From Apostichopus japonicus (taxonomy: Eukaryota; Echinodermata; Holothuroidea; Aspidochirotida; Stichopodidae), in NCBI RefSeq assembly GCF_037975245.1, contig NC_092564.1:5258484-5322483 (forward strand): 64,000 nucleotides of DNA. The letters run 5' to 3'. The position numbers were made by a program, and so were the translations under genes. Positions 1-64,000 of this stretch are shown here, in pieces (the first letter of the stretch is position 1; each line of letters starts with the position of its first letter). The notes under the pieces are model-generated. The model was given only the letters and a program-made list of their open reading frames with translations. It did no database searches and was not told the DNA's origin.

Positions 1-3000
1 GTTATGGTTTGGTTGAATAATTAGGGTTTCTCACTTGTTGTACCACAATTTTGAACTACAGTACAAAATTGTTCAAAGGATTTTTAATCTGTGTAAAGAA
101 TAAATATTAAATCATTTAACACTGTAACTTGTTGAATTAGTGATGACCCCCCGGTTACACTTTTAAATAACTTCAACAATAATAAATACAATGAAAGAAT
201 CGTCAAATTTTGAATTATCCAACTGGAAACGGAAATTCCTCGTTGACCATAAAATGTCTAAAATAGGGAAGTGGGTTTCTTGGTCAAAATAACTGGTTGA
301 TAATAGGTCCAGAAAAATCGATAGCAAGTGCTAAAGTTTGTTTGAAGGTCAAACATCCAGTGGACACAGATAAGAGGGCTGCCTGTAACTACAGACCTGC
401 ATATGACCATGTAAGGGTAACTAACTCTATAGGCTAATCAAAGCCGGACTTCATCAAAGCTTTCGAGGGCTAATTGTACGGGGGGGGGGGGGGGTGATAG
501 CTGTCCTATTTTATTCATGCGGAAGCAGGCGAGGCTGTTAACTTCCCACTCCCTCTCAAAAGAACATCCCCTTTCACGTAATGCTGCATTGCTGATGCTT
601 GCGCCGTTACTGTAACCATGGAGGTAAAAACCTCCATGCTGTAACCAATCTTAAAGTTGCTACTTGGGAAACCAATATGCGATAAGCAACTAAGATGTAT
701 ATATGTTTTACCCTGTTACCTCCTCAACTAGTGAATTTGAACGTTGGGTCTGTTCATGGATCAGATACACGTGTTTTGATATCTAAGTATAATATCTTTA
801 TAAGCCATGGACATTTCGTTAACGGTCTGGTACCAAATTTAAATCTACTTGAACGCCATTTCAACTAAGATAAAATCGTCTACCAAATGTACCTTGTTAA
901 TTTAATTAATGGTTTATCGGAACAAACTAATCGAAACCAAAGCGAAATCAAAGTTGATACTTATTGGTATATGTGTGATATTTAATGCCTTAAAAACGAG
1001 AGATGGACATATTTGAACTGTAGCATAACGTGAACTTAAAATTACTCCAAAATTCTTTTAAAAAACATTATAGAGCATGAAGGTAGTTGCAAAATATAAA
1101 TATGTAATAGTGAAAGAAATCCGTGTTTTTTTAGTATTATTTCTGAAATAAAAATTTAAAAAGAAATAATGGGAACAATTTGTTGATACAAGACTGAAAC
1201 CTTTTGTTAATAATCTATTGTTTATTTTCAAGGACTTGTATTTACCACATCTTGCAAGAAACTAGTCTAACCATTTAATTTCCATAACACGAAAGACAGT
1301 TATTACAGTACTGTTGTTGTGTTCGAAATGTTAACGTTTGCTAATGCAGGTACAAGGCTGCACATGACGAAGGCAAAATACTATGTATGCAAAACGCCTA
1401 ATATAAAACCCAAGATGAGAAAAAAAACAATACATAAAGCTAAACATACTGGTAATAGATCTATGTTATATTAGATGTTTAAAGGTGCAGAAATTAATTA
1501 GTTTTTATGCTATAATAATTACAACATGTTCATATCTACTTCATTTGAGTGACAGTTTACAACTGTTCAGTTATCCAAATAAGCCTATATGGAGAATAAC
1601 GTTTACAAATTTACCTCTTTCAAAGTGTACTGAGGCATATAATAAGAAAATGGCTTTATTTCTGCATGGTTTTATATGGCAATAGTATCATTACTATACC
1701 ACCTAGCTGTTGAAGAAAATTAAATTGTATTAAATTAAAGTTTCATTTGATATGCATTGAGATTTCAATAAAAAAATATTGCGATGTTTGTGAAAAGGTG
1801 CGTTCCACTTAAATGGTCCCAACACCCCATTTGTTCATAACAGAATCACTCATGCATTTCGTTTTTAGCTTGTAAAATTATTTACATTTGTGATTTCCCG
1901 TACGGCACGAGATAATGTCTTTTCTTAAATTTTATTTCTGGGGTTCAAATTACTATAATTCAAGTTTATTAGTAAAAATATAGAATTTTAAACTATCATT
2001 AGCCATAGGTTGATTTATTTGTCATCGTCAGTTGTATGCGCATTATATTCATAATGAGCAACATCTTTAAAAGGAAGGATCTTTAATATAGCAACAATCC
2101 CCACCCCCCCCCACCCACCCCCATACACTCCATTCCCTCCCCGCAAATCCTCCCCACGACTACCAGTCCTCTCCCACAGTGAATAAAATCTTGCTATGAT
2201 CACCTGCAAAGTAAATTAACTTTAGATTTTCTCAAATAAAATTACTGTTTATCTGGGACAATTTGTAAATTCTGACTTCTAAAAGAGGGTTAAAATATTT
2301 TTTTACTTATGATGTGAGCCTTTGGCAATTAAAAATAAATTATTATAAGGAACCCCCTCTCCGACCCCCCCCCCCACGCGCTCCCCTCCCCATCTCCAAA
2401 TCTTTTTACATAGATATGGACGTATACAATAATGTGAGGTATATGGCTGAAATCGCTTAGTACAATTATGTGGTTTTATATAAGAAAGTTACTTGATAGA
2501 ATTTTCTCCTATTGTTTATCTGCGACAACGTTCTGTAAATTAGGATCTGTGAAAAGGGAATTTAAATTGTGTAATTATGAACTGAATCTTGGGCAATTTT
2601 TTTATATAATCATCTGTTTATGGATCTATCAATATACTTCTGTAAGAATTGTTTATCTTAAGGCCTTTATTTATTTTCATTTTTTAATTTATTTTGGGGT
2701 AGGCTAAGTGAGTTTATTTGGGTTTCTGTAGGGTTATCGTTTTCATGTTTGTAAAAGTTTTTACTAAAAAATATAACCGTCCCATAATATCTATAATGCA
2801 AAAGAAAGGATATATGCACGCCAATAGAAAATGATGCGTGATTAATGATTTAGAAACGAATAGAAAATGAAACGGGGCTGTTAACCCACTGTAGGGAAAT
2901 TCCCTTATAATATGTAATCCGCTAACATGAACACATTTTCAATAGTTCTTTGACTTGGATAAAACTCGAAGTCTTGAACAACGACATTTAAAACTGGTAA

Positions 3001-3833
3001 TTTGGCAACATTTGTGCATATTGTAATTTGTTACCATGTCTGTACAGTAAATAGAAATATACTTTCATCAGACTCTAGAAATGAAAAGTAAGATATAATA
3101 CCTTTTTGTTTGGTGACCAATACATTTTTGTTTTATTTACTATTCTTCATAACAGGTACCTATAATATTCAAGCAACATATATTTATTCATTCATCCAAG
3201 GAGTGTAAATCCATACATATTGCTTGGTTTGTTTGTTTTGAATAATCTAAAACATTATTATCTGTGGAATGTAGTAAACAAACTCTTGATGTAAATACAC
3301 AGAAACAAGTTTCTGAGCCTATCATTTTAAATTTTTAAATGAAACGGAATCGATTTCCCCTTCCAAAATGAGGTCATGAATTCATGTAATCGATTATACA
3401 CCAGAAGTGTTTGTGGTCTCTTTATCAGACTTGTTCGAACTCATTAACTTGTAATTACTGTTGTTGTTATTATTATTATTATTACTATTATTATTAGTTG
3501 CTCTACTGGTGACAAGTAGGGTACCGTCAAGTAAAGTACCAGTAGGGTACCATCGCAAAAGAAACAAGTGTACAGTGTCTTGTTATCATTTTATAATGCT
3601 TAAGTTAAACTTCAAAAACATTTTAATGTACTGTTTCCTCTCCTATCCCATCCACCATACTTCCCTCTGTAGCCGTCCAAAATGGTTTAGGGTTGATCAA
3701 TCATTGTTTTGTTGTTTTGTAATGTTATTGTTTTTTTCTTTGCGTAGTATATTCACCGTTGAAATCAAATTTATTGACACGATTTCCAGTCAGAAATACC
3801 AAATCAAACACATAGCCCTATTGGGGTTCAAAT
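1..3833. other. Gene-free AT-rich DNA
   Basis: I see no coding exon here. Open frames are short, have no family resemblance and are not framed by convincing splice sites. The stretch holds a run of 15 G at 480-494, C-rich simple sequence near 2100-2125 and 2363-2375, and a short TTA/ATT microsatellite near 3464-3495. It could be intergenic or part of a long 5' intron of the downstream ZEB gene; the sequence does not decide. Confidence 0.6.
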
Positions 3834-4140
<307 letters not shown>

Positions 4141-7100
4141 TTTGTGGTATCGTCTTTCGTCTAACAGTCCAGTCAACGGGTACTCCTCGCACCCCTCCCC
4201 CACACCCACACACTTTTTAAAACAGTATCTTACAACCATGGAGCACTGGACTGTTTATGTATACGTTTCAAATGCATACATTTTTAAACAAAGCCAATTT
4301 CAACTTCTATGTTGTAACCTCTCTCTCTCTCTTTCTCACTATCACTTTCTTTCTTCCCCTAAATAATTCACTACTTAATAGAGATATGGATTCTCATTTC
4401 CCGTGTAGCAGTCGCCATACCAGCATAACGTTAGACCAATGGCGCCAGAGACTATTCGCTCTGGTGAGAACATATCGCTGATAAAATTAAACGTCGAACA
4501 AACTAGTTATCATGACTGCAGACAGAACGGCTAGGTCTGTAACCCCTTCCCTATGAGTGCATAGGCCAAAGTAAGGTCAATTACAGTGCTATATATATGT
4601 CTTACCGTGGTCATAATGCATACGGGAAAAACGGGGAGGGAGGGAGGGGGTGTAAGAATTATTACCACCCGAAACTTAAACAATATAATAAAATATAATA
4701 CAATACAATTAATCACAGATATTCGTGCACAGTCTATCTATAGTATATATCTATAGTTATACACTACAACAGTTTTTATTTATTGCATCTGAAAGTGCTG
4801 ACCGTTTTTGGCCGTATTGACGTTATAACAGTTAATTTGTCCATCCACTATTTCCCCCTCTCATCCCCTTATTACGGTATTATAGAAAAATGAGTCAACT
4901 TATCTCAGGCTACGTGAATTCCCATTCTCCTCTTTCTATCTATTTATCCCACTCCTACCTGACAAATGTTCCCGTTGAACCGCCACCCCCCCCCCCCTCA
5001 ACCAATCCCGCACTTCCTTTATGGAATTCTGTATCCGCACATGAGTGTGGGAAATACATGTTGCCTATTCATGTACACTGTTAAGTGTAAGCTATAGCTA
5101 AAAGTAAACAGACTTGCAGTCTAGTCTTCAGTTACAGTAGTCTAGTATAGTCAGTTAGAAGCATATAAGCTCTTAATTTGTTTAAGAATCTTACCATATA
5201 TGTTCTTCTTAAGGCCCTTCCTTAAGCCCACTTTTAATCCCAACCCCACCCCTACAATATCGCACCCGCCACCCCCCCCCCCCCCCCCGTTGTAAGACAT
5301 TGACAATTCCCCGTTAACTGTTGCTAACTGAAGATTCTGAATGAGACTTCCTAAATCCCAGTGTGCATTTAATGGAATCGCATGCTGCCCTCTATACGGA
5401 CACCAAAATATTATGAACGAAGAAATCGGTAACCAACTTGTCGAACCCAATGAATTCTTTGGCATCATCTAGATGTAGGCCCTCCTATGACCACGTTAAG
5501 GGGAACATTGCTTCACCCACGTTCAGTGTATGTTCACCTGCATACTTTGTTACCCTAAATTTAAATTTGACTGTCGTTTCCATCGTCGTAAAAAAAAAAA
5601 AAAAATCACGAACTGTCTTTGAATTCTATTCATTATTCGAATTGGCAGGGGAACAAGAATGAAAAAGGTATATCTGCTGAGAGGAGAAATATACGCTAAA
5701 ATATTCGGGCATTCTGAATGAAAGAACAAGATCTCAAATAAGTTCGTTCCTCTCTTACCTATCTCCAGTCTACACATGCACTTTCCTCATCTAGCAGGAA
5801 ACTAAGTTGGTAACCTCATACATCCTATTATCTGATGTCATTTAATGTGGAATCATCCCTTCATAACGAACTTTGGATCCGTTAGAACTGATCTGATAAA
5901 ATGATTGTTATGATGATTACGAAGCCTATAGATCACTTCCTTGCAGTTTATGTCGTATCAATAACACAATAAATGTTTGAAAGAGACTTTTAAGCTTTCA
6001 AGCATTTGCAATTCAAGGAACGTACAACAGAGCTTTGTAAACGTGCAAATCGGCAAGTTTTCTACAAGGCTATACAACGACACTAAATGCTCCAAACCAA
6101 TATGCTAGTCTCATTTCACTCAGCTTTTATGGGGTTTAATCGATACAAGCCAATAATATGCCTACGAGCTTTGTTCGTCAACCTCTATGCAAGTTTCCTT
6201 TTTTTTAATTGTAAACTGCAAAACAGTTTAAAAGCACAAAACGTGAAATAAGGAGAGGATTTGACATATTTTGAAGATTAAGGTGCCTACAACATATTGG
6301 TAATCGCTGTTTATCCAACCATAACAATTGATGGCTTTACTCATAAAAAATATTTTGATTTCTGTTTTAGTCATGGTGGGTACTTGACCATTAAACACGA
6401 ACAAAATTCTGAAAAATATCAGGAATATAAAAACAAAATGTTTCATTGCGATTGTTTGTAATACGGGATAACAATGCGTGGACAAGTTATATGATCAAAA
6501 GATTATTAGAATCCAGCGCACTTTGACTGTTCAAAAATATAGCTATATTTGTACCCAAATATGGTCATGCAATTGACAATAAGATTGGAAACTAACACCC
6601 TACATTTCTTTCCCCTCTACACTTAACTTTCTCCTCATAACGACGACACTCTCACTATACCGTATCACTCCCTATAGCATTCGAAAGCCTTTCAGCACCG
6701 TCCTCCATCCCGACGAACAGTCCATTAGGTCTACTGCCCTCCTTCTCATTCTTCCACCTAAAGTCTCTAGGTCACACAATCGTTCTTAGTGCGTGTGTTG
6801 TGTGTTTTGGCATAAATGGTGGCTTTGTCGCCTGTAGTCGGGTCTTTTTGTTTGTTTTATCAATACTTGTGGATATTCACTTCCTTATCGGGTTCTTCAT
6901 ACATAGCTTGCTTGCATAGCTCGCAGTTCCATAATGTAAACTGATCATTATTTTGGCTATGTAGACTGGGACAACTGTGATCTCTGTTCAAATCCCCCCT
7001 CCCCTCCCCTCCCCCTTGTACCAGAAAGGATCCCCGGCGCATTGACAGGAGATTGTAACGTACAAGGCTCTAGGTCTACCGCATGAACAGGGGGTACTCT

Positions 7101-10100
7101 TAGAGCTGGCTAGAACCTGGAAGAATTAATGTTCCATTAAGTTGGTATAGTAGGAGGACTAGCAGCTCCTCACTATGAGGCTAAACAAAGTTTGGAAACT
7201 TAGACGCTGTCGCTATGGAAGTGTTAAAATAAATCCCTCTATTTAAATTAGCGCGTAATTTAAATGTCTTCTCGACAGGTGTCTCCATGCCAAATATTAT
7301 AGCAAAATAGCGAATACTATAACATTTTACTCAATTGCCATGCTGGTAGGAATATCACTATATATAAGTTTCATCCAGCTGTGTTTTGAGGCTTAACAGC
7401 GCGAACATTCATTGCCGAACCCGCGCAGTTCCAATGTTCCAGGCACTGCAGTTCGGTGCAGGTGTCAGCGTGTACTAAGAGTTTAATGGCGCCAGGGTGA
7501 CTGGCTCGTTTGCGGGACATAGCTATTTAGAGATGTAATCAGCCTTAATGTTTCTAGATCTTTTAGAGATAATTGTCTGCCTTTGAGTTGATAACTCCTC
7601 TATGCTGTCGTCACTTCATATGAACTTGCTGATAATGTTTAATGAGTATCGAGAAACAATACACTGTCCATTAGTAAAATTCACATTGTTTCAATGCAAA
7701 GAAAATGATTTTAATTTTTAACTTTTAAATAAACACAAGCGTACATTTTAATTGTTTCCTCATATTATAACCGTACGTGTCAAGCACTAAGCGCACTATG
7801 CATATAACGACGTATCCATTTTTTCAAAACATTACAAATAAATGTTAACAGGTGCAACATTGATCCATTTATCGCATGATTCACGTTATATTTTGTAAAA
7901 AAACAACATATATATAGAGAGAATAGTTCATATACATACAGGCCAAATACTTATACTTCTTGTCTAGCTCTGCATTGTGAATCAGGGAATCTTTTATATA
8001 ATAAGTTGTAACAATAATATCAAACTTTATAGAAAACTTCTAATATGTCAACAAAAGGAAAGAGACAAGAGAAATCTTCTTGGCTGAAAGTGGATTTTGT
8101 TTTTTATTTCTTGCCGAAAGCAAAACGAATATATGCGATAGTTCATCTCAAAAAGTACATTATGGTTTACTGAATACAAATATACTATCGCTTCTGCAGA
8201 GGTCAAATGTCATCGAAAGTTACCAGTGTTAAAAGTCCCTGTAAATAGTACAGTAGCTGCAATGTATAATGATCCACCTCACCGTGCGTGTATAGCTTGC
8301 ATGAACTCCATAGTAAGTATGTATAGGCTACATGCTTTCCTTAGAAAGGTCCTATGACAACATTGTATAGCCTATACATGCAGGCTTACTCAACAAACCC
8401 TAGGCTTACTGCCGAATTTCTTGGTTGGAAATTTGGAAGGTCAGGAGAGGACATCTTTCAATATTGGACATATATTGGACATGTTACCACGTCATCCCAC
8501 ATCGTTTGTATGCAAACTTTCCTCAGCCGAAGTACATGCATGGGTGACGTCAAGGACACGTCCCTACTGAGGTCAAAGGTTACCAATATAACTGCAAAAG
8601 GCATCCATGAATTTCCCGGCAATTCATCTCATCTCCGTAAGATTCTTTCCGTTTAGCTACATTAGTGTAAGGGTATAGCCTATTCAGAGATGTCGACTGT
8701 ATTTGGGAAAGAGTAATGATAATGATAATGGAAAAGTACAGAGAAGCCCCGTGTCCCGACTTTGACTGACCGTGAATCGTCACTGGGTTTACTAAAGGAA
8801 AAACTTGCTCGGTTGTGTATCAGGTGGTTGCGGTTTATGTCCACAACACTGTTAGTTTGAATTAGGAGGTTTTTGTCGTCAAAAATCGTAGAGATAGTGT
8901 ATCCCATGTCTCTAAATCCTCATAATCTCTCCCTCTTAACAACCCCCCCCCCTTCCCTCCTCCCCGAACAACCCGACTGATTTGCGTTGACGGAAACGCA
9001 ATCAAAAACCAAAAAAGAACAATAACGAAAACGTAAACGTTTTAAGCAGGAAGGAGTTTGTAATCTTTGAAGGCGTTCTGACGGTGTATACATTAATAAC
9101 ATGATGCACCGCATTCAAATATAAATTACATTATGAATTTCGTGATATTTGTTGTTTCGTTTATCAAAAAGCCCTTTTACTTTAGGCCCAAAATAACAAT
9201 GGTCGAATTGCTTTGTTCATGCTTTGTTCAAAAATGGTGATGATGCCTCTTGGAGAAGAAGTTCAATGGATATATAGTATTAACTTCTTACTGACAAAGT
9301 TTTCAAATTTAAAAAAAAAAAGTAGACATTTTTCTATTTTTTTTTTATTTTTTTTTTTATTTCAACTTTCCCCTGAGAAGACGGTCACTCGAATAGCCGG
9401 GGCAACTCTTCCTCAAAGCCGTCAGTTACAAAGTGTATTAACCATAAAATGGTTGAAAATATGACAGCAAACAAGCAGTATCTACAAAAGAAATAAAAAC
9501 TTAAAGCATATATACAAAAATCGAAAATAAAAGGGACATTAAAAAAATAATTTTAAGACATATGATTGTTTATCCATGAGATTAGATTTCATGTCTTGGC
9601 TAGTTCAGGAGACAAAGGGAATCAATGCCACTAATTTTCAACTGAAATGCATCGCGGTATACTACATCTGTTGTAGGTTAAGTCGGACTGCACAAATTTC
9701 GGTTATATGTGTTCTCTACACATTTATACTAGAAGGCATTCCCGCTTTCAAAGCTATACCTGGGTTTGTCTTCTAATCCCTCTTCTTCACTGACTAAAGT
9801 TACCCGCAACTTTGCAAATGATTTTCTTGATCAATCTCTTACATATACCCTTTTGATTCCACTTTTAGGGGGCCTCAATCAAAGCAACTATTCAGATTAA
9901 TCTTAGCTTACTTTTAAAACTTAATTTTCGTTTCCGAAAAGTATATAGAACTCGAATAGTACGGGCTTGAACTCTTACAAAAGCGTCACTATGTGAAAAA
10001 GCATGGGAATCTACTACACTTTTTCATTCAAGTCGGGGTTATTTTTTTTCCATTCTGAATAATAATAATCATAATAATAAATGTATTACAAATTTAATAA

Positions 10101-11500
10101 TAAAAATAATAAACCTTGTTGAGCTTAGAGCTTCTATTTTTCTGTCGATTTTGTTAGATGACACTCTTTTTCTGTTTCTTTCTTTCTCTCAAATTGATTG
10201 TTCCCATCTGATCGAAAGCAAATGCAAAGCCCGCTCGTAAAATTATTCACAATTTTTTCACACCGGGCGCCCCCCCCCCCCCCATTTGTTGCGGCTTTTA
10301 ATGACTGTTGAGTGAATGCGGATTCCCCGACTCACTGTCTCCAGCCGTTTGTGTGAAGTGGGAATGTTATTGTGTTGCGACGTAGTGTCCTCAGTTAACC
10401 TATGATTTTTCGATCCTCGAGAAGCCTGCGTGCGTAGGACTAGTTGTTGCTCGTTTGGATGGGTTTGAATGGGAACGTTGACTTTTAATTTCGGCTTAGT
10501 AGTATGTTTGAAGATATTTGCCACTGAATAAGAAACAACCTTGACAAAAGCTCTATTTTTTTCGTAGAGAAATTATCTACCCAGAAATCAGTTATCCATA
10601 TATAAATATATATATATATATATAGGCTATTTCTGTTCGAATTAGAGAAAGACACATCCCGTGACGACATCTGAAATGGTCTCTGTAGATCAAAGAGAAA
10701 ATGAAATCGTGTCAAATACACGATCATATACAATGAAGAAAGTATAAATTATCTTTTTTTTCTGTACCTGCTGGGTAATCTTTTTATCATTTCGTCCTTC
10801 AAGTTTTTATTTTTATCTTTCTTAAATTTCGATCGAAATATGAGGTAATTTAATTAATAATAGCGAAATAAATAAAGCACTAACAAATTGCAAAGTACGC
10901 AGGCGTTGATGTAGCCTACATGCAGAACGTAAAACGAGGCATTACAAACTTAGAAATGTGTACGGGAATATACAATGGTATCTTACCATGCCGACTTCAA
11001 CTGCAACCGTCAAAATGATTTTCTCCATCGTTTTTTAGACATAATGTTATCTTTCCCATTAAACCTCCCAGATATTACCTGTATTTTAAATTCTTGCATC
11101 AGCAGTCACCTAGAAACGTTAACCGTTGAAATAAATATCTCCAGTTCTCGCCCATTGCAGTGTAATCGCTTTTAGCCAGTATAAACATTGGCCACTAACG
11201 CAGATACGCTAAGCAATGAGGGGGGCCGCTACGACAGTCGTTGAGTGAGTGTGAACAGTATTACCGCAGGTGTTTGTCCATTTTTCATTAGGCTGGCGCC
11301 GCGCTGTCGCGACGTTAAATCTACACTTGAACCAATTCGTGCGTTCTTCATGCATCAGTTATCTAGTGTGAGCTTGTTCCTGACAGCTGCGTAGTCTAAC
11401 TGGCTCCGCGCACTGTTTGGACAGATCGGGGGAACGGATAACGGGGCTTTGCCGATTGCTTTCACCTGTTCATCATCACAGGAACTGATAGTTTTGTTGC
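4141..11500. other. Gene-free DNA with a few CpG-richer pockets
   Basis: No exon or RNA gene is recognisable. Homopolymer runs include 17 C at 5272-5288 and poly-C near 10270-10283. Less AT-rich, CpG-containing pockets lie at about 7380-7520, 10280-10520 and 11210-11470, with GGCGCC at 4441, 7488, 10266 and 11295. These pockets are candidates for regulatory DNA of the ZEB locus, which is inference. The open frame at 8354-8656 has no family resemblance. Confidence 0.5.
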
Positions 11501-11512
11501 ATAGATACATTT

Positions 11513-11580
11513 ACAGGAATTATTTTCGATCTTTTTCCTTTTTGTGCTTCTATATATATACAGGAATTATTTTAGATCTT
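11513..11580 (+). repeat. Short direct repeat, 21-bp unit twice
   Basis: A 21-base unit beginning ACAGGAATTATTTT and ending GATCTT lies at 11513-11533 and again at 11560-11580 with one mismatch. The spacer is pyrimidine-rich and ends in a TATATATA stretch. Probably a local duplication; no function is evident. Confidence 0.85.
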
Positions 11581-14500
11581 GTTTCTTACCTGCGGAGTTC
11601 GCTGCCAAAAATGACATCATGATTTTAATACTGCTACTGAGTAACAAACAAACGTTAACCATAAACAAACATTAACCTATATTTTGCAAGATGGTATGCC
11701 GGGGTACGGGGGGGGGGGGGGTTAAGGGAGTAGTATCTTTCTCTTCTTCTTCTGTGTCTTTGTTTTCATTTCTTTTCTTTTATGCTTTGGGTACCGTCCA
11801 GTTCTGTATTCGATTTAAGCAAAAAGAAATTAAGGAATTCATAGTTACTTCAATTAAACATCTCCATTGTACCGTTTGTACTGCTTAATTAAGGATCATT
11901 ACGTGTTAACATTTATTCCACGAAACTAATAATCACCCCATTGTCTGCCAGTCTACGGTCTATTTCTTATTGCTTTGATGGCCTCTGGATTTCCAATGAA
12001 CATGTAACGAACCATTCAGTATAGTCCTTTGATGGGGAGACAACCATGGAAATGAAATCATCAATGATGTAAATATTTTGGAGAAACTTTTTATGAGATG
12101 ATTAAGTCGTCGCGTGCCATCCAAAGGAACTGAGAATTAATTGCTTTATTATTTACACTGATGTCGAATTAGGAGCGAAGCTAGGGGCATATGGGTGGGT
12201 GGGGGTCCCTTAATGCTTACAAGACGGTACCGGTCGTATGTTGTGTACTTCTACAGAGAACATGTCTACATAGGTAATCGTGGAATAATCTTACACAGTT
12301 TGGATACAAGGAGGTGTATTACGTAACCACCCATTGAGGCTGTGCAGGGCTGTGGGGTTCAGACATAATATTATATATAGGCCTAAAACCGACTGCAGGA
12401 GCATAATTGGGCCTGAGGCTGAGCCTGCAGGGGTTTCCTAACTCCCTACACATTTTAATCTGCCGGGGAGCGGAGGTTGAGGTTACGACCGTTATGTGAA
12501 GTATGGATTGTATGTGTGCGGGGACCGTGGGCAGGGGGGGGGGGTTAGGATTGTAATGTGAAGCGTGGACTTCAATAAACAACATACAAAGATCGTTACT
12601 GTTTCAAACGATAACCCCCACCATTCCTTCACTATATAATGTAGGCTATTGGTGAACTGACTCACAAAAGGTCAGCATCGCGTACACCTGTTTCCATTAG
12701 CGTGGCGCCAAACACGGAGCTCGACCCATCAGTTCCGCGTTGAAAAGACAGACATCAATTTCTCACTTAAGTACCCTGGGGATATATCTCCCGCAATTTG
12801 ATTCTTTTGGAAAGCCTTCCAAGCAAAGATGAGATTGAAATGTCTTCTGTTTTTTTATGCCAGCTATGGGTTTTCTTTGAGTTTAGATGGAGCCAGGAAG
12901 ATGACATAAATTTTAAGTTACTAACGAGGGATTTTTTTTTATCTTTTATTATTAACGGAACTATGAGAATAGAGATAAACAGAATGGGTTGACAGGCCTA
13001 GAACAAGTGATGAACTTGCCGAAATCCTCCCGCTCAGAGAAGTTGGGAAATTGAGGGGAAATACTAGATCGAAGACTAGAATGATTTGGGGCAGGCAAAT
13101 TGAATGAAAGTTGTTTTAAGTCGAACGTTCAATGTTGATGTAACTACAAATACATGTTCTTTGTAACAACATTTTTTTTTACCTCAGTAATATTCATGAT
13201 GGATGGGGCTTAACGGGACATTGTCAAAAACAGCTAGTAAACAAGATATCTCAACTACCACAAGATGGATCAATGTCATATTTAGTAGGTAGATGCCCTG
13301 CGATGAGTAGATTGATTTTGGTTCCCATGACATGAATATGAATGAATGGGCAGGACTTAACGTAAAATTTGGTTCATGAATGGTATGGTGATGTTGGTAC
13401 AAAATAAGCACATTTTCATGACATTTCCATCTTAATGTCATTAATATGCATCCAATTTTAAGAAATGGCTATTAAACACAACACAAGAACCAAATGCTCC
13501 ATGATTTTCATCTTTGACATATTAGGTTTGTCACACCGTACATGCATACAACCACCGTGTTGTTTTTTTGTGTGCATATCATGAATACTAATCAGTGAAC
13601 ATAAAATTCCATAATCAGTTATCTCTGAAATAGTATGACTAATGATAATACAATGTAAGTAAGATAATATAATGTAAATACAGTATATAGATATGTATAC
13701 ATGCTTATCATGATATCATAAGATTTGATCTCATTAATATTCATGCATATATCTGTTTTTATACTTTGTCACTAAATAGACTTTGTCAGTATGATAACGA
13801 TTCTTGGTCATACCTTCCTTTATATGTTGCCGCATTAGTCACTGCATGTATGAATATGTTTGGGAATCGGAACCACTAACGTTTTTTCTGGTTTCCACTC
13901 TTCATCCTGCATGACCGCGCCGCTTCCACGACTGGAATCTAAGCGAGACAATCGAGTGTGCTTCGAGGGAGTTTAATTAATAATGTTCGAAACCACTATT
14001 CTTTAACGTATGATGTCACTTCCCGGCTGTCGACAGACGCCTAGCCATGAACGCATGGTTGGTGCATTTGTCCCTTCTCCCGTCCTGCAACCATCCCTTT
14101 AAGGAAGATGTACCTTCTCAAGCCGTTACCGATGGTACAAACGAAAGAACCTTATCTTTCAGTCATTCAACCCCTTCCCTGTACCTCTTCCCTTCTCCCC
14201 ACAAATATGGTTATGGGCGGGGGGGGGGCGGTTGGCGGGTACAGAATTGAGGTCTATAACAGTGTTGTGTGTCGTGTGTTGTAGGCCTACAGAAAACATT
14301 TGATAAATAAGGGACAGGGTTTGAAAGCAATACTCTCTTCTCCTTATTCCACTTACTCAAGTCATGGACTTTTGTATGTGAAGGAATATTATATACCTTA
14401 GCTCTTGCTAGAATTGCCATTCTTCGTTGTTACAGAGAGTCATATGTGTAGGGATGGGGGAGGGGGACAGGAGTATGCCCCCCTCCCCCTACCTACCTTT

Positions 14501-15430
14501 TCAACTAGAGATACCCACGGCAATGATATGTTGTATTAGTTAAAAAGGTGCCAGGCTTGTGATCAAATGATAAAGCTTTCGTTTCATATACCTCGTATTA
14601 AAATGATGTTGTTGTTGTTTTTTATCTCGAAGGTAAAGTTAAAAAGTTTGAAGTAAGAACTAAGTTCAATGAAAATCTGAATTTGGAACAGATAAGCAAA
14701 AAACCGCATTTTGTTGGCCATCCGTCTATAGCATCTACACAACTATCATTCTTCTGGTGAAGATTCCAGACCCCACCGGTCATCTGCACCCCCCCCCCCC
14801 TACCCCACTGATAGCTGACAAATATTTGCTCATGGGTTTCCTCTTAATGCACCGTCCTAGGGTGCCGCTGACTTGAAGTTCAAGTGAATATTTCTTTTTG
14901 TCAGGTTCCACAATCTGGTGGTGTAATGCCCTCATGGTCAAATAAAGGTGAAATATAATAGTTTGAAAGGTAAAAGTTCTCTCTCTCGTTCTCGATCTCT
15001 AGGCTCCTGAGACTACTAAGTCATGTTCGTGAGATAATAACGTGTTGCCAGAGAGATAAAGGGAAGTAGCTGGCGACAGGTTGTACTTACAATAGTTATG
15101 CGATTTCCTTTCGTTCCTTCCTCCAAATTAACTTGAATGTCTGTCGATAAAAATGACATAGAAAATACATCGCATTGGGAAGACCGTTTACTAATATTAA
15201 CATACAAAGTTGTAACAACAGGAAATCACAGGCCATTATATAAGAATTAATTTTAACGATTAAAATAGAAGATCTAGTGTAGGATGACCTCTATGGTACA
15301 TCAGTTCCCATCCTCTAACGGAAGGCTATCACGTTTCATTGACCCTTAACATTATCTAAAACGTTTGTAGTCATCGATCGAGTTTTTAAGGTTTCAAATA
15401 AGAATACTTTCAAAGCAGATTTATTTTATC
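11581..15430. other. Gene-free DNA
   Basis: No exon is recognisable. The stretch contains poly-G at 11707-11721, a G run near 12535-12544, G- and C-runs near 14219-14228 and 14790-14801, and a CpG-containing patch near 12680-12730 with a GGCGCC at 12704. Open frames are short and without family features. Confidence 0.5.
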
Positions 15431-15439
15431 CGATTTTGT

Positions 15440-15520
15440 TTTATTGATTGATTCATTCATTCATCCATTTATTGATTGATTCATTTATTTGTTCATCATT
15501 CATCCATTCGTTCATTCAGG
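15440..15520 (+). repeat. Imperfect ATTGATTC-type tetranucleotide microsatellite
   Basis: About 80 bases of alternating ATTG, ATTC and ATCC words, followed directly by a G-rich stretch. It is simple sequence and not coding. Confidence 0.85.
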
Positions 15521-16798
15521 GGGGAGATACATGGGAGGCGATTCAGAGGGGAGGTCTAGGAGGGGGTTCAGGGGAGGGTTAGGAGACCTTACACGGTCAC
15601 CTCGGCGATCACACTTTCTGAGGGCGGTGTACGCTTATAGTTAACCCAAAACAATAGACTTATGCAGATAAGAAAAGGAAATTTGACTTTGTTAGACATT
15701 GTTTTGTGTGCGCTGATAATAAAACTATTAAAATGTTTTAAGTAACAATCTACTTCTTAACAATAGCAAACAAACAATCCAAAACTGAGCAACCTATCCT
15801 TACAGAAATCTGTATGTTTGGGAGAAGAAAAAAAAACCTGATCGAAGATTTGAATACTGTTTTACAACCTTTCTCAATTCGGATGTATGAATTTCTCATG
15901 GTGTAAATACTGCAGTGTCCCAGATACGGGCTCTGGCTTGCTTCTGAAAATGTTGGCAACGGTCTGAAAGAACGATTAAGAGTACCTCGATCTGTTCGTA
16001 CTTCTAATGGGTTTTATGCTCAACTCTGTACTTGAAAACCTCAACATTTCTAGCCACCGATAAAGCGTTGCTATGGGAACAGAGAAGAAAGTAATCTTTA
16101 CATTCAGTTGAGAATGGTGCCAGCATTCTTAGTACTTCGATAAGTAATATTTCGTTGCATTAATCTTCCAGCCTCATATTTACTGGTTCTAATCCTAGGG
16201 GGCTGTCGAGTTGGCGACACGGACCAATTTGTAATGCTAAGTGAAAACAAAAAATTTCGTTATACTGATCATTAAATAAAATATTATCATGGCGGCGGGC
16301 AGACACCTTGCCTGCATTGTCTCGGAAGAAACTTTTATCATTTGACAGTAAGGTGATGCATTAAAGATCTTGTTATTATTAATACTACATATTTTTGTTC
16401 TTTCTCAATCGATATATTTTTTTTTATTTATTTTTTATTAAACTTTCGGAAAACATTTGTAGCTAATCATTAATACAGCAAATCATAAGCTTCGATCAGC
16501 GAATATGATAGTCACGAGAGCTTGAGTGGACGGTCAGTGTCACGTTTTACTTGGTTAAAGTGACATGATGCGTGGCTCCGCCGAATTGAATGATGATCGG
16601 GACATTCATTATATTACATTAATATACGAAATACATGTTGGAATGAAACCAAATAACGTTTAGTTTACAAACCATGAGCTAAATACGATAGGAATCTCCC
16701 CACACCCCCCCCCCCCACACGTCCTTTATAATTCCCGCTTTTCAGCAACGTCATTTCTACAGATTTCTCAGTTTCAGTATGCTATACATTATGAAAAT

Positions 16799-17002
16799 AA
16801 ATAAATCATTATTATTATTATTATTACTTTTATTATTATAATTATTATTATTATAAGTATTACTATTATTATTACAATTATTATTTACTATTATTATGAC
16901 TATTATTATTATTACTATTATTATAAGTATTATTATTATTATAAGTATCATTATTAGTATTAGTATTAGTATTATTATTATTTTATTTATTTTTTATTAT
17001 TA
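16799..17002 (+). repeat. ATT/TTA trinucleotide microsatellite
   Basis: About 200 bases of ATT repeats with interspersed AAGT and ACT interruptions. The minus-strand frame through it is poly-Ile/Asn and is not a gene. Confidence 0.95.
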
Positions 17003-17794
17003 TTCATACCTTCGGGACTCCTCCTTGACTGCGAATTCCCACGGTTGATTTGTAGCCGCGACCCCCTCTCGTCAGTCATGTTGCCAAAACGATACACTCT
17101 ATAAGACATAGTGGATTATCACGAATGCCTTGGCAAATGATATTAAGAAAGAAAGATAAACTTTTAACATAGCACAACATTTTAAATCAGCTGTCAGTAA
17201 TATACCCACCCACCACCACCCACCCACCCATCCAAGAATCCGACCAATGTGACCTAATAACGCCATTGCAACCTACTTCACCTCTCGGAGTATAATATGT
17301 ATTTTAATATTTCATCGGATAAAGTTTCATTTCATGTGCATTTTGACGTTAACGTTGTAACAGGATAGTACATACTTTGAAGCAAGAGTGGAGTGTCGTA
17401 TACCACGCGAGCCAAACTCGTGCTTTTGCGGCTTGCATGAATGCGAAAAAGAAAAAAAAACACAAAACATGAAACTAGAAAACTGGAGAAGGAAAAACAC
17501 AGTGTTACTTTTTCTTAAATTATAATATCATTAAATGTAAAGACTTTCAAAATGGGTGAACTAGAGCAGGAAGTTATTCCTCGATTTCAGGAAATGAGTC
17601 ATGGGTTGAAAAAAGTCTATAAAGGATGTAGATGAAATCTTAAAACATTACTATCCCAAAATCGGATAACTGGTATTGTATATTTGTGGTAACATTTGTC
17701 CTGCTTACATGAATCGGTATAATCCAAACTGCCAATTAGTGGTTTTCAAAAATCTGCTTGTTACTTCATAAAGCTTCGAACACGAAATAACTAT

Positions 17795-18055
17795 ACTAGT
17801 GCCAGTACAACATTATGGGTACGAGTATACAAGTCGAATTCCCGTCGATGTGATGAGCACAAATATGAGTACAAGGCTCTTATGGTACGAGTAAGAATAC
17901 GTTATGTTGTACTATATAGTATCTATCGTATCCTAGAATCCTTGAGTACAATTAGTATATTGGTACAAATCCCGAGGGTGACGAATACAAAGTTACAGGC
18001 CCGTCTACTAGTATAGGAGTGCGAGTACGCGGGACTCACTATCAGTTCGTGACGT
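17795..18055 (+). repeat. Decayed GTAC/GAGTAC-rich satellite
   Basis: About 260 bases in which words such as GGTACGAGTA, GAGTACAA, GTACGAGTAA and GCGAGTAC recur irregularly. The pattern looks like an old short-period tandem array (about 6-bp core) that has diverged. No coding potential. Confidence 0.6.
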
Positions 18056-20570
18056 ATACCCTGACCAAAGTTAGGCTCACATAATTTATACAGATAGGTT
18101 TATGTCCTAACATCATGCATGGACTTATGTTAGCTCCATGCAGCACGATCCTAAGATTTACAAAATATATATATTTTTAGGTTTTCATTATAGGTAATAA
18201 GCATAAGAATGGAAATCAAAGCTTTATCCTACCGTAAGTTATAACGTATCGCTCGTATAGAAGGAAAGAAAAGATACCCTCAGCACACTTCCGACGTAGT
18301 TTTAGTCCACCAAAACACATGAATGATGATCTGGGCGTTAACTTTAATGGGTTACATATAGAGGCGACAAGGTGAAAATAATTTTGTGGGACCAATATTT
18401 TGTAATCACCACACCGATCTGAATAGTTAGATGGAAGGTGAATAGTATGTGTTTGATTACATATTACATGACGAATACCCTCGCGCCTCTCCCTGCCCCT
18501 CTCGCACTCCCCCTCTCCTATAACCCTGGTGTGTATTTCAGACTTTCTTTGGAAATAATCATCTTAGTGAAATATCCCCAGTGGTTAGAAACGGGGCCCA
18601 TCGATAACATGCCCTTCCTCTTGATGTTGAAGGGTAAATCAGTACTATGATCAGCGTTCAACATACCCTTCACTGCGGAGTTAGATTGGTAGATAAAGGG
18701 TTGTCCCTGTTAAGAGGCTAAAATACCAGAAAGGGCATGATTTACAAAACTTGTGACGGAAGTTTGATATCTCGGAATTGAAGGAACTTTCTATTACAAA
18801 TTCATTGGATGATGACATTTTAATTAATTTAAATAGCAAAGACTTCGCATTAATGAGAGTGAAAATGAGCAACAAAACACAAAATTATATTCGTGAAATG
18901 AGAAATTCGGCAACTTTCTCAAATTGAGCACTATCTTGTTATTATTTTTGTAAGCAAAATGTTGAAAATATAAATAAATATCAAAGGTGTAAGAGTAACC
19001 TAAATTCAACAACACCTTGTTTCCATGGTGACACCACTCCGACCGTGTCGTCTGGTCTGATTTGTCAATTGACTATTGGTGGGAATCGAACTTGATTTCA
19101 CTTTTTTTTTTTTGTAATATACATTTTTTTTTACTGACATTTTCATAAAATAAAGTGTGCAATCAGATTTCCAATATACGACTATACGACCTCCGTCGGT
19201 TTTCTCAGAGAAAATTGTCTGCCATAGCGACGCCAGAGAACATCTGCGAATGACAAGAAGCGCTCCTTTGCTATTTGATTATTGCCAGTTGATTGTGTTT
19301 AAGTTATTTCGAGCGATGATCTGCACAAACGTTACCAGCCAACAAAAAATGTGTGTGCTTGGAAAACTGAACAACTCATCGCTACTAAACTAATAGTTTT
19401 TTTTCTTAGTTTTTTTTTTTTTTGGTTACCCTCAAAATAAATAAAAAAAACAATGAAGAAAGACAAGGAGAGAGAGTGAGAGAGTAAATGAAAAAAAGAG
19501 AAACATTGTTGAGTAAAAAATAGTGAGGGGGATTGCTTTGGCGTCTTGTTGATTGCACGAAGACACCTCTGCCGTTTCTGAAACAAGCCCCTAGGGTAAT
19601 TTCGACACCAGTGATAATGGTGTCTGAGCGGATACATCATCTTATTTGGGAGACATGTGTATACGCTTCCTATAATACAATCAGGCAGTCTGCGTACAGG
19701 CCCAAGGGGGTCTCCCCTTAGGACAAAATGAATTCAGATGGTCAAGTGAACATTTTTAGAGACTCATTGATATCAACTCCATCGGGTGAAAGTTTGGCGG
19801 GAATTTGAAACCTCTAGCGATGCACATATTGCCACTTGGTACGATGGCAGACGTTTGGCTCCGAAGCCATTTGAGTAAAGGGTTATTTTTGCCGAATTAA
19901 GTGCCTTTCGAAAAAGTTCCTGCTGCGGCAAGCTTCTTCACACGTAACGAGATTTCTTTTTAATCATCGTCATCACGTGACCTCTCAAAGGTACCCGCTT
20001 CCCTTCAAGGACTGTACTATTGTCTCCAACTCCCCAAATTGAGACAGAAGAGCGGCGTCTTGGATCTGATCAAGCAAGATAGATATTAAATTCAGTTTTT
20101 TTTTCTTTCGTTTTTTTTAATTTTTTTATTTGTCTTCTCGGTATATTGTTCAGCATTTGGATAGGAAAGGAAACTGCTATTTACATGCAGGCATACTTTC
20201 ATAAATTTCACCTGATCATATTTTTTTCATTGCAAATAAACGAGTTTTGTTCTCCAAAAGTTGCAGCTGGTTAACTTGCATTTTTCAAATCACGTGACCA
20301 TTTCTTCTATCTCTCCCCTCTATGGTCTCGATCAACTGACCGTTATAGCGTTAACATGCACACTAACGAGTAGTATATGTAATGTTTCAATTTAATTATC
20401 AGATTCCTTAAGGAATCTGAGAGCAAACCGAACCGTCTGTCATTCTTTTCCTTTTCCTTTATTATTTTTTGGGAGAAATTTGCTAAAAAACAGTCATTTA
20501 AAAAGCCAACTAAGGAAAATATGATTCTGTTTGTATATGTGTTGTGGTTTTTAAATTATATCAGGGGGTT
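18056..20570. other. Gene-free DNA
   Basis: No exon or RNA gene seen. It contains several poly-T tracts (19101-19113, 19412-19422, 20095-20130). A B-box-like word on the minus strand near 19085 has no matching A box. Confidence 0.5.
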
Positions 20571-20576
20571 GACAGA

Positions 20577-20850
20577 AATTGTCAACATGTCAACATTTCA
20601 ACATGTCATGTCAACACATCAATATTGTCAAATTGTCAACATCTCAATAATATATATATATATATATGTATATATTTGTATATGTATATATTTATATCAT
20701 ACATATATACATATACACATATAAACATATATAAATATATACATATATATACATATATACAAATATACATATATACATGTATATATATAAATATATATAC
20801 ATATGTATATAAATATGTATATGCATCAATGGTAGATGTTTCAATGTTTT
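20577..20850 (+). repeat. GTCAACA repeat followed by TA/TACATA microsatellite
   Basis: From 20577 to 20645 the words GTCAACA and CAACATG recur. This passes into about 200 bases of TATATACATA-type simple sequence. The three overlapping open frames here are Tyr/Ile-rich translated repeat on both strands. Confidence 0.9.
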
Positions 20851-21740
20851 TCATATTAATTTACATATGAATGGTTTGTAAAGTTTTCAACATTCATCCT
20901 AATTGTGTGGGTTTTTTTTTACGAAGCCGGGTCCCTTTAAATTACATAGCAAAAGGCTATACAATCATCGGTGATCGTTTCATATGTCATATCCATACAA
21001 GCTCCATGTAGGCGTACTTTGGGTCTCGGATGACAGCCTAGTAAACAATGTTCAAAGCACTGAATTCACAAAAGACATCGATTCTTTGAGGGGTCACAGT
21101 AAAGTTCATCAATTGTCTAATTTCAGTTCAGTCTATTTGTTCAACTGTTTAGCTAGCACTTTTGGCAGCCTATATGTTCTCAACACCGTTTGTATGCAAT
21201 GCTGAATCGAGAATTGATTAAGCAAGAATGAGGCAATTGTTAAAGGGGCCGCCCCATTGATCTTGTTGAATCACAATGCACATATAGTAGCAGACTGATC
21301 CATAATAGGCAACCTGCTTAGAGACAACCAAAAACGGTAAATGTTTGTGGACAAGTCATCTGAAGGGCTGCCAAACGGTCACAATAAAACAAACAAAAAC
21401 GAACAAAGAAATATGAAAGAAAAGAAAACGAATCGTTGATCAATCGATGACAATTGCTGGCGTTCGTTTTTCTTACCTTTTGTTTTGTTTTTTCTCTTGT
21501 TTTTTTATTTATTTTCGGTCAGGAAGTGTTTACCTGTACTCAATATTATCCAACTAAAAGCCAAAACGAGGACAAATGTATCAACTTCCTTTTCCTTGCA
21601 ATCCACTCTAAACCATTATGGTTCAAGGCCAATAGCTGTTAATATACACGTGTGTAGGCCTTAAGCAGAAATTTTGCTTTTGTGCAATTACACTATACCC
21701 CATATGTAACATACATTTATGTACATGAATTACGTCCACG

Positions 21741-21774
21741 GTTTATTGTATGAACCAGGTTATTGTATGAACCA
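21741..21774 (+). repeat. 17-bp tandem duplication
   Basis: The unit TTATTGTATGAACCA with two preceding bases occurs twice back to back (21741-21757 and 21758-21774). It is followed by a C-rich stretch. Confidence 0.9.
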
Positions 21775-24600
21775 ACCGGCCCACTCACCCCCCCCCATTT
21801 TCCTTCGGCACCCCCTCCCCCTCCTGTCATCCCCATCCGTGTTTTGATTACGTTTCACACTTTCTTTCATATCTTGTTAGGGTCTTTAATGTTTCATCCT
21901 CAATCTACAGTACTAAATTATTTTACTTTCTTTGGTCAAAAGTTTGATGAATATAAGTTATTCCTATAGTCCCTATACAGTGGTTGGCAAGTTCACAGAT
22001 ACCGACTAATTTTCCATGTACCCTTGTTAGTAACTGAAACAAAAATATAATAATAACAACAACCTCGCCGCTAATGTTTCTATCGAAACAAGATGAGACC
22101 TATGTACTTCTCGTGTCAATTTACGTTTTCGTAGTAGGCCTGTATACTCCTACGTAGTCTTACGTCAAAGCCTCTAATATCTTGCAAAACTGTACCGAAT
22201 ACTACACCGAAAACCCGGGCCAAAACAGAACGAGTATGAATTTTTCAAATTCTCATGAAACACTTGCCATTAGGCTAAAATCAGAGCAATGCATTTTCCT
22301 TCCCTTGTTTTTTGTTTTTTTCTCTCTCTTTTTTGGTCGTTCAAGAACGATGTTAAAAAGGTTCCAATTCGTCCCTTGTCTTCTTCTAAACAAAAGAGGT
22401 TTGATTAGCGAGCTAGTGTACCTGTCAATCAAGAGAAGTCTTAAGCTGCCATTCACCGGGATTACGCTGTGCTCGGTAATACTTGTGTACTAACAGAGTT
22501 CACTTGTCAGGTGCGAAACCTCTGCGAGAATAATCACTCCTGAAAGCCTCAACACAGACAGACTGGCTGGCGCCACAGACCAGACAACACTCTAATCTAT
22601 TTCAGACGCTCTTCGATAGGCAAACTTTTTTCTCTCTCTCCGAGCTCTCTGCTCTCAATCTGCGTCTCCGTCTCTGTGTAGTGGTGAATTGATAGGAATT
22701 TTGTGGAAAGAATTTGGACTTCTCAAACTGGTTTATATATTTTGACAGGAACGGTGGCTATTTAAAATATTTCAGGACAGGAATGGCTCAATGAATCTTA
22801 GGTTTCGGAAATTACAAAGTGTACAGGTTTTACCTGTTTGGGGGCAGTGACGGCGCTGCTTTTTTTGGGGGGGGGGGGCGTGAAGGAGGTGGAAGAGGGG
22901 GAGTTTATCCATCATTATTTACAAGAAAAGGAATCATGGTTATTTTTCCAGTTTGGCACTTTCCGGAAATTACAGTTAGAACTAGAAGTTTTTTTTATTT
23001 TTTACATAATAATGGGTCTCACACTCAGTGAAAAGATTCTGTCTACATTTGCTATGATCCTTGTTTGTATACCTCTGTCTTTTAATTTCTTCACTTTTCT
23101 TGGTAATCCACCCCTCCCGAAAGAGCATCTGGCTCTACATACTGGTACCCTTAAAAACAACAGTACCCCTAAAAACACCATTGGGTCGAAGTTAGGCTTT
23201 ACCCTCAAATACTTCCAGACTTTAAGGGGGGACATGGTCACCGTTTAACTCACACACACACATACACACACACGAACACATACATTAGTCATGTGACCAT
23301 CATTGACCCTCCAAGAGTGTCTGACAACATGACGTCACCACGGTGCTCTTCTTGTTTGAAGTTTCGTTTCCGATTATAGAGTATCTTCCCCAAAGTCACC
23401 TATACAACTCTGAATCACGTATGTCGGAGCCCTCAGCCTAGGAGTCAACCCTCTGTGGCCCAATTTAAATCAACAGCTTCCTTCCTGAACCAACCAACAA
23501 ACAGTTTACAATAACACAATTCTTATATTTGCCGACAACTTGGAGCCTGCCTGTCCTTCCCGGCATGGACAATATTTCACAACTGTCTCAGAAACACCAT
23601 TCATGTGATTGGAAAACGAGTAAATTGTAACATCTTCAGATTGCCAGTACGAAGATTTGGAACAAGCTAAAAAAGAAGCCCCCCCCCCCAAATAAAAAAT
23701 ACAATAACACACACACACAAAAAGATATAAATTAATTTATAAATCAGTGTTAGACCAAAATGATACGAAGAGAGGGAATGATGGAGAGAAAAAAATGCAT
23801 ATATTCAATTGTTTTAATGTTCTCGGCTAGGTTTGAGATATTATTGCAGCCTTAAACATTTCCAGAAAAAAATATGTATTACATGACAAAGCTGTACATT
23901 TTGAGTATTTCATGCTAGGGAATAAACTTCTAAATCCCTTATAATCCTTTATAATTGAGAGACATAACATCTGCTTCCAACACTATACATCTGCTATCAT
24001 TCATAATTTACCCATAGGTTTTGGAAGAGGCGAAAAAAAGACAACTGTTTTACTGGGAAATTAAATTGTTTCTATACATTTGCTGGTAAAACTATGCACC
24101 ATTTTTCACTCCAAATGTTTTTTTTTTCTCGTCATTCCGTTATTTTCTCATGATTTGGTAGAACGGTAATAGAAAAGGTTTTTAATCACTATACATAACC
24201 TGAAAGGTAACAAACGACATAGGCCCTATCCTCCGGCAGGTCACTTCTCAATCATGATTCTTTACTACCAGACCGGGTAGTTAATCAAACCCCCTGTTCA
24301 CCTGTAAACTATCCCATTGTCAAAAGTTGACTCCTGGCTAGCCAACCTGGTGCCACGACTGTCTGCCTCGCACAAAGGAACTTAAAAAAAAAACTCGGAA
24401 CTTCAAATTAGACAATAAATCAAACTATCTTGTCTATTCTTGTGATATGGCCTCTTTACCGTTTTTCTGTTTTCCAAACCTTCCTCGGTTTTTTTTCCTT
24501 TTCTTTTTACCTGTGTTACATTATCCTGAATTGTTATTTAGACCTCTGTTTAGACTTGGCTTATTTTGTCACTCAAATAACAAGGTGTTTAAACTAGCTT
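21775..24600. other. Gene-free DNA upstream of ZEB
   Basis: No exon recognised. It contains poly-G at about 22867-22878, a CA microsatellite near 23253-23275 and poly-C at 23681-23690. The open frames at 22182-22493 and 22838-23248 have no family features. This region could hold upstream ZEB regulatory DNA. Confidence 0.5.
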
Positions 24601-24669
24601 GTGCTCTAATCAATTCATCCAAAGCTCTCCACTGGCTTCGGCTCCCGACTGTCTGGAGCCTGCCTTGGA

Positions 24670-24979
24670 AGGTGCGACCAATCAGCGTCGAGTATTGCTG
24701 CCAGGCTAGTTCAGTGAACTGAAGCTTGTTTATCCTATTCTCAACGAGTTGAATTCAGTCAAACATCAGGCCAGCCAGCCAGGCGGCTAGCGTGTAAGTT
24801 AATACTTCTCGACTAGGAAGTAATTATTCAGAACTCGGGTCAACATATGTTTGGTGTGTAACGTTGGAGCCAGTGGGTGACTAGCTTATTTTCATGTCGC
24901 AAAGGATAACTTTTTATATTATTGGTGTAACACTCGGCTAATAGTCGCAAGGATCGTAAGGGAAAAAATAAAGCTAAAA
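24670..24979 (+). promoter_or_regulatory. Candidate ZEB promoter and leader
   Basis: A consensus NF-Y (CCAAT) site, GACCAATCAGCG, lies at 24678-24689 in a locally GC-richer patch, and no clear TATA box follows. About 300 bases downstream is the candidate first coding exon with a strong GTAAGT donor. An upstream ATG at 24894 opens a 15-codon frame ending TAA at 24939-24941, and an in-frame stop TGA at 24878-24880 precedes the proposed ZEB start. The promoter call is inference from these elements; no start site can be seen directly. Confidence 0.4.
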
Positions 24980-25019
24980 ATGAGGCTCAGCTTGGTTACA
25001 AATTGGAGTCTATATCACA
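24980..25019 (+). CDS. ZEB candidate first coding exon
   Basis: The ATG at 24980 has A at -3 and is the first in-frame ATG after a stop at 24878. It opens 13 codons plus one base, then a near-perfect donor GTAAGT at 25020. The left-over A plus the TG that begins the next exon makes a second ATG across the junction, so translation could start at either. The peptide begins MRLSL and does not resemble the basic N-terminus (CKRRKQ) of vertebrate ZEB exon 1. This is therefore an alternative first exon or a lineage-specific one. A conventional first exon may lie farther upstream or outside the window. Confidence 0.45.
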
Positions 25020-28000
25020 GTAAGTTTCAAACTTTATTCCACATTTTCTTTCGTAGTTTCTTTCGTTCGTTCGTTCGTCTTTAAATAGTACTGTACGATT
25101 TTACAAGAGTTATACTAGTTTTTTTAAGTACACGAAAAGTTGCTCGCTACGTCACTCTAATTGTACAACCGACGGTGTACATTAATACCGCAAATTCTCT
25201 CGAGATTTAAGAACTTCTAGTCGATTGATTGGTCTCGTTTTCCAGTAGTATTTTCACTTTTGTTTGTTATTTTATGTAAATTATTTTATTCACATTTGTG
25301 AAGTTAGCTAACCATATAATAATATGTTCTCAGTTTGCATTAGTACATTGTAAATTAAGCCATTAAGGCTTTTAACCCTATAGTTTGCTAATTATTATTT
25401 TTCATTCTTACCTTTTAATTAAACATTTTGTTTCAAAACACTGTTTTCTGTTGGTAATTGGGCTTCATACACTGCCATTATTCAGTATTGGTTTTCTGGT
25501 AGCAGTAGAACTAGAATGTATCATTTGCCTGATAGTATTAATTAATTATTAATTAATAAGAGGTGGTCATTTCAAGTGCCAGCTCCTAATTCTGTACAAT
25601 ACCTGCATCTGGTTGCATAATCACTTGATAATTTCTGGCTTTGAGCCCACAATGCACAAAATATTGAACATCCACAGCCCCCACCCCTTCCACCCACCTC
25701 TCTCGGCTCAGATTGGAAATTTTATAAAGCAAATTAAATAACCATCAAAACATTGAAAATAAAATAGTATGTTAATGTTTACAAATTTGAGTGGTGACCT
25801 GTACTTTAAAATTAGGTTCTACTCTGTCATTATTATTATGATTATAAACCCTGAATATTATCTTGATATGAACAATCATTTTACAAATTAAGCACTGTCA
25901 TGTTAAATTTAGTTTTCTGAAGAGATAAATAATGGTCACAAATAATACTTCAACAGCATGTTTTAGTATTATAATTTTATTGAACGCTTTCCTGAGGTTT
26001 CTTATGGTCTTTTCATAAATTGAGACAAATAAAAAAAATTGAAGGTTCTGATATTTCAGGTATTCCATCTAAATTATGTATATATTTTGTTAAGAATTAA
26101 ATGCTAACTATTATTTACTATGAGGTAAAACAATTGGAACCAGAATTAATTAAATATTTTGTCATGGATAGCAAGAAGGGTGAAATCAATTTGTAAAACC
26201 AATCCCTCAAAAGGTCCACATGATTATTCAGGAAAAATGTATCATGTTTAATATTTCAGTTATAGTCATCACTGAATGTCAAATCATAACAAGGCATTCA
26301 GTGAATGTGACAGGAGGTATATTTGTGTCATTTCTTAGAATCATGCCAGCACCACCCATCCCCTCTTTCCACCAGAATGAAAAGACCAGAAAGGGTGGGT
26401 CCTCAATGTTAAAACTTCTAACACCTATTTGCAAACACCATCATTCATGGGGGTAAGGGGTTTCACTGAAGTATTTCATTTTAAAATAAATTCTGCAGAA
26501 GAAAAAAATTAATTTCTAAATAAAACAAATCAAAATGACTATTTTGGAGATAAACAAAATGTGAAAAGGTCAGAAAATGTCTTTATTCTGTTTTGAAAGT
26601 ATGATTTTTGACAGGATTTAATGAGCGATAAGTTGTTGCCCATTAATTTTTTTGGTAGTGTCAGACTTTTCCACACTCCAAAAAGGTTACTGTAATCCAT
26701 GAATTTAGTCCCTGTTATTGTTTAATACCTGTTTATTGTTTCTTAAAAAAGTATTTAACCATGACGACTATTGTGACCCAGCTTTTTGTAGACCCCGACG
26801 ACTCCCACCCCTCCCTCCTCTTATTATTACACGATTGCGCGTGAGACCCGCGGAAGCGTGCTAATGAGCTATTCGCACTCCACACAACACTATACTACCT
26901 CCGCTGCCAGCATTACTGATCGTCACTTATCAAGGGTGATGAATGGAGAGTTATCTGTTAGACCTAGTGGCGCCTGCCGAGTGAATAGCAATCCTCCGAT
27001 GAATACTGCCAACCACCCCGCTGTCTCACTTAACATTCATATTTGAAAATGAGAGGGTATCTATATTGTTGACAGTCTCCAATTGACTGAGACATGCTGG
27101 TACCACAGAAGTGTTGAGCTGCCACAGCCAATCAAGAGAGTTTTTTTCGACCTTAATTTGGACCCACTGATGTATGGAGACGCACGATTGGGTAGACTCC
27201 AGTCGTCGATTTTTTTTCTGTTGTTAACTTAAAAAGTTTTTTATTGGAAGGAGAGTAAAAGGGGAGCGCAAATTGAGGAATATTACCGCCTGTTGGGTTT
27301 GAAGGAAACAACTAATCATGGGCAAGTCGTTGCTTTGTTAGAGAAGTTACTTACCTGATATAAATGGGGGGGGGGGGGGGGGGAGAGAAGAGGGTATCAA
27401 TATCCTCATATGTGAGGAAGGATTTAGATCTTTTAGTTCTCGAGTTTTCTAGGTCAGAAGAGTGCGAGAAGATTTATGGATGACTTCTGTAAATTGCAGT
27501 TTAGTCATATTGTAGGGTTGGATTGGATAAATTTTTAGATTCTTACCTTGGATAATATTTGTCTGAAGTCTGAACCTGTGTTGTTGATTTTCTAATATAA
27601 TCTAAACGGTAGTGTTGTATCTGTTGGTCAGCTGTTATGTTTGCATATGTGTGTGAGGTGGGAAGGGGTATGGGTGGGGTAAGGAATGATTGGTTTGTAC
27701 TTTTTATTTCTCAACCTTCTTTTTTTTTATTCCAATCTCTCCACCTAAAGTCATAATTAAGGAGGGCTCCATTACTTTCAGGAATCAAAACAATTAAGTA
27801 CATTGTTCTGATTGCAATTTTCTTTTCTTTCACGTTAATTAACTTAAATTCCACAATTTTGTTAATTAATAATTTTTCCTTCCTTTTCTCTTGTCATGAA
27901 TAGTGGAAGCTGGAGGAGACGTTAACATTGGCGGCAGCAAGGCAGGATATGCTAACTCTGGAGTTGAAAACATGGACGATAATGTATCGGGCGATCAGAA

Positions 28001-31000
28001 GATGTGCTCGCCAACCATTGCCGACAGCGGGTATCACAGTGATTCCAGTACCAGTAGAGCGAGCAGTCAAAGCAGCCCTGATGCAGAGAACTCTCAGGTG
28101 AGCTTTGATAACATTCTTTAAAATTTACAGCAGTGCAGGTGCACCAGGAGGGGACCAACATTTCTCCCTCACTCTATAACACCCCCCCCCCCCCCTCTCA
28201 TGAAAGAGCCACTGGTACTAGCCTCAAATGTTAGGCTTGAAAGTTTTCGGAAGGAAGTTCCCTCTCTCCAGAATTATTTGCAGCAACTGAGGAGTGGTCC
28301 AGTAATGATAATAACATTTAGGAGAGGAAAAGATGCCTTGAGGGTTATTTTTAGTCAGTAAAATTTTTGTTGAAGTTTTAAGCATGGCTGGACCACCATT
28401 TGGAATTTTCAGCACACTGTGGAGGTATAAACCTGTTGGCCAACCTTTTAGTAATGTTGTTTAACATACTCCATAATAAATCCTCACCAATGGGGGGGGG
28501 GGTCCCCAGCAAGGTAGCTAAAACCCTTTTGCTATATAACTTGATGCTGGCTAATTGGCTATGTACCTAGTTTCAAATCCTTCTTCGGTCATGTTGCAAT
28601 TACCACATGCATTTTTTTTTCATTTGCAATTGTCTTCTGCAACTTACTACATATTTTGTGGCTATTGCCATAGTATAAACTATTACAAAATTGTATTGAC
28701 CACCTCCCATGAGTAGGAAGATTGCTACCTCTATTACCATTTGTGTAGTAAATTGGCCAGTTGCAAGAGCATATAATGCCATGCCATCCATTAAAAAATT
28801 ATTCCCTCAGATGTATCAACTAAATTACTACATTACTAAACAAGCTCCTTTTGTACTTTTACAGAGGAAAGAAAACTGCGAGGGCGAAGCCAGTGGCGAT
28901 GAAATTGCTCAAAACGATGGTCCAAAGAGGGACGAGGTACCCATAGACCCACTTGTTTCACCTGCCTCAGATGTGGAGGAAGACATACACAACACTTCTC
29001 AGAGAATGACCGAAAATGATGAGAAAGATTGTGACAGTTCAAGAAGTTCCTCTCCTGGTAAGCAGATTTTTCTTCTTTTTAAAGGAAACTGAAAATAAGT
29101 ATCTTTTGCTAATAAATATGGAACTGAACAATAATATACCTTCTAGGTGCATAATAATTTTTTATATTTGTTTTATATGATAACCATGATTGGTGTGCTA
29201 AACTTGTGGTGGTAAATACTAGTCAATCTCCCTTGAAGTGTTTTGCTGTATAAAGAGGAAAGGGATAGGAAAATATGGGAGTTCTAATAAGTGGGTAATC
29301 AATACCTTCTACTAGCATCCATCTGTGACCAAAATTACCATTATTGAAATGAACATTGTAAATTCCATCTTTACTCGGATGTTATTTCCTTCTTATGGAG
29401 TCCTTCCAAGTTCTATGTGAAGTACTGGAGTTAAAAGATAACTACGGTATCATGTTGAGTTTGTGGTTTTAAAAGCTCAGCAGTTGAATGAACCATTGGA
29501 TTGATTGGTTTAAGAATGAGCAATTAAACATTGCATGTCATCGGATCCTGTGCCTTCTCGTCTTGCAAAAATGTCATTTGTTTTTCTAAAATGGTTCTTA
29601 GATTCCTTGAAAGTAGGATTTCTATAGCAATTATAAAAAGAACAGGTAATCCCCATGTACATGTTACATCCTCGATTATGTAAGTGGCGAGATTGAGTAT
29701 GTGTAAGAGCTGTAATGTACAGCACGTACAAAATGGAAAGTAGAAACCTCAGTTTACATGTGATATGTATGTGTGTGCGTGTGTGTGTGACTGAGGTGAG
29801 TGACCCGCATGACAGAGACACCTCTTGCCCAGCCATGCTCAAAGTCACCAAATTGAAACCGAAATTAACTACATAAATAGCTTTTTTAATACACATGGAC
29901 AATGGCGCTAAATTAGTAATAATTACTAAAGGTGACTGGCCTTTGCTTGTTCCTTGGCCATCTATAGAGTGCAATTATGCAAGTCCCTGTGTCAGGTGAT
30001 ACTTCGGTTCCAAGTACAGAACCTTCAGTTTCATAAAAGTTTGTGGTAACAACTGTTATCAAAGGTACCACACATAGACTCATGAGTCTCACATGATAAA
30101 TGTTGGAATAGTTTTATCTTTAAAAGTTGGATGTCAGTTGCAGAAAGCAGTCTTTTTCATCTAGGCTTTGAATGAAACATTAGCAGCAGCCTGACCAGAT
30201 CATGAACATGTTTAAGATGTTTGGTATGTGTGTACTTACTGTAGTTTAATATAGTAATAAGAGGGAAGAAATTAAGCAAGCACATAGTGCAGACTTTTCT
30301 AAAGAGTAGAGGTTTAATTAGATAACGTTAGGTAACATGAATTCACCAATCAGCTTTATACTAAAGATGCCAATTCTGTCCTGTGTCAGTGATAAATGCT
30401 GTATTCAAGCTTGTAAAAATTGGTGACTTTTTAAGCACAGGTAAAATGAAAACTAGCAAGGCTTGATCTTGATTAATGGTGGCCTTAGCAGATTGCTTCT
30501 AACGCTTTTCTCATATAGTAGATCATATGAGGGCCAGCATCCTGTATTAAGCCTCTATTGCAGATCTAAATATCAGCTTATTGTAGAAATTAATGGGTCG
30601 GTCATTGCATCACATTTGCCTTCGCAATTGAATATTGCAACAGTTTTGTAATTAGTCAACTTGATCTACACTTTTCAAACCTCTTGAATCATTTTTGTAG
30701 TACTTACTAGTATTCTCTCTTTTTAATTTCCCTTTGCAGAGGACAACGAAGAAAGTGAAACTGGCAATGCTGAAAGGCTAATGAACTGCCCTTACTGTGA
30801 ACGGTCGTATAAAAGGTTAACATCACTGCGTGAACATGTCAAAAGAAGGCACGAAGTAAACAATTTCTCTTGTCCTCAGTGCAACTACTGCTTTGCCTTC
30901 AAATCTCAACTGGAGAGACATATGTCAACTCATATGCCAGGAAGAGATCAAGTGTGTGGTGTTTGCAACAGAGCCTTTGCAGATATTTACAGACTTCAAC

Positions 31001-34000
31001 GGCATATGCTCATCCATGCATCTGGCAATAGGAGGTTCCCGTGCGGTGAGTGTGGCAAAGCTTTCAAGTACAAACATCATCTGAAAGAACACTTGAGGAT
31101 TCACAGCGGCGAGAAACCATACGAGTGCCCAACCTGCCGAAAACGGTTTTCACATTCTGGTTCGTACAGCTCTCACATCAGTAGTAAGAAATGTTCGCCC
31201 ATAAAGGACTTGCCTTCGATGGTACCCAAAGATTCTGCTGCACCTGTTAAAATTGTAAATGGTGAAATGTCACCGTCGCTCTTATCTGGGAAAAACAAGT
31301 TTCATCTTGGTTTGCAGCAGGGGGAACCGGTAAGCGAGTCTTACATGACTCCGTTGAGCATCGCTATTCCACGACCCGACGCTTTCGACGAGAAAATGGG
31401 CTCGGACGGTACTCTTCCACCGACAACTCCTCCAAATGATGCTGTGAAGAAAGTACTGCAGATGGTAAATGCAACCGTTTCTAAACAACAACAGGAGAAG
31501 CAACACACAGACATTTCTAAGCTCAAGAAAACGAAACATGTTCCCCAGGAAACACCAGTGGTGGCCAGTCCTTATGAAATTAAGTCATTCAATAATAATA
31601 AAAAGAGTAGCAACAGCAGCAGCAGCAGCAATATGTCGATGGTTTCACCTAGCAGCAAGAGTGAAAGCAACGGTGAAACTGAAGGTAAAGAAGTAGTCTA
31701 CGTCAATGGAAATGGTATTCACAATGTTGACAAGAGCTATGACATTGTAGGTTATACTTTACAAAAAGTTCACGAGGCTCAAGCCATGGCCAAATGCTTG
31801 GAGTCTCACCATCCAGGAAGGGATCAAATAGCAACTAGAGCTACACTGCAAGAGCTGGTGTATCCTCTCTTAAGAAAAGGATACCCCATCTCAGGTATTC
31901 ATTCCTCAGATTCTCCAAATGAAACTATTACTTCCATCACTCATTCCAAGTTGTCTCCATTGCCATTTACTTCCTCTGCAGCAGCATCCCATTTGGAATT
32001 TTCGCTCAGGAGAGGCGCTGAGACTGTGCAATACAACGGCGAGGAGCTGACTTTACCCATAACTCAAAACGACGGAAAGCCATGCTGTAAATACTGCCGG
32101 AGAGAATTTGAAAGTCCGATTGATGCCCATCAACATGAGAGGTACTTGTGCGATTTGAATGCCGATGTACTCAAAATGAAATTACTGAAATCAAATGCCA
32201 ACCAGAATCTAAATAAGTACTTTGAACTACAGAGAGAACTAGTAGCTAGTATGGAGAAGACCGGGGGTGGGCTGTCACCATCGAGCAGTTCACCACAAGT
32301 AAGTCCTGTATCGGAGAGAAACGAGGAAAGCAATAACATTTTCAAGGACAGTGACGATATGATTCGAGTGGATGAAGATGATGATGTGGCAAGTACAGAG
32401 CAGCAGCTAAAGACAGATCAAAGCAAAGAAACAGTAAGGCCTCCTCCCCTGAGCCCTTGTTACAGTGAGACCCACATTACCAATGCTCAAGAACAAGCTC
32501 TAAGGGCCTTCTATGCAATGCAAGCTGCACCATCGACTGATGGCCTTTCAAAGATCGCCTCCGCTCTTAATCTGAACATGACAGTGGTCGAGGAATGGTT
32601 TGAAAAGACGAGAAAGTGTGAGGAGAGTGGGACAGATCCAAGTCTGCGAGGTCTCGGTCTGGTTAGTAATTCCCCACGTGGGGCGCCACCTGTTGAGCAA
32701 GAAGAGTCTTTACCTTCTCCTGGTGGGAAAGATGAAGATGACATCGATGTCGTTGAACGGCACGAGACTGATTCTAATACTGAGCATGAAGAGGAACCAC
32801 CTTCTCCCAAGGAGAAAGAATCTTCCAAACCGCCTCCTTTCAGTGTTGCACACCTGATTAGTCCTGACACGCCAATGTCTAAATCAAAACGTGAAAGTCA
32901 AAGACAGAGAACTCAGCAGCATGCTAGTCCTACTTCTTGTGTACTCCCTAAATGCGACCAACAGAGACGTCATCATGATAGTCCACTAGATTTGACCAAG
33001 TCTAGGGATGGAGAACCACTCGGAAGGGGACTTCACCCAAAACTCATCTACGGTGTCAATTATCCTGCACTCTATCATCCAGGATATATGCTTCCCCTGT
33101 ATGCACCAGATGCATACAGTATGGCACAGTTATCAATGGAGACTAGCATTAAGGCACAAAGTAAGGTTAGTGCTGAGGAAAGTATCCCCAACAGGGGACT
33201 GAAACGACTTTCATATGTTCCTGTAGGGTGCGAGATGGGAGCAAAGAGGGCCAAAGTGGGTTACGGTATGGATTATCCTATGGCAATTCCTCCACTGGGT
33301 GGGAGTCTCCCAGGAACAGACTTTTATCAGGCATTAGCAACTGCTAGTTACCTTCAAGCAGCAACATCCGGTGGACCACCTCTACCATACTATGGTTTTC
33401 CATTTTCACATGGCAGTCATCTACCACCAAATGGAAGAACATCACAACCACCATCAACAAGTAGTAAGTACATAATTTATCACTTTTATCATATTCATAC
33501 TGCTCAAAAAATATTTGAAATGGATGTTTGGATTTGGCATATAACTGTTACGTCCATTAGTAGAAGAGAATTCATACATGTAGGAAGACGGGAGAGGAAA
33601 CTAAAATTTCCATCCTGAAAATGTGCCCTTTGTTTAATATTCCAGGTGTTCAAATATATTGGGTTGTGAATATTAATATGCTTAGTATTACATTTGAATT
33701 TTGAACTCATCAATCTCATCTTTTGTTTACTTCCCAGATGCAATGGAGAGCCTAATCAACAGTCACCATGACATGCTGGAACAGCCAGGGGGTCAGTCAG
33801 CAGAATCCATGGATAAGAATGGCAAAGCAGGAAGTGGACTCTACACTTGCTCCATGTGCCCTAAAACATTCCAGAAGCACAGTTCCTTGTTGCGGCATGT
33901 GTACGAACATTCAGGTAGGTGAAGAATCATTGTATTTATTTATTGCGGATTCTTGATTTATCAACTCTTGGCAAGTAATATTAGGAAGAAAAATAGTCGT

Positions 34001-34869
34001 GAAAGGTAGATAAGAAAAAGAGTGCTACAGAAAGAAAGTAAAAAAAGATTAGAGCTACATGGGACTTAAAACTCCTTTGTTTTATTGGCAAGCATACTTT
34101 GGAATACAGCATCATTATTAAATACAGGTATATATGTTCCTATGGGACATAAAGATCAGGGATGAAATTGAAAGATCACTCAAAACCAGATCCAGTAGTG
34201 TACATTCCATATGGTTCAATACTTGACATAGGTGATGGCTGTGATGTTTATCGAAGCTCGTTGCTGTTCATAATTAAAAAATTGGGAACTTTTTAAATGT
34301 TATTTGTGATAAGTTTTCAATATGCACAACTAATGGAAGCCCTTCATGTTAAGACAGAGATTGGGCCAAAGTTTTGTAGCATTGGTTACCCACCCCTATT
34401 CAGGGTATTTATAGAGGTATCTGACACCCCCCTCCCCCCCCCCCCCCGGAGCAATTAGATCATTACAGCTGAAATCTTTGATTCTTTCAACATGAATCCT
34501 GTTAATACTTTTTAGTCATTTTATAATTTAGCATCAATATTAACAGAGAATTTAATTAACCCTACAGGCAAACGACCACATGAATGTGAAGTCTGCGGTA
34601 AGGCCTTCAAGCACAAACATCATTTAATGGAGCACCAGAGGCTGCACAGTGGGGAGAAACCATATCAGTGCAATCGATGCTTCAAGAAATTCTCCCATTC
34701 CGGGTCTTACAGCCAGCACATGAATCACCGTTACAGCTACTGCCGTAGGGGAATTGTCGGGCCGGTCTGCAAAGGGGACAAATTCAAGAAAAATGTCGAT
34801 GGTGACAAAGAGAAAGACATGATTTCTAAGAAGCCTGAAATGCAAAATTCAGTTGCATCTGATAAGTAG
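24980..34869 (+). CDS. ZEB/zfh-1 family zinc-finger E-box-binding homeobox protein (whole gene model)
   Basis: Transcriptional repressor of the ZEB1/ZEB2 (zfh-1) family, which binds paired CACCTG-type E-boxes and governs epithelial-mesenchymal and neural/mesodermal fates. Coding exons: 24980-25019 (candidate), 27904-28097, 28865-29057, 30740-33463, 33738-33914, 34568-34869. All splice phases agree and give about 1209 residues, against 1124 and 1214 in human ZEB1 and ZEB2. Domains by model residue: N-terminal fingers 159-180, 187-207, 215-235, 244-264 and 272-294 (the last is C2HC); central C2HC finger 592-613; divergent homeodomain about 720-775; CtBP motif PLDLTK 891-896; C-terminal fingers 1088-1108, 1116-1136 and 1144-1168. 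The finger words [19 protein letters not shown] and [18 protein letters not shown] are ZEB hallmarks. Unlike vertebrate ZEBs it has an additional N-terminal finger and only about 41 residues after the last finger. Family identity is certain; only the first exon is doubtful. Confidence 0.95.
25020..27903 (+). other. ZEB intron 1
   Basis: AT-rich, with donor GTAAGT and a pyrimidine-rich acceptor ending GAATAG at 27898-27903. A less AT-rich patch at about 26810-27020 contains a GGCGCC at 26969. A second CCAAT word (GCCAATCAAG) lies near 27127, so an alternative promoter before exon 2 is possible. A run of 18 G lies at 27366-27383. No coding exon is evident; the open frame at 26858-27046 has no family resemblance. 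Confidence 0.5.
27904..28097 (+). CDS. ZEB exon 2 (acidic, serine-rich N-terminal region)
   Basis: Begins after GAATAG with the two bases TG that complete a split codon, then runs 64 codons in frame to CTCTCAG|GTGAGC. The peptide starts EAGGDVN and ends PDAENSQ, and it is rich in Asp, Ser and Gly like the N-terminal region of other ZEB proteins. The codon at 27903-27905 reads GTG in genomic DNA, but its G belongs to the intron, so it is not a real start. An internal in-frame ATG lies at 27970. Confidence 0.85.
28098..28864 (+). other. ZEB intron 2
   Basis: Donor GTGAGC and acceptor TTTTACAG. Contains poly-C at 28181-28194 and poly-G at 28493-28502. Nothing else recognised. Confidence 0.85.
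28865..29057 (+). CDS. ZEB exon 3 (acidic linker)
   Basis: Sixty-four codons plus one base, from TTTTACAG|AGGAAAG to CCTG|GTAAGC. The peptide begins [13 protein letters not shown] and ends DSSRSSSP. It is strongly acidic and Ser-rich, matching the low-complexity stretch ahead of the N-terminal fingers in ZEB proteins. The extra G joins AG of the next exon to make Glu. Confidence 0.88.
29058..30739 (+). other. ZEB intron 3
   Basis: Donor GTAAGC; acceptor CCCTTTGCAG ending at 30739. Holds a GT microsatellite at about 29768-29790. The minus-strand frame at 29510-29974 crosses it and has no family features. Confidence 0.85.
30740..33463 (+). CDS. ZEB large central exon (N-terminal fingers, central finger, homeodomain, CtBP motif)
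   Basis: 907 whole codons carrying most of the protein, as the large central exon does in vertebrate ZEB genes. Nucleotide positions: finger 1 from 30787; finger 2 from 30871; additional finger 3 from 30955; finger 4 from 31042; finger 5 (C2HC) from 31126. The central C2HC finger CKYC...HERYLC is at 32086-32151. The homeodomain, with [11 protein letters not shown] and [11 protein letters not shown], lies at about 32470-32625. The CtBP-recruiting PLDLTK is at 32983-33000. Poly-Ser and Asp/Glu-rich linkers separate the domains. The open frame runs past the exon to 33618, but GTAAGT at 33464 is the donor that joins in phase to the next exon. Confidence 0.96.
33464..33737 (+). other. ZEB intron 4
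   Basis: Donor GTAAGT and acceptor TTACTTCCCAG. Short and AT-rich. It is open in the exon frame as far as 33618, so retention would add about 50 unrelated residues and remove the C-terminal fingers. Confidence 0.9.
33738..33914 (+). CDS. ZEB exon 5 (first C-terminal finger)
   Basis: 58 codons flanked by split codons. The peptide begins [11 protein letters not shown] and ends with the finger [21 protein letters not shown] (33848-33910). This matches the first C-terminal finger of ZEB1/ZEB2, including KHSSLLRH. The donor is TTCAG|GTAGGT, and the split Gly codon continues into the HSGKRPHEC linker. Confidence 0.94.
33915..34567 (+). other. ZEB intron 5
   Basis: Donor GTAGGT and acceptor CCCTACAG. 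Contains a run of about 15 C near 34433-34447. Nothing else recognised. Confidence 0.88.
34568..34869 (+). CDS. ZEB terminal coding exon (last two C-terminal fingers)
   Basis: Starts [13 protein letters not shown] and contains two fingers, CEVC...HQRLH and CNRC...HRYSYC, nearly identical in key residues to ZEB1/ZEB2. It then has a basic tail rich in Lys and Asp ([13 protein letters not shown]) ending at TAG 34867-34869. Vertebrate ZEB proteins carry a long glutamate-rich tail here; this protein does not, which is either ancestral or a lineage loss. Confidence 0.96.
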
Positions 34870-36590
34870 GTTCCTTCAACTTCTGGTAGACCATCGTTGA
34901 GGAATACTGTAGCAGAAAGTGATCCCTTTATGAAAGGATTACAGATTCAATACTAGTGCAATTCTAGGATTATGCAAGCAAGTTCTCCGGAACACCCAAC
35001 TATAGTTTAACGATAAGATGTTACCCTGCATCTCTTGCCAAGATAAAACACTCTGCCTCTTTATGTAAGTGATGGGTTTCTCACTGTGTTTTTTTACCAC
35101 AGTTAAAAGTCAGGCACTTAACACAAAGCAATTTCCGCTTATGGTTTACTATTCCATGAGTAAAGCAAACCAACATTATTTGTGCACCTGCTATATCATA
35201 TAATTTTTAATTTGTAATGAGTTAATTGTCTGTGAGTTTACACCTATGTTACCTACGCAAAAGTTCATACATCTGGAATTTCCTGGTGACTCTTTAGTTA
35301 ATGAGTAGTTACATTCTGCCGTGAAGGTTTCAAGTGAACAAGCTATTAAGTGTTGATGTAAATCTATTAACAAAACTCGTTAAGGTTAAACCAAGTTAGG
35401 TATTCAAAATTGTTGTGTGCCCATGTACTTCCGCGTGAAGGATGAAAGTAGTCAGATAAAGCTGTCTAAGGTTCATCTGTGTTGAAGGTAGAATTGGTTT
35501 CTCCTCGAGTATCACTTCTGATCCTGAGTGCCAGGTTATTGAAAGTGCTAGGGATGTCAATACAGCACGAAAACTGTAGTGAACAAATATACGTGTTATG
35601 GAACGGGGGGGGGAGGGGGGTGGGTAACTGCTCATCTGACAAGAAGGAAATAACGATCATGGGTTTCTAAATCTGCAATAATCAGAAAACTAAATTATGT
35701 GGTACTTACGATATTGATACTAAGGTAAAGGACTTCAGTTTTGAAGGATATTTCGTCCCTTATTAAATGAGATAATACCGACTTTTGAGGAGTAAACACA
35801 AGTAATTCATTGATAAGGAACAAAAGAGGTTAGATACCGTATAAGAGGAATTAGGATTTATCTTACACACAGGAAAGATTTGATAATATAGCATATTAAG
35901 TAACTACTCTGTTCTCCTTTAAATGTCACTTCATGTAGCACTTTAACACCACCTCCTCCCCTTCCTCAGTATCTTTCACTTCTCTTTGCCTCCCTTTGTC
36001 AGAGGAGACTTACCAATGCACTGAATGCAGAGTTGTTGTCTTACGTCAATGCAATGATGGGTTCTGCAATTTTGAATGCTATTGATTGAAATTGGTAAAA
36101 ATGTTGCGCAGTCTAAGCAACAAGTTTCTGAGTTAGTTAGTTTACCCCTTTTAAAAGGTATTTGTAAATGAAAAGGTAGGTCCCTTAGAAAAAAAACTTA
36201 AGTTGGTTTAACTTCCTTTACAACTCTTGCAAATATAAAATAAATAACAGTACATTGATATGAATTATTAATTTCTAAGCATATGTGAAAAGATTGTATA
36301 AAGCATATGAGAGTGCAAAGTAATTTTCTGTTTTCTTTTGAGTAATGTTATTGTACAAAAGTTCAGAATAGGTATTTATTGCTGTATATGATAAGTTACA
36401 TTAGATATATTGTACAGTGTTTATGTCCTATGAGGTATATATACATCTAAATGTGGTTTACAGTTATTGTCTTCGATTCTGTTTCCCTGGTTACTACACA
36501 GGTTACAGAGGTATAGAGCTATAAAAAAGTAATTAGCTACATAGTTCTACATGATTTTGCAATAAATTATGAAAAATTAATGTTGCTCAT
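34870..36590 (+). other. ZEB 3' untranslated region (inferred)
   Basis: AT-rich sequence after the stop. The best poly(A) signal is AATAAA at 36561-36566, with TG-rich sequence just after it. Later AATAAA words near 36898 and 37565 are alternatives. There is a G run at 35605-35619. No 7-mer CAGTATT (miR-8/miR-200b seed match) was found on reading 34870-36600; one CAGTGTT lies at 36415-36421. Confidence 0.5.
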
Positions 36591-39500
36591 TTTGTTTGTT
36601 CTAATATTGTACATCTTGTATGTCATTAGTAAATTGACCCCAAATTAGCTAGAATTATTTTTTTTTCAATCAATGCTCAAAACTTACTAAGCATTGTGCT
36701 GTACAATCACACTCAACTGTCTAATTACACACTCGTCAGTGGAACGGATGAATGTGGGTGGCTAGAACCTATGGCGAGGTATCTTCGGAATGTTGTAATT
36801 ATTGGAAAAATATGAATGTTGCTGAACAATGCTAATGAATTACATAATTCAGTTGAATTCACACAAAAATGGTTCATTCCTGAATTTGACTAGGCCTCAA
36901 TAAAGCATAGTGGTATGTGAATGAGCATTTCAGGATGACAATGGAGATAGTACACCCTTCCCATAAAATTCTCGACTCCCCTTCCCATAAGAGCTATATG
37001 AACTCATCTTGACGCTAGCACTACACCAGTGTTACATGCACTACTGTTTCTTTTATGAGGGGTATAAGTCTACTTTCCTCTGAAATTGATTTGACTGACA
37101 ACTCAAACATGATGAACCATTGATGAATGGAAACCTGCCTGTTCACAGAAGGGGCGAAAACTTGCATGGAGTTAGTTTTACAGTTGGTGGAGTTGGAAAG
37201 CTGTCCTTTCGAGTGCAACCGTTTGATACGGACCAAGCACCGTCTTGCAGAAATTAGAACGTGGCCAGAGACGGATTCAGTTCATTGCCTTTATGCCAGA
37301 AGTTGCAAACTTCGTTATACAGAGAATAGGTTATAACAGCTGCCCTATCGTTTTTACCAATGACATGTTCTAGAATGGATTACTTTCATTACAAAGTTAA
37401 AAATTTTCGATTGGGTAATTCCCTAGAATTTGACAAGTAACACTAAGTGAGCACAGCTTGCTGGTCATGTGACTATTCAGGTGTCTATTCAGAATTATTT
37501 TCAGTTTCACATGTCGTTTTCAAATCTCAGTGTACAAACGATGAATATGTAGGAGGATCTGTTAAATAAAACATTCACACCGTTCCTACTAATTAGCTGT
37601 CTCATCGTGAGGCGGAATACTATGAAAGAAGTGGGTGAGATGTATAGTGGTCATGTGCACCCAGATACTCTTTGAACAATGAAATACGGCATAAAGTCTT
37701 TTTTTCGTTGTAAGAGGACCTTAGGAGGTACTCTCTAGTGGCAGACCATGTGACACAGGGTCCAAACCAACATGGGGAAAGTTCCACATTGCAAAGTGAA
37801 ACCACACTTCAGTATCTAAATTGTTCTAAACTCTACGTAACGGCTGTTTTGATGTGACTTGTTTACCTGATCAACCCTTAGTTACTCCGGATATGGATCA
37901 CAGAGGTTTGTAGTCTGTGATGTCATGTTCTTTCAAAAGTTTCAAATGGTTTCCTTTTATGTAATCTCCAATCAGGGTGTGAATTTTCACTTACTAACTG
38001 TGCAGAAAGTTCTTGTGATGCAAATGGTTTACTTCAACTCACTGGATCACTTCTTTAATTTCTTGACAACAATGAAAATCCTGTTGCCAAAATCTTGTTG
38101 TTTCAACATCATATTGCCAGGAATAGACTTAATTAATAGTTTTAATTTTCTTTCAAATGAGCCAGGATGCCAGGTCACTGTTGTCAGGAAAGGAACCCCC
38201 TCTGACACATCTAGAGACTATTGTAAAACATTAACAGAAATTTGACCAGGAAGCATAACAAGAGCCCATCATTTCTCTGTTCTGTGTGTTAGACTAGTTA
38301 TTGCACAGGATCAAAGCGTTTATATTGTGATAACATCAATATTGTAACCACAGTAACCACAACATAACTACCATTTGGTTTTCCTTTTCCCAAAAATAAT
38401 GATCACCTCGAGAACGAAAATTAAATGAATGAATGGTGAAACAAGATGGAACTGTCTATAACAAGTTTCTATAATACTCAAAATGCATGCATGATTGCAT
38501 CATCATGCACATCAACTTGTACTTCATCGTCATACAAGTTTTACTTGTAAATACCAAAAGGAGTTTGGGAAATGTGTAATCAGGGAGCTGCTACAGGGAG
38601 CTGCTACTGAGCATACTTGCTACATATTAGTAGGGAAAGGGATGATGTAGGCCATCGGGTGGGGTGGGGGGGGGATTATGTATTCTTATTAAAATGTGCA
38701 TAGTAATTTATTGAAGTTTCTGTAAGATTTACTTTGCAATGACATGTACACCTTCTTTCAAATGTGGTGTATTAGTTTAGGTGTGATGGCAGGTAATACA
38801 CGCTTTTTTTAACTTTGCAGCCTTACAAACTTTAGCTTGTCGATGGTTCTTTCCATAACATTGGCAGATATTCAAGTTTTAAGAATTCCATGAAGAAAAA
38901 TTCTTTGGATGTGGTAGTAAAAGTATAATGTTAGAGTTGAGAAAAGGTCATACAGTACGAGTGACGATCAATTGTCTTTCTAACATACTTGGGAACAGTT
39001 CAATTGTATCCATTTGCTATGACAGCCGATTACTTACATTGTAAACCTTTTCCTTAGATGAGCAATATTATTTGTTAGTTTAGCTTAGAGAGTTCCGGAA
39101 GTGACAAAGCCTTACGATGTCTATTTGAAACCTTTTCCATGTGATGATGGTGGGTGAACACTAGCTTATATCAGGGTTTTTGCTAAGACAATTAAAGGCG
39201 GACCATGTGTGTATCTTCCACTTATTCTCGCATGCAGTATCCACTAATTATTCCCCATTCAGACAGCAGAACGTTTAATCCAGCAGTTAACCATTCTTGA
39301 CGAGATGAGATTGGAAGCCCTTTCAACCCTTTAATGCAGGGCAACCACAGCACATAAATGTATCACATTCTTCCTACGAACAAGAAATACCAAGTGGAAC
39401 AGCAGCGCAAAGCAGCAATTTTGAACCAAGTGAAGATCTATCTCTGTGAGGATTGTAGAAACAGGAACCTCACAGGCTCATAGCCAGCCTTTGTGCTGTG

Positions 39501-40831
39501 AGGGGGCGAAGACATTTTTGCCCTCATTTTAATCAGTCAGAGAATTTTATAAGTTAAGGTGAATTAATGCTTGTATTGATATTTTTCATAACACCATATA
39601 CTGTAGGATGTACCCTTAGTTACGCTGAAATTGTATGAAAATTACACTTTAAATGCACAATCATGCACCTCTTACACCCTAGAAATCGGGAGGATGTCAG
39701 TCCCGATCAGGCCTAAGGGGAGGGGACTCCCCTGACCTCTGGGAAATCTTTGTTCCACTAAGAGAACTTAATTTATGCAAAATGGTGCTATCACTTTAAT
39801 TACATTTGTGTAGTAAACTTTAAAAAGTTGCCAGTGGATAAAACTTTGCAAGAAATTGTCATACAGCAATTTGCAAGTCATTTGGAAGTGTGTTTGAGGG
39901 CAGGGGATGGGAGAAGGAACCATAGCCACCATACCCCCCCCCCCCCAGTAGGCTCCATACAGTATGTTGCTTTATATATTTAAGATATCAAACATTTACA
40001 ATATACATCCAGGTATGTGTGGGTACCTTAGGTACATGTATGCAGGTTATATCTCTATATTATATTGACCCAAAGAGATGTCTGTCTACTAAACTTGCAA
40101 GACGACAAGTCAACAACCAAATCCATATTACCCAATCACTGAATCAAACGTAACTTGGTCGGAGCAATCTCTTTCCAGAAAAACTTCCGAGATCAGTGCT
40201 CAAACCATATATACTTTAAAATATAAAAACCAAGTACAGTAGCCTTCTAGGGGTGCAACATGGCTATTTATTTTTTTTATTGCCAATTCTTTGCTGCCAC
40301 CACACCATCCCTGAAAACTTCTGAGCACTCACCCCCCCCCCCCCATCACCTGCTTCACCAATGGAACATTATGATTGTGATGCATATTTTCCTCGGCACC
40401 CTCAGGTTTAGGAGAGATGGGGGTAGCAGATTTTTTCGCACTTTTGGCATATGATCATGTTGGCGATTCAACAATGTGCCTATTATGTTCTGCTCCAGAT
40501 GTGTGGTGTGTCAAGTTCTTGAAAATGATAGAATAGACCTACAAATAGTACATAATACCTGCTGGGTAACCATAAGCCTATATAAGCCATCAATGAAATT
40601 CACTAACATACAACTATACTTGTTGGCAGGGATGATTAGGAACACAGCTTTATTTTACAAGAGAACCATCCAGCCTGACTAAAAGTAAAATAGAATCAAA
40701 CAAAACCAACAAATCCACTTAGATATTTTAGCCAGTAATGTTGTCTTCTGCTTCTGCTCCTGTTGGATACTCGTTAAAAACCCCTCTCGGGTATCACAAC
40801 GAGGATGTTGGTGCGCAGCGCAGCAGTGCTA
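36591..40831. other. Intergenic DNA between ZEB and SSUH2
   Basis: No exon recognised. Contains a short tandem duplication of CAGGGAGCTGCTA near 38580-38606, G runs near 38660-38672 and poly-C near 39937-39948. The frames at 37127-37336 and 37925-38245 show no family features. Confidence 0.5.
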
Positions 40832-40924
40832 ATAATAATGCGTGGGCAATCTTGTCTTAAACACCTCAAGACTAGGGCTCTCTTTAACGGCCAAGGATTG
40901 TGTATTCCAGTCTTCTAAGCTCCA
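40832..40924 (-). pseudogene. Fragment of a non-LTR retrotransposon ORF2 C-terminus
   Basis: The minus-strand frame reads a Trp-Asn word, then LAVKESPSLEVFKTRL and ends THYY. Reverse transcriptases of CR1/RTE/Jockey-type LINEs commonly end with a similar pattern (WN.LP, then S.SL..FK..LK). The upstream part of the frame does not continue as a recognisable RT, so only a 3' stub remains. The resemblance is by eye and from memory of the family; no search was run. Confidence 0.5.
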
Positions 40925-42596
40925 CACTGCTTGCACCTTCTGCTGTGACTTGTAACAATAACCAAGTTGCAGCTTATTTTGAGAAAAGTAACAAAGAATC
41001 ACTGTAGACTTCACAGTAGGAAATCAATACAGATTCATCTGCTTAGAAAAAGGCCACCATTAAAAAGCCTAGAAAAAGGCCACCATTTTGCATACAAGTA
41101 CTCTCAATAAAACTTTTGCCAACAGGGAAGGGGAAGGCGAGGAGGTACCTCCTTCTACAGAGCATTTTGAAGGTACACAATCTGCTGAAATTGACAGACA
41201 AGCATTGTTCAAGAAGAGCCAATCAAACTCAATGCCTTAAAAAATTACCTGAGGCCTAAAGCATAATGTTAGTCCTATTGCTACTGATGGGTGTTGATTT
41301 AAACAAAATTGGATCAGATCCATTTATCTTGTATATAAAACAGGAAAAATACTAGTCTTAATGATTGTTTCATTATGGCTTAGTTTACAGTACTTTGGGG
41401 TAGGCATAGATCTTCACAAAACTATAGGCCTACACAAGGCTACAAGTACAACTAAAAGTTTGTTTGTTTTTTCGCTAAACTCGTCACAGCATAGCTGTTA
41501 TGTTAGGCCTAACTATTGCCATTAACGATGTTTGAAAACAAAATCAACGTATCTTTATTTTTCGTTAATCATTAGTGCATATCCTCACTCTATGCAAAAT
41601 ACACTCCCGTTTGAATTCTTGATCTTCTGTTCCCAGTATGTTACAGCTCCATTTATTAGTAGTAAAAGAGGTTCCGCTTAGCGTAGTTAGGTTTTGGCAT
41701 ATATGCTATTGCTAAGCTGCAGGACGTTGGCTAGCTGAACACTTGGGCAGGGGTGACCTGAAGTTGAACTTTGCCATAGTTTTAGCTATCGTCTGCTAGG
41801 GGTCTGTATTAACCTCTAACAGTGTATATTTTCATCTCTGCAAGAACGAATCGCATATTAGGCTATCTCACGTTGAGTGAAGACAAACAAATGTAAAGTT
41901 TCTGTGATGACGTTAAAAGTGTCTGACAGTTGGAATCAACTTCTCTCAACATAAATGTGTCGAATTCAGACGTGTACTTCTAATCCTTAATCTACATTAA
42001 TGTCCACCATCAAATAACAAAAGATCATCAGTATTAAAGAATCGGTATTCAAAATCATGTTTTACCCCCCCCCCCCCCAATTGTTAGCAAAGTAATTTCC
42101 TAAAGGTTCTGGCCTTCCGAGTTCTTCCAAGACATTGAGGAATGTTAGAACAGAAAATTAAGAAGCAGTGTGGATGGCAACTTTTAAAGTAGTAGTATAG
42201 CGTTTGCTGAAATTTGAGAATGCTGGATCAATATCTGAATTTCTAGCATATTTGGGGACAACACTGAGTTTCATGAACTATCGATTCTTTTCATCAAGTT
42301 CAAATGCTTTTGCAGGTTGCCACTGCATATATCCTTTCAATCAGTCTGTAATTATTGTACGACAAATGCAGGGCCCCTGACACTGAAGAGAGGCAGTGGC
42401 CAAGCCCCTCCCCCACCCTACCCAATAATTTCCTCATCAGTGACTTTCAATTAGGCTTGGTGTCACAACAGATGTCAACTGCAGCACCACTGAAACTTGG
42501 TCTAAACTCTCCCCCTCCCCCACCCCCTCACTCCATTGAATGCATTAAATAGTGACAATAGTTTGTAAAAATGAAACCTCAGCAAACCAACTGCAA
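40925..42596. other. Intergenic DNA
   Basis: No exon seen. A 19-base word containing AAAAAGGCCACCATT is repeated near 41045 and 41070. Poly-C lies near 42064-42079. Confidence 0.5.
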
Positions 42597-44285
42597 AATA
42601 TTGATAAAAATCAAAACAAAGGAATATTTACCAGATTAAGATAAAGGCATTGAAGAATTTATTCATAGCTCTCTTACAATAATACAAACTATAAAAATCT
42701 TGCATAAACAAATACTGATATTTAAAAATGAATTTAATTAGTAAGAGTCAAATGATAGTAGAAAAACAACATATGCCCATCTCAAAAACAAATTCTAAAT
42801 ATTTCACAGGTGTAAGGTAAAGATCTTAAATGTAGGTGGAATATTATATAAGGTGAAAGAGATGGAGGGTGATAAATAACAACCTGTCTCGATTCTTACA
42901 CGCACTTGTTCATGACTATGATAAAGTGAAAGAACTATGGTAAGAAACCACATATTGAAATTCAATAAAAAGTGGTTGCTGGTACTGTTGCTACACAGAA
43001 TTCTAACATAAAACTCAGGAAGGAAACATCTGACGGTGATGTAGCAAGTTTGCATCAAATGATGCTTGTCACAAGTCTACATTGCCACTAATCTACACAC
43101 TATCTATGCATGGTTCTAAGAGCAGACGTATTTGAAAGACTTCTTAAGGCAGTTATGTTAACCAACTGCTACATATTTATGGATAAAATCAAAAACAAAA
43201 TAATATTAACCAGATTAAGATAAGGCCATTGAAGACCATTTTAATAGCTCTCTTAGAATATAACAAACTATAAAACTGTGAAAATCTTGCATTAACTAAC
43301 ACACATATTTAATAAGTACGAAAGCTCAGAGTCATAACAAAATAGAATTAAAAGACACAATCAGAAATATACGTCCATCTCTGAAAACATATTTTTTAAA
43401 TATTTCACAGGTGTTATACCACCAAAATTGAAACATAGATATCATTTCTATTAGAAAACACTTTATAACCCATTTGGCAAAACAAACAGAGACATATTAA
43501 TAGGCCTATGTACACTTAAAAATCCAGCACACCTCTGCAATTAATTATTATTCTACATTAAAGCAGCCAGATGGCGATGGAAGATTAATATTTTGGGTTT
43601 ACATTTAACATGAGAAATGACCTCCCTCAGGTTTTCTTTGGATATGAAATATGAGTATTGCATTGTTACATGTATCACCATCAGTAGACATTTGACTCTT
43701 TTTTGTTTAATTTAATTACGAATTTTTATGTTAAAAGACTTAAAATAGTCTGCATTACACCTGCAGATATTACCTGCTGTAACAAGTATGTTTCTATCAA
43801 AAAATTACAAAAGCATGAGATACGTTTAAAGCATTAAGAATCAAACGCCTGTTAATTATTGATACTAATTTGGAACTATTGATCAATTCCCGATGGGTTT
43901 TTTTTTTCTCTTTCGAATACCTTACTCATAAGTATAAAGCTGTAATACGTAGGTGGAATATTATATATCAAGTAAAAGTAGAAAGAGATGGTGGGTGGTA
44001 ATAACAACCTGTCTCTATCTTGACATGCACACCTGTACATGACTATGATAAAAGTGAAAGAACTATGGTAAGAAACCACGTCTTGAAATTCAATGAAAGC
44101 GGTTGCTGGTACCGTTTGCTACACAGAATTCTAACATAAAACTCAGAAAGGAAACATCTGCTGTTGATGTAGCAAGTTTGCATCAAATGATGCTTGTCAC
44201 AAGTCTATTATGCCACTAATCTACACACTATCTATGCATGGTTCTAAGAGCAGACGAATTTGAAAGATTTCCTAAGGCAGTTATA
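42597..44285 (-). repeat. Tandem segmental duplication downstream of SSUH2
   Basis: A block of about 570 bases at 42597-43165 recurs at about 43170-44285. Shared landmarks are CCAGATTAAGATAA (42631 and 43210), AAATATTTCACAGGTGT (42797 and 43399), GAAAGAACTATGGTAAGAAACCAC (shortened here to its core AACTATGGTAAGAAACC) and GCAAGTTTGCATCAAATG (about 43045 and 44173). The second copy carries about 520 extra bases between roughly 43417 and 43940. It overlaps the likely 3' UTR of SSUH2. An AATAAA on the minus strand at 42658-42663 lies in the first copy and is lost in the second. Confidence 0.85.
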
Positions 44286-44659
44286 TATATTTGGGTTGGC
44301 ACGGGTGGAGGTTTGGCACTTTCCTGTAGATTAAAAGAATTCCCATGGAGAAAAATTTCATAGAAATTCTGTGGAAAAAAAAGACTATGCTGATGCTTAA
44401 GTCTTGTATGCATCTTATCACAGGCTGAAATAGTTCCAAAAAGGTATCCATTACAAATAATAGCTTAATACACAGTAGAGTTGGGTTGTGTATTTGATAC
44501 AAAAAGGTATAAAGTTTCAACTAATACATAATCTCAGGTATTCAGTATGATGAAATGAAATTGGGAACTTCACCAACTGATGAACGGTTTTCTCTGTACT
44601 TGTTTAAGATGTAGGTATCCTTGATGTGTGTCAGCCTCCATCTTGTGATCGCAAAAGAC

Positions 44660-44806
44660 TCACAGAATTGTACAACCCCAACAGCAATTGTGCGGATAAT
44701 CAGGACAGTAGACTTCATACTCAAATCCATAGACCCAGAACCTGCCCTCTTTCTGTTTAAAGTCATACTTGACCTCCGTGACTGGAACTGATCTCAGGAC
44801 TTGACG
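44660..44806 (-). CDS. SSUH2 last coding exon
   Basis: Acceptor TTCTTTACAG, 48 codons, stop TGA at 44662-44660. It includes VPVTEVKYDF, FWVYGFEYEVYCPDYP and the terminal CCWGCTIL. Family members end with a similar YG...VY..DYP..CCxGC pattern. The Cys-rich tail could bind metal or be lipidated; that is inference. Confidence 0.93.
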   Translation of the reverse strand, partial: RQVLRSVPVTEVKYDFKQKEGRFWVYGFEYEVYCPDYPHNCCWGCTIL

Positions 44807-47800
44807 CTGTAAAGAAGACAACGAATGTACCCGTCAAAGTTGTAAATAATAAAATGATAATATCATATCTAGTTATAAAAAAACCTGTAGTAACAGAACA
44901 GCTTAAATTAGAGTAGCCGGTCTTGGTCTGTGATGTAACGCTTCCTCTACATGAATAACTGTATTGTTGGGCTTCTAACATTAGTTTCACAAAGGTTGTT
45001 TAAGTTGTACTCATAGACATGTTCTTGACATTCATGCAGGTTGTACTCATTGTACTTACAACAAGTCTGGTTATCTCACTCAAGTATATGAGGCTAGTCT
45101 GTTTCAGTCTTCCAGACCCCATGAGCTGGTCATGTGACATATGCAAATCAACTTTCATCAAGTAGTAAAAAGTAGTATCTATCCCTTATTACTAACCCCT
45201 CACCCCACCCGACCCCAACCTTCCAACTAGCATCCCACCCATTCTCCACCCCCTCCTAAGCTCCTACATAAAGATGGATGCTTACAATTAGGTAATGCAT
45301 ACAAGCTTTGATATGGGAATATTTCATCGCGTGCTACCAGTTTAAAAGGAATAAAAGTGATAAATCTCCAAATTTACCTGTTGCAACGTCTTGCAGGATG
45401 GCCAGGAATTCTTGTGCTTCTCCACAATTCTCATTGAGTTGGCATTGACTTCAGCTACTTGGTATTGAGAAATAGGCCAAACCTATAGAAAAATCAGCAT
45501 CGCACATTCCAATGATTATTCTCAATTCAAAAATACTCAGAAGTATACAAGACCGAAATATTCTGGTGAAATATTTCAACCGGTGAAAGGGTGGGGAGCA
45601 AGCCAGGAGAAGTTGGGGTGGATAGGGAGGTAAACTTTGTTACAATCAGAATGTGACCTCATTCAGTCCTTTTATTTCTTCTTCATAGCCACTTTAAAGT
45701 TTTTATGAAATAGAGGGCAGCAGAGTAGATCTGTCTTTACAAACTGAGACATGCAAAAGTTTTAAAAAAATAAGTAAAACTGAATTGTTTCCTTATATCA
45801 AATTTTTCTTGGTTAGTTGAAAAAGAATTGGCAGTTGAGTCAAATAAGGGTTTTTACAATGGAATAATCTAGCATAAAATTGGCAAATCTTTCAACTGTT
45901 GTCATCTGCAGATGGCCACAAAGATGACTCCATGTCATAATTTCATGGTTTTCTTCTTCTGGATCATTAACATAATGCACTAGAAGTGAAAGTAGTTGCA
46001 CGAAACAAATGGCAGCCTGACTGTGAAAGCATATCCTCAAGAAAAATTAAAGGTGTGGGGGGGGGGGGAGGGGCGCTGGTGGAAGGGCAAGGATAGACAG
46101 ACCATCAAATTAGTCCGAAAATGAATACAAAAATGTCATTTTTCATACTATGGCCAAAAATGCACGTCCGACAGGAGAGCAAGTTAGATTATTGAAAACA
46201 AATCTACAAAGGATATTGACAGTTTCTTATCAAACTACAAAACCGGTGTCGAAAACTTTTTCACTGTTCTTCATGTTTACCCAATATCGCATACATTTTC
46301 CATTGCCTTAAATGGAATTCCCAGCAAGTATATATACACGTAAAATTTAATATATGAAACAGTTGAGGTGGCTCACATAAGGTAAAGTTTGTTCAAAGAT
46401 GACCTCTCCAGACACATCTCGTATTAGTTCATCAGGCATGTCCGTGTTTTCAAGAATGTAATCCTCTGGGTTGTTGGTACTGCAATAGAAGAAGTACTTC
46501 ATATTACCCATAAAAAAAATGTAACCAGCCACAGGGGGCTCCTTTGTTCATCTAGAGCCCCTAATCTCACCATTCCAAATGCCCCCAGCTGTTTCTCCAA
46601 CACCACTACCCACTCTCCCCCCCCCCCCCCACCATATAGGGTCTGAACATGATTAAAAGTTTAATCGAATATAAGTAGCCTCAAAGAAAAAGTTTTAAAA
46701 AAAACATCCCCAATAAAACAAGTACCATTTTAAACATTGAAATAAAAATATCACATTTTGGAAGTTTTCATTAGCTTTGTGCATGTGGTTTGTATTGATA
46801 TATGAACATCGTCACTGTGATGAAATGAGTCTCATCAAATTCATTCATGATTCACTTACTAACATTCACTAGGCAGAAGAATCTACATGCATGTCCTACT
46901 ATGATCAATTTCAACCTTACTTTTGAGTTATATTCCATAGCTTTGATAAACTTGTCGATCAAGCAGAAACGACAGCTTTAAAGGTATAAAACTTACCAAG
47001 GCCAATGATGACAAATTTACCAGTACAATATCAGTGCAGGTTTGTATTTCAACATCATAGAGGTGCATTGATCAAAACGACTGGACTATTTAGTTTTAGT
47101 ACACAGACTGTTAGCTCAGCTTTCTCAGAAGCTGCCCAAAACTTGGCAGGCAAAAAACCAAAACAGTTTTAAACCATTGTGAAGTTGGAAAAAAAATTGT
47201 CACCAAACTGATGAAAGAAAAACTCAATGGTTTTGAATAGAACAAACTTACTACTGCACAGTGAGCTGAATGTACCATCTGAGGCTACAGCGGCCACTGC
47301 AGGTGTGGCATGTCACTCTTCCATCTCCCCCACATGTATTACACCTATGAGAACAAAAATATATAAAATTCATTTAATACAGAAATCAGATGTTTACTCC
47401 TCAGCAGCAGGAATCATGTTAGAGACAATCAAAGTATCAAACAGGAATGCATTCTTAATTCTAACGACTGAAATTGTAAAGCTGAAACATGTGAAAAGCC
47501 AAAGGATTTCAATTTAGCGAGTGAAGTATGTTGTTATACTCTGTATTATTGTTAGGCCATCAAAACTTCAACGAGATGTTTGGCCATAATTGTTTTGGGG
47601 GAAGACAGAAAAGGAGCAAATTGTGTAAGCAACTCTCTGATATCTGTTACAGCTTAAGCTGTTTGAATTTAAATTGCTGTTGGAGCCTTTAGCTAAATAT
47701 CTGAAAGTGGTCTTCATCAAAATTTGATTGATATGGTTGCAAGAATTATATTTTTCAATATTTGTTAAAGGATTTGTACAAAAGTTGAAAAAAAATACAG

Positions 47801-50800
47801 TTTCAGATCAATGGAACTTGATGATCTCACGTACATACTTTGCTTATTGCCACAAAAACATCCTCAAGAAATAAATCTACCTAGTAAAACATGCTACCTC
47901 AATTGGTTTTCATCTAATGATGCATAGAATTTTCAGCAAATTGTTTTGACACAGGAATATCCCTTTATGTGAGAACATGTCTCAAACAGCCAGAGATGTT
48001 GTCTGAGTTGGAAGATGGAGTCCTGTAGGCAAGACCACCAAACAAGTGGATATTTATAATCTCACTCGATGATTATTCACAATACTTACTTTCAGAATAT
48101 GCATAGATGTATCTTTAATAAGCTCTTTGAATTTTTGTGCTAGCCATTCAGTAGTTGAATGACACATTATGTAACAGAAGCTGTACATACCACTTGTTAC
48201 AACATGTTATTATGGTTAATGCTATTTTCGAGACAGAGAGAAAAATGCCATGACAAACTACTTGTTACTGCAAAAAAGCCTGCATAGGCAAATATATAAA
48301 TGTGATAGGGCCTGAAATTTTGATCCTGATCACAGGCTCTCATATTATTGAGACTACAGAATGAAATTTGCATTACCAGCCATCACTCATAGAAGACAGC
48401 AAAGAATAATATACACATGGCAGTCAGTGATGTATTGAGAAACTCTCAGTTCTTATCTACACCCCCTCATTCCTGCATTCCACCCCCATCGTTCCCCCAT
48501 TCCACCCTCTTCCTTCTTCCATACCCACCAAGACCCATGATGTCTTTGTTTTCCAGAAACTCAAATCCAGAGACAAAAACTCATCTTTAGTCTTCATCAA
48601 GCTGTAAGTTCAAAGACTCCACAGACTGTCTTAATTCCATCGGCTGAAATCAAAATACTTACCGACATTTTCCATCCCCGCCGCACCGGAAGCAGTGCTC
48701 ATAATGAGAACCGCCATCGCGATGCACCATGCGCCTTCCGTTTCCATGGCAGCTGGAACAACGAACCTAAGAACATGACAAAAACCTTTTCCTTGAATTG
48801 CCATTTTGTTGTTACAATCATAATTTTTTTTATCCGTAGCTATTTTCTCATGACATGGTATTGTTTCTAAACTAGTTTATACAATCAATTTGGCATGTAA
48901 CACTTGCACAAAAGCACTTTTAATTCTCTGGTATAACTATGTTATGAAACTGATTGGGGTCTATGTTTAGGACATTGATGTTCGAAATATTTTGCTCTCT
49001 GTTATAACCTCAATCTGATCCCCGATTTATCCTGACAGACAGACAGACAGAAAGCCCGCAAAATATGTCAAACTTGTTTTCTGAACTAGTATATACCAAT
49101 CTAAAAAACTGATTAAGCTTCTCTGATAAATTTTTAGACATTTGTAACATATATATACAACAAGAAAACCTGAAATATCAACTGAACCTAAATAGAAGAG
49201 TTGACCTCATCAAAGCGACATCAAAATGTGAAGAAGGCAAAGACTAGCTAAATGTAGATGAAATCAGGCAGTCAACGTTTCAACTGTCCAATCGTTAAAA
49301 AGTCAAGTGTATAGTGGCTTCCGATATGAACTTCTTTCATGTCGAGTAGAAGCATGCTACTCTCGCAGGTAATGCACTATAACCTACTTAAACTGTAGCA
49401 TCTCCTGAATATTAACTTTATTTGAAGCTCTGCAATTTTACATTGAAGTACAAGCAAGCAATAGGAAAGGATCACCCCCATCACTTAACCATTGCAACCA
49501 CTGCCTGGAGTAAAAAGCTTTAGTTCAATGATCGGAAATATTTCCTCACTTGAAGAACAGAGACCTCAGATGACGAGCTTTACTGAAATATTAAGTTGAG
49601 CAAGAACAGAGGCAAGGCCACAGAGTTGATGAGACCATACCACAATCAGATACCCCATTTATCCAAATTAGACAGAAGGAATGTTGAATGAATGTAGGGA
49701 AATTGTTGCTAGTCTTGTAGAAAATAGTCTACCAATTTTAATAAATCTTGCCTGCTACATTTGTAGACATGTTCTTTACATCCATACAATAAGAAAACCT
49801 GAGAGACAGATAGCACTCGTTGTTGAATATAGCGTCAGTAAAATGTGAGAAAGGGCAAAGACAAAAAATTAGGTGGAATCATGCAATCAAAGTTCAAACG
49901 TCCAACGTTAAAGTCAAGTGTAGAAGCTCCCGATATGAACTTTCGTTAAGTTGTCAAATCTTACGTCGAGTAGAGTCATGCTACCGTCAATACACAATGT
50001 GTTTAACTTTAGAATCTCCAGCTAACTTTATAACCTTTATTTTAAGCTCAGCAACCTACATCAAGTACAACGACCATGCTATATGAAAGTGCCGCATCAT
50101 TATTCAACCATTGACAAACTCTTATCTGATAGTTATAGTGGCTGCCTCTTTTTCATTAGTCAAAACACCTGTTTTTTTTCCCTCTCACTTGAAAGTTGAT
50201 AGAACCTGAAACTATATATATATATATTGTTAGTTTGCTGTATTAAGTTTGTGACAGACATTGTGGAAACTTCAAGAAGTTTATTTCTCAAAGCTAACAT
50301 CATCTGCAGCTTGCATACAAGAATCAAGAGGAACCTTTATAGTCATTAGAGGGCTAGTTGTTAGACACATGAATTTAAACTGCTAGATTTAAATACAGTA
50401 GTCCCAAGTATGAACTATGATTCAGTACCATCGTAGCACCAAACTCTAACACTTAGTTTGATTCTGCTATCCTTATTATGATCTATTATTCAGCACCATC
50501 TTAACACCATTAAACATGCTCAAGTTGAATTGTTGTTGTTCCCAAGTGTGATCGACAGTATAATATAGCACCATCATAACACACTGTCATTTACCAGCAC
50601 CTGCTCCCAAGTATGAACTATGATTCAGCACCATCGTAGCACAATACACTAGAATCTAGTTTGATGCTGCTGTCCTAATTATGATATATTATTCTGCACC
50701 ATTGTAACACCATAAAACATGCTCAAGTTAATTTTTTGTTCTTCCCAAGTGTGAACGACAGTATCATACAGCACCATCATAGCACACAGTCATTTATTGG

Positions 50801-51580
50801 CACCTGCTTCCAAGTATGAACTATGATTCAGCACCATCGTAGCACAAAACACTAGCATCTAGTTTGATTCTGCTATCCTTATTATGATCTATTATTCAGC
50901 ACCATCTTAACACCATAAAATTTGCTCAAGTTGAATTGTTGTTGTTCCCAAGTGTGAACGACAGTATTATATTGCACCATCATAACACACCATAATTTAC
51001 CGGCACCTGCTCCCAAGTATGAACTATAGCTTGCCATCGTTGATATCATAGCACATTACAATACTATATCATAGGGTAGTTTAACGTACTGTAGTGAAAT
51101 CACAAAGTGGACAACTTTTACCTGTACCTAAACTGAAGTTACGTTAAACATACAGAATAATTAAATAAATAGGCCACATCATTAGCACACACTTAAAAGT
51201 ATATTTCAGCATATGAAACTACCCAATTTACCCTTCAAAATATTGCTAGTTGCATAAAACCAGGTATCACTTTGAGATCACATCAGTAGTTAATTGCTAT
51301 TAACAAATCTTCAGACACTAAGCTTTATAGCTACTGTACCTTGTACAGAAAAATGTTACATTCAAATTGGCTTCAAAAGCCTGTAAATAATATATTAGCA
51401 ACTTAAAAATAAATACAGAAAATCTGAAAATGTGGACCAAACATACCCGTCCCCTTCCATGACAACGATGGCATCTGTTGTATCCCCGACCATAGCAACC
51501 ATGACACTCCTGACAGACAGCACAATAAGAAAAAACATTAAGTAATAATTGTGCGTTTAATAAATTTATCTATATATTTA

Positions 51581-51628
<48 letters not shown>

Positions 51629-54600
51629 AAATCAATAAAGAATAACACACCAGAAAAATTCCACTTCACGACTGGTTTCGTCCTTTTGGGACTCATCAGG
51701 CGAAGGTAGGAATCGAACCCTGGATCTTGTGTCACGAACCGAAGTCCATACCACTCCACCACAGTGATTCTACTGGTGAGTTAATGCATATAAATTGGCT
51801 TTGTATAACTGTCATTGAGGGCGTATTATCCAAGTGTTATGATTGTATGATAAACATATATATATAGATAGATATACATGTAACATAAATGCTAACACCA
51901 ATTTGGTGTCAACAGTTTGCATGAAATTACAGAAGATTTACCCTTGGAGTATCTGAATGCTTAGATTGAGAGAGACAAAGTTCCATGTGCAGTATAATAC
52001 AATCCATTATCTGAATCACTAAAGTCTGGAGCAGGATAAAGGTGTCCAGAAGAAATTCAGTTCTTACCAGTTCTGAACCATTAGATTTTGTGTGAAGCAA
52101 CTTAATTAATCTAATTTGTATCGTACTTCACTAGACAAGTTTATAAGTTATGACAAGACATCAACATACTGGCTCAGAGAAGAATTTTGGCAATTACTTG
52201 AACTCTTTACCTTCACTTTACTGCTATGTGGAATTTCCAATCTCTTTGTGTGCGTGTCAAACAGCCCATTTGGTTCGCAGTGGATGTCCCACACTCCTGG
52301 AGGAGGGCCACGATCGGCTCCATCTATCGGGCCGCCGTAGTAAGGTTCATGCTTCCAGCAAGTGGTTCTCATCTCAGTGAAAGTCTCAAGCTTGTACTAA
52401 TAAGAGAGATCATAACTGAGGTAAATATAGCTGGGGCTACTGGAATGCTCTGATAGTACTTCTTTAATGATACAGTATTTGTAAACACCACTGATACTGT
52501 TCAATTCAATGATGCCCGGGGGGGGGGGGGGGAGTGAATCCTTTAGAAATATGCCATACTTGCAAAACAGAGCTGAGGTGCAAAATACACAAATTGCTAT
52601 TCCTAGTTTGGCTTCTAAATGCTTCTAAATTAATTTACAAAGAGGAGGGAGGAACCCTCTCAACTAAAGTTGTAATTTGGGGATTACGACCCGATATAAT
52701 AGTTCAGGTGTACATCCTTGACACTGATCCTATCGAATTTACAACATAAGCTTAGACTGCGTGTTGGGCAGGTTTTTGTTGAAAGTTAATAGAAAAACAT
52801 TCTTTATTGAAATGACACAGAATTTCACGTTGAAATTTGGAGCAGCCAAGGAATTTTTGCTTACAAAATAAACTTGAAGAAAATACACAACAGTATCTCA
52901 TCAATGTACCTGAATTGTAGTAAAAAGACTATACTTACATAATTTGCTTTTATTCAATGTTACCAATGTTATTTGGTGTTAGGGGTGGCAATTTTACCAA
53001 TCATTCTGGGTATACTACTCAAATAATGGAAATGATTTAACTTAACTATCAGACACCTTTTAGATTTTGGAACCAAGCTAAGGTTCTGTAATTACATGAG
53101 TAATTAACAAATTTGACCTAATCATCAAAAACTTTTTGTCAACAAGAAAATTGACATTGGTATTACTGACATGGAAGAAAGCAACTCGGACAAATTAAAA
53201 AGATTTTACTCTTTTGTATCGTAACTTGTAACTTGATATCTTAACTTACAAGTTAACTCGATTAAACAAGCTCCCTACATTATAATGAATGTGGTGGATA
53301 CATTATGACCTTGAAAAACTTGATTAGAATCAACATGAAAAACTTACATGTAAGGCTCCACTGGGATCAATCTTTTTGAAGCTCATGTCTTTGGCAGCTC
53401 CAGTTCCATAACAGCACTTCCTGTTAGCAAACTCTAGAATAGCATCTCGAACCTTGGCTTCTTCCATAGAGCTTACACTGATGTCATGAAAAAGAGGATG
53501 AAAATATGGGCATCAAATATTTATGAACAATTTACTGATTGACCACTTTTGACATTTTGAAAAATATAAAAGATATATATATTTTTTTATACCAAGTCTT
53601 AGAGCTCATTCATAACTTGCACACAGACTTGTAGTGGATTCCAAACTATTGTGTCATTAGCTTATTCCTATTTCTGTATTGCGCCCTCACTTTGTCATAG
53701 TTCTTGCTGTGTACAGTACCCACTTTGTATGGCCTTGTCATCTTTCTTTCAAGGATACTGGACTAAGGGAATTCAGAAACCACTTCTCTTCATGGCTTTG
53801 AACTGGTGAGGCAGCTTTACCCATCTGCATTATAATGTTACAGAATCCAATTGTAAGCAATCAGAGTGCCATTTAACTTATAATGTGGTGAATTTGACTG
53901 GTATAAATGTTGTGAATTATAGTTAAATGACTAGCTACTGACTAACACATAAAAGGCACAAACCAACATTATAAAGAGTAAATCATTACATAGCAAAGCC
54001 AAAATGACTTTCAATAATCAATGTGATCAAATTTATAGTACACACAAAGTTATAGAGAATCTGTGACAGTAAAGACTTAAATTATTTCAAACTACTGTCG
54101 TAGATGCAGAAATATCCAGAAGATTTTGATTAAAATGGATCATTAAATTTAACCTAACTTACCCAACAAATTTCTCCTCTGGTTTCTGATCCCCATCTGA
54201 ATAATAAGGGTTACTTGGAGGGGGTAAGGGACCACCTATGAAATGAGAAAAACAATGAACAGTGACAAAAGTAGCAAGAACAAGACAGTATTCATAATTT
54301 TGTAAAATTACAAAGCACAATGCATGTATACAAACTTACAAGTTACAGTTCCTAAGATTTATTGCTTATTAAGGTTGTTGTCATGTTTTGAGGTCTGCTA
54401 ACCTCAAATGACCCAGGAACCCCACCAACAACAACAACAATAGGTTTCTTGCACTCATCACAGTGAATCTGCATCTTGAGATAAAAGATATACTAGAGGT
54501 ATTGTTCTCCAAACATCACGGTCACACACAGCCACACAAGGACACACACGTACGTGTGCACAAACTGCCTATTACTTTTCTCCCAACAGCAAGGAACTAA

Positions 54601-55834
54601 CGAAGGAAGAAACCACTACTGACCATTCTCATTGCCAACTTTCTCGTACCCAGAGGGTGCCTCAAATGTTGTGGGATCCGGTGGAGCACGGTAGACCGGA
54701 GCTGCTTGTTCATTATCCTCGGGATCCGTGTCTGAAGCGTCACTCCCGTCATAACAAGGACCACTTTTGGGCTGGTTCTGCTGCCAAGCTATGAAAATAC
54801 AGAATGGTTGGAAAAAAAAGTCCAAAATCCAAATATTCATTGAACCTAATTCAACAACAACTAATGGATCTTTGGACTGACCAAAATTTAATTCATGCAA
54901 AACGTTACTTAGGATATGCTAGATGCATTTGATTAATTGCAAATTCTATTCTGTGCTATCAATCCTAAATGAAACTTTTATAACTGGCCAACAAATGCAG
55001 GGAGTTCAAGTCTAATGTTGATCTATGTGTTTAAAGAAATTCTCAGTGCCCTCATCATACAGTACCGTCACTTTGATTTACACTACTCCCTCTATGGACA
55101 TTACTGGTCACATAATTGATAGTAGGTTTTTCAATCTGATCAGATAAATAATTTTTAATTTTGTAAATTTGACACAATAAGTTTCCTTAAAGCTTCATGT
55201 TTGGCAGATTAAAAACAGGTGATAGCACATCATTTCACGATATCAATAGAAAATTTCATAAAAGAACTAGATGCATGTCATATTGTCTCAAATGCTCTAA
55301 TGGAGCTCTCATGGTCACAAGCCTAATCACTTTATCACAAATTCAGCCAAAAATGTTTATAGATATGGCTAGTAGCCATATTTTCCTCCTTTATGTTTGA
55401 AAATGAAGCAACTTCTAATAGGTTTATCGTTGATATGTGTTGTGTATGTATTAATCTTTGGGGGTTAGGAAACATTTGATCTAACACCAATGAAACAAGA
55501 CAAGGATGCACATATTTATTGTGTTTTAGGAGACTTTACAATACAAACACAGCTGGCCCTTTTAAGAATAAGTTTCAGTTTATTCTTCATTGAAAGTCCC
55601 TTTTTTAATGTATTTACACATTCCAATAGCATTGGTTATATAGTGTTTTATAGATGATGATCTTGGGTGTTTCATGGGTAGTACAGTACCTTGTTGTTGT
55701 GGTGGAGGTTGTCCATTAGTCGCTTGTGGTGCATATCCAACTTGTGATGGAGCTGCGTTATAATGCTGATCCATTGGAACACCAGGTGGTGCAGGATATG
55801 GTTGCTGGTACGTTGGTGGTAGGTTGGGATCCAT
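44660..55834 (-). CDS. SSUH2-like protein (whole gene model)
   Basis: Homologue of SSUH2 (ssu-2), a DnaJ-type cysteine-rich protein of uncertain biochemical role; human SSUH2 has been linked to tooth development. Coding exons in transcript order: 55834-55690, 54788-54624, 54235-54163, 53477-53348, 52396-52211, 51509-51447, 48766-48663, 47344-47252, 46479-46377, 45482-45378, 44806-44660. Every junction agrees in phase and gives 437 residues, somewhat longer than the human protein because of an N-terminal extension. Residues 1-60 are Pro/Gln/Tyr-rich and about 60-130 acidic and Pro-rich. 129-233 is the conserved N-terminal domain (CCYGTG, YKLETFTE, VWDI). 234-309 holds six CxxC units, mostly CxxCxGxG. 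The conserved C-terminal domain ends CCWGCTIL. No signal peptide or membrane segment is seen, so it is probably cytosolic. Confidence 0.93.
45378..45482 (-). CDS. SSUH2 coding exon 10
   Basis: 35 codons from TTTTTCTATAG to CAG|GTAAAT. It begins VWPISQYQVAEVN and ends CKTLQQ. The Leu-Gln-Gln-Arg-Gln run across this junction is conserved in the family. Confidence 0.92.
46377..46479 (-). CDS. SSUH2 coding exon 9
   Basis: Acceptor TTCTATTGCAG, donor TAT|GTGAGC. The peptide begins TNNPEDYILENTDMPDELI and includes SGEVIFEQ, matching the GENLF-type segment of SSUH2 proteins. Confidence 0.92.
47252..47344 (-). CDS. SSUH2 coding exon 8 (CxxC units 5 and 6)
   Basis: Acceptor TTCTCATAG, donor TA|GTAAGT. 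It encodes CNTCGGDGRVTCHTCSGR and then LRWYIQLTVQ, the beta strand that opens the C-terminal domain. The split Tyr codon joins the next exon in frame. Confidence 0.92.
48663..48766 (-). CDS. SSUH2 coding exon 7 (CxxC units 3 and 4)
   Basis: Acceptor TGTTCTTAG, donor TCG|GTAAGT. It encodes CSSCHGNGRR, then CFRCGGDGKC, with a His-rich spacer. The split Arg codon is completed by the first base of the next exon. Confidence 0.92.
49134..50125 (-). repeat. Diverged duplication in an SSUH2 intron
   Basis: A block of about 370 bases starting near 49134 recurs from about 49750 with many small differences. Shared landmarks are CAAGAAAACCTGA / AATAAGAAAACCTGA, AAAATGTGA followed by GGCAAAGAC, AAAGTCAAGTGTA, CCGATATGAACTT and GTCGAGTAGA. 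The copies are more diverged than the duplication at 42.6-44.3 kb, so this event is older. Confidence 0.75.
50402..51035 (-). repeat. 203-bp minisatellite, about three copies, with internal sub-repeats
   Basis: The word CCAAGTATGAACTATGATTC begins copies at about 50403, 50606 and 50809, with a partial fourth at 51012; the spacing is about 203. Within each copy the word AGCACCATC followed by TAACAC or TAGCAC appears three times at roughly one-third spacing, so the unit is itself a triplication. It lies in the SSUH2 intron between coding exons 6 and 7. Confidence 0.9.
51447..51509 (-). CDS. SSUH2 coding exon 6 (first two CxxC units)
   Basis: Twenty-one codons from CTGTCTGTCAG to ACGG|GTATGT. 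The peptide carries CHGCYGRG and CHRCHGRG, two DnaJ-like zinc-binding CxxCxGxG units. It is too short to stand out as an open frame and was found by following the reading frame and splice sites. Confidence 0.9.
51569..51625 (-). repeat. TA microsatellite at the tail of the SINE-like element
   Basis: About 45 bases of TA after TATC words. It directly follows, on the minus strand, the A/T-rich tail of the tRNA-like/ribozyme element, as microsatellites often do at SINE 3' ends. Confidence 0.9.
51626..51775 (-). mobile_element. tRNA-derived SINE-like element carrying a hammerhead ribozyme
   Basis: On the minus strand there is a RNA polymerase III A box TGGTGGAGTGG (51761-51751) and a perfect B box GGTTCGATTCC (51719-51709), spaced 31 bases apart as in tRNA genes. 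The part between contains GGACTTCGGTTC, reminiscent of the tRNA-Arg(TCG) anticodon arm. No cloverleaf acceptor stem follows; instead the sequence runs into a hammerhead ribozyme, a short T-rich tail and a TA microsatellite. Best read as a short retroelement in an SSUH2 intron. Boundaries are approximate, and target-site duplications could not be seen because of the microsatellite. Confidence 0.7.
51658..51713 (-). ncRNA. Type I hammerhead self-cleaving ribozyme
   Basis: All core parts are present on the minus strand: CUGAUGA (51699-51693), GAA plus A15.1 (51679-51676) and GUC (51672-51670). Stem II is GUCC/GGAC with loop CAAAA. Stem I has six pairs CUUCGC/GUGAAG (one G-U), then a UAC/U internal loop and five more pairs AUUCC/GGAAU. 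Stem III is minimal (AC/GU with a two-base loop), as reported for ribozymes in Penelope-like elements and other metazoan retroelements. Cleavage is predicted after C at 51670. It lies in sense orientation about 150 bases ahead of an SSUH2 exon. Activity is not shown by sequence alone, and the two-base loop III is unusually tight. Confidence 0.85.
51780..52210 (-). other. SSUH2 intron sequence upstream of the SINE-like element
   Basis: AT-rich intron with no recognised feature besides the element itself. Confidence 0.6.
52211..52396 (-). CDS. SSUH2 coding exon 5
   Basis: 62 codons from CTTATTAG|TACAAG to GTGAAG|GTAAAG. It begins YKLETFTEMRTT and contains PGVWDIHCEP and LEIPHSSKVK, all matching the conserved SSUH2 domain in order. 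The next intron holds the hammerhead ribozyme. Confidence 0.93.
52397..53347 (-). other. SSUH2 intron between coding exons 4 and 5
   Basis: Contains a run of 14 G at 52519-52532 and a small duplication of GCTTCTAAAT near 52610-52630. No exon is evident. Confidence 0.7.
53348..53477 (-). CDS. SSUH2 coding exon 4 (start of conserved domain)
   Basis: Acceptor ATGACATCAG, donor CAT|GTAAGT. The peptide VSSMEEAKVRDAILEFANRK is followed by CCYGTGAAKDM. The pattern of a helix followed by RKCCYG is a conserved SSUH2 feature. Confidence 0.92.
54163..54235 (-). CDS. SSUH2 coding exon 3
   Basis: 73 bases from TTTCATAG to GG|GTAAGT. It encodes GPLPPPSNPYYSDGDQKPEE followed by KFV. Small, and the split codons on both sides fit its neighbours. 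Confidence 0.85.
54624..54788 (-). CDS. SSUH2 coding exon 2 (acidic linker)
   Basis: Acceptor TTTTCATAG; 54 codons flanked by split codons; donor G|GTCAGT. The peptide contains the acidic run DGSDASDTDPEDNEQ and then PPDPTTFEAPSGYEKV, a linker typical of the region ahead of the conserved SSUH2 domain. Confidence 0.85.
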
Positions 55835-55844
55835 ATTTGATAGT
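55690..55844 (-). CDS. SSUH2 first coding exon
   Basis: Acceptor TTTTGCTAATCAG at 55845, then ten 5' UTR bases and ATG at 55834-55832. The 48 codons plus one base encode MDPNLPPTYQQPYPAP and a Pro/Gln-rich stretch ending PPPQQQ. The donor G|GTACTG at 55689 is weaker than consensus. The split Gly/Ala codon joins in frame to the next exon. The upstream in-frame Met of the open frame lies in the intron and is rejected as a start. Confidence 0.85.
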
Positions 55845-57051
55845 CTGATTAGCAAAAGGAAAGGAAAACAAAATATAATGCATTAAGTCATGGAAGGTGG
55901 TCTTCTTTCTTGACCAACTAACAGAATCATCCCATTAAAAGAATTGTTAATTTTGGCAAATGGAAATGCAAGAAGAAAACTAAAGCATTTGTCACATATT
56001 ATATAGGTTATAACATACACCTCTTTTCACTGCCCATCTTTGGAGATATTGAATTGTCTGACTCCACCATCATTAATCTATATATAGGAATACAAAAGGG
56101 GAAAGTACTTTCAATTGAATGAAGCTAGGCTACAGACAGATGACTTTTGATCTTAGAAAAATGTTGGGAAAAAATAAGTAGCATACAGATATCTAAATTC
56201 TATCTCAAATTATTTCTTAACATCTTCAATTACTTTCATATCTCTGTAAACCTAGAGCCTAACTTAATTTGTGATTACTCAGGCTACTGTACTGTACACC
56301 AAATCTTGTGTGAAAGTTATAACCTAAGGCTTATTCTTTAGGACTAGCCAATGTTTTCATACCAATAATATAATACTTATCATGGGCAGTGTGCTCCTAT
56401 TTTTGGATGAAAAGACTAACTTAGAGTTGTGCAATTCATTTGCAAACGAATGACACTGGTGCAATGACAATCAAAACTGAAACTTATAAATTTAATGAGT
56501 TAAGGTAAGTTACGGGTTTTAGACCGCACAGTGGATTTGGTGCACCTCATCATTTCCATCAAATAATTTAATTACCACTAATAAATGCATTTACACTTTG
56601 ATGCCATCTTGCATAAATATTTTTTGAACCTAATAGACTGCATTTCAAGGGCTTGGTGAACTCTGAAGCATAAAAAGTATTCATTTACATTCAGTGAAAT
56701 TTCGTAACTGAGAGAAATTGACTAAGTATTAAACATATTTAGTAAACAATTGCTGTCAGGTGGCTATTTCACTCTAATAAAGGGAAGGTTGCAAACCACA
56801 CCATGTTTCCATATTTTTGACAGCTCAGTTCACTTAATTCACTTAATCAACTTCATTAGATCTGCAGAACTAAATCAGTGCCAAATTTGGGATTTTGAAT
56901 TGGTATTAAGAGTTCGCCAAACCACAGTATCTTTTGAAAATTTGATGTTGGATTGTTTGCAATTCAATAAAAATCCTAATATGAAGACTTTATGCAGATT
57001 TAACAGCTTGGTGACATGCAATTAGCTTTTCTGTTGCTGCCAAAAACTACC
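55845..57051 (-). other. SSUH2 5' intron sequence
   Basis: AT-rich, lying between the first coding exon and the small transposon. No exon recognised; further untranslated exons cannot be excluded. Confidence 0.5.
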
Positions 57052-57418
57052 TTAAAGGCGTTGAAGACTCGCCCAAACCGCGTGCGGTCATCTGAAAAAG
57101 TTAACTTTCTGTTGCTGGCAAGTGATGTTTTGTTCGTGTCGCTACAAATGCAGACAGTAATGAAACGTGATACCTTGTTATCTTTAGCTGGGCCTGAGAT
57201 GTCCATCGCTGTACTGTTTGTACACTGTGCTGTGGGTATTGACCGCAGCTGTATGTACTGACTGTATACACTAGTGTCTAATTACCGACGGTAGCAAGCT
57301 GTGTGTGTATTTCTGGATTCGATGGTAGTGTTTAATACTTCTGTTACACCTCATTCGAAACTAGGTCAAATTACCGGCATTAGACGTTTCTTTTTGCGCG
57401 AGTCTTCACACCCTTTAA
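57052..57418. mobile_element. MITE-like DNA transposon, 367 bp, with terminal inverted repeats
   Basis: The left end (57052-57078) reads TTAAAGG...TGAAGACTCGCCCAAA. The right end (57418-57392, reverse complement) reads TTAAAGG...TGAAGACTCGCGCAAA, about 23 matches in 27. The interior has no reading frame of note, so the element is non-autonomous. The outermost TTAA on both sides could be a piggyBac-type target duplication, or part of the repeat itself. It sits upstream of the SSUH2 start codon, in the inferred 5' intron. Confidence 0.8.
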
Positions 57419-58318
57419 CATCTCAAATTAACATCTGTAGCACAAACTTGTAGTGAGAGCAATCAAATTTTTCACATTCTATCCACCATATTACCCATGT
57501 GTGTAGATCTGCTGTCGGTGAAATAGAATCAATGAAAGGGTGGTCCAAATTAGCACCAGGGTGCTCTAACATACCACATGGGTGGACGAAAAATGGTGAA
57601 GACATATGTTTTAATTAAAAACATCATTAATTACTAACAACAAATTTATGTTGTGTTAAAGGTCATTACCCAGCTGGAAAATATAGGAACTTAAGTTAAC
57701 ACTTTCTCTGGGTGTCTTGCCTAACTTGAATGAATTAAATTTTACTAAAAAGTCTTAGGTGCTCTAAAACCACCTTCTTTACCATACCATGCTGGGCATA
57801 TGCCTATGGAAAGTTGGAAACAATGAATTAGGCCTGAGGCATACACAAGTTTTTTCTAACAAAAATTATTTTAACTGGCTTAGAAATTTAACTGGCTTAG
57901 AATTTTAGCCACCTGCTAAAAATTGATATGGCCTATAGGCCTATGTACTTCTATCAGGTAAAATCAAGTTCACGCTAGGGACTAGGCCTAGTCAAACTGT
58001 CTTAGGCTACTCCTTTCCCCCACTTTGTTTTAGGCCTCACTGTATTACTACTATTACTAATACTAAGTTAGGCAAAGGTTTGCTTCGACCTGTCGTAACG
58101 TAGCGAAATCTCTATGCAGGTAGACTGAGCAAGTCCCTAGCTTAGGCCTAAGCCTACAGTTGCCTAGATTAAAATAGCGAACCCCACACCGTTTGTAATA
58201 TCCTAGCCAAAGATGTCGAAAATCCAATTAAGCCCTTCTGTAAGTTAGAACTAACACAGGCCTTGCTTAGGTTAGGTGTTTCTTTCGCAGAACAATGTAG
58301 GCGTAGGACCTAACTTAC
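57419..58318 (-). other. SSUH2 5' intron, upstream part
   Basis: Begins on the minus strand with donor GTAAGT at 58318. It contains a small tandem duplication of AACTGGCTTAGAA (about 57870-57903). No coding exon seen. Confidence 0.45.
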
Positions 58319-58500
58319 CTCTGACTTGTGACTGAATTCACTTAATTTGGAGAACTTGGTTTCGTGGGTTCAAGTCGTGCTAACGTAAGAGGGGTAGCCT
58401 AAGTGATGCCTTACGTTAGAGTCAAAACAACGCAGCCTGGATATAATGGCGAATCAGAGAAAGTGATATCGAAGTTAAACGTTAGATGCACGATGAGTCT
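58319..58500 (-). other. Inferred SSUH2 5' untranslated first exon
   Basis: On the minus strand a strong donor, CAGAG|GTAAGT, lies at 58319/58318 and follows a less AT-rich, CpG-containing stretch. No long frame crosses it, which fits an untranslated exon splicing to the acceptor at 55845. The 5' limit (about 58500) is arbitrary, as no start site is visible. Confidence 0.4.
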
Positions 58501-58889
58501 CGGATGAGATCAATCTCTACACAAGCAGTTGTCCAGTTCAGACGTATTAACGACGTAGGCATAACAACTTAACAAGTAACAGAAATCAATATAGGAGGAC
58601 TGACTGTAAAGCCTAAAGGAGTAAACTCGCCCTGCTAACGTAACCATAGCAACCCCACTTGAACCTTTGCCAGCTAGTGGTATCGTAACTAACCACTGCT
58701 ACTCAAACTGCTGCATATGTTAGCTGTTATAAGTCAATACATGAAAATCGCATCTGAATCGATGCACAGGCTTAATTCGGTGTAATTTTTAGAAGGTAAC
58801 AAATAAAGAAATACAACACGCATGGTGAAGTTTGTGGAACGCAAAATGTTCAGCGCTCAGTCAAGTGGTTGTCATCACATCTCTTTGTA

Positions 58890-59215
58890 AAGTTGGGGGG
58901 GGGGGGGGTGGGCAGGCGCGTATCGAGGAATTTGCCAAGGGAGGGGCGAAACTGTAGAATATATCAGAGCCGTAGATACGGCATTGCAAACTATCTAAGC
59001 GTAGCGCTACCATGAGTTGGCGCGAAGCGTAGAATATGTTGGCTGAAAATGCCTCCCAGATCGCTGGAAATGGCACTTCCCAGGCCTTGTAGTTGCATTT
59101 TAGCATTTTCTCTCTTGAAATTAGTAACGATATCATAAAAACATACACAAAAAATATGCTCAGGGGCGGCTGCTTCGCCCCCCCCCCCTTGGCTACGCGT
59201 CTGGAGGGTGGTGAG
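58890..59215. mobile_element. Probable small inverted-repeat element
   Basis: The left side contains GGCGCGTATCG...CCAAGGGAGGGGCGAA (about 58914-58950). The right side, read in reverse complement, contains GACGCGTAGCCAAGGGG...GCGAA (about 59202-59172). The shared words in opposite orientation suggest a 320-bp MITE or foldback element with degraded, poly-G-expanded ends. The minus-strand frame at 58861-59223 is the translated repeat. Confidence 0.45.
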
Positions 59216-59344
59216 GTATCCATATATGAATATTACAAGATATATGTGGTCATAGCAGTCATGAAATGTTACAACGCAATGAAAAATGCAGCTTTACTTC
59301 ACCATCAAACACTATGAGAAGAGCTGTACGTAGCATAAACAATA

Positions 59345-59545
59345 TGGACCTACCCTACTATCATGTACGTACGTTACTACAACCTATATTATAACCTAGT
59401 ATCCCATCCCGTCATATCCCCTACTATATCCTATTATAATTACCTACACCCTGCAGTATCCTACTGCTCTATCTTATACACTACTATACCATATTATATC
59501 CTATTATACCCAGCTACTACTAGATACTTCTATACTCTGCTATAC
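59345..59545 (+). repeat. Degenerate CTATATCCTA-type repeat
   Basis: About 200 bases in which TATATCCTA, TACTATACC, TATTATATCC and CTACTA recur irregularly: an eroded roughly 10-bp tandem repeat. The Tyr-rich plus-strand frame here is a translation of it. Confidence 0.75.
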
Positions 59546-61635
59546 CCTTCTGCCTGTAAAGCCCCACAATTGGAAATAATGTTCAGAAGCACACAGCTGC
59601 ATACATGCATGGGTGTCGATTTGGAGGGGAGGGGAGGAGACCACAAACACACAAACACATGCACTTCTAAGTAGGGGACAGTAATGTATATCCCCCCCCC
59701 CCCCACACACACACACATCCTATTTGCTATGGTTTGGAGTCTTTAATGTATTGCCACTAAAGAGGTTTGCCCTCCCTGTCAGTTATCGCTTTCATCCCTA
59801 TACACAAACAATATTACAAGCTGCAGCTGCTACACTTGGTTCGGTCTGTGCTTAGACCAGTCTCAAAGGACGGTACACATGCAGCTAGGCTCCATTCCAG
59901 TTACAGTCCCCCACCTTTGTTGTGTCGGTCCCGGGACAACCTAACAAACTTATAGGAAACTTAATTGACAACACTAATGCAATAGGTCCGTCTAAACGGT
60001 TAACTTAATGCATTGTGTTTTATTATCAAGAAAGTGTTCTCCAAGAAACCTTGGTAGATGTTACATAGCACATACCAAAAATTCAAATTAGGGTATGCAT
60101 AAATTAACATATATCTAACTATATCGTAAACAGATTATTTGGTGGCGCTAAGTAACTATCCAACAACCTTCACCTCCACCTCCACACCCGCACTCCTCCT
60201 CTCTTCACCCATGGCCGCATTAATAGTGGCGTTTACCTACTACTGTAAATAACGATTTCTAAACCCACCCGATCAAAACACAAGCTCCATTATGTACCAG
60301 ATCGACTGAGTTTACCAGAAAAACAAAGAGACTGAACAACAATATGTGCCATAAAATATGGTTAACGCTGATTTTTAATTAATGTAAATTTTCAAATGGT
60401 GCTAACAATTAATTATCAGTATTTAAGCAGAATTTTACTCAAAAGCAGCAGGCATTTAGTAGCAAAAGTAATTCATTTACAATGACAATAATGAGAATAC
60501 GCCCGTCTGTTTCACACTTGTTCAATCTTCAGTGGGTACAGAAACCACACGAGTTGCCAGCCCTATATATAGTACTGGAAAACACACGAATAGAAAGTCG
60601 AAACATGTACTTAGGCTGTTCATCTGATAATGGACATTACTTCCACGTTTATAAACTACGTTTACTTCTCTTTTATTAAGAGTATATTAAACCGGAAACC
60701 GGTAAATAATCAGAACAAGGCACTAGAAAACAAGCAAACCTTTTAAAGTATAAAATAATACCCATTGATGGGAGTTGCTGTTTGAACGGTAAGACACACC
60801 TTGAACCACTTTTATGAATAATATGACCTTCCAAGCAAGCTCCTGGTGTTTTGGATAATCAATCATGATCCAAAGACGGATCCAGGTTTCCCAAAAAGAA
60901 GGGGTGTGGTCCGGGGGGTCATTTGTCAAAGCCAACCATAATGTAACGAAACCATGAATCCTGCAATCAATGACCAAACTAAGGCAAAACATGAAATGTA
61001 GGTTAGAGATATTCATAATCACGGGCGTAAACATTCGAGAAACGGTGGTGTGGGGTGTCAGCCCTTATAGATCTCCCGTGGACACAGAAGTCGGTTCACA
61101 AATCAATACCAAGTTGGTTTCAAATCGAAGTCGAATTCAATGTGATATTTATAACCATGAAGGTAAGAGTGATATGTATAGAACAAGAATGAATGAAAAT
61201 GGAAACAAAATTAACCAACCATTGACACGGTTTTTAACTTTATACGTCTACATTTCCCAGATGAGGGGGGGGGGGGGGGACTTTAGCCCAACAATTTCCT
61301 TTAGCTTCACCATCTGCTGGTGTTCATGAATATTCCCTGGACATAAGCGCAGGTTCTTGGCGACACCTCTACTCCTGTGTATGCAATGTGTACACAATGT
61401 ACACAATCGGGAATACAGCTCTGAGTTGTATCTATCCCCTTTAAAATGTTGTATACACATCCATAATTAGCAACAATATCGCCTTTTGTAAAAATCCAAG
61501 TTTACACAATTTCTGCCAACCCGGCAATCAAAATTAAAGGGAAACTTTGACCCGACCCTTTAGTTTCTACATCCCTTCCCTTTCCTTCCTCCCCCCCCCC
61601 CAACTTCCCCACCTTGAATATTTATGATGACGTAA
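59546..61635. other. Repeat-rich spacer between SSUH2 and the SDR gene
   Basis: Contains poly-C at 59692-59704, poly-G near 61265-61279 and poly-C near 61591-61600. It also has a fragment near 60870-60930 (GACGGATCCAGG and a G-rich follow-on) that looks like an interspersed repeat end. The 3' UTR of the SDR gene should occupy the right end. No gene is seen. Confidence 0.45.
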
Positions 61636-61756
61636 TCACATTGCTCTGGTACAAATGAAACCTCCAGACGCAATAACGCTTTGTCCGGCCATGTAAGAGG
61701 CATCGTTGGAGAGAAGAAAGGCAATCACGGATGCAATTTCATCAGGTTGGCCGTAG
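61636..61756 (-). CDS. SDR terminal coding exon
   Basis: Acceptor CTAATATACAG. It encodes YGQPDEIASVIAFLLS, then ASYMAGQSVIASGG and a short tail ending RAM before TGA. This matches the C-terminal helix and strand of classical SDRs. No clear AATAAA was found shortly downstream. Confidence 0.9.
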
Positions 61757-62955
61757 CTGTATATTAGTAAAGAACAAATATGCATACTTAATCAATAATC
61801 AACAGACATATACTGTTGGGCAATTGCTTCTGGCCGCGGTACAAACGGGTTATGTAGACTTGCCGTGTTAGTGCAGGTATGTGTATAACACGACATCTCG
61901 ACAATTTGATGCCTTTTTGATCGAGATGCTCATTTCAGTGTAACTTGCCACTTTTTACAAAAACTATCGTGTTCTTGACATTTTGGTAAAGTCAGTATAT
62001 ACCACGGCAGCCAATCGCCAATTGCACCACTTTTGTCAAAATGTGTTGTTCGTATATGTAACTCAACAAAATGTTCCTTACTTGGACATATTGTCAAATG
62101 GTTGACCAGTTCTGTCAAGATATCATGTAAGTGTACCTTGACACTCGAGAAATTACACGTATTTGACATAGCCTATGTTGTCAAGATATATAGGATAAAA
62201 GCAGCAACTAAATAACTTGAATATGTTTTTGACAAAATGTCACGTTAGCGTATATATCATACGTATATCAAACTTTCACTTTCTTTTTAGAACGTTTCGT
62301 TGTATACAGTAAAACAGAGATGTTGCTTATTGTAATGATTGCAACAGTGGATGTTAGAAATATGGTGTGTCGTAATGTAAATCAAGAGGTCGGGGGGGGG
62401 GAGTCGGGTGGGGGCACACCGTGGGTGTTTTGTCTCTGTTTTAAAATTTCCAGTTTTACACATTTAAGTCTTACCGTCCTGCTGGCTCGTTAGGCATATC
62501 AACACCTGATAGTGATCCGTAGGCGTCGACCATTTTGTTGGATACACCCTACAGGAAGAATACATACTGGTCAATATGAAACTCGAAATTGTGTTACTAT
62601 AATAAGTTATTATTGGTAAATCGACTGAATATACAGTAGTTGCAACAATCATCTAAAATGCATTTCGAAATGATCAACACTATATTAGATTCCCATATAT
62701 AGATATAATACTGAAAAGTATAGTTTAGGTATCAGTTTTTGTTTTCAGTGTATAACATGCAAGTTTACGTACAGTCTTTAACTCGATTGTTTGTCCATGA
62801 TAATTATAAGATATTCTTACCCCTTTCAGAAAAGGCGTTTCGACTCCTCCGGGGGTGACACAGTTGACCCTGATGTTGTTATTGAAACAATCACGCGCCA
62901 CTTGTTGAATCACTGATATCAAGCATACCTTGCTTATACCATACAACCGCAAAGT
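61636..62955 (-). CDS. Short-chain dehydrogenase/reductase, C-terminal part (gene runs off the right edge)
   Basis: Three exons on the minus strand: 62955-62821, 62548-62475 and 61756-61636, joining in frame to about 109 residues with stop TGA at 61638-61636. Classical SDR marks are the catalytic Tyr-x-x-x-Lys (YGISK), the strand-turn NCVTPGGVETPF, the PAGRYGQPDEIA segment and the end ASYMAGQSVIASGG. SDR enzymes reduce or oxidise carbonyl/hydroxyl groups with NAD(P)H; the substrate cannot be told. The Rossmann nucleotide-binding half and the catalytic Ser exon are not in the window. Confidence 0.9.
61757..62474 (-). other. SDR intron with recurring TTGTCAA/TTGACA words
   Basis: Between about 61900 and 62260 the words TTGTCAAAATGT, TTGACAAAATGTCA, TTGTCAAGATAT and TTCTTGACATTTTGG recur on both strands. 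This suggests a decayed tandem or palindromic repeat. A G run lies at 62391-62401. Confidence 0.5.
62475..62548 (-). CDS. SDR exon, substrate-loop region
   Basis: Acceptor CTTCCTGTAG, donor CG|GTAAGA; 74 bases. It encodes GVSNKMVDAYGSLSG and then NEPAG, the variable loop over the active site in SDRs. The split Arg codon is completed by the next exon. Confidence 0.85.
62821..62955 (-). CDS. SDR exon with catalytic Tyr and Lys
   Basis: Acceptor TATGTCCATAG, donor GGG|GTAAGA. 45 codons beginning TLRLYGISKVCLISVIQQ and ending VETPFLKG. The Tyr and Lys of YGISK are the proton-transfer pair, and N-x-V-x-PG-x-x-x-T contacts the cofactor. Confidence 0.9.
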
Positions 62956-64000
62956 CTATGGACATAGAGATAACATAAAGGGTTTTCTCGTATTAACCAC
63001 TCATATGGACGCGATTAATTATATCATACAAATACATTGTACTAAGAGATCATAAGATTATAGGCCTATCAACGCATACTCTCGTAACAAGATATAACGC
63101 ATCGACGCATAGTAACTAGTTACATGGACGCACCATGGGTTTACATGGACGTAGAACGAGTTCACAACAACGCGAAAGAGATTTTTTCTCATCGCTCCCA
63201 TAGGGAGGATGAAATATTGCAGATCATTTGCCAGTTGGACCATATACAACTATGTTAGTTGCCATAGCAACAGCTGCCATGGTAATGGTTAATTTTCCTG
63301 AATAACTACTCTCGGGTGGTCACCCATGGTGGTGTACCCCAAGGTGACCGCAAGTCCACGACTGAGGGAGGGGTCAAAATGTGTCCGTGTGTGTGCGTGC
63401 GTGTGTGTGGGTGGGTGGGTGGGAGTTGTTGAAATTGAGTGTGTATTTGTTTTTACCAGTTTGTGCCTAAACGGCCGGTCCGATTTCTTCAAATTTGATG
63501 GGAAGGTACCCCAGGGTGAACCCTTGTGTCTCGCAGGCCTCAAATAAATGAATTTGTTCATTTGAAATCAGTGTTGCAGTGTAGATACGAGGTACAAGGG
63601 AGGGCGCCCGACGGTTTTTGAACGCTGTTACTAAAATCAGCAACATGGCGACACTTACGCCTACAGCATATGTTAAGCCGTATTAATCGTTTATAATAAT
63701 AAGTTGAATTACATTTTTCCTGTAGATGTGGGAACGTTATAGGGCCACAAACTTCGTTAAACATTTTACTAAATGAATGAGATAATGTACAGTATGTACT
63801 AGAGTATAAAATTCTGTTGGTGGCGTCCTTCAAGTTGAACCCTAAATTTACATCCAGTGTTTATTTGCGATGAGATATGATGACACAGAAGTTGTGCAAT
63901 AATGCAGGTTTTGTACGTTCCTGTGATGTGTGGTTAACTAGCAGACTATACATGATTTCTCTTTAGCAAAACGTACCGCAAATTAAATTGTGAATTTATT
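62956..64000. other. SDR upstream intron or flanking DNA
   Basis: No further SDR exon recognised on the minus strand. A GT/GTGGGT simple repeat lies at about 63385-63425. Flanking words GTGTACCCCAAGGTGACC (63331) and GGTACCCCAGGGTGAACC (63505) suggest an interspersed repeat. Confidence 0.45.

Follow-up and report, generated by a model that had tools for sequence, protein, structure and literature searches.

The hammerhead ribozyme motif in an intron of the SSUH2 gene of Apostichopus japonicus belongs to a somewhat decayed copy of an interspersed mobile element, and not to a purpose-built switch of SSUH2. It lies in a stretch of 64,000 nt, which was analyzed as a whole and is called the window here. 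The feature is likely a non-autonomous retroelement that resembles retrozymes and Sm-alpha, inserted with its 5' end truncated and by now mildly decayed; its mover is probably Penelope-like. What is new is a hammerhead element family of known kind in an echinoderm. Judged by title, no paper on an echinoderm hammerhead was found in our literature search, which covered few subscription papers, and we do not claim that none exists.

The ribozyme motif and its element family

The window was searched on both strands with 4227 Rfam families. The sole match above gathering was Hammerhead_1 (RF00163) at 51705-51664 on the minus strand, with 38.3 bits against a gathering score of 34 and an E value of 4e-6. 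An earlier reading, made from the sequence only, had proposed a search with this model and claimed that all invariant hammerhead positions are present. The minus-strand core, which reads CUGAUGA...GAAA...UC, confirms the claim. Folding gives CUUCGC/GUGAAG as stem I, GAUUCC/GGAAUU as a further stem on the outer side of an internal loop, and GUCC/GGAC with the loop CAAAA as stem II. Stems I and II are as the sequence-only reading described them, but the minimal third stem that it named is too short to close. In the Rfam alignment stem III has 2 pairs in cis enclosing 2 bases, and hairpin closure is impossible. When 46-nt and 69-nt pieces of the window were folded, the minimum-energy structure paired CUG of the core with CAG, and the active fold was absent. 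The folding programs used in this work ignore tertiary contacts.

Joining 9 exons gave an SSUH2 gene model of 354 aa, which along its entire length matches an SSUH2 homolog of A. japonicus at 99%. The ribozyme is in sense orientation to the gene. Its earlier placement in SSUH2 intron 5, with a predicted cut after 51670 and 160 nt before the next exon, proved correct (Table 1). A tandem array of a 203-bp unit (3.1 copies, TRF) is also present in this gene, at 50402-51027 of the window, in the intron following exon 6.

Table 1. The element copy and neighboring features of SSUH2, in window coordinates.
Feature	Position	Strand	Basis	Remarks
SSUH2 coding exon 5	52211..52396	-	gene model + protein match	
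SSUH2 intron 5	51510..52210	-	gene model	701 nt; holds the element copy
Element copy	51620..51847	-	BLAST	228 nt; monomer 276-341 then 1-163; 5'-truncated and permuted relative to the dimer unit
Pol III A-box-like sequence	51751..51761	-	pattern match	TGGTGGAGTGG; differs at one base from TGGTCGAGTGG of the family
Pol III B-box-like sequence	51709..51719	-	pattern match, folding	GGTTCGATTCC; 3' part within outer stem I
Hammerhead ribozyme, type I	51664..51705	-	RF00163, 38.3 bits (gathering 34)	
Stem III segment	51671..51676	-	sequence comparison	ACCAGT; family form is the palindrome ACCGGT; differing base 51673, in CpG context
Predicted cleavage site	51669..51670	-	position of CGAAACCAGTC	after C17 at 51670
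(AT)n tract	51567..51625	.	TRF	3' end of the insertion
SSUH2 coding exon 6	51447..51509	-	gene model + protein match	first base 51509; 160 nt 3' of the cleavage site

In the A. japonicus genome (671.6 Mb), 226 places match the 26-nt core of the ribozyme exactly, compared with 0 for the reversed control. On this control and the RF00163 score, a chance motif was rejected. Two samples of loci were analyzed. For the first, the best 40 of 1110 first-look genome candidates were scored, the 40 being those most like the window copy, and 39 distinct elements were analyzed. For the second, the 226 core matches were put in order of coordinate and the leading 30 loci were taken. Six of these were already in the first sample as elements or arrays, and three pairs seem to be near-duplicates.

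One locus (L055) holds a tandem dimer with a period of 341 nt, and three more arrays have periods of 337-341. Aligned with the 341-nt L055 unit by BLAST, the window copy is 92.4% and 95.1% identical in its two pieces. The monomer has a GC content of 41.6%, and its longest frame is 85 aa even in the dimer, so the element is non-coding. A candidate protein was sought in its translated frame and none was found. The family has the make-up of a retrozyme, namely short non-coding tandem monomers with a type I hammerhead. It does not have that of a Penelope-like element, for which an ORF with reverse transcriptase plus GIY-YIG domains would be expected.

Just 5' of the ribozyme are two sequences that resemble the A and B boxes of Pol III promoters. 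The distance from A to B is tRNA-like, 43 nt in the window copy and 44 nt in the L055 unit, and no other A+B pair was matched by the pattern on either strand of the window. In 20000 shuffled monomers, the two boxes appeared 26 times with a loose pattern and 0 times with a strict one. The first sample has an exact A box in 33/39 elements and an exact B box in 37/39. In the second sample an A box was found in 18/30 loci, a B box in 20/30 and both in 13/30, and 5' truncation accounts for part of the losses. The Rfam tRNA model (RF00005) gave no match at E<=1 in L055 1100-1900, and ARAGORN found no tRNA gene in 17 loci. We therefore term the upstream part Pol III-box-like, not tRNA-derived. A pattern of tRNA plus hammerhead was also followed up in 6 viral and 44 prokaryotic stretches, where the matches, read by eye, looked like tRNA 3' ends or chance. 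The strict ribozyme pattern was found 0 times in viral contigs.

A second, tRNA-like repeat was observed near some copies. Its 371-nt unit is tandem in L105 (290-660, plus strand) and also ends in (AT)n. Among the 70 element loci retrieved, BLAST placed pieces of it in 13 (L105 and L052, L056, L062, L071, L080, L090, L095, L098, L106, L114, L119 and L120), and six RF00005 matches of 30-52 bits fall in 5/20 loci. The unit contains an 18-nt hairpin sequence that recurs without change on the 3' side of a Penelope-like frame in L123, and it also carries CGAAACCGGT on the opposite strand. The window had no BLAST match to this repeat at E<=1e-5.

Copy ends and the mobilizing enzyme

In the first sample, 20/39 elements have their 3' end at monomer positions 161-166, 17/39 at 191-202 and 2/39 elsewhere. 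Compared with the predicted cleavage site, which is after monomer position 113, the 37 ends in the two clusters are 48-53 and 78-89 nt downstream, and the clusters are 28-39 nt apart. In the second sample, 12/30 ends lie at 155-167, 7/30 at 186-203 and 11/30 elsewhere. An AT tract was present at the element end in 27 of the 29 elements read by eye. The 5' ends are scattered, and 12/39 elements of the first sample and 8/30 of the second are longer than one monomer (341 nt). Abutting the 5' end of 14/39 elements is an inverted partial copy, in places forming a palindrome (L054, L057-L060, L066, L069-L071, L077 and L087-L090).

A comparable end pattern has been described for a Penelope-like element. 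The Anolis Poseidon element is cut 26 nt into its ORF, with reverse transcription starting 111-118 nt into the ORF, and it has an optional tail of 30-40 bp and AT-rich targets, according to the portion of the report used here (PMC11167929). If the copy ends mark such starts, two internal start points of reverse transcription at a similar distance from the cut would be a shared trait (PMC11167929). We regard the resemblance of the two end clusters to the Penelope-like "tail" as suggestive.

The main alternative for the end pattern is that TA-rich RNA could pair with (AT)n by microhomology. With both end clusters rich in TA, discrete ends might also arise from annealing to (AT)n and need no Penelope-like element. 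In a rival reading the mover would be a LINE, acting by ordinary SINE-style target priming with microhomology to (AT)n, and this we consider unlikely. The A and B boxes are as in SINEs, both clusters adjoin (AT)n, and the 11 unclustered ends of the second sample would fit such a mover. However, two internal clusters with this spacing, lying this far from the ribozyme cut, look like the tail of Penelope-like elements, and SINEs do not usually form over-unit-length or permuted copies.

With a Penelope-like mover, the element would be transcribed either by Pol III, as the A and B boxes suggest, or by read-through from a host gene. At a T5 run shortly after the ribozyme (monomer positions 125-129), Pol III transcription could end short of a full monomer. 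The palindromic ACCGGU of stem III would bring tandem or paired RNAs together as a double hammerhead, and their cleavage would give monomers, which are perhaps circularised. A Penelope-like reverse transcriptase would start inside this RNA at one of two points, 48-53 or 78-89 nt beyond the cleavage site. Priming at an (AT)n target would give permuted, variably 5'-truncated and sometimes over-unit-length copies.

Penelope-like elements are present in the same genome. When the best 150 of 626 genome candidates were scored, at least 37 GIY-YIG matches were above the cut-off. One of them is within an 835-aa open frame, in which reverse transcriptase and C-terminal Penelope motifs were read by eye. 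The 341-nt monomer and eight GIY-YIG loci (L122-L129) share no sequence at E<=0.1. A disrupted Penelope-like relic was seen in L062 and L081, and in L081 an element copy lies about 450 nt 3' of the frame remnants. A 188-aa Penelope-like fragment from L062 had no Pfam match at E<=0.1. The relic was considered as the parent of the copy beside it in L062; this was unsupported, and the copy looks like a separate insertion. Open Penelope-like frames and a Penelope-like 3' end pattern in one genome make the link testable.

Decay of the copies and the SSUH2 intron

The identity of the copies was compared in both samples. First-sample copies, which were chosen for similarity, average 98% to their own majority sequence. 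Second-sample loci have a mean identity of 91.6% to the L055 unit, with a range of 76.9-99.0. In the first-sample copies, decay at CpG sites is 5.4% compared with 1.6% elsewhere. These CpG changes and the lower identity of the second sample would agree with a dead repeat, a fossil family with no present role whose ribozyme is intact just because some copies are young. We consider this quite unlikely, since 98% identity (in similarity-chosen copies) and 226 perfect cores indicate that at least some amplification was recent.

The ribozyme core is intact in 33/39 first-sample elements, the ACCGGT palindrome in 36/39 and both in 31/39; ACCGGT is kept in 27/30 second-sample loci. Twenty second-sample loci, all with the exact core, were scored with RF00163, and 11 were above the gathering score and 9 below. 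Across 65 segments, the changes seen in stem I are largely those of decay. Only one pair is compensatory, and covariation therefore lends no support. In minimum-energy folds the hammerhead is absent from the lone family ribozyme and from the 341-nt unit, linear or circular. ACCGGU is self-complementary, and co-folding of two family RNAs predicts a double hammerhead in which stem III has six pairs. With the ACCAGU of the window copy, a CpG-type change, no double hammerhead is predicted, either as a homodimer or with a family RNA. From these models, the family ribozyme appears to be built for dimer action through a 6-nt palindromic stem III, which the window copy has lost by one base.

This loss bears on the host gene. 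Because the dimer palindrome is lost in the window copy and the predicted double hammerhead is absent, efficient cis-cleavage of SSUH2 pre-mRNA by this single mutated copy is unlikely. To SSUH2 itself the copy is most likely close to neutral, a passenger in the intron. The sequence-only reading had compared the motif with conserved intronic hammerheads of amniotes; such a conserved switch in SSUH2 was rejected after the genome search, as the motif belongs to a multicopy mobile element with 226 exact cores. A ribozyme that serves the host, tuning SSUH2 expression by cis self-cleavage as considered for RECK and C10orf118, is highly improbable: the core is intact and sense to SSUH2, and the L055 family unit scores 40 bits with Rfam HH9 (cut-off 52), which we take to be the RECK hammerhead, but the element is multicopy, its stem III in the window copy is unable to close and the dimer palindrome is broken.

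Relation to known elements

Elements of this kind are already known, with precedents in Sm-alpha, where a hammerhead is joined to boxes, and in metazoan retrozymes, with tandem type I hammerheads and RNA circles. In the passages cited, Sm-alpha of Schistosoma has a hammerhead joined to boxes A and B (PMC2576457, PMC2770079), and intronic hammerheads with Pol III boxes A and B occur in the SmPoMuc genes of Schistosoma mansoni (PMC2576457). A 335-bp unit of S. mansoni is similar to Sm-alpha (PMC2770079, PMC2576457, PMC8490949). By these descriptions, Sm-alpha/Sj-alpha and the sea cucumber element are alike in having a hammerhead and A/B boxes in one short repeat. The latter differs in belonging to another phylum and in its palindromic six-base stem III. 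Many Sm-alpha-like copies are called tRNA-Gln in these accounts, whereas the tRNA-like part of the sea cucumber element is not recognised as tRNA.

According to the cited part of PMC7229834, the retrozymes of metazoans consist of type I hammerhead units in tandem and occur as circular RNA. Compared with the non-LTR retrozymes of metazoans as outlined in PMC7229834 and PMC7761336, the sea cucumber family likewise has a type I hammerhead and non-coding tandem monomers of a few hundred nt. Its GC content of 41.6% agrees with their values below 50%. In contrast, its 341-nt monomer exceeds the range of ~150-300 bp stated in these papers, it is without the stable helix III of most invertebrate retrozymes, and it has a box-like pair whereas Pol III boxes are unmentioned in the cited parts of both papers (PMC7229834, PMC7761336).

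Penelope-like elements with minimal hammerheads, as described in the portion of PMC11167929 used here, share a weak stem III, AT-rich targets and tandem copies with the sea cucumber family. Unlike them, it has no ORF and no detectable sequence in common with the fetched A. japonicus GIY-YIG loci. The RECK (HH9) and C10orf118 hammerheads are also intronic, in sense orientation and similar in ribozyme sequence (HH9 40 bits, below the cut-off of 52), but in the cited account each is one site conserved across many amniotes, whereas the sea cucumber element is multicopy and mobile (PMC3088659).

An intact-looking intronic hammerhead is thus not necessarily a gene switch. The enzyme that moves animal retrozymes was left open in the cited part of PMC7229834, where Penelope-like elements were named a strong candidate. 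We tentatively propose, a little short of even confidence, that Penelope-like elements have the hammerhead retrozymes of animals as their SINEs, with the present family combining, in 341 nt, Pol III boxes and a dimer-type hammerhead with a Penelope-like region where reverse transcription starts in two steps. If true, this would give a direct, testable tie between retrozymes and their mobilising enzyme.
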